A DNA stretch of 64,000 nucleotides from Telopea speciosissima. Taxonomy: Eukaryota > Streptophyta > Magnoliopsida > Proteales > Proteaceae. The notes beneath the pieces are model-generated. The model was not told where the DNA came from and did not search any database. It saw only the letters and a program-made list of their open reading frames with translations. The stretch spans positions 7,750,001 to 7,814,000 of the forward strand of contig NC_057924.1 in NCBI RefSeq assembly GCF_018873765.1, in the 5' to 3' direction. The position numbers and the translations under genes were made by a program. Of the stretch, positions 1-64,000 are shown one piece after another. Positions within the stretch are counted from its first letter, which is position 1, and each line of letters starts with the position of its first letter.

Positions 1-407
1 TTCTAGCTGCCATGGCATGGTCAGATAGGTGTACTCAGAATCATCCCCGTCTCTAAAACTGCCCAAACTTGTCCCTGGAGGAAGATTCACGTACCCTCTC
101 TGTTGTGATCGTGGGCTGCGCAGGATTTGTCATTCTTACAGAAATTTTTTTAAAGAATTTTGTGCACCTCTAGATTTAAAACTGAATGTGATATTCTGGG
201 CCATTCTCGTTCATTGATTAGGAGCATTTTTTTTACCATTGGGGAAATAATGACAATGAGTCTCTCAGCATAGCAGTAAAAAATCTCAGGACTCTGTTAA
301 TCATGTACCTCTCTCTATCTCTCTTATTTGTTTATTTTCTCCTTTTCTATTCCACACCATAAAATAAAAAAAAATAAAAAAAAAAATAACTTTTTCATTG
401 GCACCCT

Positions 408-591
408 CACCCTCATTGTTTGGTGCATCACTAGCATAATTCATGTACTAATAAACCTCTCTCTCTCTCTATTTGATCTTCATTATTGCTATAGTCTTCT
501 CTACGGTATTCAATCTAAATATTCGGACTACCGTCTCTTCACTTCCTACGCTGCTCTATTTCACCCTCATTGTTTGGTGCATCACTAGCAT
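408..591 (+). repeat. 30-bp direct repeat pair
   Basis: The 30-base word starting CACCCTCATTGTTTGGTGC occurs at 408-437 and again, identical, at 562-591. The spacer is about 120 bp with CT-rich stretches. It may be a small local duplication. No function is implied. Confidence 0.7.
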
Positions 592-1857
592 GCAAAATAT
601 AATACAACCTATCTAGGTTGTCCATTGACTCGAAATCCTCACACTCCCGATGACATCTTACCCGCAAACATTCCAAGAGAACAAGCCATAGATTAATTAG
701 CCTTTGTTTCCTTTTAAACAAAGTAGTATTTGATGTTTTCATGAATTGTCAAACAAATACCCACTTCCATAATTTCTTTAGAAATTACTTGGCTTTTCAT
801 TCACTAGAAACCCATTTGCAGCTGGGTGTTTGTACATGGGGATCTAAATGAGTTGACAAAAAAGATCACTATCCACTTGTTCCCCAAGTCCTACAACCAA
901 GCAAGAGACGTATTCATACTATTCCACATCCACACAAGTATAGTATCATCTTCACACATCCACTCATAATCTTTAGAGTTGGCAAAGGGAGGTTTTGAAA
1001 TCAAGTATTTCAATTTCCCTTTTGCATTGATTTATACATTCACAACCTGTGGCCACAGACGATAGTTGAATGTTCCATTGTGTTTAGTAGTAGTAATTTG
1101 GACATTCATCAAGTCCACAGGGGATTTTGAATCACCCATTGAATTAAAGAATATATAACAGCAACGCCAAATCAGTCACAACAGCAGAACACAGAGCACA
1201 AACTAATAAAACAATAGCAAATATCCCCAACAAGCAGAATCGTAGGGTGTTAGGAATCAGCAGGATAGGAGAAAAGTAATAACTTGAAATCAACAGTCCG
1301 GATTAGGCCCAAACTCTGGTCGAGTATAGGGCTAGGTTGGGGGTTAAAACCTTCAAATTTTGATAATGATCCAATGGTTGGATAGGCTATTATAATGCTT
1401 ACCCAGAAATAGTAACTTGAAAATTTCAAAATTTGGCAACTATCAAGATATACCAATTCAATGGTCTGATCAGGACCAAATCTAAATCAAGGGTTATGTT
1501 TGATCAATAGATATGAACCCTAAAATATTTCAAGGAACAACGGTTAGATCTAGAGAAAAAGACAATATTCAGACAATATTCATGGTGAACGAGACGAAAT
1601 AGAAGACCACAAATGAAATTTTCCATTGGAGTGTATAGAACACGAATGGGATTAAAAATGTAACTGGTGGAGGAGAAGAAAATAAACAATATCTAATGCA
1701 AGAGATCATCTACAACAAATATCAAAAGGGTACAACAACACATTGTGAAATTATGCCCTAATCGAAAAGAGAAAATAAGGAGAAGAAGACAACCTTAACT
1801 TCGCCGAAAATTACAATGTCACCTGAGATGATGGAGATAGTTAAACCAGAGAGGGCT

Positions 1858-2043
1858 AAAATCGTGTCCTGAGAAGAGGGCTGAGATAAGTTCTTCTTCT
1901 TCCTCCAGTTTCACTTCTCTCTTCCCTTCTCAGAGAGCAATCAACTACATTTTTTCCTTTAACGATGACACCTCTCTGTACGGTGGAAGAAATCGTGGCC
2001 TGAGAAAAGGGCTGAGTTGAACTTCTCCTTCTTCCTCCGGTTT
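1858..2043 (+). repeat. diverged direct repeat, about 54 bp x2
   Basis: A segment beginning AAATCGTG and running through CTGAG, GGGCTGAG and a CTTCTTCCTCC tract occurs at 1858-1911 and again at 1990-2043, 132 bp apart and with several differences. It looks like a local duplication inside unclassified sequence. Confidence 0.6.
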
Positions 2044-2959
2044 GCTGCAACAGTTGAAATGAAGAGGATGAAGTGAAGAGGATGAGGTGAAGAGAAAGTG
2101 AAGAATAGGGTTTATTCCACTAGTAAGGGCATTTTAGTCCTAACAAATCTGTGACAATGGTTTATTTCACTACTAAGGGTATTTTGGTCCTAATAAAATC
2201 GTGAAAACGGCAAACCATCACGACTAACCCCCACCGTTACAGGTCTGTAACGGCGGGGTTCAGTTGGTTATTAGTCTGCAGCAGGGGGGTAACAGTTGTT
2301 TCAAAGATTTTGGGGGGGGTAATGGTAGATAGTAAAGTTTTTGGGGTGGTAATTGTAAAAAACCCTAATTTTTTGGATCTCTATGGGCTTGGATTCGAGA
2401 CCATGAGGCAAGGAGCAAACAAGCCCATTTGTAAGGGTACAATCCTAATGCTCAGATTGAGATCTTTTAAACCAATCTGTTGGAACCAAAAGTTATTCCC
2501 ACACCATGGGGTACCTTCAAGGGACAGTGACATCCTAAAACTTGGATTGGAATATGTTAATCCGATTTATCTGAATCAATAAACACACTCATTCCATGGG
2601 GTGCCTTGAAGATATACATTCACCCCTATAAATAGAGGAAGAGAGGGCTAAAACGTATTGAACATTTGTTGTTCTGATATCTCTCTCTCTCTCTCTCATG
2701 ATATACTATTTTGGGTTATTACCTATTGTTTGGCATCCGAAATGGATAGACCCCGCATGTGTTTTGTCCAGCACCTTTCGCATGTAAAGGCAATGTGTGA
2801 GGCTTCGTCAGGCTCTTCGGATTCCATTAGGACTATGTTGGATGGTTCTTTGGAGTCTGGTGGATCGAGGAATCGATCCGCTACTTCGACAGACAATGCC
2901 CACAATGCGGTGGCACATATAGCAGTTGAACCCGAACCTGAGATTTCACAAGTTCGAAT

Positions 2960-3445
2960 TAGACTCGATTTAGAGGTGGGTAATAGTAATCGATGCAAAT
3001 CAACAATCCATATATCAATGCTTCTCATGATCATCATTAGATTGGGTGGCAACTTTGTTGCAATACAATAGTTCTTTGACATCCTCAAGAAATAACATGT
3101 AATAGCAAAAACAGATAAGAAAAAAGATTTGGATGCACACAAAACATCAATAACCTCAACTAAAGAAGAACCATGCAAAAATTCATATTGTAACCCTAAT
3201 ATTCCAGTTGCCCAAATCCTTTTTGAGAAAGGACAAGAGAAAAAATAGATGCCAGGCAGATTCTCATTCCAAATGACCAAACACACACCTCTCATCTATG
3301 TTTAAGAACTGACAAAGCTTAAGTTTTGTTGTAAAACCTTTATTCAACAATTTCTAAAAGAAAATCTGAAATTTAAGATGCAATTTTTATTTCCACAACC
3401 AAGACCATACTTGCATAGGGTGTGATTGTTCATATGAAATTTGGA
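2960..3445 (-). pseudogene. L1-type LINE ORF2 remnant (zf-RVT / start of RNase H region)
   Basis: Minus-strand translation across several frames shows plant L1 ORF2 C-terminal features: a WKLLNKGFTTK-like zinc-binding RVT segment, then NLPGIYFFSCPFSKRIW, then a hydrophobic stretch ending at a W-I-x-D-L motif typical of the linker before the RNase H domain. Frames are broken and the reverse transcriptase core is absent. A chimeric plus-strand reading frame (2658-3071) overlaps its end and is probably not a gene. It is a dead 5'-truncated LINE, assigned by motif resemblance only. Confidence 0.6.
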
Positions 3446-3449
3446 GAAT

Positions 3450-4126
3450 AACTTTGGTAGCAATGTAGCTCAGGGATGGATCAATGGCTCTGCGCCATGA
3501 TGCGCTTGGGAGGAGGCTGAAACCTAAGTAAAAAGCATATATAGTTGGACATATTTTGATAATAGAAACCCACAATCGCTCATTTACTGTAATATCCTTA
3601 AGGGGAAGGTATTCGTGCACGAGAGATTCTCCCATCAACTCTGTCAAATAGGGGTTGGGGGCGGGGGTAGGAGTATTTATGTCATTTTGGATGGGCATTT
3701 ATGCCCATTCTGACTACACTTAATGCCGGCCGTGCATAAAAACTTTTGCCTATAACCTTAAAGACTTGAAACAATTTACACCTCAGCCTATGCATCAGCA
3801 TCACTGTCCATATTATCTTTTTTTTTATATTATATAGTATATCACTGTTGCATTGATTGAACAATTGGTTTTCAGTTGCAATAGATTTCAACCAAACACC
3901 TATCTCAATGGTCAAATTTTAACTCAAAAAACAAGGAAAGAAAATGGCCAACAAAGCGGTCATCATCTCTTAAAATCTTCAGCCCACGCAAGTGGGTCCA
4001 ATTTAAGTCTAGTTCTAGTACATTTACGCTCAACATTCTCTTACATATTCCACCCATTGCCATTTAGATTGCACAAATAGGTATATCTAGAAGCAAAAAG
4101 AACTTATGTCAAGCGCTAAGCATATG
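3450..4126 (+). repeat. 0.67-kb dispersed repeat, copy 1 (upstream of the MADS gene)
   Basis: This segment matches 9494-10163 in the same orientation. Shared landmarks in order are GGTAGCAATGTAGCTCAGGG, a TGGCTCTGCGC block, AAAGCATATATAGTTGGA, TTTTGATAATAGAA, CATTTACTGTAATATCCTTA, TTTCAACCAAACA and GTATATCTAGAAGCAAAA. Copy 1 carries a MITE at 3601-3751 that is absent from copy 2. The GTAGCTCAGGGATGGATC stretch resembles a pol III A box, so a SINE-like origin is possible. No coding capacity is seen. Confidence 0.75.
3601..3751. mobile_element. Mutator-like MITE with 9-bp TSD
   Basis: The element interrupts the repeat at a site that is empty in the second copy (near 9671). It is flanked by ATATCCTTA (3592-3600) and ATAACCTTA (3752-3760), 8 of 9 bases alike. 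Its ends are loosely inverted: AGGGGAAGGTATTCGTGCACG on the left, and CGTGCATAAAAACTTTTGCC on the right. A 9-bp target duplication points to the Mutator superfamily. Confidence 0.6.
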
Positions 4127-5241
4127 TGTAGCAAGCGGATAAATTTTTACTGCAAACTAGGTAGTATGAATTTCCAACTGTCCATACATGGTCCAATCCT
4201 AGCATACTACGTGTAATGTGCAATTTATACAGCTCACATAGAGTTGTACACATTAGTGGGCATTCATGCATTGCAATAAATTACCCAATACACGTGGAGA
4301 TTTGAGAGAGTAAAGTAACGGCCGAGCAGTAGAACAGGTTTCACTATTTTCTCTAGAAATGTTACAAAAACTCATGATTCTATCTCAAAGAGATAATTAG
4401 AACAATATATAGAAAAACCCTAACCCCAGAAGGTACACAAATGCCCCTAGTCCAAAAAATGCTAAAAAACTTGAGCTGGACCAAAACATAACACATGGCT
4501 CAAAAGTACTCATTTTGAAGATCTCGACGAGCCCAACACAACGGCATGGAGCCCCGCCATTTTTCAGCATTCCGAGATCATTTCGAGGCCGAAACGGCCC
4601 TCCAAAGATCTCAACCGCACTTTCTGGACCAAATCAGACATCACCAACAACAATACACCTGGTGGGCATTCAAGCGCTGCAATAAATTGCCTAGTACACA
4701 TGTGGTGAATTGAAAAAGTAGAGTGACGGTTGCAAAGAAGAGGCGGGGCTCCATTGTTGAGTTTTGACGATTCTCAAGGTTGAAGGATGAGAGGAGTGGA
4801 TGAGTAGCAATGGAAACAAAACCAACATAACCAATTGATAGACATGATTCAAACTGTTAAGCATCAGTGTTTTGTGTTTCTTTTTGCCATTATCGATCCC
4901 AACCTATTCCACTCTTCAAGGAAGATAAGAAACCCTGAAGCTACATTTGCCATTGAAACTTCGAAACCCACTCAAATCCCTACTTCGACCCGTTCTTTCT
5001 TTATTTACATCCTTTGATATCTCCTATTTCTTTGCATCTCTCTCTCTTACATCCACAACTTCCTTTATTTTAGTTCTTTGGTTTCCTTATTAGCCTTATT
5101 TGGTTCGTTCCTTATATTTCTTCTTTCTCTTCTTCAAAATTTTCCTAAAAATTATCAATTCTCTCTCTTCTGTCTTTTGTGTTTTTTGTCTGTCAATTCT
5201 GTTCTTCCAACAAAATTATCTTTTCTTAGATTTAAATCTGA
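4127..5241. promoter_or_regulatory. upstream region and presumed 5' leader of the MADS gene
   Basis: No gene is seen. From about 4990 to the MADS start codon the strand is strongly CT-rich (many CTCT and TTTCTT tracts), which is common in plant 5' leaders. No TATA box can be assigned with confidence. A 60-codon reading frame at 4835-5017 has no recognisable domain and is probably incidental. Confidence 0.35.
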
Positions 5242-8200
5242 ATGGGTCGAGTTAAACTCCAGATTAAGAGAATAGAAAACAACACAAATCGACAGGTTAC
5301 CTTCTCCAAGCGAAGAAATGGACTCATTAAGAAAGCTTATGAGCTTTCTATCCTTTGTGATATCGATATTGCTCTTATCATGTTCTCTCCTTCTGGTCGC
5401 CTTAGTCATTTCTCCGGCAAAAAGAGGTGCACACTCCACTTCCCAATCTATGGCGGATCCAGATCTTCTACCGCGCGGGCTGCCCATCCTGCCGGGCTGC
5501 ACAGACACAAGGCGGAGTGCATTGACCGCCTTACCTCTGCCCAAGCAGGGGTAACGCGATCATTGCGCGTGGCCCTATGTCTGTGCAGCACAAGCAAGAC
5601 AGGGCAGCGCGCCATAGAAGATCTGTGTTGATCTATAGTTTATAATGGTTTTTATGTAATGGATCTAGTTATTGATTTCCTTTTCTTCATCTTCTCCTTG
5701 GTTCTCTATTTTCTTCATGGAATTTTTTTTTGGATTGATTGATTTAATTTTTTTTTCTTTTTTTCTTTTTTGGGTTTCAATTAGGATTGAAGATGTGCTT
5801 ACCAGATACATAAATCTCCCTGACCATGACACTGGAGGGTATGATCTTGATTCCAATTTCATTTTTGTTTAGGCTATGTTTGGATGTCAAAAAAGGATAA
5901 ATTCAAAAAAAATATGGATTTGAGAAGAGAGAGACACAAATTAATCATTGCATCGTCATGATTTTTGCCTCATTATGTTGTTTTCTCTTTTCTTTTCTTG
6001 ACATTTAAACTCTGTTGGGGGTGTGGACGCTGCAATTAGACACATCAAAAATGAAAATTTTCTACTACGGGGGTTGCAGAAACATTCTTGGGCTCACAGC
6101 CAAAGAAATTGAATCTAAAAAGGTATTTTGGAAAATACCAAAACTAAGAGGGTATTTGTGAACCCAAAGGGGAATTGAATTATTCCATCTCTTTGGTTGC
6201 AATCCTGAGTAGTATGAATGTTCCTACAACCCGGGTGGCAGAAAATGTTTTTCAGACACAAAGGGGGTGAAATGACTACACCACCCTTATGAAAGGCGAA
6301 AATGCCACTCCTATTGATATTGCCGCACAAAATTTTACTGCTACCCAGGTTGCAGGAATGTTCCTGCTGCCTGTGTTCACAGCCTAAGAAATGGAATAAT
6401 TCACTTTCCATTAGGGTTCATAAATACCCACATAGGTTATAGTATTCCAAAATGCTCATTTTTATTCCATTTCTTTGGCTATGAACCGAGTAGTAGGAAC
6501 ATTCCTACAACCTGAGTATCAGCAAAATTTTGTCCCTCCCATTGGCCCCAGAGAACACGTCCACCGCTTGTTTATTTCAGAATCAATCTCTCTTTCTCTT
6601 GAAATCTTTATCCTTCTAATTATGTTCATGTTCTTTTTGGTTTTTGATTGATTTGCAGGACTGTTAAAAATCGGGAGGTAATTAAAATGAAAACATAATG
6701 GATTTACTTGGTGGAAAAAAATCATCTGCAGTGCAGGCTTGACAACTCGACATGTGGAAGTTGCGACATCCAATGGTACCAAGCTCAAAAAGAAAAAAAA
6801 ATAATAATCTTGCTTCGAGCTCGCACCGTTGGATGAAGTTTCTTCCATGTGTCGAGTTCTCAGGCCCGCACTGCAATGCACTAATGAGGATTTTAGTCCT
6901 TAATTGATTCTCAGTCCTTGCTTATGTATCTATGTGAGTTCACATACGTATCATGTGCATGCAGTATATGATAAGGACCTTAAAGAAACTCAAGAGCGAA
7001 AACGATGTTGCTCTCCAGCTAGCCAAGTTTGTTCTTCCTTTCTCTTCCTCAAATAGTTTTTAATTTTCTTCTTCTGTTTTTTTTTTTTTTCATATTTGGA
7101 TTTATATTCTAATGAAATTACATTCTCTTTTTGATCCGTTAACTATGGTTTGAATCAGTCCTGGAGCTGTTAACTCTAATGTGGAGGTAAATTACACATC
7201 TTAATTCTTATCATCTAATTAATCTTATTTCAACTCTTTTAAGTTTAATAATTAAAATTTTCATTCTAGGAACTCCAACAAGAGATTAGTAGATTCCAAC
7301 AACAACTTCAGATGGCCGAGGAACAATTAAGGTGATATACTTGAAAGGATAAAACCTCATTTACCTGTTTAATTATATGCACGTACCATTTAGTAACTTA
7401 TTATCTTCTTTAATTTAATTTAACTGAAATTAAGGATTTTTGAGCCGGACCCACTAAAGCTCACATCAATGGGTGAACTAGAATCATGTGAGAGGCAGCT
7501 TATGGATGCATTGACACGTGTTACACAAAGAAAGGTAAAGGCTGACGCTGATATCTCTCTCTTATTAATATTGTACCAACAGCTCAATCTTAAGCCATTG
7601 GTCTTAATTTTTTTTTTCCTTTTGTTTTGTTTTTTTTTTTTTTTTTGGCAGAAATATCTGTTAGGTAACCAAATATCGTCTTATGATCAATCCAATATTC
7701 AGGTGAGTCAAAAAAAAAAAAAAAAAAAATGTATTAAGGTAAGGGCAAGGTTCTAAATTTCGGTTTCGATGTCGATTTCGATTCTAGTTGAAATTTAGAT
7801 TTTTCAGGTTTTGACCGAAACTTGGTATTTTCTGGGCAAAGCTTGATATATCATATTGATCAAAACTGATCGAAACTTAGTATGAGTCAGTATCAACTAA
7901 AGATTTCATCTCGGTTTCTAGTGAAACCAATATATCCCAGTTGAAACTGTAGAATAAGAACTATGGGTATGGGTCCAGTTGGTATGATTGCTTGTGACGA
8001 TCTGTTCGTCTAATAGGAGTGTGTGCTTTGGTATTTTAAAAGGGGCTTTTGTCTTCATTTAAGGGTTCATGTATAATCGTGCACCATGCATGGCCGTACA
8101 TGAAACTTTTCTTCTTAAGATAATAAAGGAAAAAAGAAAAAATAGCTTGATCCCTACTACATTAAAAAAGAAAGGGAAACGAATCATCATGACCCAGAGT

Positions 8201-9427
8201 ATAATTTTCCTCTTACATGGAGTTCTTTATTAGTTTCTCTCACTTGCTCTGATCATGTGGGTCCCATATGGATAATACCGTTTTCGCGTTGTTGTTGCCG
8301 TGGCATGCAAATTCTATCATTGTCAAAAACCGTTTTCATTGAATAAAATTATCTGATTTCCTTTTTTGCCAAAAGTTTTTCTTTTTATTTTTCATCGGTG
8401 ATGTGACCCTATAATTGGACTTCGGCTCGTCATTAACTCACACATTCAATTGTTCATACCTATAAATGCCCTTAATCAAATGGTTTCAATATATAAGGAG
8501 ATGGAATTCTTTCTTCATCATGAGTGATTTTTTTTTTTTTAAATAAATGCAGATGTATTTGGATTCTCAAGAGGGGATGCCCACATCATTTGAGAATGAG
8601 GTTGTGGGTTGGTTGCCAGAGAATGCACACCAGTCTAACCAAATTTTCCTTGGACCTGACTCTTTGGTTCCTCTAAGGTAAGTTTTTTTGTTAATTTCTC
8701 TAAGAGATCTTCAGCTTCAGCCCAGCCCAGCCCAGCCCAACCTAGCCCAGTAAATAATTATGATTTGGTGATTGGAACTTTGGGCTTTAAATTTGCAGGG
8801 ATCAGTCATCCTCAATATATGACACATTGTCTCATGGAGCAAGCTTAAATGTGGACCCACGAGGCATGGGAGAGTGCAATGTCAGCAGTACAAGCGATGG
8901 GAATCTTCCACCTTGGCCCCAGGGTTACACATCCAGTGATCTTCTCTCTGCTCTCATGCCACCTTCTTCATTCCCTCTAATCCAGGTTCTCTCTCTCTCT
9001 CTCTCATGATGGACCATAGGGCCCAAGACAGGCCCGACCGAATAAAACCGAAACTAATCCAGTTTTGGTTTTGGAAAGGTTGGTTAATCCATCGGTTTAG
9101 CCAATTTTATGTATATTTTGGCTAATCGGTTTGGTTGTTGGGTTAATGTGTTTCAATTAAAATTGAAAATGCTCTAGAGAACCGGACCGATTAAGACCCG
9201 ACCAAAACCGACTGGTTGACAACCCTACATATGAGACACAGTACTATGCTAGTATAGATAGGATATGTAATGGCTAATAAAGGCTAACTAGTAGACGTTG
9301 ATCTTGATGCCAGCAGGGAATGACCGGCCCAGATATGCAATCAATAATGCCACGTGAGCAAGAGGAGACCCCACCGAGCTGTTCTCACATGCCTGCCAAT
9401 CAAGAGGGTGCCAATTATGACTTATGA
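5242..9427 (+). CDS. AGL66/AGL104: MIKC*-type MADS-box transcription factor, AGL66/AGL104 clade
   Basis: Nuclear DNA-binding factor. In Arabidopsis this clade acts in pollen maturation as heterodimers with AGL30/65/94 (family knowledge). Exons: 5242-5426, 5785-5838, 6659-6677 (19-bp microexon), 6965-7026, 7159-7186, 7270-7331, 7435-7534, 7652-7702, 8553-8677, 8799-8985, 9317-9427. All junctions are GT-AG and in phase, giving 327 aa, near the roughly 330 aa usual for the clade. The MADS domain (residues 1-61) opens [20 protein letters not shown] and contains [20 protein letters not shown]. Exon 2 encodes [13 protein letters not shown] and exon 4 [15 protein letters not shown], both clade signatures. 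Residues 117-136 are a glutamine-rich coiled coil followed by IFEPDP. The C-terminal region (exons 8-11) contains a conserved GWLPEN block. The CDS is intact. Intron 1 carries a GC-rich hairpin insertion that stays in frame with exon 1. Confidence 0.93.
5450..5640. mobile_element. GC-rich foldback MITE in MADS intron 1
   Basis: Inside intron 1 lies an abruptly GC-rich hairpin. CAGATCTTCTA followed by CGCGCGGGCTGCCC on the left pairs with GGGCAGCGCGCC and TAGAAGATCTG on the right. GGGCTGCACAGACA near 5500 pairs with TGTCTGTGCAGC near 5580. Its base composition is unlike the surrounding AT-rich intron. Reading continues in frame from exon 1 through it to a TGA at about 5629, so unspliced RNA would encode a 129-residue MADS-only protein. 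Confidence 0.65.
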
Positions 9428-9493
9428 GATCAACGTCTCCCATAGCTTAATATTCATGAATTTAAGCTTTTGTTTGCCGTTGCCATAGAAGAA

Positions 9494-10163
9494 GAACTTA
9501 GGTAGCAATGTAGCTCAGGGATGGATCGGTGGCTCTGCGCTACAATGCGCCTGGGTGAGGCTGAAACCCAAATGAAAAGCATATATATAGTTGGATACAG
9601 AATATTAATTTACTTCCTTTGTTTTGGGACAGATTTTGATAATAGAATCCCAAAACCGCTCATTTACTGTAATATCCTTAATTAAAGACTTGAAAAATTT
9701 TACACCTCAATCTATGCATCAGTATCACTGTCCATGTTATTTTTTTTTAATGAGAGAGAGAGAGAACGCTATTTGATCGCATGGCCCTTGTGTCAGCACG
9801 GGCGAGGGGGACCAATGGGAACGCACACCCAAGCATCCAATATGGGGCCAGGGTGGTCATTTTGCCACCCATGTGTCTGGGTGTAGGGGGTGCGAGCAAG
9901 CAGCCTTCTTCTTCCCTTTATGTATACATATAAAATCCTTGCATGAATCGAACGATTCGATTTCAATTGCTATAGGTTTCAACCAAACAGCCATCTCAAT
10001 AGTCAAATTTCAACTCAGTACACAATGAAAGAAAATAGCCAAAAAAATGATAATTGTATGTACACTCAATGCTTGGCACATATTATTCCAGCCATTGCGA
10101 TTTAGAGTGCACAAATGGGTATATCTAGAAGCAAAAGAACATGTATCGAGCACGAAGCATATG
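9494..10163 (+). repeat. 0.67-kb dispersed repeat, copy 2 (downstream of the MADS gene)
   Basis: Same-orientation copy of 3450-4126, starting 67 bp after the MADS stop codon. It lacks the MITE found in copy 1 but carries its own insertion at about 9750-9918 and a short extra stretch near 9600. Together the copies form direct repeats bracketing the entire MADS gene, about 5.4 kb apart. Confidence 0.75.
9750..9918. mobile_element. GC-rich MITE nested in repeat copy 2
   Basis: After GAGAGAGAACGCTATTTGATCGC comes a GC-rich core with CCAATGGGAACGCACACCC, GGGTGGTCATTTTGCCACCC and TGTGTCTGGGTGTAGG, ending near TTCTTCTTCCC. The corresponding place in copy 1 has only an AT-rich spacer. The wording (cagcac, gtgtctgg) links it to the elements at 44739, 45312, 47883 and 53965. 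Exact ends are uncertain. Confidence 0.5.
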
Positions 10164-10394
10164 GGTTGCGAGTTGGGCTCATCCAAATCTAGAATGAGAT
10201 CTGAATGATAATAATTTATTACTAGATGAAACTCTCCGCTTTCAATTTTTGCTGCATGTTTCACATAGAAGGCAGAACAACTCCAGTGATATTTACTTGT
10301 TTCCATAAAATCCTTTTAAAGGAAATCTTGAATTTCTCATTTGCAAATCTCTTAAAGTTGAGAGGGCCTTTGGATAGTCCGTGCTTTAGTAAAC

Positions 10395-12437
10395 AATGTC
10401 CGGATTTATATTGCAAAGCTACAGGTCAGGCTATAAATTTCCAAACCTTTAGTCCTAATATTCATGTGATGTTCAAACGGTGGTTCTCCAAGGTACTTGG
10501 AGTTCCCTATGGTGATGGGCCATTAAAATACCTTGGGTTACCGATGGGATTTGGTGTGTCAAAGAAAAATTTGTTTGATGATGTAAATGAACAGTCCCTT
10601 ACAAATTGGAAGGTTGGAAACAATGGTTTTTTTAATCTCATACATGTAGGGAAGTCCTTCTTAAGGCGACAATCTCGAACTTCTATATCAAATTTCGCGG
10701 GTTCTTATTTCAAAATTCTTGTGTCACACTATGATGCTATCAGAAAGGCAATTGCCATTTTTTATTGGGGCATGTCAGACGAAGGACCAAAAATACAATG
10801 GATTTCACGGTCAAGATTGTGTCTATCAAAATCATAAAGGGGGCTCGGTTTCAAGGATTGCAAATTACAGAATTTAGCATTATTATCCAAGGCTGTCTGG
10901 CGTTTATGGTCTTCACCATCAGAGTCACATTGAGCCCGCTTCATCAAATCCATATATTTTCCCTCTACTGATTTTCTTCATATTAGGTTTAGAAATAGGC
11001 CTTCGTGGGAATGGAGAAATCTCTTGGAAGGTAGAACCGTTCACCAATCAGATTTGTTATGGAAAATAGATACTAGTGAGTCGATCAACATATGGAACGA
11101 CAATTGGGTTCCAACTCTACCAGTTACAAGATTCAAAGTGAAATGCCAATAGGATATCAATTTCATGCAGTTTCGGCCTTAATTGACCCCCTAACCCGAT
11201 CTTGGCATATGGACTTACCCTAGCTGCTATTTCGGCTAGAGGAGAAGAAGGTGATTCAAGCAATTAGTCTTAGTCTGTTCCCAAATGATGATAGAATGGT
11301 GTGGGGTGCCGCAAAAAATTGGGTATTTAGCGTGAAATCAACATATCATATGTTGTCAAATGTGGCCTAGATCTCTGATGCTATTTGTGCTTCCAATTCG
11401 TGACCCCATAAATGGTAGGTTGTTTACAGATAAGGTTTGGAATCACATTTGGAAAATTGATGCTTTACCTAAGGCTTTTATGTGGAGAGGCTGTGCGGAT
11501 AGACTCCAAATGGGAGAAGGATTCCATTCTCGAAGAATCCCAGTTGACCCGGTCCACCGAAGATGTGGTGGCGATGATGAGATGTTCTTAGATGCCCTTT
11601 CGCATGGCCGTCTGGTTTGGTTGCTCTATGACTTATATTCTACCAGCAGTTCTAGAACCATCTATTTCTCTATGGTTGCAGAGCTGGGAGAGCTTGTTTA
11701 GGAGGGATGAGAAATTAGCCAATGAATCACTATCTCGGACGACTTTTATATGTTGGTACATTTGGCATGCTCGTAACGACTATGTCTTTGGTACAAAGGA
11801 ATGGAGCCCTGAAGAAGTAATCACAGTTGCTTAGAGTGCCTAAATGGAGTATCACAAAGCTACAGGAAAGGTGCCTCAATGATCATCATCTCCAGCCTCA
11901 CCTGAGGCTCATGGAATTCCTTCTCCAGTAGGTTTCACTAAGGAATATTGCGATGCGGCTTTGAAATGGGGCAGCACGGATGGATGCAATGGTTTGTTTT
12001 TCCAATCAGAGGAGGGGAGGACTTTACATGTGATATCGGCTCCTCTACACATCTCTATGGCTCTCTAAGGTGAAGCACTGACCATCAAGATGGTTGTTTC
12101 TAAAGCAGTCTCTATGGGTATTTCTCATCTTCAGGCAGACTGACTGTACAGAGACGGTACAATATCTTTAAGGAATTAGCATACACCCACCTCTAGAAAA
12201 TAGTTGTTATATTAGATGATGTTAAACACCTATGTGATTCCTTTATTGCTGTTTCTTTTTCTTTTATTCTAAAAAGTCTGAATGTTATTGTAGATGTCCT
12301 GGCAGAAGGGCCTTGTCTATCATGTGTTTAACAGGTTGGTCTATTTCCATTCTTTGGCTCCAAGACTTGTTTTGGGATTCAAGGCCCCACACAAGAATCT
12401 CAGTAAAGCTACTGCTTACCATTAAAGAAAAAAAAAG
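10395..12437 (+). pseudogene. decayed L1-type LINE, ORF2 3' half
   Basis: Frameshifted and stop-interrupted ORF2. It shows the reverse transcriptase C-terminal piece (CKATGQAINFQTFSP, GPLKYLGLPMGFG, IRKAIAIFYWG), then GLGFKDCKLQNLALL-like sequence in another frame, then INIWNDNWVPTLP, then a zinc-binding RVT stretch (VWNHIWKIDALPKAFMW) and a residual RNase H region near 11950-12330. It ends in an A-rich tail at about 12422-12437, as expected for an L1 3' end. The 5' half (endonuclease, catalytic YADD) is missing, so it is non-autonomous and dead. The left edge is approximate. Confidence 0.75.
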
Positions 12438-12523
12438 AGGTAGCACCATGAGGAACGGTTGAAAAGAAACCCCCCCCCCCCTCCCCTCATCAGGGATTGA
12501 ATTAGAACATAAAATTTGTAATG

Positions 12524-12566
12524 GTTGTTAACTGACTGGTCATCGGTTCAAATCCTACTTGGGGAG
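12524..12566 (+). pseudogene. trnN-GUU: plastid-type trnN-GUU fragment (3' half)
   Basis: TGTTAACTGACTGGTC (GTT anticodon loop and arm), then a T-arm GGTTCAAATCCTACTT and the acceptor end GGGGAG, match plastid trnN-GUU with a few changes. The 5' half just upstream is too decayed to fold. It is therefore not a working tRNA but part of a plastid-derived insertion that also includes the rrn16 piece at 12871. Plant mitochondria also hold a plastid-like trnN, so the immediate donor could be either organelle. Confidence 0.75.
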
Positions 12567-12870
12567 AATTTCTAGTTATCACTTTTCCCATCCAATACAA
12601 TAAGTAATCAAGGAGTTGGAAGAGTGTCAATTCACCCATTCCCTCCATCACTGCCTAAAAGTAGAGGGAATGGTTCATGTTAGTTCGAGTTACCATCGGG
12701 TGAGAGGCAAGATCTCTTTCCTTCTCTTTTTTCTACTCACTCGTAGGGGTTTGGACCCCCACAAAGGGAAAGGGAATCTACTGAACATGTCAATCATTGG
12801 AGGGAATTTCACCCACATCTAATCCCCAATTCTAGTTCACCCTGAATGATCATGTTGGGTGAATTGTTGA

Positions 12871-13008
12871 AAAGGAGGTGATCTAGCCGTACCTTCTAGT
12901 ATGGATACCTTGTTACAACTTTACTCCAATAAGTAGCACTGCCTTCAGCAACCCCCCTCCTTGCAGTTAAGGTAACAACTTTGGGCATGCATGGGCAACT
13001 CCCAGAGA
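12871..13008 (-). pseudogene. rrn16: plastid 16S rRNA 3'-end fragment (NUPT)
   Basis: The plus strand reads as the reverse complement of the 3' end of plastid 16S rRNA. It starts with the anti-Shine-Dalgarno complement AAAGGAGGTGAT, then CTACCTTGTTACAACTT-like text (GATACCTTGTTACAACTTT), then CCCCCCTCCTTGCAGTTAAG and GGTAACAACTTTGGGCATG. Scattered substitutions, many of them C-to-T or G-to-A, mark it as an old methylation-decayed nuclear copy. The match fades after about 13008. Confidence 0.85.
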
Positions 13009-13297
13009 ATTCGAACAACCCCATTTGCTTGATCAAGTCACTTCCTTCTACAACAGATGCTACTTTCAACCACAGAAAGTCTAATCTGATTCAACCTCCC
13101 AAAATCTCAAAGTCACGCCAGATATGATAGCAAAAGTTAACACCCCTATTTTTGCTTAAGGGCGACGTCTCCGAAGTTTTTCACCTCGGTTCTACCACAC
13201 ACTTGACTCTTCATTGGGTAAAAGTGAGCCTTTTGGTTGCCTTGTTCACGTAACTTTGGTTTGTTTTTTAAGACAATCAAAAAGATTCAACGAAAAC

Positions 13298-13471
13298 GGG
13301 GCAAGTTTAAATCGAATTTTTATCTTCTCAATTACATTGTCCGCACTTATATCAAGTACATCTAATAAAGGGAGGTGGAACCCACCTTGGGTAATGTATA
13401 GTTATTTTTAGATGTACTTGACGTCAAATACAAACAGTGTAATTGAGAGGATAAAGATCCGTTTAAACCCC
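13298..13471. mobile_element. foldback MITE with about 40-bp inverted arms
   Basis: The left arm (GGGGCAAGTTTAAATCG, then TTTTTATCTTCTCAATTACA, from 13298) is the inverse of the right arm ending at 13471 (TGTAATTGAGAGGATAAAGA, then TCCGTTTAAACCCC), with a few mismatches. AAGTACATCTAA and TAGATGTACTTG also pair internally. There is no coding capacity. It lies in the region upstream of FIE. Confidence 0.65.
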
Positions 13472-13907
13472 ACTTAAATAATTAGGTGTCGATTGGAGAT
13501 TTTCTCTTTATACTGTCTCCTTAGAGAACTCTATGTGATCGAAGACAGTGTTTCAAAACAAGAAATCGGGGATCGTATCGGTTCCTCCGCTTCGATCTGA
13601 ATTGGACCGGTATTGGTCCCAAAAACCCAAGAATCAACCCTCAGATCTGAATAACTTTCCTCAATTCTACGGTTCCTACGAATGAATTACTCATATCGGG
13701 ATCGGTGACGCCTTATTCCAATTAGTATCGGCCAATTCACCAATCCGATCCTCGACTCCCGACTCGAGGGTGAAGTCGTGACTCGTGAGTAAACTGAGTT
13801 GTCCGACGAGAAACTTGAATTCCGAAGCCTTTTATGTAGTTGGTGAATGCCAGAAAGTGATTCTTCTAAACTCTGCTGACGTTTGTAATTAGTTATCGTT
13901 GCGAAGA

Positions 13908-16900
13908 ATGGCGAAGAGACTGCTAGGGTCCGAACCAGTGGAAGGGTCGCTGACACCGTCGAAGAAGGTAGAGTACAGGGTGACGAACAGACTCCAGGAG
14001 GGCAAGCGTCCTCTTTACGCCGTCGTTTTCAACTTCATCGACGCCAACTACTTCAATGTTTTTGCTACTGTCGGAGGCAATCGTGTATTATTTCTCATTC
14101 TTCTTCTTCTTCTCCCCCCTCCCCCATTCCATTTGTGCTTGTTTCTAGCGTCTGATTTCAATTTCGTGTTCTTACTTTGATTATTACAACTATTAATGTC
14201 TCGTGTATTGCTCGACGAATTCCCAATTAATTATGTGTCGGTGAATGTGTAATACTGGGTTAGGGTTTCCCAATAATTGTTGTTAATGTCCAGTATGAAT
14301 TGTATTTGGAACTTCTCTGGAATGAGTACCCCCCCCCCCTTGTTTTTTTTAGTTACAAAACTCAAGCTTTTACTACACAATTCGTGGTTTTTTGATAAGT
14401 GGTAAAGCTCGGAGATCTCTTTGAATATGGGATTGAAGCTAAATGGGGGCAACTTCAGGTTTCGTGACTTTTATTTTTAAATATAAATTTGGCGGCAATA
14501 TTTTATTCGCCCATCCAAGAGCTTCTTTGTGGATTGCTATATCTCAATATGTTAAGAACATGACTAGAATTTCGTTTGGGTGGTTTGGATAACAAGTTCT
14601 GTTGGCTGCGAGAAGGGGCTGCATTTCTACTTATTTCGATGCTTGTCTGGCAATTTTATCCGCATTTAATATTGTGGAAATGATAATGCTTTCTCAGGTG
14701 ACTGTTTACCAGTGCCTTGAAGGAGGTGTCATTGATGCCTTGCAGTCTTATGTTGATGAAGATGTAAGATTGGAGAGCTTCTTCATTTAGTGATTGCCTT
14801 TGTTATTGGTATATGTTCTAAAGACTGCTTGGTGTTTTGACATGGTTTATGGTTCAGAAGGAAGAATCGTTCTACACTTTGAGTTGGGCATGCAATATCG
14901 ATGGGGCACCGCTCTTAGTTGCAGGTGGGATCAATGGTATCATTAGGGTCATTGACACTGGCAGTGAAAAGTTATATAAGGTATTGTATTTTTTATTTTG
15001 ATTGTAATTGAACATTTCTAGAGCAGTGTTATCTCTTTTTCATTTTCCTACCCATCAGAAATGATTGAATACTTAATTTTGACCAGAACAACTGTGTTTT
15101 TTTTTTTTTTTTTTTTTAATTTATTACTTTCCTTCACTCTATATTGTGGATATCAGATCCATATGGAATCTGAAGGTTTTTTTTGTTTTTTTTTTTTTTT
15201 TTTTTTTTTTGGGGGGGGGGGGGTTCACGAATGACCTAACCCCAGGTAGGATCTGAGGTATAATCAATTCAGATTTTAATATTGCATCAGTTGCACTAAT
15301 CGATGGAAGATTTCAATAGCAGAAAATACAGAATTGAATGTACTCAGACTTGTAACAGATTGATTGGAAAATAAAATAACATAGAAGGTAGAAGAAGATG
15401 GATAAATAGGATTGAGTCTCTCACTCACTCCCTTGGGCCTCTCACCCTCTCATAGCATATGTATCCCACTCTCCATTGAATCTCTGAGCCATTAGCAAGG
15501 TTTTAAAAACCAAACTCAATTTACTCCTACACGATCAGGACATTATCTCCTCCTTAACCAACAACAAAATCTAGGAAATATCTAATGTAAGACTAGAACC
15601 TGAATAGGTCTAATCCCAGGTAGGATCAAAAGAAAATCTCCAAAGAACAAGAAAGAGAGCAATGGAAACAAAAATCATATGAGGGAACAATGGGAAGTAG
15701 AAATAAGGGAAACAAGGGAATAATGGGAACTAAGAATAAGGGAAACAAGAGAACAATGGAAACTAAAAATAAGGGAAAACAAGAGAACAATGGAAACTCA
15801 AATGAGGGAACAATTTCCTTGGTTGGAGTAACAAATAAAAAAAAAAACCACAAATTTGTAACCTGTTGAAGCAGTAATGATCTTGATGTGATAATCTTCA
15901 AGAAATCAATGTGACAATTAGTTGAAAGAAATCCCAGCAATTTGTAGTACTCTTAAACTCAATTAGGATTTGGAATCAAGAACCGATGGAAGGGGATAGG
16001 GGAAGGGAATGGCTATCTCAGCCAGAGCATCTCACCCAACCTATCTCAGGATTTTTGGAAAGGCTATAACCAATATTTCATTAATCAAATTCGTGTTCAA
16101 TGCTGGCCTCCCTTACAAACTTATATAGAAGACTCAAAAATAGACTTAGACACTGAAAAGGAAAGGCCTAACCCTACCTTAACTACTAAGGTAACCTAAA
16201 TTGGCTTAGAAAGTGAAATAATAAAGAAAACAAACTCAAAATAGGACTCTAACTAAACTAATGAACTAAATCCCGTTTTCCTACTTTCTACCCATTTTTT
16301 AGGCTCATTAAATTAGCCAATTACAAAGTAAACCCATGGGATCATAGTCCCTAAACATATATGATCCAACCCAAAGCTTATTTCCACTAAAATAAGTTCT
16401 AAGTGGCTTATCTACATCAATTTTCCCCTGGTTGAAAAAAATTCATCCTTGAATTTTACAAAATGGAGGAATCAACTTTGTGTGATGAACATCTATCTTC
16501 AACCCACAATAGTAATCAGGCAGCTCGTGGATGTTAGGAATGTATTCTTCAAGGCATGAAACTTTCTCTTCAAAGAACTCTGGTGGCATGACGAACTCTA
16601 TGTGCTCAACTTCGAAATCAGCAGTCATGTCCATGGGGTTTTCTACAGCTGTGTCTACAACGTTCTCTACTATGATACCAAATATGGAAATTATAATCCC
16701 CACGCAATCTGCATGATACCTTATGAGATATTCCTCAAAATTAGAAATCTGGCCCTTGGAATTTGCTCCATCGAACCAACCAAGAACCAGGCCGCATCAG
16801 ACCAGGCTGTCTCCCACAACCGACGAATCCCACAGTAATTCTAGACTGGTTTTTGGGCTTTGTTTCTGCGGCTACACCTATGCTGAAACCTATGATCTAC

Positions 16901-19900
16901 ATCAATTCTCTCGATCTTGAAAAAAAAAAATCGTCAACGAGTTCAGTACAGATGTTGAATCAGGCGTTCAGGCTCCTTGGTTGCCTTGGCCGCCTTGCCG
17001 CCTAGACGGTGTCACCTTAATTTTAGACCCTCTCCAACGCCATGGTCACCTTCCCACCTTGATAACTATGATCAGACCTTGGCTGTCTTCCACATCAGCT
17101 GAATCCCACAGCGATTCTGGACTGGTTTTTGGGCCTTGTTCTTGCAGCTACACCTGTGCTCTGGAACCTGTGATCTACATGAACCCTATTTCTGTATTTT
17201 TATATTTTCTCCATTTATAAAAGGAGGCCCAAATATTTATAACCCCCCAAAAAGAGAAGAGGCCCAAATGCATCATGCATTGTGTAAATGAGGAAGTAGG
17301 ATTTCTTCTGAGATGCTTGTATACGTGCAGAGTTTTGTTGGCCATGGGGACTCGATAAATGAAATCAGGACTCAAGCATTGAAACCATCACTTGTGGTCT
17401 CTGCAAGCAAAGTAAGAACTCCTATCTGCTATAATTGAGACACTCTTATTCTTCTTGGCTTGTAGTTTTTGAGTGTGACATTTTGATATTGGAACAGGAT
17501 GAGTCTGTCAGGCTATGGAATGTGCATACTGGGATATGCGTCTTGATATTTGCTGGAGGTGGGGGTCATCGCAATGAAGTCTTGAGCGTGGTAAGTGTTG
17601 GTAATGTACCTATGTTCCGTCATTCTTTCTTCCTTCTATATTTGTTTTAGGTAGTTTCATCAAGTTTCTTTTGTGGTTATAAATAAGGGAGGAACTTTTA
17701 ATTGCTGACTATTTGAAGGGAGTCTCCAATGTTACAGGACTTCCATCCTTCAGACATATACCGCATTGCAAGTTGTGGTATGGATAATACAATTAAGATT
17801 TGGTCCATGAAAGGTAAACTATCTTCTCTTGCTTTGTTTTAGAGTTCCCGCAATGGCGAATAGTTTCTTATATGTGATTGAAGGTGTAAACAATAATTTT
17901 GTAGGTTGAGCTCTACTCAGCCCTGTGCCGACTAGTTGATGTAGATAACTCACAAAAATGGGTTTATTTTATTAGAAATAAGATTTGGGTTGGGATATGT
18001 ATGTGTTGGGCCTTTGATCCCATGTGTTTTCATTGTAATGGGCCACTTTAATAGGTCTAAAATATGGGTAGAAGGTAGGCATACAGAATTAGTCTTCATT
18101 ACTTTTGTTAGTATTTATTTTAAGTTGTTTGATAGGCTTTGAATTCCTTCACCTTGTGTGAGAAGGTTTCCTTTTAATATTATGCTTCTTATTTATGTTG
18201 CTTAGCAATAAGATTTTACTTTCCTAGTCAGATTAGGGTTTTGTTTTAGTTTTCTATATAAAGCTTGTAAGTATAGTTTTCAAGGCGTCCAGGCGCCTTG
18301 GTCGCCTTGATTTTTTACCCTCTCCAACGCCTTGGATTGCCTAGACGCCATGACAACTATGCTTGTAAGAGCCATGGGCTCCACAGGAATATGATTAATG
18401 AGATTTTGGTTTGAATCTTTTCTTTCGTTGCTAAGAAAGTGTGCATGTTGTGAGACTCAATTAAGGGTGGGAAATCCTTGGGGTCATAGTTCGAAAACTC
18501 ATCTTGACTCGGTGTCTCGACTAGGTCGAGACGATCAAGATCTTGGTGAGTTTGTGCATTTTTTTTCGTTTCGGTATGATGTTTTAGTGAACAAATGGCC
18601 ATAGTTGGCTTCGAAACTTTAAGGAAAGCTTGTTTTAGACTTAATAAACATATTTAAATCTTCAAATTGTAAAAAAAGCACCCAATTTTGTGTTTTGGAT
18701 TTGCACCCTTGATTGACTGTAAATGTTGAACCCTTAATGTAATATTGTCTATTCTACACATTGTTTGAGTGACATGAGACATAATTGGCAAGTAAAACAA
18801 GTAAATTATGCAACAATGGATGAAGACACATAATATTGAATAAGTATATAAGAAATAGTTAAAGACTTAAAGTTTCTACTACAAAGAATAATGAAGTGTG
18901 AACAATGCATATTACATAGACACCCAACCCAGGTACAGTGAACAATACATAAGTCATATAGACCCTACTACCCTAGCCTTCCGTGTCCCAACTCCCAACA
19001 ATACAATACTATGAGTATGTGACTGCTTACTGAACTATGACGTGCTGGATCGAGTCCACTCAATCGATCTCTTCGTAGTAATGTGGCAACCCTCAGTAGT
19101 GTGTCCCAGTAGTATTGAGTGATGATGTGGCCAAAAAATCAAGAACCAAAGTTTTTCCCCCTTCTTTGTTGAGTTTACTTTGAAATTTTGAAGTCTGGGT
19201 CAAGATTGTGTCCTTTTATAAGACACTTTGTACCATTTTGGCTAGACAGTACAAAAGCACCGAAATTTCGGTCGAGTTTTTCGAATTAATGACAGTTTGA
19301 GATATTGCCCTATAACTCGTCTCGACCAGCTCGAGTTTCTTGAGTTTTTCGAGATCTCGGTAAGATTTAGAACTATGTTTGGGATCAGTGTGATTTTGAT
19401 CCAGGACTGCTAGTGTGAAGCCAAAGGTCACATTCTTCCTTTCTATTCTCTGTTTTACATGTAAGTTGCTGTTTACTTTTCTGTTGATTAAACACTGCTG
19501 TACTGTGAAGCCAGATTCTAGTGGGTTATTTCTTAGTTCGTCATATTCAAACACTGGCTATTATTGGTTGCATGTTTGCCTAATACTTTCCTGTTGTAAA
19601 ACATCCTGTCAGATGCCTGTTTTTTGGGTTATTTTCTATAACGTGAAATCAACAATTAATCTTAATCTAACTGTGAGATCTGGGTGATCTTTTGGGGTCT
19701 TTAAGTTTTCTCCTGATTCTGCCCAGTTTTGAGTTCAGACTTGAAGATTCTCTAATTACTCTAGATCTGACCATTGAATCTGATTTATATTTTGAGGATT
19801 GAAAGTACCAACCTAGATTTACAGTTGATCAGACTTAGAAACTGATCTGAGTCTCTGATTTTGTGCAATTGAATTTCTCCTATTTCTTGAATTTTGTATT

Positions 19901-22900
19901 CAGATTTAATTATTTCTTAATTGTGATTAAACCCGCATTAGGATTGTTTTCCCTGTAAGAGGGGTGTGTAACCTGAACCTAGGGTTCATCCTACCTACCC
20001 CCACCCACCCACCACTAGTTTGGTATGAAACACATTGTAGATCTTCTTTTTGTAATATATCTATTAGAATTTGACTCAATGAATACAGAACTTATGTTAT
20101 TAAAAAGAATATTTAAAAGAAAGACAGGCTTCCTCAATCATATCATTTATCTTTTTATTATGACTTTGAACCATCTACATTTTTCACTTTTCCATTTCAA
20201 AGCAATGCCGAGAATCTTAGATCATCGATTTATATTCCTTTAGGTTTATTTCAAATCTGAGAGACTGAATGCTGATTCAGCAGTCAGCACCGATGCCATG
20301 TATATGGAATGTTGTTTACAATATTTTTCTCTTTTAATATCCTTATTGTTAACTTGTTAAGCTTGTTGCAGAGTTCTGGACATATGTTGAGCAGTCTTTT
20401 ACATGGACTGACCTTCCTTCCAAATTCCCCACGAAATATGTGCAATTTCCTGTGAGTAATGATGAGTTGTAATCTTACATACTTTTGTTTTTACTTTTGT
20501 AACTGATGTGACCTTTATTTCTACAGGTGGTCGTAGCTTCAATTCACTCGAACTATGTTGATTGCAACAGATGGCTTGGGGATTTCATCTTATCAAAGGT
20601 GAACTGTTGCTTGAAAGACATCCTCATTTTTGCCAAGTTTATCTCATCCAAGTCATGTTGAAGAAAAGACGATCCATGTCATTGTCATTGATTTGTTTGT
20701 AGTGTACATCAGGCATTGTCTATAATTATGATGTAGGACGATCACAGAAATGAGCTTATTTTGTGGAAACAAATCTTGGGTTGGGTTCCATAGGTATTTA
20801 GAAAACTAGTTTGTTTTGGCTTTCCAAGTAGTAGTTTAAGTTCCAAATCAGTTTAGGAATATTAGAGTGGTGCAGATTTGATGATCTATCGCAGAATATC
20901 CAAAAGAGGCAAGCCTAGTGTGACCCAGTGTGTTTAGTCTTTTATTTTCTGTCTTGAGTTAGCTTCTTTAATGTTTTAAGTTAGTTCTCTTTTGTTCAAG
21001 TGTTTAAGCTTGCCTAAATGGGCTTTGTTTAGTGGAAAATGGAAATAAGCCTTGGGTTGGGTTATGAATGTGTTGGGCCTCTGATCCATGGGTTTTCATT
21101 GTAATTGATCACTTAAATGGGCTTATAATGTGAGTAGAGGCTAGGCATACGGGATTTCTTAATTAAGTGTCTTTATTTCTTTATTCTAATTGTTATTAAG
21201 TGTTTTAGTTAGGTTAGATTAGGATTTTATAAGTTTAGTCCTGTTTTGAGTCAGTTTCCTAGTCAATTTAGGTTACCTTATTAATTAAGAATTGGGTTAG
21301 GCATTTCCTTTTTAGTGTCAGGAATCTGTTTTTGAGTTTTCTAGTTAAGTTTGTAAGGGGGTCTAGCATTGTACACGAATTTTGATTAATGAAAAGCTTT
21401 TGCTGCTCTTCTTCTCCAATGGTGAAGAAACAGTGTGTCTGATCAAGGAAATCTTGTGTTCGATCCTCCCAACCACCCTGCGGTGTGAAGCCCGGGTGTT
21501 TCTCTTATTGCTCTGTTCTTCTTCCTCTATCTTACTCTCCATTGACAAATATACCCTTGTCCTAGTGCTAGTAGGATCGACTCATATTCTTAGATCCAAC
21601 CATTGGATTGAGTTGGGATTTTCAGCAAATATTCTATCTCTGATTTACTGAACTCAAGTTGAGGTTCAGTCTCATCTGACCTACTGATTTTAAGTTGTAG
21701 CAGTTCTCTTATATCTGGTTATACATTCTCAGTGTTTCAATTCTGTTCTTTGTACTGTTTTGTCCTTTCAAATACAGTTCTACATGATAGATTTTAAGAG
21801 TATGAACTCTATATGTATATGTACTGGCCTATGTCGTTTAGCTACATTTTTTTTATTAATAAAAGTTCAGTTTTCTGTAACTGTGGATTCAAAACTTTGC
21901 TCAGGTTGGTTCTCAATAGACTCTTGGTGGATTCCAGGGTCACAACAGGTGGATTCCTGCAATCCTTATTTCTGTTATCCCTTCTATTCTATTTTCTTTT
22001 CTAATCCCATCCATTCCAGGTCAGATTTCTCTAATCTCTCAAGTCTGCTGCACTTGTTTATAGTTCAGTTTTCAGTTTGTTCTTACAGTCATAACTTCAT
22101 TAATACTGGTCTGAGTTTCTTTATATTTGATATTTAAGATTCTGTCTGTTCGTTGTACTGAATTTTATCGTAAATCTCTGAATTTGATTAGTCAGATGCA
22201 CAGAAGGTGAGCAGCAGTTAGTAAAAAAAGCCACTAATGATAATCTATACAAAACAATAAAGGACTTCTCCCCAAATTTGAAAAACACAGGTAATATATA
22301 TATAAAAGTTCCCGAACAATGTGAATAGTCTTTCTGTGTAGCTGAATCAAAATAGTACTGAAAAGAGGAGACCATATTCGAAGCACTTCAACATGCTGTC
22401 GACCATGGGATGGTGAGATCAGGGGCAAATGGGGAGGTACAGCTCAAAGTGAGTGCCTCACTCTTCTAGTTGTGGTTGGGACTGCAATAGTGGAATTGCA
22501 CTAAATTGAAGTTGTATTTCAACCATACTTTGTATTGGTCAGTTGACTCTCGAGTTTAATGACCTTAATTCTTGATTCACAATATTCCCAAGTTGTAACA
22601 GTAGTGTGCTGGGTTAAGATTTTAAGGCTTTTTTAACATAGTGGAAAATGTTTTCCTTTTTCTTTTTCTTCCCCCCCCCCCCTTTTTTTTTTAGGGGGGG
22701 GGGGGGGTGTTGGGGTTGTTTGGATTTCCTCTCTCCCTATAGATTATACTCATAACATATATTATAATTATGCTTCTTCTGGTCCAGAAACCTACAATCA
22801 AAAGCAATATATAAGTAAAATAGAGGACAGCTGATTGGCGGATAGGGCAGTAGAGCCTTGTCCCCAGGTGGTCTCGGTTTCGAGACCCCTGCTACTCACC

Positions 22901-24626
22901 TAGTATCCCCCCTATCTCCCTTTGTCCCTCCCCCCATCCCCTTTGTAACATCAAATATTTATATATATATATATATAGAAGTAAAATCGTACCTTACTGG
23001 GTTTTATCTTGCAACGCAGAGTGTTGACAATGAAATTGTCTTGTGGGAACCAAAAAACAAGGAGCATATTCCTGGTGAGGTTAGATTTTCCTCTTCACAT
23101 CCCTTCTCTTCTGAAGTGTCTAGAGTGTTTTTTTTGTCTTTGATGGTTTATTTACACCATCTGTTGATCCACTTCTTTTTTGTGACCTACAAGATTAATG
23201 GTTTCAATACTGACTTTGGTTTAGGGTGCTGTGGACATTCTTCAGAAGTACCCTGTTCCAGAGTGCGATATTTGGTTCATCAAGTTCTCATGTGATTTTC
23301 ATTACAATGCAACAGCTATTGGTAAGTAATGCTTGTTCTCTGAGTGGGGGTACTCATCTACCCAGGGAAAAGAAAAAGTGGGAGTATTCATCAGGCCAGG
23401 AAAGCCAGGAGTTAGGTTCAGATATATGGCTCTGCATAAATTGAGCTGACCTAATTGATGTGTTGAGTGAGGACATCAATCCATCAGAAATGGGAAAATA
23501 AGTGAGTACATCTATTTTCCATCAGTTTGTCTGATTGGAGATCTATTTTCCATCAACCTAGTGGTCTCAGGTTTGAGTCGGGAAACAGCCTCTCCATGAA
23601 ATGGTAGTAAGGCTGCATACATTATGACTCTCCCCAGACCGCGCACAAGCCTCGTGCACTGGGTAGTCCCTTTTTTTGTGGTGTTGTCAGGTAGATAAGG
23701 TTTTGTTGATCGAGTTGAGTTCAATTGGTTTCTCCTCATCAAGTACATTTTAAGAATTATTAACCATTCTCATATGCACATTCCCATGGTCAGCACTGGA
23801 CTTTCCATACAAAGTGCTCCACCATAGGAATTTCCTGCACTAAAGTGGAGCTTAATGTTGTATGTGGCCATCAGATTTATGAGTTCATTTTGGTAGATGT
23901 AGCCTATTGGTCCAATGAGATGCTTGTGTGCCATCAGTTAGTCCTTGGGCCATCCTCACCACGACCTTTAATTTTCCACTGTGATTATTACTTTGGAGGA
24001 GCAACCCCTGACTTGTGAATTTGACCGACTTTGTGTTCCACACAAAGTGCTTTGTTACTTTTGTTTTACATGTTTTGTACATGCCGCTTACAAGAAATTC
24101 AGCTATTGTAGTTCTCTTCTGCCAGGAAACAGGGAAGGCAAGATTTATATATGGGAACTGCAGTCCAGCCCCCCTGTCCTTATTGCTAAGTATGCTTAAT
24201 TTCTGTGAAATGAACTGTAATTTTTTAGTACCCTTCCCTCCCACCCCCTACCCCCCCCCCCCTCCCACAACCCAACAAAAAAAAAAAAAAAAATCATTAA
24301 TACTGTTAAAAGACCTGCAGTTCTGTACAATTGATTGGGTATTCAGGTCTTCCTGTTTTGGCTGAACTGTTCATGTTTCAGGCTCTCTCATATGCAGTGT
24401 AAATCTCCAATCAGACAGACTGCCATGTCTTTTGATGGAAGGTAAATCTAATAATTAGTTTGGTGTCCCAGTAAACGTGCATACCGCCTCTTCATTTAGC
24501 AAAACACTTCAAATAGCAAGGGGAGACTACTGACTTCCTCAACCTGTGTTTACCTATTGCAGCACCATCCTTGGCTGTTGTGAAGATGGGACAATCTGGC
24601 GTTGGGATGCAACTGCTACTCCATAA
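13908..24626 (+). CDS. FIE: FIE, WD40 subunit of Polycomb repressive complex 2 (ESC/EED homologue)
   Basis: FIE is the ESC/EED subunit that scaffolds PRC2 (with CLF/SWN/MEA, the VEFS-type Su(z)12 proteins and MSI1) for H3K27 trimethylation in the nucleus, restraining endosperm and seed programmes (family knowledge). Exons: 13908-14084, 14698-14763, 14858-14980, 17331-17411, 17498-17590, 17738-17813, 20372-20451, 20527-20598, 23020-23079, 23225-23321, 24126-24189, 24382-24441, 24563-24626. All are in phase, giving 370 aa (Arabidopsis 369). Landmarks are VEGSLTPSKKVEYRVTNRLQ, PLYAVVFNFIDANYFNVFAT, DESVRLWNVHTGICVLIFAG, DNTIKIWSM, FPTKYVQFPV, DCNRWLGDFILSK, DNEIVLWEP, EGKIYIWEL, IRQTAMSFDGS and EDGTIWRWD, covering the seven-blade propeller. 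The ATG at 13908 gives the usual N-terminus. An upstream in-frame TTG is not needed. Introns 3, 6 and 8 are swollen by repeats. Confidence 0.97.
15215..16435 (-). repeat. dispersed repeat (probably LTR-derived), reverse orientation, FIE intron 3
   Basis: The stretch 16335-16430 is the inverse of text found at 17937-18100 and 21020-21170 (meaning GATGTAGATAA, ATAAG then TTGGGTTGG, TGTTGGGCC and relatives). The opposite edge at 15215-15260 (G-run, then CCAGGTAGGATCTGAGG) is the inverse of the CCTACC-plus-C-rich edge of the copy ending near 20010. It contains no coding sequence. The family is defined here only by comparison within this window. Confidence 0.45.
16949..17070. mobile_element. diverged hAT-like MITE, FIE intron 3
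   Basis: It has the family core: AGGCGTT..., CCTAGACGG, GTGTCACCTTAATTTTAGAC, CCTCTCCAACGCC, and a right end GATAACTATG. The other three members at 18272, 27619 and 60906 are clearer. Its left terminus is degraded and no clear target duplication is visible. Confidence 0.55.
17937..20010 (+). repeat. dispersed repeat (probably LTR-derived), FIE intron 6
   Basis: The segment opens with GATGTAGATAACTCAC, then AAGATTTGGGTTGG and TGTGTTGGGCCTTTGATCCC, also seen at 20730-21170. It ends at GAACCTAGGGTTCATCCTAC followed by a C/A-rich run. It is interrupted by a hAT-like MITE at 18272-18361. Reading frames inside are short and unrecognised. Confidence 0.45.
18272..18361. mobile_element. hAT-like MITE, 90 bp, 8-bp TSD
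   Basis: Terminal inverted repeats TATAGTTTTCAAGGCG and CGCCATGACAACTATG enclose a core with GGCGCCTTGGTCGCCTTGA, CCTCTCCAACGCC and TGCCTAGACGCC. The element is flanked by the perfect 8-bp duplication CTTGTAAG (18264-18271 and 18362-18369), which is the hAT superfamily target-site length. Confidence 0.85.
20730..22140 (+). repeat. dispersed repeat (probably LTR-derived), FIE intron 8
   Basis: It shares the words GATGTAGGACGATCACAGAAATG-like start, CAAATCTTGGGTTGGGTT and (at 21020-21170) AATAAGCCTTGGGTTGGGTT, TGTTGGGCCTCTGATCC and AGGCATACGGGATTT with the copy in intron 6. The rest is AT-rich noncoding sequence. Two nested or tandem partial copies may be present. Confidence 0.4.
22827..22905 (+). 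repeat. possible tRNA-derived SINE head
   Basis: A GGCGGATAGGGCAGTAGAG stretch (A-box-like) is followed about 30 bp later by GGTGGTCTCGGTTTCGAGAC, close to a pol III B box (GGTTCGANNCC). The following sequence is C-rich, then (TA)n near 22961. No target duplication was found, so the call is weak. Confidence 0.3.
23558..23674 (+). mobile_element. Au-type SINE fragment, FIE intron 10
   Basis: GTGGTCTCAGGTTTGAGTCG (B-box region), GGAAACAGCCTCTCCATGAA, GTAAGGCTGCATACATTATG, CTCTCCCCAGACC and the Au hallmark CTCGTGCACTGGGTAGTCCC followed by a T-run match the known Au SINE body and its 3' end. The 5' A-box portion is missing. Confidence 0.75.
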
Positions 24627-25911
24627 GCTTGCCAGATGATAAACTCAGCCTTATCCCAACTAAATGGGGTCTCTCCTCACTTCTCTTATTCTTGTAAAAT
24701 GTTACTGAATTTGGGATCCTGCATCATCATTATTGAGAAATATTAATGCTGTTTCCGAGGTTGTGGCCAAAGGAGTCCCCTCTGTAACATGATCTATAAA
24801 TGGTCACACAGGCTTTCCTCTTGATCGCAGTCAACCTAGCCCCTCGCTTCCAAATAGAGTAGTTTGTCGTCATCAAGCAAACCGGGACTGAGCTCTAATT
24901 GTCGTTCCTTTACAGTGGAGCCTCTCAAATCCATCAACAGCAAACTAATAAAGAAAGCGACAGGTCCAGAATGTGCTCTGCGGAAGTTGGAATTTTCCTG
25001 CCCACATCCTTACCCCACATTCATGACCGAGTAATGGAGGGTTTCACCAAGCCGAAGTGGATGATCCTTTAGATCTGAAGCCGAGCACTTGAACTGTTGG
25101 TTTAGTAGTTTTTGTAGAAATGAAAGCAGAGCTTTTGTTGTGATTTATGTCCAACTAATATTGTGTAACTGGTGATGGTTTTGACTTTATTGGTTCTCCC
25201 TATAGATGGCTCACCATTCACCTCTTTGGGTCACCAATAGCTTGCAAATCACGATGAAGTATAATATAGCGTGCAACCTTGATGCATTTCTTCATTTTGG
25301 ACTAGCCATTTAAAGCACTGTATTTATGGTGAGGGGCTTCTCATTGACCATTTGGGCCTCCAAGACCCAATTTATAGAAACCACTCCCATTAAACCTAAG
25401 CACAATTTACAGAGATCACTAGAATTTCAATGTTAATTTCGTCTGGTCTGATGCAGTGTGACATTCCTTCACCCATTTCTCATTCTCATCTCAGGTGCAA
25501 CCATTTCTGCTTTCTATGTTGCATGCAATGGGAATGCCCTTTTCAAGGTTTCCAATAACGACTTCCGGATGAATAAAATATCATCCGTAAGTTCTTGCTC
25601 GTAGCCAAATTGTCATCCTGAGCATGAACACATGACGGTTCAGACAGTAATAACACAAAGCACAGAATATATTCATTCTTATTAAGTCTAAATCATACAT
25701 GAGGCCCCTAATCTTTCAGGATACAGAATTTTCGGAGAGCAACAGAAGTCAATTTCATTTCTGCCTTTTGTTATGGAAATATTTTACCCCTTACATACTC
25801 AACCTGTGTTTTTTTCTTTATCTATGTTGTGTATATACAATAAAGAATACCAAAATCTGCGGTTGGCAAATTAGTCCAACCAAGTTACATCTGCGGGCAA
25901 CAAAAATCCAC
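24627..25911. other. convergent intergenic region between FIE and the UHRF1BP1-like gene
   Basis: This 1.29 kb holds the two 3' untranslated regions, which face each other. A short RTE 3'-end match lies at 24641-24669. AATAAAG-like words near 24947 are candidate FIE poly(A) signals. No further gene is seen. Confidence 0.5.
24641..24669 (-). repeat. RTE LINE 3'-end scrap in the FIE 3' UTR
   Basis: AAACTCAGCCTTATCCCAAC followed by TAAATGGGG is the inverse of the RTE LINE 3' end present in full at 33413-33450 (CCCCATTAAGTTGGGATAAG, then GCTGAGTTT). It begins only 15 bp after the FIE stop codon. The match is about 29 bp with one mismatch. Confidence 0.55.
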
Positions 25912-28900
25912 TTAAAGTTGAGTCCGCAACTGCATCAATAAAGCTTGCATGCTTTCAAGTTTCTCGTTAATTTGTTTAATATCTAAAAGATGTCTCTGTT
26001 GTATGGAAAATTCTGGACTATGAAATTCAGCAATGAGGGTTGAGCATTTGGCCTGTGAATCTGAGATTGCTGTCTCAAGGGAAGCAACTGTTGATTCCAA
26101 GCTCTGACGTGGGCTGCCACCTATCATCTTTGGAGACTGGCTGAGTGCAAGAACGCCAGTACTATTTTGCCTGCTGAGCTTTTCTGGAGTGAAAATATTC
26201 TCCAAGCCCTCACTTCCTGCAAGTTGCTAATCCCATGAGGAGGAAAGGAAACCAAAGGAAAATACAAGGAATATGTACAGTTCTAGACCAATTCCCCATC
26301 CTAAACTACTCCGAACACAAGATAAAAGTTGTTTGCACAGGACTACAGGCGACCAAACTAAGACACAAGCATGAGAGAGGGGGGGGGGTGAACTACAGCT
26401 ATAGATAAAGAAATGGATGGATAGCAAAATGTTCTAAGGTTAATAATGCTCAAGAGGAAAACTCATGTTGGGCTTGATTATTTTACTTGATTCCCCTCTC
26501 CGAAGGTTGAACTACTATTTATCTTTCTCTTTATATTATATGAATGAAGTGTTAATTAAACCCCCCCCCCCCAAAAAAAAAAATGAATAAAATAAAATAA
26601 AAGGAAAAAAAAACTTCCGGACAGTTGAACTTATTTTGGTTTTTGTTGGTGCTGAACCATGTCAACCATCTATGTTTTTCTTATAGTTAATGCATAAGTT
26701 AGTACCGAAATGAAACTTATGAAAAGACGTATAAAATTACCAAGGTTGCTAAGCTGATCTAGGGCCGCCTGGCCAACAGATCCTTCAAGTTTAAGTACCC
26801 GCAGAATTCCAGCAGCTATTCGACCCATAGAATCAACTTCAGACTTGCACAGCAAGGCTAGGTGTTGCAGCTCCTCCTTGGTTGCAACTGCCTCAATCTT
26901 CAAAGCAGTAACTCACCAGAATCAATAGAATATATTAATAAGCACCAAATGAAACACTCATTCTTTTCAATACCTACCAACAAAAATAAAGAGAGAGATG
27001 TGTATTGTTACCGGCTGTTTAACAGAAAACTTCATGTTTTCAACCATCCACTGGACCATTTCAATGTTATCATTATCCTCAGAGACAACCAAGCGGACTT
27101 CCAGATCCACTCCTCCAGTGTTCCCAACAGTCTTCTTGGTCCCACCAGATAAGACTCCAGTTTGAAAGGTTTCTTTCCGGGCTTGGGGCTTCAAGGCCTG
27201 CAAGCCCTCCACACCGACCTGCATGCCTCACACAAGCAACAATCAGATAATAATAATAATAATAATGATAATAATCTTCTCTTCCCCCCCCCCCCCCAAA
27301 AAAAACCAATAGATAATAAATATAAAAAATGCAATTCACAAGAAAGGCCAACTATTAGGGAAATTGAAGCTTTGACTGCAGTTGAAATCGGTGTTAAAGC
27401 ATGCTCAGCACTATACGGATGTAGATAACTATTGATGGGTACTCCAAAATATTTTTTTATCAGGTTCAATTCCTAACTGATGCATTTAGATTAAATAACA
27501 AAGGTTAGTTAATTTTGAGAGCAAAGGAAGGGATCGGAAACACTGAAATGGCCACGCCTATGCTTTCAATTTAATTTTCCTGCGGGTGCTTACTCTTAAC
27601 AAAAATATCATGAGGATGCATAGTTGTCAAGGCATTGCCTAGGCGTCTTGGGCACCTTGTTGGTGTCGCCTTGATTTTGGACCCTCTCCAACACCTTGGG
27701 TTGCCTAGACGCCGTGAAAACTATGTGAGGATGAGTATTTGCAATTTAAAGAATGTCAAAATAAACATAGCCAAGTGTAATGGTGCTTCGTAACATCTCT
27801 GGGCTGGAGAAATGCACACTAATTACCACAAGGTGAAACATTTATTTTTCATGATAATTCCGATAGGAATGCTCAATATATAGAAGGAAAAAGTATCTTC
27901 TCCGATAAAAATGGTGGAGTTGCTCTATGTGGTAGGTTGTAGAAAAAAGAAAGAAAAAATTGGGGGGGGGGGGTTTCTAAGATGTGGTCATGTCTTTTTT
28001 CTTTTTTTTTTGGAGAAAGGTAAGGAACGCATTTTTTCTCTTTTAATAGATTAATAGATAGTTGCATAAGCATACCAGTTGAGCATAAATGAAAAATCAC
28101 ATTGACACCTGCTGGCAAATAGTGGTTCGGTGCAGATTAAAGGCTTCTACTAGTGCAAGGGACCTGAGAAGGGATTGGATTGAATGAGGAAAAGTTACAG
28201 AAAGAAATGGCCCAAGAAAGATTGGGATGGCAAAATATCTTATGTTGCCAACCCCAGATGGATGAGGAAGATGAGGTGATGGGGGTATGTAGGATGAACC
28301 GTAGGTTCAGATTACACACCCTCGTAACAAGATCCCAAATGAAACCCAAAACAGAAATAAGTCAACAATAAGGTCAAAAGTCAACCTTATCAGACGGAGT
28401 TCCAATTCTGGTCAGAGGTAAGTTAATGTTAGGTTAACAAATCCCCAAAAGACTGCAATGATTAAATGGTCAGATTGAGGTCAATGGTCAAAGAAGTAAA
28501 CCTGGAGAACAGAGGAGCAGGTTTGAGAGAAATTTTAAAAGTCCAGATCAGCAGACCTGACCTGTACCAGGTCTTGGTTGGTCTCTATTAGGAAGACCTT
28601 GAGTGTTCCAAAAGGACTCATTAATCCAATGGCTAGATACAGAATAGGGATGAACCTTCAGACAGATAAAGTAAGATTTACAGAATTTGCGGGAGTGAGG
28701 TACTCCCTGCCTGCATCATGATGCCACCAAGGTTGCATAAATTTCTTTTCTTTTCTTTTCTACAATGACCTCAATTGACAAACAAAAGAAACACATCTCA
28801 ACCAGGTTTACTTTAATTTGTCTCTATGATTCTCAATAGCTCTTCTCCTTCAGAAATATGGAAAGAACATTTTGGCTCATGCACAATTTAGCCAGGAAAA

Positions 28901-31900
28901 AACATGAACTGAAGCAAATGCTCACCGTGACCAACTCAACAGGATATTTATGTATCCCATTTGATTCTCCTCTGCTATTTGTACCCTGTTTTGGACTACT
29001 TTTTGCTTTCACTTGCAAACTATGGAAAGTTGTGTGCCAACACCTCTCTTCTCTGCCAACATCCTCATTGTTGCAAAACCACCACCTTTCTGACATCTCC
29101 TGGGCACCTTCAAGAGCAAATAACCAATCTTTCAATTCTATGGATATGTCTACATCTGGCTTTCCCAAATCCAATAAACTCCCATGCACTTCATCCTTAG
29201 AATTTTCATCTGACATAACAAATCAATCAAAATAAGAGACTTGCATACTACAACATAAGGAAAGTCAAACAAGGAGTAGGAAAAGAAGATGAATGACAAA
29301 AAAACGGAGAATCAAATTCGCAGGTTCAAAGTGAAAACAGTTTTTGCTTGGAGACTTATTAATTAATCAAGAATTTCAGAAGTTGTTTTCCATACTCTGT
29401 TCCTGATCATCCTCAATAAGATGTGATGCTCTGAAAAGCTTTGACAATGGTCCGGCAGATAAATTCTTCAACCATTTAGAAAGCCCCTCACTAGGACCAC
29501 CATCAGGCCCAAGTATACCAAAACGATGCAGCAAAGCTTCAGAGTAGTTCATTCCACCACCAAGGCGAACACCAGCAACCTTTGCAGACAAGTGCAAACT
29601 ATGGCACTCCATGTCTCGAGCATCATATGGGATCACATGCACCATGTTTATGTCCACAAATGGAATTGTCTGCACAAGGCCATTTGGCTGATGCTTGCTT
29701 CTGGTATCAATCCAAAACACGGTTCTCAGTTGTGGGTTCCCATTCCCAGTAACCAATTGACCATGTTCAATTGAAGTCATTGCCATGTCATTCTCATGGG
29801 TCAGGTTTCTCTCCGCATCTACACAATCAACCTGAACACCCTGCCAAATAATGCTGGATGAAACTGCCATGGCACCACCTAGGGTTCGATGAGCAACTTT
29901 TATAAACAGATTGTCCCCAAGGAACTGAACCAAAGGCATCCCTTGCATATCCAGGGAGGAAGATTCTAGAAATCTAAGCTGGAGGTCCTTCACTGTTAAA
30001 CTCACAGCTGTATCACTTGGGACCTTTTCCATCAGCCTTCCACCCAAGGATTCCTTTTTAGTTCCCTTGTCTCTGTTATTCTTTCCAACTATTGCTATCT
30101 TTTCACTAACTCTACCAAAGTAGGCATACAGATTTAGAACAAAGAACAGCTGCTCAACTGAGGTGTTGGATAAGTATTGTTGGCAAGCAACTCCAATCCT
30201 GACAACACCTCCTGGTGGGGGAACAGATATCAATGGACTTCCATCAGCAGTTGCCATAGCCACTTCGACACAAGCATCATGCAGTTCAACACATCTCCAC
30301 AGATCTGCAGACCAATCAAAGGAACTTTGACGAGTTGTTAAGCCACTGCAGGTATGAAGAGACAGGTTAACATGTGAAGCTCGACTTGTCCATTTCTTCT
30401 GGCTGGCATCTATTGGTTGATCATCCCAGAGACAGAAGCAAGCAGGATCTTTCTCCAGGTTCAGAAGCCTGGGCTTTACCTTAGGAGACTCTGTGAAGAA
30501 TAAGTTCTCAATGTGAAGCCTTGCTCCATCAAAAGTTCTCTGCAATTCATTGCTGCTGTCAACCGCACAATTCTCAGAATTCCCAGCATCCAAAGGAACA
30601 GTGAGATCTAATTCTTTGAGAGTGAATGCAAGAGAATTAACAGAGAAATCTGGTAAAACAGTGCCAGGATTGACCACGATACCATCAGCTAAGAATGAGG
30701 CAATCCTCAAACAGGATACCTCCTGAAGATTAACCTGAGGAAAAATCCAAAAAAAATCAACCCAGGGGAAAAAATAATGAATGGTAGGAAATAGGAATAA
30801 ACTTTTAATGAAATTATCTGCTGATATACCAGAAGGGGCTGACACTCCATCATTGTTTGTGAAGCAAAAGATGGAGGAGCTGGTGAGGGTTTGATCTGAA
30901 GAGTATGTAGGCATAGTAGAGGAACAATTTCAAACGAATGCCACTGCTGGTCTCCGAAAGGATAGATTGGAGGGCAAAAATCAACACCTGCTCAAACAAA
31001 AAGACAAGGAAAGACATCAAATTTAGACGGACTGATAAACTCATTTCTCAGCATTTATAAACATAAGATAATGAATTATTTATCAAGAAGTAAATGATGA
31101 AGTTAAAATATACCAAATTCAGGAACATGCGGAGGATCTTCCGGAACAGCCTGCATGGATGGCTGCACTAAGGTGCATGGAGGATGAGAAAAGGTGTCCC
31201 TGCATTCCAATCACTTAAAAATTGAATGCCACTGCATGATATAAAAACTAAGAAAAGTGCTAGCTACTTTTTTTTTTTCTTTTTATTCCAGAAGCTGTTA
31301 ACAACGGACAGTTAAATTTGCTTTGCAAACACTCCACAAATTATGTAAGCATTTATGCGGACTTCTAGGTCTGGATGCTGCAGGAACATTTATAAATGCT
31401 TGAGGACATAGCTAGTTTTTACTGCAGCAATGAAAAAGAAATTTCAACAGAAGACTCAATTGCCCACAATTATAAGCACCTTAATTTGATTTATAGTCAA
31501 AACTAAAACTGGATCTTGAACATATGGAATATTCTAATTAAAGAAGCCATGAACATATGGAAAGAAAAGGCGTACCTCAAAAATGCTCCACCAATCATAA
31601 TTCGGGACAAATTTTTTGTATTTTCTCCATCTGATAAACTCACCTGCCAGGATAACACAGTCAAGCACGAAGAGTTGGAGCACATGGTTAAACTAAGTTA
31701 AGACAAAAATAATACCATGCACAAAGACCAGAGAAAATACATGGACATTGACTGGAAGGGGAGGAAAAATGGCTTTGCAGAGCCCATGTAAACAGTATCT
31801 ATCATACATTCTTTCGATTAGCACAATGGCTTGGGAGATGCCACAAACATATTTTTCCTCCACAGAGACATTGCATAGAAAATATGCAATGCATCTAAAA

Positions 31901-34900
31901 CAAACATGACCTTCACCTAACGTTTTATTTATTATTATTATTTTGATAAATAGAGGACGGGCTTTGGCGCAATGGTAAAGTGGCTCCATTGTGACCTGGA
32001 GGTAGTGGGTTCGAATCTAGAAACAGCCTCTCTTCAAAAAAGTGGGGGTAAGGCTGTGTACATATGCCCCTTCCCAGATCCCACCGCCTTGCTGGGAGCC
32101 TCGTGCACTGGATACGCCATATTATTATTTTTTTATTTATCACTTCAAGACGAGGTTCCATGGTGTATGCTCTTAGCCGATGATATCATTTTGGTGGACG
32201 AGACAAAAAAAGGGGATTAACTCTAAATTAGAGCTTTGAAGGTCAACCTTGGAAACAAGAGGCTTTAAGATTAGTAGAACGAAGACGGAGTATATGATGT
32301 GTAATTTTAGTCACACTATGATGAATACTGATATGGCGCGAATTGAGGAAAGAGAGATACTGCAAAGTGACTATTTTATATATCTGGGATCAATCATAAA
32401 TAAAGAAGGTGACATAGAGGATGATGTTTCATAGAGAATTAAAGTGGGATGGATGAAGTTGAGAGGTGCGTCCGGAGTGTTATGTGACCAACGTATTCCT
32501 TTAAAACTTAACCAGTGCAAAGCGGAAAAGGATTGACTTGGTTCACTGATAGTCTCGCTCGCATATCACCCGTTGGCGGATCAGCCGCTCTTCCCTTTCC
32601 CTCTCTTCCTTCTCTGATTGCTATTTGTTTTCCATTTGTTGGAAGGTTGATTTGGTTTGGTAATCAGATCTCTCTGCTCTCCTTTTCCAATTTGAGTATG
32701 CCACTTTATTTGAGAGTGATGGGTTGAGACCAATTTAGCTAGCGCATATAGAGGATCTAACCTGTGACAAAGACGAAGGAAGTTCTATAGGACTGTTGTT
32801 TGACCGGCCATGATGTATGGGGCAGAATGTTGGGCAGTTAAGAAGTGTCATATTGATATGCTTTGTGTAGCAAAGATGAGGGTGTTAAGATAGATGTGTG
32901 GAAAAAAACAAGGATAAAGTACGGAATGAATATATAAGAGCGAACTTGGGATTTGCCCCAATAAATGACCAACTCCGAGAGAGTCGTTTAAGGTGGTATG
33001 GTCATATTCAACGGAGGCCTAGGGACGCCCCAGTAATGAGGAGTGATATGATTCCGATTAAAGGAGCTAAAAGAGCTAGGGGCACACCTAAAATGACCAT
33101 AGGAGAAGTGGTGAGGAAGGACATGCATAGTCTAGGTCTTGTACCAAGTATGACATCGGACAGAGCCTATTGGAGGGCAAAGATACATGTCACAAACCCC
33201 ATTTAGCTGAGAATCTCCTAACACGCTGGGTTGTGCCTCTTTCCTCTTAATATCTTTCATCTTTCATTTTTTTTTTAATTTCCCATCTTTCATTTGTCTT
33301 TCTTCCTTTTGCATTTTTCATATCTTTCCCCATCCCTCTTCTCCCATCTTTTCTTTCCCTTTTTGGTTACAACTCTTTTCCCTATTTTCTTTTGTTTGGA
33401 TCCATGTAGCCAACCCCATTAAGTTGGGATAAGGCTGAGTTTGTTGTTGTTGTTATCACTTCGTTATATTTTTTATTCTTTTTTTTTTCTACATCTTTAG
33501 AAATAGGGACACCTCATGGATGCATAGTTGCATACCCGAGAAAAAAGAAGTGATTGCATCAGAAGCTCGAGCTGGAACTCTGCAGAGAAATAAAATTTGT
33601 CAGAATTCCTCTCCTGGTAATAATATTTACAAATAGATGAATGATAAAAGGCATTGAATTTTTGCTTCCTATCACGATTCAGGACAGGAACAATTATACT
33701 CTCAAAGATCAACAACATTGTGATTGACGATGAAAGAAGTTGGAATTTAGTGTACAATAAATTTTTACAAAAATATATGTACTTTCTTTTACTTATAGAA
33801 GTTTCTTGCAGGGGTTCAGCCCCAACTTTTCTATCAAACATCTAATAATTTCATAATGATCAAGTCAATAAGATAAAACAAGCAAAAATAAGAAACTTTA
33901 GTAGGTGTGTATACAAACAAATAGAACTACTCAAGGATCAACGTCAACAAACTTTTTAGGAAAGCTCGAGTGACATGTTTGTCACAAGTAACTAACCTGC
34001 ATCTTTTATGCAAAGAAATATATGATCTATAACTATGGAAACGATGGAACGTCCTGCTGCTTCTGTACACCTCTGCAAGCACCAATAAAGAAATGTTAAA
34101 TGCTTTACACAAAGTCAGCATAACCTTTCATAAAATTGTTTTCTCATAAAATTTCCCAAGTAACAATAAAGGCAACACACCTGTTGTGCCTCTGGGTCCA
34201 CATCTCCTCTATTTAGACACACATATAATCCCGTCAGGAATCGCAATAGAGCACGAAGTCCTACTCATACCATGGCATCAAAATAGCATCACGTGTTCAT
34301 GACACTCAAAAGTACACAACTCTAATAAGACACAGAAAGTATTTGTCATATTTATTCACCTGGTTCACTTAAAGCAGGACAAACGGCCTCTGGAATATGC
34401 AATTGAACCTCCAGCCCTAATGGAGTGTTTAGTTCCGTCCTTTGAACTGTGATCTGATAATGATTGCAAGTAAAAGATTCAGAATGCTATATCCCACATA
34501 AACTAATGCAATACTCTCTAACATATCCACAACAAAGTCTTCCAATAATCAACTTGAAAAACAAAGTTCATTACATTAGCCTCTCCAGATATTCCTTCGA
34601 GAAACCTTTCACCACCAAAAAACACTCGCTTTGCACCATCATCATCTTGTCTGCTTCTTCCATCACTAGAATATGAATGAACATCCGTGAACATATCAGG
34701 GTGAGGTAGAAGATCGACAGATAATGACTCCCATTCCAGTTTCTGGTGACAGAGAACAGACCAGCATAATCATAAGTTAAGAGGGGATGATTGCAGTAAG
34801 ATCTTTTCATCCAAAAACATTCTTACAGATTAAAACATAAAGGAATACATAAATTAAAGTCTAATGGGCAGCTTATAGTAGTTTAAATATAAAAGTAGGA

Positions 34901-37751
34901 GACCCACGAGAAGTACAGGCTAACACAATTACTTTGAACACATATATGAACTTTTTGTTATTGGAAAAATCCCTCGCATCTTTAAGATTAACAACCTGTA
35001 CCAAGAAGGCAAGAAATAGTACAAGTTATATATGATCGTTATAAAAATAGGTGATAAATCATCAAATAAATGATCATGCAAGCAATCAAAGCAAATACCT
35101 TCCAATTCTCATTTGTTGTATACAGAAAAAGGTTGCGTATTGTGATAGATGCTAGAGGTGATGCCCTGATCAGAGAGTAAGTGAGAAATATCAAATAACA
35201 GTTCATGATGGCAAACAGGCACTACAGCTTCCATAATAAAGTATATAACTTAATCTCCACAGAGTGAGCTTCACATAACAATTTAACATAACCTTCAACG
35301 TAGTGAAAGTTTCATCAAATGCATTGATTGCATTCACAAAGTCAATTGATTAAATTTCAAAAGTGATTTACAAAAATAAAAAAAACAATTACAGAACATT
35401 TGGAAGGAGCCAAAATTCTGATATTTTGTTGTGTAGGGGGAAAATGATAATCACAGTTGTCAAGGCTCCATTTGTTTTAATGTAAAATACTGAAATTATT
35501 TTCTAGAATGTGGCGCTATATTTAGATATACAGTGTCAGTTTTAGCCAATAGCTTTTATTCTACCATTTATACGGCTGGACATAGGTTTATAAGTTGTAA
35601 ATTCCTTAACTCCACACTTTTAGATAAACGACAAGAGTTATCTAGCCGTCTCTAACTAAATAATTTATCAAAAAATATTTTCAATGTTTTATATTGAAAC
35701 AAGTAGAGCCTAACATATTATACGCAAGAAAAAGGATTAAAAGCACTAAAAGAGGAAAGAAATGCAACAATACACCAACCCAAAATGTACGAAAATGCAA
35801 TTCATGTTCCAAAAAGATATATGGTTGCCTACTAACTTAGACATAGCTTCACGAAGCTTTTATCCAAGAATTTAATAAATGATAATGGATGAAAACAAAT
35901 AATGATCTGTGTTCCAAAATGAAAATGTTCATAATCATAAATAGAGTCTATACTAGTCAATATTAACTAATAATTTGTCAGTAAGAAGAAATTACCAAGT
36001 TGCACCCCCTTGGCTATGACCACCCCCTCGAGTTTCAAGCAAAAGATTGACGGTGCCCACTTCTAAAGTCATTCCATCCGCAATCTGATATAAAAAATAA
36101 AAAGGTTAATGTCCATCACTCAGCAATAATGCCAGAAAATAAATGAGGAAAGATTATGACCTAACTTTCTACAGAAACAGAGATGAGGCTACTGATGAGT
36201 CTTTTGTTAATACCCATACACTTGAAGAACAATTAAAAAATAGCTATATTCGAAAGCCAAATTCTCACCCTACCAACATTTGGATATATTGTGTCTCACT
36301 ACTATCATCAATTAAGATTTAAATTCATGCTGAACATGCATAGCATGCCATCCTATGATGTCATTTATCATCTAAGGTACAATTCTGTGTCTACTGGGAA
36401 GTATTTATGGGTAACTCTGTATTTGCAGGCGCCCAACCATCTTTCTTTTTCCCATTTTTATTTGTTTCAATGGAGGAGGGGAAGGAGATAGCAACCATAG
36501 ACTAATCAAACAAGAAACTATTTTTGCAAGCTGGTGGGAGGTGACAATACCTCAGTGCAAACGCCCACAAACTAGATGACCTACCCACCCACCATTTGTT
36601 CACGTTCTTGATCTTTATCATCATGAAAGACAAACAAATACGAAGTATATGGAATTCACTTATGGCATCCTAACAGGCTTCGAATTTGTTAATACCACTG
36701 ACCATCGATAACCAGTTGCTAAGCTACCACTCTCTGGTTTGATATAGAGCAGAATAAAAGCATTCATCTGTACTTTCATGTAGTCGCTTGGTTTATGTGT
36801 TAAGCTTGTAAAAGATGGACAGGGCACTGATGTGAGACAATAACAAATTACTTGATGAGAAGCATCCATCCATTGAACCAGCTCAGATCAAGAATTAAAT
36901 GGGTAGAACGTTCTCAGTTCCATTAGTCCATGAGATGAACTGGACATAGTGAATGCCGTTGCATACATCTCCAACAGCTGATTAGATATTTTACCTTATC
37001 AGCAAATCCATAGCCGCCGCCCTTTCCTGAGCTAGAGGATGATTGAGTACTGCACATAACAAAAGAAAAGATAACGGAAGAAAATAGCAGGAAAGCCATT
37101 AAATGGCAATAGAGAGAGAGAGAGAGATTGCAGTCTGCACTGCCGGTTGAAATCTTAGTTGATGCCCTAAACAACTTTGCAATTGCATTACCTGCTTGAG
37201 CTCTTTCCAGCATTAGAATCCGAGCTTTCCTCCAGAACCAAATCGAGTTTATCAATTTGAACAATGATCGGTTCCGTCTGTACATTACTGACCGACGGAA
37301 TCTGAAAAACACACCAGCCAACTCAATTACAAACAAAAAAGGACATATAACAACAAGTTCTTATCCCAAATTCAATCCAATTAAACCAAATGAAATTAAA
37401 ACAACACCACAAACTAACCTTTATCTCAAGCTTCCCAACCTTCGCTATTGTCACATTCAAAGCCGGTGGCAATCCAACACTAGCATGCAAAGCATCTCCA
37501 TTTATATCTAAAAATTCCAAACACAACCACACAAGTTCTCATTAGTTCATCCCCCTTTTTTTACTTCTTATTAAATAAAATTAGGTTCTCTACAACAACA
37601 AAAAAAAAAAAAAACCAACCATTCTTTCCCTAAATTTACCTAAATTCGAAAGCTGAACGGTTCCACCCTGAAACTTGAACTGATCTCTGGAGAAAGATTT
37701 CAACCAGTACTTGAGCGTATACTCCAAAGCCCAAGAAAGTATCGACTCCAT
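25912..37751 (-). CDS. chorein_N domain protein, UHRF1BP1-like bridge-like lipid transfer protein
   Basis: Plant homologue of UHRF1BP1/SHIP164 (VPS13/ATG2-related lipid channel family; Arabidopsis relative At3g20720, from memory). It probably moves lipids at membrane contacts; the plant role is inference. Exons in transcript order: 37751-37640, 37507-37419, 37301-37192, 37049-36995, 36084-35996, 35165-35099, 34995-34933, 34742-34575, 34453-34360, 34260-34181, 34072-33997, 33579-33536, 31643-31576, 31199-31114, 30987-30830, 30734-29396, 29209-28926, 27218-27012, 26897-26741, 26216-25912. All junctions are in phase, giving 1216 aa. The N-terminus MESILSWALEYTLKYWLKSF plus DQFKFQGGTVQLSNLDINGD is the chorein motif. 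Other family blocks are RVFFGGERFLEGISGEA, FLADGIVVNPG, RLHIENLFF, GVACQQYLSNTSVEQLFFVL, SIELKDWLFALEGAQEM and LLCKSEVDSMGRIAAGILR. The C-terminus is a coiled coil (SLESTVASLETAISDSQAKC, then INEKLESMQALLMQLRTQL). The ATG at 37751 begins the conserved domain. Intron 12 contains SINE and LINE insertions. Confidence 0.93.
27619..27725. mobile_element. hAT-like MITE, 107 bp, 8-bp TSD
   Basis: Ends CATAGTTGTCAAGGC and GACGCCGTGAAAACTATG, with core GCCTAGGCGTCTTGGGCACC, GTGTCGCCTTGATTTTGGAC and CCTCTCCAACACC. It is flanked by the perfect duplication TGAGGATG (27611-27618, 27726-27733). It lies in intron 17 of the UHRF1BP1-like gene and has the same core as the elements at 18272 and 60906. Confidence 0.88.
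28263..28720 (-). repeat. dispersed repeat fragment, reverse orientation, intron 17
   Basis: GGGGGTATGTAGGATGAACC, GTAGGTTCAGATTACACACC are the inverse of the edge near 19960-20005 in FIE intron 6 (GTGTGTAACCTGAACCTAGG, GTTCATCCTACC). The remainder is rich in short words such as GACCTG and GATCAG shared loosely with the other intronic repeats. Confidence 0.4.
31956..32118 (+). mobile_element. Au-type SINE, near full length, intron 12
   Basis: Pol III A box TTGGCGCAATGGTAAAG, Au body GCTCCATTGTGACCTGGAGG, B box GGGTTCGAATCTAG, then AACAGCCTCTC, GGGTAAGGCTGTGTACATAT, CCCTTCCCAGATCCCACCGC and the terminal TCGTGCACTGGATACGCC. These are the canonical Au blocks in order. It sits directly beside an RTE LINE fragment inside intron 12 of the UHRF1BP1-like gene. 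No clean target duplication is seen because the flanks are simple TTA repeats. Confidence 0.88.
32135..33455 (+). pseudogene. RTE-clade LINE, 3' portion of the reverse transcriptase ORF, with (GTT)n tail
   Basis: The translation in shifting frames shows LADDIILVDETKKG (the YADD catalytic box, altered to LADD), LETRGFKISRTKTEYMMCNF, YFIYLGSIINKEGDIEDDVS, then after an unrelated stretch (about 32516-32730) RTVVRPAMMYGAECW-like and LRESRLRWYGHIQRRPRDAP. The 3' end is CCCCATTAAGTTGGGATAAG, GCTGAGTTTGTTGTTGTTGT. The short trinucleotide tail rather than poly(A) is characteristic of RTE. Internal stops show it is dead. It lies sense-plus in an intron of the minus-strand gene. Confidence 0.8.
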
Positions 37752-39360
37752 CTCTAGCTCATCACACCCAATCGAAGCTTCTCCACAAACTCATTGAACC
37801 CTAACAGTTCCGATTAAACTCTAAAAACATTTATCTCCCTTCAGATCCACAAGAACAGTAGCTCTAAATCAACAATGAAGAAATGAAACTAGAAAAAACC
37901 AGAAATCAAAAATCGGCATTTCGCTTCGTTTGCATGATTTCCGGTAATTTCAGGAGGGAATGCGTTAGGATCGCACCAAGGTAAAGTGGTGAACCATGTG
38001 CGAAGGACGGCGAAAGGGGGGGTTTCGTTCGTACATTAGCACGTGCGAGAGAATGGTGCATTGGATCTCTCGGTGAGTGTCAGAACTCAGAAGATGTAGA
38101 CGATATGAAGAGAGAGGGATTTGTCGGTTCGTTTGGTCTTTGGTGATTCTTGGGAAGTGAAAAAGGTTTAGATGTTACTTTACGACATGAACTATCTTTT
38201 ATCTTCCAAAATATTTAAATGATTTTTAATAACTGGCATATAGTGGGATACCATTAACTATGTCAGCTATTATTGATAGGTCTTCTTTCCCTTGGAAAGC
38301 GACTTAGGATTGGAATTTTGGTGGGAGATCCTTCCACAAGTTCCGCTATGATTGAAATGAAAATATATTCGGAAGCATATTGGTGTCAAACCGTCGGTTC
38401 GGCACGGTTTCGATCGAGCTGAATCGAAAACCAAATCATTAAGAAACTTTGGTTTTGGTTTTAGTTCGCGATTTCGATTTATTTTGCATTTTATATATCG
38501 GATTAATACCAATTTAGATTGATTTGTTTTTTATTTGAATTACAATGAAGTTTTGCATTCATAACTTATAATGATGAAAGATTCGATAAATTCACTTTTA
38601 ATTCATTTTTTTCAAGTCAAACAAGTAAATTACCAAGAATAGGAATATGACACTTGACCATGCATTACTTTACAAATTGATGGGTTCCTTCAATTAACGA
38701 TTGATTGAGATCATGAACAGCAAAAACAATCCTTCGGTCCTCCCACTCAATGGTTCAAAACCCTAATTATCACAAGGTAGACAATGTGGAAGAGGAGAGA
38801 GAAAGATATGTGTGAGGGATCACATACCAAGTAGTAGGATCATAGAGTGTGTGTGTGTGTGAGGATTGAAATCCTCTCCCACGCGGGACGATGTCTAGCA
38901 CACATCGTCCGGTTGGGGAGGCCTCGATCCACATGCCACTGCACCGGGATGTGTGCGGTGGTGTGGATCAAAGCCCCCCAGCCGCACGATATGCATTGGA
39001 CACCGTCCGACGCACAAGTGCGCTGGAGAGGATCTCGGTCCGTGTGTGTGAGCTAATAGCCTCCATGCCTCCACCCGTGGTTGTATATTTATACATTGAG
39101 AACCCTAATATGTAAATGGATCACATGCCAAAGGGTAGGATCATATTGGGTGATCCAATTAAGATTTACTTAGTTGTGTCAAAATCAACATGTATAAATA
39201 AAAGTAATTATTTAAAAATCTCACTTTAAGGAGTTACAATATTATTATTTTTTTTTGTGAGAAAATAAAATATATTAATGAAAAGATAGGAGAGTCTATA
39301 CAATATTGTGATGAAGAACAACTTGTTCTTTATGAACTGTTACATATTTAGTTATTAAAT
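37752..39360. promoter_or_regulatory. upstream region of the UHRF1BP1-like gene and spacer to the mtACP element
   Basis: The presumed 5' leader and promoter of the minus-strand gene occupy 37752 to about 38170. Beyond that lie a short stretch of the TCGGTTTTGG-type dispersed repeat (38385-38480), the GC-rich MITE at 38861-39052 and AT-rich sequence. No gene is seen. Confidence 0.45.
38861..39052. mobile_element. GC-rich MITE with inverted ends
   Basis: A GC-rich block embedded in AT-rich DNA. The left end AATCCTCTCCCACGCGGGAC and the right end GCACAAGTGCGCTGGAGAGG with ATC are inverted with mismatches. ACGATGTCTAGCAC and GACACCGTCCGACG also roughly pair. It is preceded by a (GT)n run at 38848-38860. 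No coding capacity. Confidence 0.5.
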
Positions 39361-39635
39361 GGAAAATTTACACATACCACCATTGAGGTTTGACAAAAGG
39401 ATATTTTCACCCTTCAGTTTTGAAAAATTCTACGTACCCCCCTGAGGTTTGCAAATAATAACAAATAAGCCCATTCCGTCAGTTCATGACTAACACTGTT
39501 AAAAATTAGACTTGAACTAACGGAATTGCCCTTACAAGAAAGAAAAAAAAAAAAAAAAAAAAACACCTGCAACTCATCTTCCCCAATCGATTTTGGGGAA
39601 GATGGGTTGCAGATTTCAAAACCCCTTCAACCCTT
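39361..39635 (+). repeat. left terminal inverted repeat of the mtACP element
   Basis: Shared landmarks with the right arm (inverted) are TTTACACATACCACC, GAGGTTTGAC, AGGATATTTTCACCC, TTCTACGTACCCCCCTGAGG, AACAAATAAGCCCATTCCGT, CAGTTCATGA, GGAATTGCCCTTACAA, an A-rich run, CACCTGCAACTCATCTTCCC and TTTCAAAACCC. Confidence 0.88.
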
Positions 39636-39828
39636 TCAACGTCTGATGTCATTCTGCCTTTCCCTCTCTTGGATTCCAGTCAAGAATCGGTCGGGTTGGG
39701 TATCAAAACTTTGATGCGCAAAAGGGTTTTGATTTGGGATTTTTTCCCAATTTGAAACCCTAAATTCCTTAAGGGGGTCAAGATCAAGGGCGTGAACGAG
39801 AGCGAGAGCCAGAGAGAGCGAGAGAGAG

Positions 39829-40209
39829 ATGGCTCTGAGAGTTGCGATTCTCCGCCACATTCGAGTCCCAGTTCAAACTGCGGCACTAGATCGATTGGGA
39901 TCTCAGGCATGGAATCTCTGCAACTCCATTCGGTCGATGTCATCCCATGGAGACAATCATCTCGAGAGGGAAGAAGTGATCAAGAGAGTTCTCGATGTTG
40001 TCAAGTGCTTCCCCAAGGTCGATCCTTCTAAGGTTACCCCTGATGTCCATTTCGAGAAAGATCTAGGCTTGGATAGCTTGGATACTGTTGAAATTGTAAT
40101 GGCTTTAGAGGAGGAGTTCAAGCTAGAGATTCCAGATAAGGAGGCTAATAAAATTAATTCCTGCCCCCTCGCTATTGAGTATATTGCAAACCATTCAATG
40201 GCTTGCTAG
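39829..40209 (+). CDS. mtACP2: mitochondrial acyl carrier protein (mtACP2-like), intronless, transposon-borne
   Basis: Carries acyl intermediates on a 4'-phosphopantetheine arm in mitochondrial fatty acid synthesis, which supplies octanoate for lipoate; ACPs are also complex I-associated (family knowledge). A single open frame of 126 aa, the usual mtACP2 length. Residues 1 to about 37 are an Arg-rich, acid-poor mitochondrial presequence (MALRVAILRHIRVPVQTAAL). The carrier domain follows: EREEVIKRVLDVVKCF, DVHFEKDLGLDSLDTVEIVM with the modifiable Ser83, then EEEFKLEIPDKEANKI and AIEYIA. The ATG follows a GAGAGA-rich leader. An AAACCCTA telo-box-like word lies at about 39757. No introns, no stops and no lost key residue. 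It lies wholly inside the Mutator-like element at 39361-40677, so it is probably a captured or retro-derived copy. Transcription would depend on leader sequence carried with it. Confidence 0.93.
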   Translation: MALRVAILRHIRVPVQTAALDRLGSQAWNLCNSIRSMSSHGDNHLEREEVIKRVLDVVKCFPKVDPSKVTPDVHFEKDLGLDSLDTVEIVMALEEEFKLEIPDKEANKINSCPLAIEYIANHSMAC

Positions 40210-40410
40210 TTCTAGGTTATTGTGTCCAGAATGTAATGATTGGATCATCCGTTTTTGCTCAACTTTGTTGAGTAGTTGTAGGAATCTGATATTCGTGGTG
40301 GATAGAAAAATAATTTTGATCCATTTGATATTGTAAGTCATTGTTGATAAACTATATATTTTCTTGGATTTCTCATGTTTCAAGCTAAAACACTTTTGAT
40401 AAATTCCTTA

Positions 40411-40677
40411 AGAGTTGAAAGGGTTTTGAAACCTGCAACTCATTTTCCCCAAAATCGATTGGGGAAGATGAGTTGCAGGTGTTTATTTTATTTTATTTTT
40501 TTGTAAGGGCAATTCCATCAGTTCACCTCTTATTTTTAACACTGTTAATCATGAACTGACGGAATGGGCTTATTTGTTACCATTTACAAACCTCAGGGGG
40601 GTACGTAGAATTTTCCAAAACTGGGGGGTGAAAATATCCTTTCGTCAAACCTCAGGGGTGGTATGTGTAAATTTCCC
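40411..40677 (-). repeat. right terminal inverted repeat of the mtACP element
   Basis: Inverse of 39361-39635. Differences include a TTTATTTTATTTTATTTTTT run in place of the left arm's poly(A) run and scattered substitutions. The outer end is followed directly by TTATAAAAT. Confidence 0.88.
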
Positions 40678-40686
40678 TTATAAAAT

Positions 40687-42089
40687 TTGTAAAACTATAA
40701 ACATATATGTTCTGTGGACAATTGATTGGAATGCCTCTGGTTCCATCAGCTGCTTGAGTTACAATTATTTACCAATAAGCACATGCACTCATAAATGGGA
40801 ATAACTAAAACCCCTCTAAAGTGATAGAAATAATTATGTTAAAGTCCTTCCACTCAACAATATCACATAATGGACTTTTGGGTATGGAACATGAACATCG
40901 TCAAAAACCCTACTTTGTCGTATCAGCTTTATCAGAGAATCTTGGGCACAGGTTGGACATAAATCTTTTGACAAATAATTTTCAAACATGATTAATAAAT
41001 AAATAATAATATGTTTAAAAAAAAAACATTTGTAAATTCTTTACAAAATTGACATAGAGCTCAAATTTCGTCTAATCACAATTGAACAACCTTCTCAAGA
41101 CATTTGTAAATTCTCTACAAAACTGCCATTGAACTCGAATTTCGAGTAATCATAGTTGAACAACCCTCTCAGGATATTCACCCATAGTCGGGAGTGTATT
41201 CCAAGTCGTGCATCTCATCCATTCACAAATGAACAATACATATCCAATCCATTGACATTTAGCCAGTATAGGCATCAACCTTTAGTACACCAAAACATAC
41301 AAATGCCTTGCCACAACGATAAAGACTTCTTAGGTATGGGGACCAACAACTATCATAGAGAATTGTGTTATTTAAAACAACGGATGGTATTCTAAGCAAG
41401 ATTTAATTCTTAGGTGATCCAGTTCGATACACGTACAATATGAATACTCACAATTATATTTTAGAATCATATTCATATTCATATTCCGAAAGATACGTGA
41501 CAATCACATGAAGAAAAACCCTAATTATATTAACCTCATTGGAAAAAACTATATGTCATAACAAAAGGGCAAAAAAGTAAGATTACAGATTATTTGACAC
41601 ATTGATGGTATCAACAAGAAAATCCATTTCTTAAATGTTATGTTTCAATAATTTTTTATATTTCTAATTTCACCCATTGATATTATAGTGACGATATGTA
41701 TTTCCTCTCCTCCATTGATCGGCCGCAACAGCCACTCGCAATGGGAAAGAGAGAAAACAATAAGAAGAGAATAAACCAAATACAAAATTAACATATCCTT
41801 TTTCTAGGTCAAAACATTTCTCCACATGTGAGAAGAAGTTTTTGGAGGTGATAGTATGGGTAAAGTTGAAAATATGAAAAAAGATATCCCCAATATAATA
41901 TATCAAATGTGAGGTATTCTATACGTAGTTTCTTTAAATATTAGGTACGTCAAGTATACTTGCCCAAAATATTTAGCTACTCTAATCTTATATCTTCACA
42001 TTCTATAATAGAACAATTATCATGTTTATTATGTTAAAGAAAAGCATATTGATGGTGTTTATATTATTTTATTTATTTATTTATTTATT
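40687..42089. other. intergenic, AT-rich, no gene recognised
   Basis: No reading frame with a recognisable domain. It contains a 74-bp tandem duplication (41027-41174) and short AT-rich repeats. Confidence 0.5.
41027..41174 (+). repeat. 74-bp tandem duplication
   Basis: CATTTGTAAATTCT at 41027 and again at 41101 starts two adjacent 74-bp units. Both continue through ACAAAA(C/T)TG, GAACTCGAATTTCG-like text and AGTTGAACAACC, with about ten differences. Confidence 0.8.
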
Positions 42090-42278
42090 GGGGAAAGGAA
42101 CGTTAACCAGTCGCTAGATGCGGCGCGTAACTACACCTAGACACAATCTAATGCAAAAAGACCGATGCAACCCCTAGAAAGACGGAAAGAACCAAAGGTG
42201 CGTCGATCTTTTTGTGTTGGATTGTGTCTGGGTGCAGGTACATATCGAGATACAACACCAATTAGCGTTCTTTATCCC
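42090..42278. mobile_element. MITE of the GGGAAAGAACGCTACC family
   Basis: Left end GGGGAAAGGAACGTTAACC, right end TAGCGTTCTTTATCCC. Internally, CACCTAGACACAATCTAATG is inverted near CATTGGATTGTGTCTGGGTG-like text, and AAAAAGACCGATGC against GCGTCGATCTTTTT. It is preceded by (TTTA)n. Confidence 0.65.
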
Positions 42279-42420
42279 TTATTTATTTTAGGTAGTAGTT
42301 GAGCTATTGGACAAGGCAATGGAGGATTACAAATCATATTTTCTTGTTATAAGTATTTTAGACCATGTAGTGTTTTTTATTTTGGGGTAGAGGACCTATG
42401 TAGTGTTGAGTCCAAATCAG

Positions 42421-43400
42421 TTTTTTTTTATTTTTTGGTGGAAAAAGAAAAAAGGCATAAATTAAAGGATTAGCAAACTGTTTACATCATCAGGGCCATA
42501 CAAAAAGAGCTGATGATATTTCACAGCTTACCTAGCAAAGTTAGTTATCCAAAACAAGATATAACTATCCTTAATTACAAAAAGCTAGAGGTATATTGTC
42601 TTTGAGAAATCCATTAAGATCAATCAACAAAGGCACCATCTCCCACGACCATGGGCAATTGGATGGTTGTGGGAGATGCTGAAGAAGCTCCTTTGTTGAA
42701 ACCCAATCTTCCTTGATCTTAATCCCCCTGGATGATGCATGTTGTAGACCAAAAAGTAAGGCAGTTGCTACCGGCTCCAAGTCAAAATACGCCATCAAAA
42801 AACCTGCATGAGCTGCGACTAACTGGCCCTGAAACACTACACAAAAAGCCCAACCCGAGGAGTCTATGCCTAGGTGGAAGATTCCTGCACAAATCAACAG
42901 AGGAACATCAGAGTAAGGTAAAGCTAAAGCAGTAATGGAAGCCGGTATATCAGTAGCCATGAATGTGTCTGTACTAATTTCATTAAGAGTAGGGGAATTG
43001 AGCCTAAGATCAGTAATCCAGGTATTGATTTGAGTCAATGTTTTAATAGGATCAGCCTTAGCATTCCCTACAACAACCCTATTTCTTGAATCCCAAATAA
43101 AATAGCAAGTTATAATGAATACAGATAAAAACCAAGTGAGAGATTGATATCCAAGATAACTTTGAGAAAGAAAAGAAGTGCAAAAAACTTCCAAAGAATG
43201 ATAAGAAAACTGTTCAGTTCTCAAACCCAAAGGGCCCGCTGCACAAATGTGCTTAGTCCAATTGCATGCCAGGAGAATATGCCAAATCGATTCTATAGCA
43301 TTCCCACAAATTAAACAACCAGAGTCGACTAGACTCCACTTCGCAATGATCTCGTGAGTAGGGATACCTGTATGTAAAACACGTCAAAAAAATATTTTAA
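42421..43400 (-). pseudogene. L1-type LINE remnant, zf-RVT and RNase H-like domain
   Basis: A minus-strand open frame (42571-43230) ends in an RNase H-like domain of the plant L1 type: ICAGIFHLGIDSSGWAFCVV, then VAAHAGF, then EPVATALLFGLQHASSRGIK and EDWVSTKELLQHL. Upstream in another frame lies zf-RVT text (CLICGNAIESIWHILLACNW). The T-run at 42421-42430 on the plus strand is its poly(A) tail. The reverse transcriptase core and endonuclease are gone. The ORF start methionine is arbitrary. Confidence 0.75.
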
Positions 43401-44300
43401 ACCTAGGATGTATTGACAACTTCTATAAAAATTGCCACTATTTGAATTGAAAAGTGCGGAAGAGGTATTAAGCAATTGAACATGATTCAATAAGTCCAAA
43501 TCAATTGAACATGACACTTGAACACATAAAGTGGCCCAAATCCATATGTCGCATTTGTAAGTCCAAAAGCATAAGCCAACCAAAAGACTTTAGTAATAAT
43601 GTGCTTTTACATAAAGTTATGAATTCCATATCTCTTTATTTCTTTCATAGTGCAAACAATAATATCACATTATAGATGTCACTCTATCTTCTATCAAATT
43701 TTGAGTTAAAAAGTGGAGTTGTGGTTGTTGCAAAAGTATTGGACCTTGAATATCAATATAATTAGGGTTTCTTATATAGGTGAGCAAGTCTAAGTTCCAT
43801 AGAGTTACATGTCTGGTTAGGTGTGGTCCAAATTTTAGTGAAAAGTAGGCCCCACTTCTCTCTACATAAGTTTGTAAAAGAACAAAATTCAACGGTTCAG
43901 ATTTGCTCAATTGACATGCAATATGGTAGAAACAAGGGTGTTGGAGTTGCACTCCAATCTACCTTTTTGGACTTCATCTATTCTGCCCCATTGTATATCA
44001 TATGGTGGGCAAAATAACAAAATTCTACAATAAGTTAATTAACTAGATAAATAGTTTTTTTTTAGCCAAATGACATTTGAGTTTGGAGAAGGGGATGGTG
44101 TAGGCTTTTCTATTCATTTTTATATGGTATATAATACAATCTATGTGGAGGGTTCTTCATATTGCCGGCGTAGGAAGAATCTCCCATGCCACATAAATGA
44201 TAGGATGTAAGAAAATATTATCATGGAGGACCACAATGATGAGAGAAGAGAGAGAAAATAAATAAAAGGAAGGGAAAAAGAAGGTTGTCAAGTTGTGTGG
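43401..44300. other. intergenic, no gene recognised
   Basis: AT-rich sequence with short unrecognised reading frames on both strands. No transposon ends found. Confidence 0.4.
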
Positions 44301-44308
44301 GAATCCGA

Positions 44309-44439
44309 ATCAGCTACCCACATGGGGATGGGTGGGGACAGATCTGAACCCCCCACAGGGTGGGGACAGATCTGAACCCCCCACACCCCCATGGAGGGTT
44401 CAGATCTGTCCCCACCCATCCCCATGTGGATAGCTGATC
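44309..44439. repeat. near-perfect 42-bp-arm hairpin
   Basis: Arms 44309-44350 and 44398-44439 are inverted with a single mismatch (ATCAGCTACCCACATGGGG against CCCCATGTGGATAGCTGAT, continuing through GGGTGGGGACAGATCTGAACC). The loop contains a third, directly repeated partial copy of the arm (TGGGGACAGATCTGAACCCC, about 44360-44382). Probably a young foldback element. Confidence 0.85.
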
Positions 44440-44446
44440 TGAACTC

Positions 44447-44522
44447 GTCGTGTGGCCCCTGGACCAATGGGAGTGTGTTGGCTCAGGGCCCTCCTTGTGT
44501 CTGGGCGTAGGGGCCACACGAC
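44447..44522. mobile_element. short GC-rich foldback element
   Basis: GTCGTGTGGCCCCT (44447-44460) and AGGGGCCACACGAC (44509-44522) are perfect 14-bp inverted ends. The core, with ACCAATGGGAGTGTG and TTGTGTCTGGGCGTAGG, resembles the elements at 9750 and 53965. It abuts the larger hairpin. Confidence 0.7.
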
Positions 44523-44738
44523 CTGGCAATGATCTCTTGTCCAGGAAGAGGATGACTCTTTGATAGTAAATACAAGGATAGGGATTCCAAGTGATATGAC
44601 AAAATTCTGCTGCACTTGAAACCTTACTGTTTCTAAAACAAATGCAGGTCTTACAAGGATTATGAAACAAAATGTGTGTGTGTGTGTGTGGGGGAGGGGG
44701 GGACAACTATTCAAGCAAAGGATGTTTCACATGTATTA

Positions 44739-44927
44739 GGGAAAGAGAACGCTACCCGATCGCGTGCGGCATGCGGCTTCTGCACCTAGACACAAGGCCA
44801 AGTGAAATAACCGTCGTGCCATCAGGGATTTTCACCTTTCTATGGGGGCACGTCGTCATTTCATGTGGCTCTATGTCTAGGCGCAGGACCTGTGTGCCAC
44901 ACGTGACTAGGTAGTGTTCTTTTCCCC
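44739..44927. mobile_element. MITE in unit 1 of the tandem duplication
   Basis: Left end GGGAAAGAGAACGCTACC, right end GGTAGTGTTCTTTTCCCC, inverted with mismatches. Core: CACCTAGACACAAGGCC inverted with TATGTCTAGGCGCAGGAC, and GTGCGGCATGCGG. No coding capacity. Same family as 42090-42278. Confidence 0.8.
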
Positions 44928-45311
44928 ATTATTTATAGATCTTAAGCTTCTTCATTCCTTTAGGCAAGCTTTGAGTGTAGTCTTTTCTCCATGTTAGTAG
45001 GTTTGAAAATGTGTATATGACAATATGTATCCGTTCTATTTTTTAAATAGGCATTGAGCTACCCTCATTAAGGATTTTGGGAGTCCTCTTTCTCTCAAGA
45101 TCTGCTAAAGATTGTATCTTTTTGTCCTACGAGGGTTAATAAAATCCTCCCTTCGTGGGGTTATTCGCATATAAAAATAAAAAATAAAAAAAATCTTCTG
45201 TTTAGCCATATTTAAGGTTTTAGTGCACAATAGCGATGACAACATCTGTTGTCATGATTCCAACATGGATATAATTCAACTATTCAAGCAAAGGATGTTT
45301 CACATGTATTA

Positions 45312-45501
45312 GGGAAAGAGAATGCTACCCGATCGCGTGCGGCATGCGGCTTCTGCACCTAGACACAGGGCCAAGTGAAATAACCGTCGTGCCATCAGGG
45401 ATTTTCACCTTTCCATGGGGGCACGTCAGTCATTTCATGTGGCTCTATGTCTAGGCGCAGGACCTGTGTGCCACACGCGACCAGGTAGTGTTCTTTTCCC
45501 C
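45312..45501. mobile_element. MITE in unit 2 of the tandem duplication
   Basis: The duplicated copy of 44739-44927: left end GGGAAAGAGAATGCTACC, right end GGTAGTGTTCTTTTCCCC, a few substitutions and a 1-bp length difference. It arose by segmental duplication rather than by an independent insertion, because the flanks match. Confidence 0.8.
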
Positions 45502-45852
45502 ATTATTTATAGATCTTAAGCTTCTTCATTCCTTTAGGCAACCTTTGAGTGTAGCCTTTTCTCCATGTTAGTAGGTTTGAAAATGTGTATATGACAATAT
45601 GTATCTGTTCTATTTTTTAAATAGGCATTGAGCTACCCTCATTAAGGATTTTGGGAGTCCTCTTTCTCTCAAGATCTGCTAAAGATTGTATCTTTTTGTC
45701 CTACGAGGGTTAATAAAATCCTCCTTTCGTGGGGTTGTTCGCATATAAAAAATAAAAATAAAAAATAAATAAAATCTCCTCTTTAGCCATATTTAAGGTT
45801 TTAGTGCACAATAGCGATGACAACATTTGTTGTCATGATTCCAACATGGATT

Positions 45853-47254
45853 GAACTGTGTCAAGTCCTAATCGGGTGAAAAATTCAAAAAACACCTTTT
45901 GAATACTGAATCGATACTTATTAGCTGTATATCGAATACAAATTGGCTAATACGATGGATCCTATAATGTTACCTAAAAACGTGATCATATTGAAAGTGT
46001 CTAAGTTTACTACGCAACAACAAGCTTAGACAGTTTGACCGAACTCCACTCCCTGATTGAGAGATCTATGTATTTCCCCATCCAGGCGACCTTTGTCTAC
46101 CTCTCAATAAATTGATATTTACCAAAAAGTTTAGCTATGAGAAGTTGGTGGGCAAGGAAATATATGCCACACAAATGATAATACAATGTTGTCACTTGTC
46201 ACCCATTAGATTTTTTCTTTTACAAATAAAACAAACATATGGTTATGTCACAGGGCAAACCAAGGAAAGTATAATATTAGTCTATTTGTTCCATTGTTGA
46301 ATACCTACTTGGATTGAAACAAGTAGAGATACAAGCACTAGAAGATCAGATACAATTGACTTAACAATGGTGAAACATTACTTTAATGGCTTAACACATG
46401 CTACATCCATTATATTAAAATCTATACATGTCATCCTTGTTTATTTACATGGAAGATGTGTCTTTTACCTTTGGATCCAAGGATTGATTAGTTAAATCAT
46501 CGATGCTCGGATCCAAAATACTTTTTCAATTGTAAAATGTTGAAAAGTTTGTTTATGATAGGATTTTAGGTTCATCATTAACTCTCGCCCCTTATTGTTC
46601 ATGATCCGTAATACCCTTTTCAGTCCAATTAAAATATCTTCTTAAAGAGATTCTCTTTTCTCTTCACCATGGTTGGATAGAAATTGGGTCCTTTCTATTT
46701 TCATTTTTCCTTGTTTGAAGGGGTAGAAAAGATGACTATGTGGTTTAATACATCCATGAATAATATTGCTAAATGGACTGCTTGTTTTCCTAAGTTTGGT
46801 TGGTGGGAGAACTCATATCCTGAGACTCTCGCATCTATTATAACCAAAGTTTTTCCCCCGTTGAGGAAAAATATATCGTCTCCCCCTCCACGCGGTTTCT
46901 GCGTCAAAAAAAAATAAAAATTATTGACCTTTGAAGAATTGAGAGATGAAATGTTTTACCTAATCTAATACATGTCTATATACAATTGGTCATTCCTTTC
47001 AAATGATTTTAGATCCTCTTTGTGTCTAATTATCTGTCTTTTGTTCAAGTGATCAATTCAACCACCTAATGTTATTCGCTCTGTCTCCTTTAATTTGAAC
47101 ATATCTACCCTGGAAAGTCAATGACAGTATAAAGGTATTATGATTCACCATAAGATCAATTTAAAATTTCAGTATAAAAAAATATTCTTAATTACTAGTG
47201 TTGCATATTGGGCTTCAGGCCCAACTTAGTGTAACACTAACTTCTACCCGAAGT
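45853..47254. other. intergenic, no gene recognised
   Basis: AT-rich. A 77-codon frame at 46684-46917 and a 62-codon frame at 46112-46300 show no domain and no neighbouring exon-like structure. A short duplication of regulatory type was not found. Confidence 0.4.
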
Positions 47255-47680
47255 CTAGGGGTGTCAATCGGTTGGTTCGGGTTGAATTGATTTTGATATG
47301 GTTATGATAAATCCGAAACCAAACCAATAAGGAAAATTTCGATTTGATTTCAGGTTTTTTATACATTTCTCTAATCAATTTGTTATCAGGTTGGTTTCAG
47401 TTTCAGCTCAATTTGGGTTCTGTTTGACATATATATGCATACAAAATTATGAAAAATAAAGTACATTTTTTTAAATATTTTTCAAGCTGGTATTGGGGTC
47501 TTATCGGGTTATATCAATTTGGTTTCGATTTTTTGAATTTTCATCTGGTTTTGGTTCGGTTTGTTTCTAGGTGTGCAATACCCCAATCCGAAGACGATCC
47601 AATAAGGACCGGTTTGGTTCAGACTATTGGGTCTATTTATTCCAATTTCAACAGTTCGGGCTAGGGTTTAACACCCCTAG
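47255..47680. mobile_element. non-autonomous repeat with inverted CTAGGGGTGT ends
   Basis: It starts CTAGGGGTGTCAATCGG and ends GGTTTAACACCCCTAG, an inverted terminal pair. The interior is low-complexity text of the CGGTTTGGTTC type, which also occurs diverged at 9040-9230, 38385-38480 and 51704-51990. No coding capacity. Confidence 0.6.
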
Positions 47681-47882
47681 CCCAAGCCCAGTTTTTTGGT
47701 TTTATTCTGTAGAATCCTAGAGTCAGATTGTTGTCATAATACAAAGATGATGGTTTTGTTTGGGGGACTGTTTGAAGACATCTCTATATGTGGGTTTCGA
47801 AAATGTAATTTTTTTTTTTTTTAAATTGTCTTTTGTTTTATTCCCAAAAGTTTTTTAAGTCATGGGTAATAATTGGGGCGTT

Positions 47883-48003
47883 GTTCTCTGTGCCGTAGCG
47901 CAGGCTGCACCCAGGCATATGGGGGTGGGCGCAATGACCACCTTGCCCCCCTGAGTGGCAAGCCCATGTGTCTGGGCGCAACCTGTGTTGCGGCACAGAG
48001 AAC
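47883..48003. mobile_element. foldback MITE, 121 bp
   Basis: GTTCTCTGTGCCG (47883-47895) and CGGCACAGAGAAC (47991-48003) are perfect 13-bp inverted ends. Pairing continues imperfectly inward (CGCAGGCTGCACCC with GGGCGCAACCTGTG). Core GGGTGGGCGCAATGACCACC and ATGTGTCTGGGCGCA. Confidence 0.8.
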
Positions 48004-48309
48004 ATTCTCCCAAAAGGATTTTCAAAATAATTTGAAAATATTCTTATTGCCATTGTTTCATACACGTTTCGAGTACATATGTGAAATGACAATTTCTACC
48101 TTCACTCAAAGAAGAAGTGTGTTATACAAAGAGAGAAAAAAAAATTTCCTTGTTAAGGGAGATTTAATTTTTTGGTTGAGTAAATCCTTGTTTACCCAAA
48201 AAGAGGGGTGGGGTGGGTGAGGGTGTAGAAAAAGAAACCAAAGCATATAGACACCCATAACAATGAAATTCTCTATTCAAGTTAGGAGTTGATGCATCAG
48301 TCCTAATTT

Positions 48310-48444
48310 AGGTTGTATTTGGTATACATTCTTGGATTTTTGGGTCTAGAACACATTTTGAAGCGAGAAAAAAGAGGAGAATTGTGTGTCAGAATATATT
48401 CTAAACCCAAAATATATTCTAAGAATGCATACCAAACACAGCCT
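48310..48444. mobile_element. hAT-type MITE, 135 bp
   Basis: AGGTTGTATTTGGTATACAT with TCTT and its inverse at the right end (AAGAATGCATACCAAACACAGCCT) form 24-bp terminal repeats with about four mismatches. The AGG.TGTGTTTGG terminus is common in plant hAT-derived MITEs. No obvious 8-bp duplication survives. Confidence 0.7.
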
Positions 48445-51439
48445 TAGAAGTAAAGTCTCCAGTTGTTTATAGCAGGGACTATGAATGGATTCTTGTTTCA
48501 TATACAAAAGGGGCCTTATAATGTGGTGGGAAATTGTTCTTGTGACTGCAAAAGAAAAAAAGAATTATGAGGGATTAGGGATTTCTTGTATTAAGCAACA
48601 TGTATGGTACCTTTGTATGGTCAGTTTCATGGATTATAATTTTTTTGGTAAATAAAAAATATATTAAAAGTACAAGAAAAATACAATTCAACAACTAAGC
48701 AGGTTAACCAAGGGGAGGACCTCTATTTAAACAAACAAAAAACCATCAAAAGGAATAAAGCTAATAATATAGGCCAAGCTGGATCCTCTACTTCCATGTC
48801 CTACACACAACAAGGTGGTCTTTTCAACGCTTTGTTGTGTCTGGGGCACACACAGTAGTACGGACAACTCGAAAATAGAGGAGCCCAACGTGGCCAAGAA
48901 CGATTCTATGAGAAACAAAATTAAAATTTTCATTCTACTGATCACAGATAGTATGGGGAGACCCTAATGCCATGACTCCGTCAACAATCACACTAACCAT
49001 GATGAGGTAGGTATAAGAGGAATGCTACCATAGAGTAACATGGAGAAAGGACAATTCCTCGCATGCATATCACACTAGTTTCGTGAAGCAAAGCTTTTAG
49101 TTTTTAAGTATCTCCTCTGAAGAGGCAACAAAGGACCTGTCAGCCACAATATTAAATGCATATTCTTAATATGAACAAGAACCCTGGATTATTCTTTAGT
49201 CGGCTAAGGGTCCTCTTAAGACATGGTTTGACTTTGAAGAATTGTATCGTACGTACTCCAAACTTTACAGATATTTCACAGCCAAAGCAATTCCAAGCAA
49301 AGACTTTGAGACACGTAAAGGTTAAGTGGGATGCCCTAATATTTGTTAGTCAACATATATGTACCGAAGCCTATCTCAACCCATCTCATAGGAATATGCC
49401 ATTTGAGATAGTCATAAGCTTCATGTATTAAAATTACAAAATAGTACAATTCCATCCTATAAATTAATCTTTCATGAAGAATAGGTGGTGTTAAATGAAC
49501 CCGGGTTTTAAACCCGGGTTTGGCCCCCCACCCGAGAGGGCAGCTACGTTTTTGGCACGACCCAACTGGGGAGGTCAGTCACTTAGAGTAACCTTCCCAC
49601 CCCCTCTGTGTCCTATTTCGATCAGGATACTGGCTTGGGTTGGGGGTTAATTATATAAAGACATAATCTTGCCCCCCTTAACCCTAATATTATTATTGGG
49701 ATCATAGTCTCTCTCTCACTCTCAATCTTGATCTCCAAGTTACTTTCATGTTTTTTATGGGATTCCAGCTATTCTCAAGGATTTGTAGTGTGGAGTTTTT
49801 CGTGGATAAATCTGACAAGATATTTGAAGATCGTGAAAGAGATCATTCGAATTCGTAAAGCTTGTAATCAAAACTGTATGAGATCCTTTTTCACTACGTT
49901 TCCATCTCCGTTCAGGTAACAGCCTAACGAGTAATGATTTGTTTACAGGTGGATTGGATCTGGGTCCATGGCCTCATAGGTATGTTCTGAGTATCACAAG
50001 AGTGGATGCCTTCTCCATATGATTTAAGTGAGGTCTAGGGTTTATGACAAGTTACCATAGAGGAAGATTAAAATTCCACTAGGAGGTAATGTTTATAGAA
50101 AAACACTACAGGCTTAGGTTTCATAGTTTCAAGATTTAGAGATTGAGAATAACATAAATATTGACTCAAAGATTAGGAAAAATGATGTACATGTTACGGA
50201 TAGTACACACCTTCTCGCATTCTCTCTCCTCCCTGATCATCTAAACCCTCCTATATGAATTGTGAAACACTCCCTCCTGTGTGCCACTGACTTGGCGTGA
50301 AAGATGCCAATACATGTGGAAGTCGTGTAGATAACATTCCCAAAAGAGTAATTGTTCACAAGGCCAAATAAAACAAATCCTCTCTTAATAAGGAAATGGA
50401 GAGGGTTTCCCACGGCGCTTGAGTATTAATTCGGGCGTATGGGAATCCCAGATGACGAATTGTAAATGTGAAGTAGTCTCGGTTTATTACTGTGGGGTGT
50501 TCCATTGTTTTTATTCTTTATTATTAATTAGCATTAGTGAGGAGTGTTTTGGGTATTATTGATTAAGTCTTGTTTAAGTTGGTTCATCTACTTGGATTAA
50601 TTATAAATAACAGATTGTAGCCCATGTTTGAGTGATTCTGCCTACAACACAACCATGGGTAGTACCTCTCCCTCTCTCTTTTCTTCTTCATTGTTGCTAG
50701 TTGCTCTGGTATTGTCACATGGTATTGTTTAGTTGGCACAACAACAATTTGTCAATAATATTGTTCCTTCCCACACATTGGCATTGTGGGAATCTCTCTC
50801 TCTCCCCTTGTTTTTATTGTTAATTTATGAGAAAGTTTTCCTCCATCGATGACGGTCACCAACTATCCTAGGGTTCACGAACCCCTATAGGGTTGTGGTA
50901 TTTCCCAAAACACCCTTGTGACGCCCTCTCCCACTCCCACTCATCCCATCCTCGCGGTGAATGGAATCCCATTCACCTCGGATGGAAGAAAATTTGGCCC
51001 CATAATTTACATCGGAATACATGTTTACAAAAACAAATATATACAATTACATATTTCTTCGGTTTCTTTTGTATCAATATTGTATAAAACTTAATTAAAC
51101 TTAAAATAATTATCTGTAATCATTTTATTGTATATTCAATTCCTGTTCACATATTTTTAATTTAAACTAATATCGTGTTAAACGTGTGGCATTTACGAAA
51201 CCCATTTTTTTTCTTTCACGCCTTGCTAACAATGCTTAAAATATATCTGTTTGATGTTTTCTCTGTTGGGCAGTATGAGTTAGAAGATATTGACTGATCT
51301 TCTTTCTATTTACAAGCCATAATGAATGTTATGGACTAATCTTACTGATATGGGAATTTAGAGGGTCTTGGTATCCTAAGGGCCCCATATTTTTATGTTT
51401 TATATATTTTGTTAGAGGATGGATAGGTTTATTGGATTA
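48445..51439. other. intergenic, repeat debris, no gene recognised
   Basis: It contains a T-run with GGTAAATAAAAAATATATTA at about 48640-48670 that looks like the reverse of a retroposon 3' end, unrecognised short frames (48727-48945, 49156-49431, 50893-51087), and a double palindrome at 49498-49520. No domain was recognised in any frame. Confidence 0.4.
49498..49520. repeat. paired AACCCGGGTT palindromes
   Basis: Two copies of the self-complementary decamer AACCCGGGTT separated by TTA. It forms a compact perfect cruciform-capable motif just before a C-rich stretch. Function unknown. Confidence 0.7.
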
Positions 51440-51600
51440 GGATCGTCTCCAGGGAGCTCAGTGCCCAGGGTGTTAATAGGGGGCATCCAACGATTGAGTT
51501 GTATTGCACATATCTTGGTGCACGCCTAGGAATATATGCGGCACAGCCCAACGGCTGACTGCACCCTGGGCGTGCTGGGCTCCCTCCCCAGGGACGAGCT
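51440..51600. mobile_element. GC-rich MITE with long imperfect inverted ends
   Basis: Left GATCGTCTCCAGGGAGCTCA and GTGCCCAGGGTG pair with right CACCCTGGGCGTGCTGGGCT and CCCTCCCCAGGGACGAGC. The interior has GGTGCACGCCTAGGAATATA and GGCACAGCCCAACGGCTGAC. No coding capacity. Confidence 0.7.
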
Positions 51601-51703
51601 AAATTCAGGTTTTATTTGGCTCTTGTTTAGGTTTGAATTATTCCACTATGTTGATTACCAAAAATAAAATAAAAGTTATTCCATTATGGTTACTTTCATT
51701 AGC

Positions 51704-51990
51704 CTAAGGGTGTCAAAGTTCAGTCCGAATCGATCAGATTAATCAAAACGATTGGATCAACTCGGCTTGAGCCAAACTAAATCCTTCCCTATTTCAAGTT
51801 GGGTTTAATGGAACAAGAACTGAAAACCGAGTTGGATTGATCAAATGCATTGAATGAAATCGAAAACCCAATAAAAAAACAAGTTTTTTCTATGAATTTT
51901 ATTATGTATATATGCAAATCTGAAAATTGGCTGGACCAATAGTAATCCGATTATAAACTAATAACAAATAACTGGTAAAAAACTAGACCG
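51704..51990. repeat. diverged CGGTTTGGTT-type dispersed repeat
   Basis: AAGGGTGTCAAAGTTCAGTC, then ACCGAG, CGAACC and related words. Related by eye to 47255-47680 but without a clear right terminus. Confidence 0.4.
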
Positions 51991-52235
51991 AACCAGAGAG
52001 AGAGAGAACTAGAGAAACATGAAAAGCGAAAATCCCACCCCGGAGATGCCAACACACATACTCTCATTAGTTGCCCCACGTGTGGCCCCTACAGTCCTCC
52101 CACAGGGAATGCTTCCCTATCAATTATTACCACATTTTTACTTGGTAATAATCTGATAATTATTATTTTTTCTGAATTTAAATTTTATATATAATGAAAG
52201 ATGAATTATTATTTTTCAAAAAAAAAATAGAGGTT

Positions 52236-53870
52236 AATTATTATTAGGGTAAAGTACACGTACCCCCTATAATAACCCAATATTCCTCATACCCCCTAAG
52301 TGGTTCAATATTCCACGTACCACCCTTGCTTTACACTCCAAATGCCAGATAGGTCCAATCCGTTAAATACCACCGTTAGATACCAAAATTTTGACCATTT
52401 TACCCTTTGCTTCATTTTCTTAAATCTGTAAAGACTTAATTACCCTCACTTATTTGTTGTCCTAAATTAATTGAAAATGACCATTTTACCCTTTGTTTTA
52501 TTTTTATAAATGAAAAGACTTAATTGCCCTCATTTATGTATTACCCTAACCTAATTTGAAAAGACTATTTTACTCCTAAATACTTGTTCCTGAAAAACTC
52601 CCAAAATGCCCTCATCTTCCCCAAATCATCATCTTCTTTTACATACCCACCACCACCCACCATTGGCTTTGGGTTCTAAGACAAATGCGAGGTAAATTCT
52701 CTGGAAACAAATCAATTTCCGTACAGGTTTCTCTTATCAGCCAATTCGATGAAACCCTAACCCAATGATGAAACTTATATACTTAAAATTCAATTTTTTT
52801 TGAACTAATCTTGATGTCCAATGCAAGAAAACAACTAAAAAGATAATGATTGATCAAGAGAAGAAAACAAAAAATTGCGATTTGCGATGAGTCTTTCATA
52901 AAATGGAAAGATTTGGAAGTTCTGTTATCAGATAAAACCAGAGTTTCTGATACTTCCATCTTTGGTTTTTGGTGGAAGGCTCTGCTCCTCTCTCTCTCTC
53001 TCTCTCTCTGTCCTAACCTCTCTACTTCCCTTTATTCAAAGACCAAACTCCAAAAGTGAGAGAGCGAAACAATGTGAAAAAGAAAAATTGAAATTGGGAG
53101 AAAAACAGAGTAAAGAGAAGAATTTGTTTCCTACTGTGACACTATGAGAATCTGTTTACAGGTGTAACAGATTAGTATTGTTACTTTAGATGATATTGTG
53201 TTGGTTGTAGACTGAAAATTAAGTTAAATGCATTGACAAGGAAAGAACTAAGCGAACAGAGGTGGTGCTACTTTGTTGCATCTACAAATAAAATAAAAAA
53301 AAAATCAGTGTTTTTTCTTACCCCCAAATCAGGATTCGATTTCTGGAATGGTAGGTGGTGGTGGTGATGGTGGCTGCGGCAATGGTGGGTGGTGGTGGTA
53401 GTAGTGGCTTTGGTGATGGTGTTAATGGTGGGTGGCAGCGGTGGTGGTGGGTATGTAAAAGAAGATGATGATTTGGGGAAGATTAGGGCAATTTGGGATT
53501 TTTAAGAACAAATGTTTAGGGGTAAAATAGTCTTTTCAAATTAGGTTAGGGTAATACATAAATGAGGGTAATTAGGTCTTTTCATTTATAAAAATAAAAC
53601 AAAGGGTAAAATGATCATTTTCAATTAGTTTAGGGCAACAAATAAGTGAGGGTAATTAAGTCTTTTTAGATTTAAGAAAATGGAACAAAGGGTAAAATGG
53701 TCAAAATATTGGCATCTAACGGTGGTATTTAACGGATTGGACCTATCTGGCATTTGGGATGTAAAACAGGGGTGGTACGTGGAATATTGAGCCGCTTAGG
53801 GGGATACGAGGAATATTGGGTGCATTATAAGGGGATACGTGTACTTTATCGGTTGACCTTTATTATTATT
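52236..53870. mobile_element. second long-TIR (Mutator-like) element
   Basis: Inverted arms of roughly 400 bp or more: from about 52246 (GGGTAAAGTACACGTACCCC, ATATTCCTC, GTACCACCC, GCCAGATAGGTCCAATCCGT, TTTACCCTTTG) and from about 53440 to 53850 in reverse (CAAAGGGTAAAATGG, GTGGTACGTGGAATATTG, GGGGATACGTGTACTTTATC). The candidate flanking duplication is ATAGAGGTT at 52227-52235 and 53871-53879, though it is not directly abutting the clear arm ends. Interior about 52680-53390 has no transposase. It contains a minus-strand 55-codon frame from ATG at 52959 preceded by a (GA)n leader. Confidence 0.7.
53340..53455 (+). repeat. GGTGGT-rich tract inside the second long-TIR element
   Basis: Runs of GGTGGTGGTGGTGATGGTGG and GGTGGGTGGTGGTGGTAG with interruptions; the inverse C-rich counterpart at 52650-52670 is much shorter. 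It could form G-quadruplexes. Simple-sequence expansion rather than coding sequence is likely. Confidence 0.6.
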
Positions 53871-55318
53871 ATAGAGGTTTGTTATTTTTCCATATATCAC
53901 AAAAATTTTAATCAGTCACGTGGAGAGATGATATGTCCATTTCAATTATTGGATAGGGGTTTGATGCTAGGTTGTGTGGCCCCTAAGTCAGCACAAGGAC
54001 CAATGGGAATGCAAGCACATGCATCCAAGGGAAGGAGCGGGTGGTCATTTCACTATCACATATGAGGGCGGCGCATGAGACGCGGCCCCACCATGCCGCG
54101 GAGTTCCCAAAACTCAGATTCCCATCCAACGACAATCATGGGACCCATAAGGCCATAACGCCATAATCACCAACCGTACCACTTATGAGCGCCTTGGATT
54201 CGGCCCACGTCGAAACCTAACGGGCTAAGGGAGATGTTAGAGTGCTGAAGGGGCATACGGAGAGCTGATGTACCTCCTTCACAGCTCACTCCGTAAACCT
54301 TAAGATGCGTGTCGGCTTAGCTGACTTGAATTCCTAGTATTCATAAAGGCCCATGGACCATAGCCCATGGCCCAGTTGACACAGTTCAACGGCATATTCT
54401 CTGCATTTTAAAAACCTTTTTCAGTTTTTGACCTTTTTAACTGAGTTTTTTTTGGTAACAATTTGCCGCGGTTTTACTGTGTTTGAAGGCTCATTTACGC
54501 TTCGAGTTGGACAAGACGTGTGGAGGTTTTTGTTCTAACAAGGCAAGAAAGAAAGGAAGAGAAAAGAAAAAGAAAGAAGAAAACCTCTCCTCAAGGCAAG
54601 AGAGAGACGTAAATGTATAGTCATCATTTCGTTATCCGATCATAAGCGATCCATTCTTCTCTTTCTCTTCGCACCTGAAACCCTCTCCTCAAGTGTTACT
54701 GTTCTTAGATCTATACCTGTTTTCCGGCGATTTTAAAACAGTTTTAATCAACGATTTCATGTCAGCTGTTCTTCAGCTAGATTTTCGTAATCTCTGTATC
54801 TCTTTTGAATCCGTTTTAAAGTCGATTCTGGAGTTTTGATTTTAAGTTGAAAAACAAAAAAATTCTTTGTGTATTCTTTTTGATTGTTGTAATTCTTTCC
54901 TATTTTGAGTTTTTTTTTTTGGTTTAAAGAGGGAAGACTAGAAAGAGGAATTTTTTTATTTTTTCGAGAAGTGGATCAAGCAGGAAGGACAAACAAGGAG
55001 GGAAAAAAAATTCCGATCTTTTAGGGTTTCTGGAGGGGAATTACTTATTTTGTTTGCTGAATTGAGGAAGAAGAAAAAGACGAAGGTCGAAAAGGTTTTA
55101 TTTTGTTTTGTTTCGGATAGTTTTGGGTTTCCGACTTTTGAATTATTCGAGGAAGGGCAAAGGAGATGGAGATGGTGGTGACTTGAAATTGGAAGGTTGG
55201 GCTGTTTCTTCTGAGGCTAAAAAGAAACAGACCGTTGTTATGATTAGGGCAGAGTTTGGAGAAAAAGAGAGTTTTCCTCTTTTTGCAGTTATATATTTTT
55301 CTTCTGTGGATATTGGGG
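53871..55318. promoter_or_regulatory. upstream region and 5' leader of the ATG18-like gene
   Basis: It begins with a GC-rich repeat fragment at about 53965-54110 (CCAATGGGAATGC, GGGTGGTCATTTC), similar to 9780-9870. After it comes non-repetitive sequence with CT/GA-rich stretches from 54530. The long, T- and GA-rich stretch 54650-55318 is probably 5' leader, possibly with short upstream reading frames. The exact transcription start cannot be seen. Confidence 0.4.
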
Positions 55319-58300
55319 ATGAGGAATGATGACCAGAAACCGCAGGGAGTAGTTCAGAGGTCGGGGCGGAGTAATGGGTTCATACCAAACTCTTTCCGCA
55401 CGATCTCTAGTTACTGGAGGATCGTCTCCTCAGGAGCCTCTACTGTTGCTTCCTCAGTTCGATCAGCTGGTGCGTCGGTCGCGTCTTCGATTGTGGATAG
55501 AGATGAAGATGGTAGCCGTGATCAGGTACCATTTTTGTTTGAATCGGTAAATTTATAAAAATTGTGGTTCGATATGCTCGAGAGTTAGTAGTAATAAGGC
55601 AATGACTTCTGAAGTACTGGCCTTCTGTACCCTCAAGATGCTTTTGCAGTTATGTTTGTTATGGTGAACTTAACGGAAATATTCGTGTCTATCAGTCACC
55701 TTAAAAGCAGCAGCTCTAATATGTATATTTTTTTCATTAATCAATGGCATAATATGAATGTTTATTGCATGGGATTTTACTGGAAAAAGTAAAACGGAAA
55801 CTGGCTGTTTAATGGTTAACTTTCTTTGGATCGTGGTTGATACAATATAGTCCAGTAGGCCAGAATATGTGTCAGTGGAAAAATGTAAATCTTCCTATTG
55901 TGGTTTTTGTTGTCCTGGGCATGAGTTTTGTTTGCTAAAATCTGTCGGTCACCAGCTAAGATTGGTTTAGGCATGCAAATAGTATTAAGATCATTTCTGT
56001 TTCCATTGCCTTCGTAAATTTCCACAGTTCTCCATCTAGTTTCTTTTATTTCAGGTAAATTAGACTAGCCATCGGCTTTAGCAATTAGATTTGATAAAAT
56101 AGCTATAGAAATGCTGTGCATGTGTTTTCATCACTAAACCCTCTCCTATGTTTCCTTAACTATGTAACATATAAGCCGTGTATGTACTACATTTAGCTTT
56201 TGAGTACAAAATATTGTGCCTATGTCATATCCTTGCTGTCTTCATGTAACACTTGGCCTATTTTGTTGAAAAGTGGTCTATGCATTCACACCATCAATTC
56301 TGTAAAGTCTCTTTTCCTTTGCTACTTTTCATTTTCTTTGGAAAGTATTGTCACAGAGGCATTCCATCTCTTTGGCTTACGAAGTTAAGAATTCTTTCCA
56401 CCTACATCATCCCAATAAATTTCATGGTTGATTCTGCCTGAAAACAGTTGTTTTGTCTCAGTTTTATGACTTTATTATGGGGGTGGGGGATGTGAAGAGA
56501 AGGCAATTAGGCTTCTCTATTTAGCCTACTCTTTTAAGTTTTTAATTAGTTTCAATTGTAATTTTGTTGAAGGAAAAGTGGAAATCCCACCGTTCATCTA
56601 GATCATGGATTTTGTTTTTGGATAGGTAGGCCCCAAGGAGAGTTGAACTCGTGACCTCTTAATTGTGAGGTTTTTGTCCTTCAAACTGAGCTACCCCCTT
56701 GGGTTAGATCATGGATTGTCTTGGAAGAAACTAACAATTTCCTGCTTTTCTGAATTTGATTGGAAGCAACTACTTTCTGGTTCAAGGGATTGCTAACATA
56801 GTTTGCATGATTTGAAAGAAAGAAACATTTCAACTTTGCTGAACATTCTAGGTAATTATTAAATATTTCATTTAGGTCCCAAAGGGGTCAGTGACTTAGT
56901 GGTGGGTGAACTACTTATGGTCTGATGAATGTGTTACATTATGCTCTGGTGCCAAGGTAAGCACCTTGAAGTTTCAGGAGGTTTTAGTTCGCAGTTTCTT
57001 TGTTTTTGCACCTTTAAGAGAAAAAAAGCGTCCTCTTTTTGCTTATGCATTGCTTAAAGATTTAGATTTGCTTAATGCGTATGGGAGTTTAATGGAGATG
57101 CTAGAAGCAAAGATAGTGACAGAACTGAATCATCTGGGTGAGAAGATGTAAGTGCATGATAATAGCTGATGCCATGGTTCTTTTGAGCAAATTACTGCAT
57201 GGATGGCTTCTACCTATTACTTAGATAGGTATTATTGGAAAGCTGCTTTTTTACTTTGAAGTGTTCTTTTGGAATGGCTGGTCTAGTTTATGTCTCTATA
57301 CCCTGTCCAAGCCTTGGTTGCAAATTGCCTGGAATTGATTCTGAGAGTGAACTAGGCCCTTTGTTAGGAATATGTTTTGGTGGCTTGGGGAGAAGGAGCA
57401 TGTATGGGGAAGGATAGTTTCTAATAAGTATGGATTTGAAGGATTGGGATGAGAAACAGAGATGTCGGCAGCCATGGGCTTTTCCCAACTTAAATTTTGA
57501 AGTGTTCCTTTGTTTTTTTAATGGGTAACAGGATATAAATTTTATGGATGAGTAGGAAAATATTTTGCGAAACCTGATACCTAATCTCGAATTGAGAGAG
57601 ATGAGTGAGCCTGGATACTAATGACAATGGAATAAAGTTCCAAAACTCCCCATCAAGCTATGAACACCCTGAAAAAGATTTTGATTAGTGTTGCCATTTT
57701 ATGATTATTTGAAACTGGGCTTGTGGGCCTTAGGCTTGGTTGTATATTGACTTGTAGTGGGCTTAATTAAGGTTATTTTTTGTCTTACAGAGCTTTTAGA
57801 AGTGCCCTGGCACATTTTATATTGGATAACTCACTTGAAAACCTGACTCATTGTATCTGATCAGGTTATCTATTCATCATTTGTTCTATTACAGAACCCA
57901 TCATAACCCATCTGCAAGCACTAGTCTCCATAACCCCTATTTAGTTTCTTCATTGACAATCGACTCCTATTTAGTTTCTTCAGGAAACAGCCTCTCCGTG
58001 AAGCAGGGGTTAAGGCTGTGTACATTATGACCCTCCCCAGACCCCACAGTGGCAGGAACCTCGTGCACTAGGTATGCCCTTTTCATTTATTGGTCATCTC
58101 GTACACTTTTATGTGCAGAAATAATAATCACCATCTCTCCCTAATTTCAACCATCAACCACTGACACCCAAATCCAATTTTCACCAATTACGGTGATTTC
58201 ACTCATCCCTCACACATTTATAGATATTAGTAGCATCTTCTTCTCCAATTTACCCCTGCTGATTGCCATCCTAGGGTTATTTTGGCCTTAATTCTGTCTT

Positions 58301-61300
58301 TGTTGACACTTATCATTTGAGAAGTGTGATATATTTGAGATGTGTGGTGCTAGTGCTTAGGTTTCTAGATTCTGTTGGTATCTGATTGATTGGGAGGTGG
58401 ATGCACTGGTTATTCTCCTGTTTCCTGATCAGGGTACTCCATGTGGGTCTCCACAGATTGTTCAACCTATGTTGGAGACCCTTATTATAGTGTCATGAAC
58501 TGTGAAGACTGGATGCCTTTTAGTAGAATGGGAAGAATTATGTGGAATTTGTTGCTGTAAGTGCCTTTTCGATAGATAGGGAGTATTAGAGTGTTAGTGA
58601 CAAGGCATTGGTGGTGCGCAAGTTTTGAAGCTGTTATACATATATTCATGGCCTTCAATTCTAGGTGATAACATTGGCAATAGTGATTTCCAGATCTAAA
58701 TTCTAGCTGGTCTTTTTTCAATGTCCTGCCCTGATGATTTCCAGTAAATATTTTATCAAGTCTTAAAAAGTCTGTATGTTGTTCACAGAGAAAAAAGTGA
58801 GTATAAAAATGGTTTGAAGTTCTAATGCTTTTTTTTTGGGATGGGGTGGGTGTGGTCAAAATTGTCCTCAATTTACATTAGAATGGCAATAAAAATCTAG
58901 TAGATTTTTTTGACAAGCACATCTAAGTAATTTATGATAACAGGTACTTGGAAGTAATCCCATTGAATTGATTTCTTTCTAAATCCTGATAATTTTTGGG
59001 AAGATACTGTAATTCTGAATTCATTGAGGGAATTTGATAAGTTATGAATGTAAATATAACTAAAACTACTGAACTATTTATGGATTTATAGTCTAAGAAA
59101 AACAATTTTAATGATTTATGGGAAACTTAATTATGTAGTTTTAGTCATTTAGTATTATAGTTGATTAACATTATAATCAATACCAAAGAAATGTGATAAT
59201 GAATACTATACTGAAAATAGCTAAATTTTTTTTTGGACATATAGCTTCTTATATTGCACCCCTCCCCCCAACAAAAAAAGAGATCCTGTCAACAACTGAT
59301 TGTATCATATAAACAACTCAACTACGCTTTTTAAATTTTGGAAATACAAAGAAACTAGACCCATTATTTCACTCTTACTCAAAAGAAATTAGAAAAGTTT
59401 CCCTTATATAGGGAAATACAAAAAAACTGGACCAAATATCTTATAATTATAGCCTTTTGTTGTTATCGTTGTCTTTGCTTTTTATTATTTTCGTCATCAT
59501 CAATATTATTTCTATTTTTGTTGTTCCAATTGTTGCAAGCATCGAGGTTGTGGATGGTACACTGGTATTAGGAACTTTCTTCCTTATTAGAGAAACTATT
59601 TCTTTAAAATAGTGTTACATTTACTTTTCCTTGTAATATATATCTTCACCATATTAATGATATTCAATTGAATGCTATTGCACCAATCCAGGGGTTTCAG
59701 TCTGAGGCCTCCCTTGGCATTTCTGCATGCTTGGTCTTTGTGTTTTTTTTTTTTTTCCGGGGTAGCTATTGGTTTTTTTGGTTCTTTCTTTCTCTGGGCC
59801 CTTTGCCTATGTTAGTTTCAACGTTGAAATCTGGTGCAGTAAGGAATTTCCTGAGAAGAGAGCAACTCTTCGCATATGATTAATTAAGGAGATGTTCTGG
59901 ATCATTTGTGCTGCATTGTTGTGATTTAAATTATCTCTGATAGAGTGATCCTTTGAGTTTTAAAATTTATATCAGCATCTCTTGGACTACAGGAAAAAGG
60001 ATCTGTAGGAACTAGGAAGAGTCCTGGATGCTGCAAGGTACCAGCTTCAGTACACTTGCAGTAAGAAGACCATGTCCAAAAACTAGCCTGTGGTTCATCA
60101 TAGAACTAGTTTTTGGTTCAAACCAGACCATTTGGTTTGAAGTTTTTCTGGTTTTCTCAAAACAAGAAGCATGGGGTTTCTTTTGTCTGTTCTTTTCTTT
60201 TTTTATTTGTTATCAGTTGTTTATTCAGGCTGGAATAATACTTATAATTTCCAGACCTGATTAGAGTCTATTTCTTTCAAATTTTCGGTTTCTTAGTTGG
60301 TTTAGGAATCCTCCTCATATTAGCCTGCAATTGAGAGGATCTTTCGTACTCTGTTTTTGGTATTTCTTTTCATGTTCGGTCCAGGATTGATTCCTATTGA
60401 TTTCAGCTTTCCTAAGACTCTATGAATCAATCTTACGTGAGTCTTTAAATACATATAAAGGGCTAGGCCCTTCCCATGATTTTACAGTGGAATGAAATTG
60501 GCTTTTGCCTCTGGTCTGTGGATGTAGGCTTGCATCTGTGGGATTCAGGTGTGTTTTCTCTTGTGGGATTTTGTTTAACTGCTGTGAGATTCAGTAGTGA
60601 ACCCTGGTGGGATTCCAGCCCTACAAATCAGGTGGAACTGCTAATTATATCTTTCTTCTCCATCAATCCAGGTCAGTTCTGCACTCTTTTCCTACCCTGG
60701 AATTAGTTAACTTACTGTTCTTTATCTCTGATCTGTTTACTTAAATAACATGCTTTTAGTCATCAATATAGTCTTCTGAATTCCTGTTCCTAAATCTGAT
60801 CCCAGTTCTGATTTAAAAATCTGATATGTTTAATCGAAACTTGAATTCTTACTGCAACTAGGTTTCTTCAACTTTGGGATTTTAGAATTTGTTTTCTATT
60901 TTCAGCATATTTGTCAAGGCGTCGCCAACGCCTGGATGCACCCTTTGCTGGAAAGGCGCCTTGGTCACCGTGGCGGCACCTTGACGTCTTGTTGGTGTCA
61001 CCTTGATTTTTCCCTCCAATGCCGATGATTGCCTAGACGCTGTGACAACTATAATTTTTAGTTGCTAGTTCTGATGTCTGTTTAAGATTCTGATTTTAAA
61101 ACAGTTTCCGTTACTCAGTTTTCTCCATCAAGTTCTAGAATCCTACTGCTACTCTGCTTTCTAAAATTCTGTTTTCCTTAATCTTAGTGCTATCAATTGC
61201 TGGTTTCTTAGTCCATTATTCTTGATTATTGCACCTTGATAATTCTGATCTGAAAGGTTAGGACTTACCCATCAATTGTGCAGTATTCTTCAATTTCTAC

Positions 61301-64000
61301 TTACAAAATGATTGTTCAGCCTAGTCAGTGCTACAACTGGATCAACTAGGACTACCCCTTGAAATTCCATAGGTGGTAATCCAGCCATCAGAATCACATC
61401 ATATTTCTGAGACCTGTTCTACCTGTTAAATCTGATCTTTGACCAGACTTAAAACCTAATCAGATTTGTTTTGTAATCTGTTACTGAGTTTTCTCTTGAA
61501 ACTGGTTGTGTTCCTATCTACGATTCTGGTTTCTTCTTGGTTTTCTGAACCCTAAGTTCTTTGGTGGTTAGAAATCCATTAGTCCTACTTCTCGAGTATG
61601 GATCTCTGTGGACTTGGTCCAATTATAAGAATTTAAATGCTTATTGAGACTTAATGTGTTGCATTCATGGTATTTTCACCAGAGTACCAGACTGTTACCT
61701 AAGATTTTTGAAATTGGATGACTCTAATCATTTTTTGTGGGAAAATGGATGCAACTTGGGCAGGTTGAATATGCTGGTGGACAACCTGAGTACAACCCTA
61801 GGGACTGAATGATCAACTCATAACCCTTTATTCAACCTGGTCTGGAATGATTTTGAGCCTTCCTAGTGCATTTACTGTCCCCAGGTTGGTCATGATTGGT
61901 TAGAATATAATGTGAAGACTTTTTCGACTGCATTAGTTTATACTTTGTTTATTAGTTTTTGTTTTTTGCTGAGAGTTATTCAATTAAATTGTTGGACTTC
62001 ATCGTTCAAGCACAATAATTTATTTTGCAGTTTCCTTGTTAAAATTTCTGTACTTTTTGCTATATGCTCTCATTTGGAATTTTCTTTAGAGTTTTATAGA
62101 ATTCAATCTGAAGTTCTTTCAGTAATTTTTTCTCCCATATGTATGAAAAAGGTGCAATGGGCTGGGTTTGACAAGCTAGAATGTGATGGAGATGTCATCC
62201 GTCAAGTTCTCTTGCTGGGTTATCGATCTGGTTTCCAGGTTTGGGACGTTGAGGAAGCTAATAATGTGCTTGAGCTAGTATCCAGGCATGATGGACCTGT
62301 TTCTTTTTTGCAAATGCAACCAAAGCCAATTGCATCAAAGAGATCAGAAGACAAGTTTGTAGACGTTCGTCCATTGCTTGTTGTTGCTGGAGATGGAATG
62401 CTTTCTGGAGGTGGTAATAACCAGGATGGGAATGCGAATGTTACTACTTGCCAAGAGTCTGCAAATGGCAACTTTGTTCCCACAGTTGTTCGGTTTTATT
62501 CCTTGCGGTCTCAATCTTATGTACATATTCTGAAGTTCAGATCTGCTGTTTACTCAGTAAGGTGCAGTCCTCGAGTTGTAGCTATTTCTCAGGCAGCGCA
62601 GGTATATTACTTGTTTGTGCTTCTCATTCAGTGATATCTTAGCTCAAACAACGATTGAAAAAAGGCTTACATTTTCCTTTTCTCTTTTCATTTTATTGCA
62701 GATACATTGTTTTGATGCTGTAACATTGGAGAGAGAATATACTATTGTTACATGTCCTATAGTTTCGGGTAGTATTGGTTCTGGTGGTATTGGCTATGGA
62801 CCGCTTGCATTGGGTCCCAGGTGGTTGGCTTATAGTGGAAGTCCTGTTTTAGTTTCAAATACAGGCCGTGTCAGTCCACAACATCTTACACCTGCTGCAA
62901 GTTTCTCTGGTTCTTCAGATGGCAGCCTAGTGGCACATTATGCAAAAGAATCAAGCAAGCAACTTGCTGCTGGTATAGTGACCCTCGGAGATATGGGATA
63001 CAAGAAGCTGTCAAGGTATTGTTCTGAACTCCTACCAGATTGCAATAATTCTCTGAAACCTGGAAGTCCGGGCTGGAAAAACAACGGCACTGTCAACGGC
63101 CATTTGCTAGATACAGATAACATTGGAATGGTATGCTTTTCTCTCAATGTTATTATCTTGTGCTGTTGCTAAAAACTCTTGTGAGCTATGTTAATGTACA
63201 TATTTTTTTGATTCACTTGATTTGTTCCACTGAATCTACTTCTTGATGAATATTTGGATGTTTGTGCGTTTAACATGTTTCCCATTATTCCAAGCAAATC
63301 CACTGTTGTTAACTCAAGATTTTACCCTGTTATATCCCAAAACTGATTTCAAATCTTCTCAGTCAAAAGCATAAGTTTCCTTTCCTTGGCCTACTTTTCT
63401 CTGTGAAGAAAACAAGTGCTGTTATGATAACTATTCTATTTAACTGTATTTGTTCTTTGTTTGACAGTATGACCTATCTTGACTGCTGCAGGTAATTGTC
63501 CGGGATATTGTCTCTAAATCTGTTATAACCCAGTTTAGAGCACATAGGAGTCCTATTTCTTCATTGTGCTTTGATCATAGTGGAATCCTGTTGGTGACTG
63601 CTTCAATTCAAGGTCACAACATCAATGTCTTCCGTATAATACCCCCACTTGCAGGAAATTCATCCGGATCTGATGCTGGTGGTTCTTATGCGCATCTTTA
63701 CCGGCTGCAACGTGGCTTCACTAATGCGGTAATAGTATGATATTTGTTTTATCTTTTAATCAAATAGTTTTTGGCATTTCCTTGGTACTACTTTATTCTT
63801 CCATTTGTTATCAGGTTATACAGGACATCAGTTTCAGTGAGGACAGCCACTGGATTATGATAAGTTCCTCAAGGGGAACGAGTCACTTGTTTGCAATATC
63901 TCCTTCAGGAGGGTCTGTAAACCCTCAGTCTACTGGTTCTGGTCTTATTAATGGCAACAATGGCCTGGGTGTGATGACTAAGACTGCGGTTCGTTGGCCA
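55319..64000 (+). CDS. ATG18f: ATG18-like PROPPIN/BCAS3-domain autophagy protein (ATG18f/g/h group), 3' end outside window
   Basis: WD40 propeller protein that binds phosphoinositides and acts in autophagosome formation (family knowledge). Exons: 55319-55525, 62152-62601, 62702-63130, 63492-63728, 63815 to beyond 64000, all in phase; 503 residues lie in the window. The N-terminus MRNDDQKPQGVVQRSGRSNG, then ISSYWRIVSSGASTVASSVR, is typical of the group. Then VQWAGFDKLECDGDVIRQVL, GFQVWDVEEANNV, VPTVVRFYSLRSQSYVHILK, AISQAAQIHCFDAVTLEREY, SSKQLAAGIVTLGDMGYKKL, ITQFRAHRSPISSLCFDHSG, and in the lipid-binding loop position YRLQRGFTNA. Here LQRG (residues 434-437) stands where canonical ATG18 has FRRG, so one of two lipid-contacting arginines is absent. 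Intron 1 is 6.6 kb and its acceptor AAAAAG is weak. The f/g/h assignment is from resemblance, not a tree. Confidence 0.92.
56612..56704 (-). mobile_element. 93-bp tRNA-derived SINE/tRNA retropseudogene with perfect 13-bp TSD
   Basis: On the minus strand: GGGGGTAGCTCAGTTTGAAG (A box), CCTCACAATTAAGAGG (anticodon-stem-like), GGTCACGAGTTCAACTC (B box), then an A-rich tail CCAAAAACAAAA. It is flanked on both sides by TAGATCATGGATT (56599-56611 and 56705-56717), identical over 13 bp. This is the mark of LINE-machinery retroposition. It lies in intron 1 of the ATG18-like gene. Confidence 0.85.
57981..58084 (+). mobile_element. Au-type SINE 3' fragment, ATG18 intron 1
   Basis: CAGGAAACAGCCTCTCCGTG, GGTTAAGGCTGTGTACATTA, CCCTCCCCAGACCCCAC and the terminal CCTCGTGCACTAGGTATGCC plus T-run match the Au SINE 3' half. 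The promoter-bearing 5' half is absent. Confidence 0.78.
60906..61052. mobile_element. hAT-like MITE, 147 bp
   Basis: Same family as 18272 and 27619: left CATATTTGTCAAGGCGTCGC, right TGCCTAGACGCTGTGACAAC with TATA. It is longer because of about 40 bp of extra core. Flanked by ATTTTCAG and ATTTTTAG (7 of 8 bases), consistent with an aged 8-bp hAT duplication. Confidence 0.72.

Follow-up and report, generated by a model that had tools for sequence, protein, structure and literature searches.

A spliced copy of mtACP1 carried by a Pack-MULE-type element family in Telopea speciosissima, probably inserted as cDNA and then spread with the element

How DNA transposons acquire pieces of unlinked genes is debated. 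Pack-MULEs, described from rice, tomato and other plants, are nonautonomous elements with long terminal inverted repeats (TIRs) and 9-11-bp target duplications, which carry host gene sequence and sometimes exist in several copies; the outer TIRs of tomato PM-ZIBP, for example, are 87-95% identical in some rows of the source (PMC3310237). Another route for host DNA into TIR elements is Pack-TYPE tandem insertion, which, in the available parts of the two sources, takes chromosomal DNA between neighbouring elements and involves no RNA (PMC8903248; PMC13317346). A 2026 review allows, in its accessible portion, that another, undiscovered capture mechanism may exist (PMC13317346). In fungi, hAT elements carry and multiply an intronless copy of the housekeeping gene for histone H3, whose source, by the authors' inference, was a transcript or a retrocopy (PMC6710886). 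In human, the ARF6 retrogene lies almost wholly inside the DNA transposon MER20, according to the part of that report at hand, although the authors allow recurrent retroposition and their pipeline drops intronless copies of multi-exon parents (PMC8277862).

The locus described here shares the above traits of Pack-MULEs, and differs from them in that its cargo is a spliced copy with its own 15-bp duplication, the unoccupied site of which is visible in related elements. An event of this kind is already known, since an intronless gene on a DNA transposon has the fungal precedent; that case, however, concerns hAT elements rather than a MULE, its copies are inactivated by RIP, and neither an insert-flanking duplication nor an unoccupied element is shown in the available text (PMC6710886). 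The duplication and the unoccupied sites lift the present case above an inference from a missing intron. Our literature search found no plant retrocopy or whole gene in a MULE with an insertion duplication, which leaves its absence from print unproven.

The window, the whole stretch of 64,000 nucleotides that was analysed, contains at 39361-40677 a MULE of 1317 bp, whose two inverted arms each measure about 270 bp; it is composed as follows.

39352..39360, no strand: left target-site duplication of the MULE, TTATTAAAT, 8/9 alike with 40678-40686
39361..39635, plus strand: left TIR, 243/268 identical to the right arm, with further copies genome-wide
39636..39760, plus strand: MULE-derived interior, which in related elements mostly forms part of the right arm's inner side
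39761..39775, plus strand: left copy of the 15-bp duplication, TAAATTCCTTAAGGG, a direct pair in 5/5 carriers and 0/19 other elements
39776..40399, plus strand: retrocopy of spliced mtACP1 mRNA, with 53 nt before the start codon, the coding region and 190 nt after the stop codon
39829..40209, plus strand: mtACP1 frame of 126 codons with presequence and DSL phosphopantetheine site (open reading frame, protein comparison, Pfam)
40032..40033, plus strand: exon-exon junction, codons 68/69, site of the parent's 1,552-bp GT-AG intron
40400..40414, plus strand: right copy of the 15-bp duplication, TAAATTCCTTAAGAG, the last 5 bases of which also form the right arm's inner end
40410..40677, minus strand: right TIR, aligned to the left arm
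40678..40686, no strand: right target-site duplication of the MULE, TTATAAAAT

The arms, of 275 and 268 bp, are identical at 243 of 268 aligned positions (91%), plus one 7-nt gap within an A-tract, so that the long inverted arms of about 265 bp reported by the first-pass annotation are indeed present. The 9-bp flanking duplication that it described also stood: the flanking 9-mers TTATTAAAT and TTATAAAAT match at 8 of 9 positions and directly abut the element ends GGAAAATTT and GGGAAATTT. The chance of such a match is 3e-4 for random window 9-mers and 0.042 for all-A/T 9-mers, and because of the latter frequency it is modest evidence alone. The alternative that the arms are two separate small elements was rejected, since there is no good duplication around either arm singly (at best 5/8 on the left and 7/9 on the right, at offsets of up to 8 bases). 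If the element transposed into this locus, the empty host site would have been TTATNAAAT. The interior at 39636-39760 adjoins the arm in gene-free elements as well, such as L112 (5088-5214) and L110 (4211-4335), and the element holds no second long frame, the longest other one having 87 codons. No further arm copies were found inside the window, where the other matches are A/T-tracts only, and the arm pattern gave 0 matches in viral contigs. Each arm also contains its own near-perfect hairpin (39567-39612 and 40431-40480) with a stem of 20-22 bp, a DNA fold z-score of -8.85 and 0/200 shuffles equally stable.

Several other features were observed in the window. A second long-arm element at 52250-53848 has an unrelated TIR (380/406 aligned positions identical), arms with internal tandem repeats of about 84 bp, an interior without a long open frame, and no clear flanking duplication. 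A tandem duplication of about 573-581 bp, with pieces 96-98% alike, lies at 44704-45851, a MADS-box exon (SRF-TF) at 5242-5628, and a piece of a BCAS3-type WD40 gene at 61867-62631. A zf-RVT (Pfam) remnant of a LINE-type reverse transcriptase is located at 42571-43383, about 1.9 kb beyond the element.

We searched the element against the source genome (822,943,500 bases, 1,287 contigs), and the 112 matches obtained derive from the best 40 of 2,612 candidates, so that all counts given here are lower bounds. As a result, at least five near-full-length copies, 92-100% identical, were detected on four contigs, namely the window copy on C9, L083 on C3 (95%), L084 on C7 (93%), L085 on C5 (93%) and L086, also on C7 (92%), while the remaining matches are mostly arms of elements with different interiors. 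Both arms were located in 19 of 22 listed places that were examined closely (20 stretches of 8 kb plus L092 and L097, many of them picked for an interior match). Perfect 9-bp target duplications flank 12 of 23 elements, comprising these 19 siblings and the four other carriers with the window copy excluded; the flank test tried several offsets, and weaker A/T-rich flank matches carry little weight. The perfect 9/9 duplication of L126 is a T-run, and among the carriers L084 has no recognisable 9-bp duplication, L085 matches at 7/9 and L086 lies in an A-run only. The perfect duplication of L127 (3824-5562) is TTATAAAAT, identical to the right-hand duplication of the window element, which reflects either target preference or chance.

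By their long arms and 9-bp duplications, the elements form a nonautonomous, gene-carrying Mutator-like family of the Pack-MULE type. Host gene sequence lies inside, the 9 kb at the parent locus contain no such TIRs, and the cargo transposed with the element as a unit, giving the five near-full-length copies. The first-pass annotation had read the locus as a Mutator-like element and had called for a search of the genome for other elements with these arms and for the parental mtACP gene. Sibling arm copies genome-wide and the perfect 9-bp duplications of 12 of the 23 others bear out its reading, and both searches were positive: besides the near-full-length copies and the related elements, one mtACP1-type locus was found on a different contig, C6. 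The locus is thus not the sole one of its kind, nor are its arms devoid of other copies.

The related elements carry other cargo. Pfam identified a short-chain dehydrogenase in L111, an EF-hand protein in L112 (its frame, 4214-4777, open from ATG to stop), a kinesin piece in L116, a 3'-5' exonuclease in L117 and a BMT5-like piece in L118, and gave no match for 5 of the 10 sibling frames scanned. A near-same long open frame without a Pfam match occurs at two places, L123 (2523-3263) and L127 (4465-5220), and presumably resembles a SIAMESE-related protein. Since siblings hold several other host-like sequences, gene cargo is common in the family, and the standout feature of the window element is the legible RNA route, not gene cargo itself.

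The cargo of the window element is the uninterrupted 126-codon mtACP frame with presequence and DSL site that had been described earlier, confirmed at 39829-40209 (Pfam PP-binding, E 1.9e-10). The encoded protein scores 177 bits with the Vigna NDUAB1-beta chain, 176 with Arabidopsis mtACP1 and 108 with Arabidopsis mtACP2, and is by sequence comparison assigned to the mtACP1 type, so the earlier label "mtACP2" does not hold. Among the matches scored outside the carriers, one locus on C6 is closely similar to the cDNA region; its two exon pieces, 93% and 96% identical, are split by a 1,552-bp intron with canonical GT-AG borders (CTTCCAAG/GTCAGT ... TCTGCAG/GTTACC). In a six-sequence alignment, this intron is missing exactly in all five carriers. 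Furthermore, the sequence matching the parent spans 39778-40395 and thus extends beyond the frame on both sides, as UTRs would, in agreement with the plausible leader and trailer noted before. Across the 9 kb at the parent, the element is matched only in the exons and in A-tracts.

A protein search of the source genome (15/15 candidates scored) yielded 14 matches, of which the five that cross the exon junction are the five carriers, with continuous frames, one of them containing a stop. The other nine begin or end near residues 60-70; two of them are the exons of the parent, and the remaining seven are weaker and partial and presumably represent exons of mtACP relatives. No intronless mtACP1 was found outside the five carriers. 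Because the parental intron is missing exactly and the carrier frames continue across the junction, the carriers hold a spliced copy. From the lack of introns, the first-pass annotation had suggested capture of either a retrocopy or an intronless parent; the former is favoured by the intron-bearing parent, and the latter found no counterpart in this search of the genome.

The insertion site of this copy could be read directly. A direct pair of the 15-mer TAAATTCCTTAAGGG flanks the cDNA in 5/5 carriers and in 0/19 other elements (up to 2 mismatches allowed); the right copy is TAAATTCCTTAAGGG itself in L083, L084 and L086, and the two copies are 14/15 alike in the window element and identical in L084. 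In 17 of the 19 non-carriers the 15-mer, being part of the inner arm, occurs singly or as an inverted pair, and in the other two it was not found. The inner end of the arm is reached by 30 of the 41 arm ends inspected, and in 27 of these 30, a rate biased by the partial selection of related elements for an interior match, the 15-mer adjoins directly without cDNA and runs straight into TTGAAAGGG or a near match. According to the arm-end table, 23 of the 27 cDNA-free ends also share the carriers' left flank. The cDNA-free ends are the unoccupied site. The 15-mer is absent from the 9 kb at the parent. The insert and its junctions, small later changes aside, are alike in the five carriers, which argues for one capture followed by transposition, and is silent on the enzyme. 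At the junctions, two T that the parent lacks stand near the 3' end, the 5' end has about two additional G, and no poly(A) tail was found beyond an AAA common to the target.

These observations make it very probable that a cDNA of mtACP1 was inserted into a MULE and that the composite then spread. Spliced mRNA of the resident mtACP1 gene would have been reverse transcribed, and the cDNA would have entered at TAAATTCCTTAAGGG, adjoining the right arm, with duplication of 15 bp, most likely through target-primed reverse transcription by a LINE; the composite would subsequently have been moved to at least five places by a transposase supplied in trans. A direct target duplication around a spliced, UTR-bearing transcript is the usual mark of LINE-type target-primed reverse transcription, and the putative lower-strand nick, ATTT/A, resembles the L1-type motif. 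Since a poly(A) tail is lacking, the cargo is here named primarily a spliced cDNA copy, for which LINE retroposition is no more than the likeliest route. For the insertion step alone, the cDNA may instead have filled a double-strand break of the MULE, copied in by gap repair or attached by end joining, with the 15-bp repeat arising from repair. The missing tail and the few non-parental bases at both junctions would fit such a process, and a cDNA patching a break may also leave a short duplication. A spliced copy with UTRs that has a 15-bp duplication on either side is nevertheless typical of retroposition, so that a LINE is clearly the preferred agent and break repair rather unlikely, even though gap filling is a proposed Pack-MULE model in the consulted part of the literature (PMC8277862).

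Two further explanations dispense with the RNA step. Genomic DNA of an intronless mtACP1 gene might have been taken up through ordinary Pack-MULE capture or tandem insertion, as the siblings hold long open frames and gene pieces whose cDNA origin is unproven, and as roughly every second putative gene derived from a MULE in rice is single-exon in the available part of that survey (PMC4858842). This is most improbable, given that no intronless mtACP1 was detected beyond the five carriers (15/15 candidates scored), that a direct repeat encloses the insert, and that the unoccupied form of this repeat is visible in relatives. Two independent repeats could also have landed around a resident gene, for which the arms being just 91% alike might speak; with the same arms-and-cargo structure at five places and the parent elsewhere, however, this is scarcely conceivable.

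We then considered whether the copies, after their probable origin by cDNA insertion and spread, have been kept by selection, as the unbroken frame had been taken to hint. The changes private to the five copies, however, comprise 16 synonymous, 36 nonsynonymous and 1 stop, as under neutrality, where 13.5-15.0 synonymous changes are expected without constraint (binomial P 0.26-0.43). The majority method treats the six sequences as a star, so that some shared changes are counted twice (L083 and L084 have two replacements in common, and L084 and L085 each have one in common with the window copy); with four replacements removed, 16 synonymous among 49 still give no clear excess. Our verdict rests on these private changes, not on pairwise dN/dS, which ranges from 0.22 to 1.91 and, in comparisons with the parent, includes the parent's own constrained history. 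In one copy, L086, codon 100 is a stop that breaks the frame.

A working extra mtACP1 gene kept by selection might be read from the open window frame with its presequence and DSL site, from the four of five copies without stop or frameshift, and from the absence of frame indels in all five (0/5). Such retention is very unlikely in view of the missing synonymous excess and of the window copy's own private changes, 1 synonymous to 6 nonsynonymous. Seven neutral changes would spare the frame from a stop about 81% of the time (indels uncounted); at most one stop among 53 neutral changes is likewise expected about half of the time (indels uncounted). The open frame is thus no sign of selection. The window copy, which differs from the parent at 14/381 sites (K 0.038), has also lost the acidic residue 107, which is D in the parent and E in all but one of 81 relatives. 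One of these relatives comes from a viral contig, the others are 80 loci kept of 181 in genome contigs with prokaryote titles, and all were used for conservation only. Of six query-only sites relative to Vigna and Arabidopsis, E46, E76 and N110 are also found in the parent, and the copy's own departures at conserved sites are residues 43, 107 and 123 only, with N at 107 and S at 123. No protein-level constraint was detected on the carried frame, which needs no function to be open, and the retrocopies seem to be drifting, not retained for a use.

The likeness of the arms, about 90%, had previously been taken as a sign that the insertion is not very recent. The K between the arms of the window element, about 0.10, is larger than that between the copies in the coding region (0.041-0.069; 0.022-0.060 in the MULE interior), suggesting that the arms were probably not identical even at the time of the element's move and thus provide no clock. 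A neutral estimate with arm divergence as the age, which gave an open-frame chance of 0.002-0.51 and in its worst settings would favour selection, was accordingly superseded.

Taken as a single case, the locus is readable stepwise, from the parent and its spliced copy to the unoccupied target, the duplication and the five descendants, so that RNA-based duplication of one housekeeping gene is seen in series with DNA-based duplication. A scan for a direct duplication together with unoccupied sibling elements is suggested for any plant genome. That mRNA retroposition into resident MULEs is a general second cargo route of Pack-MULEs is a tentative and somewhat doubtful proposition. If true, arm-proximal DNA would offer nick sites to LINEs, making whole spliced transcripts with their UTRs mobile as DNA, and a general RNA route would have been missed by surveys that discard intronless copies.
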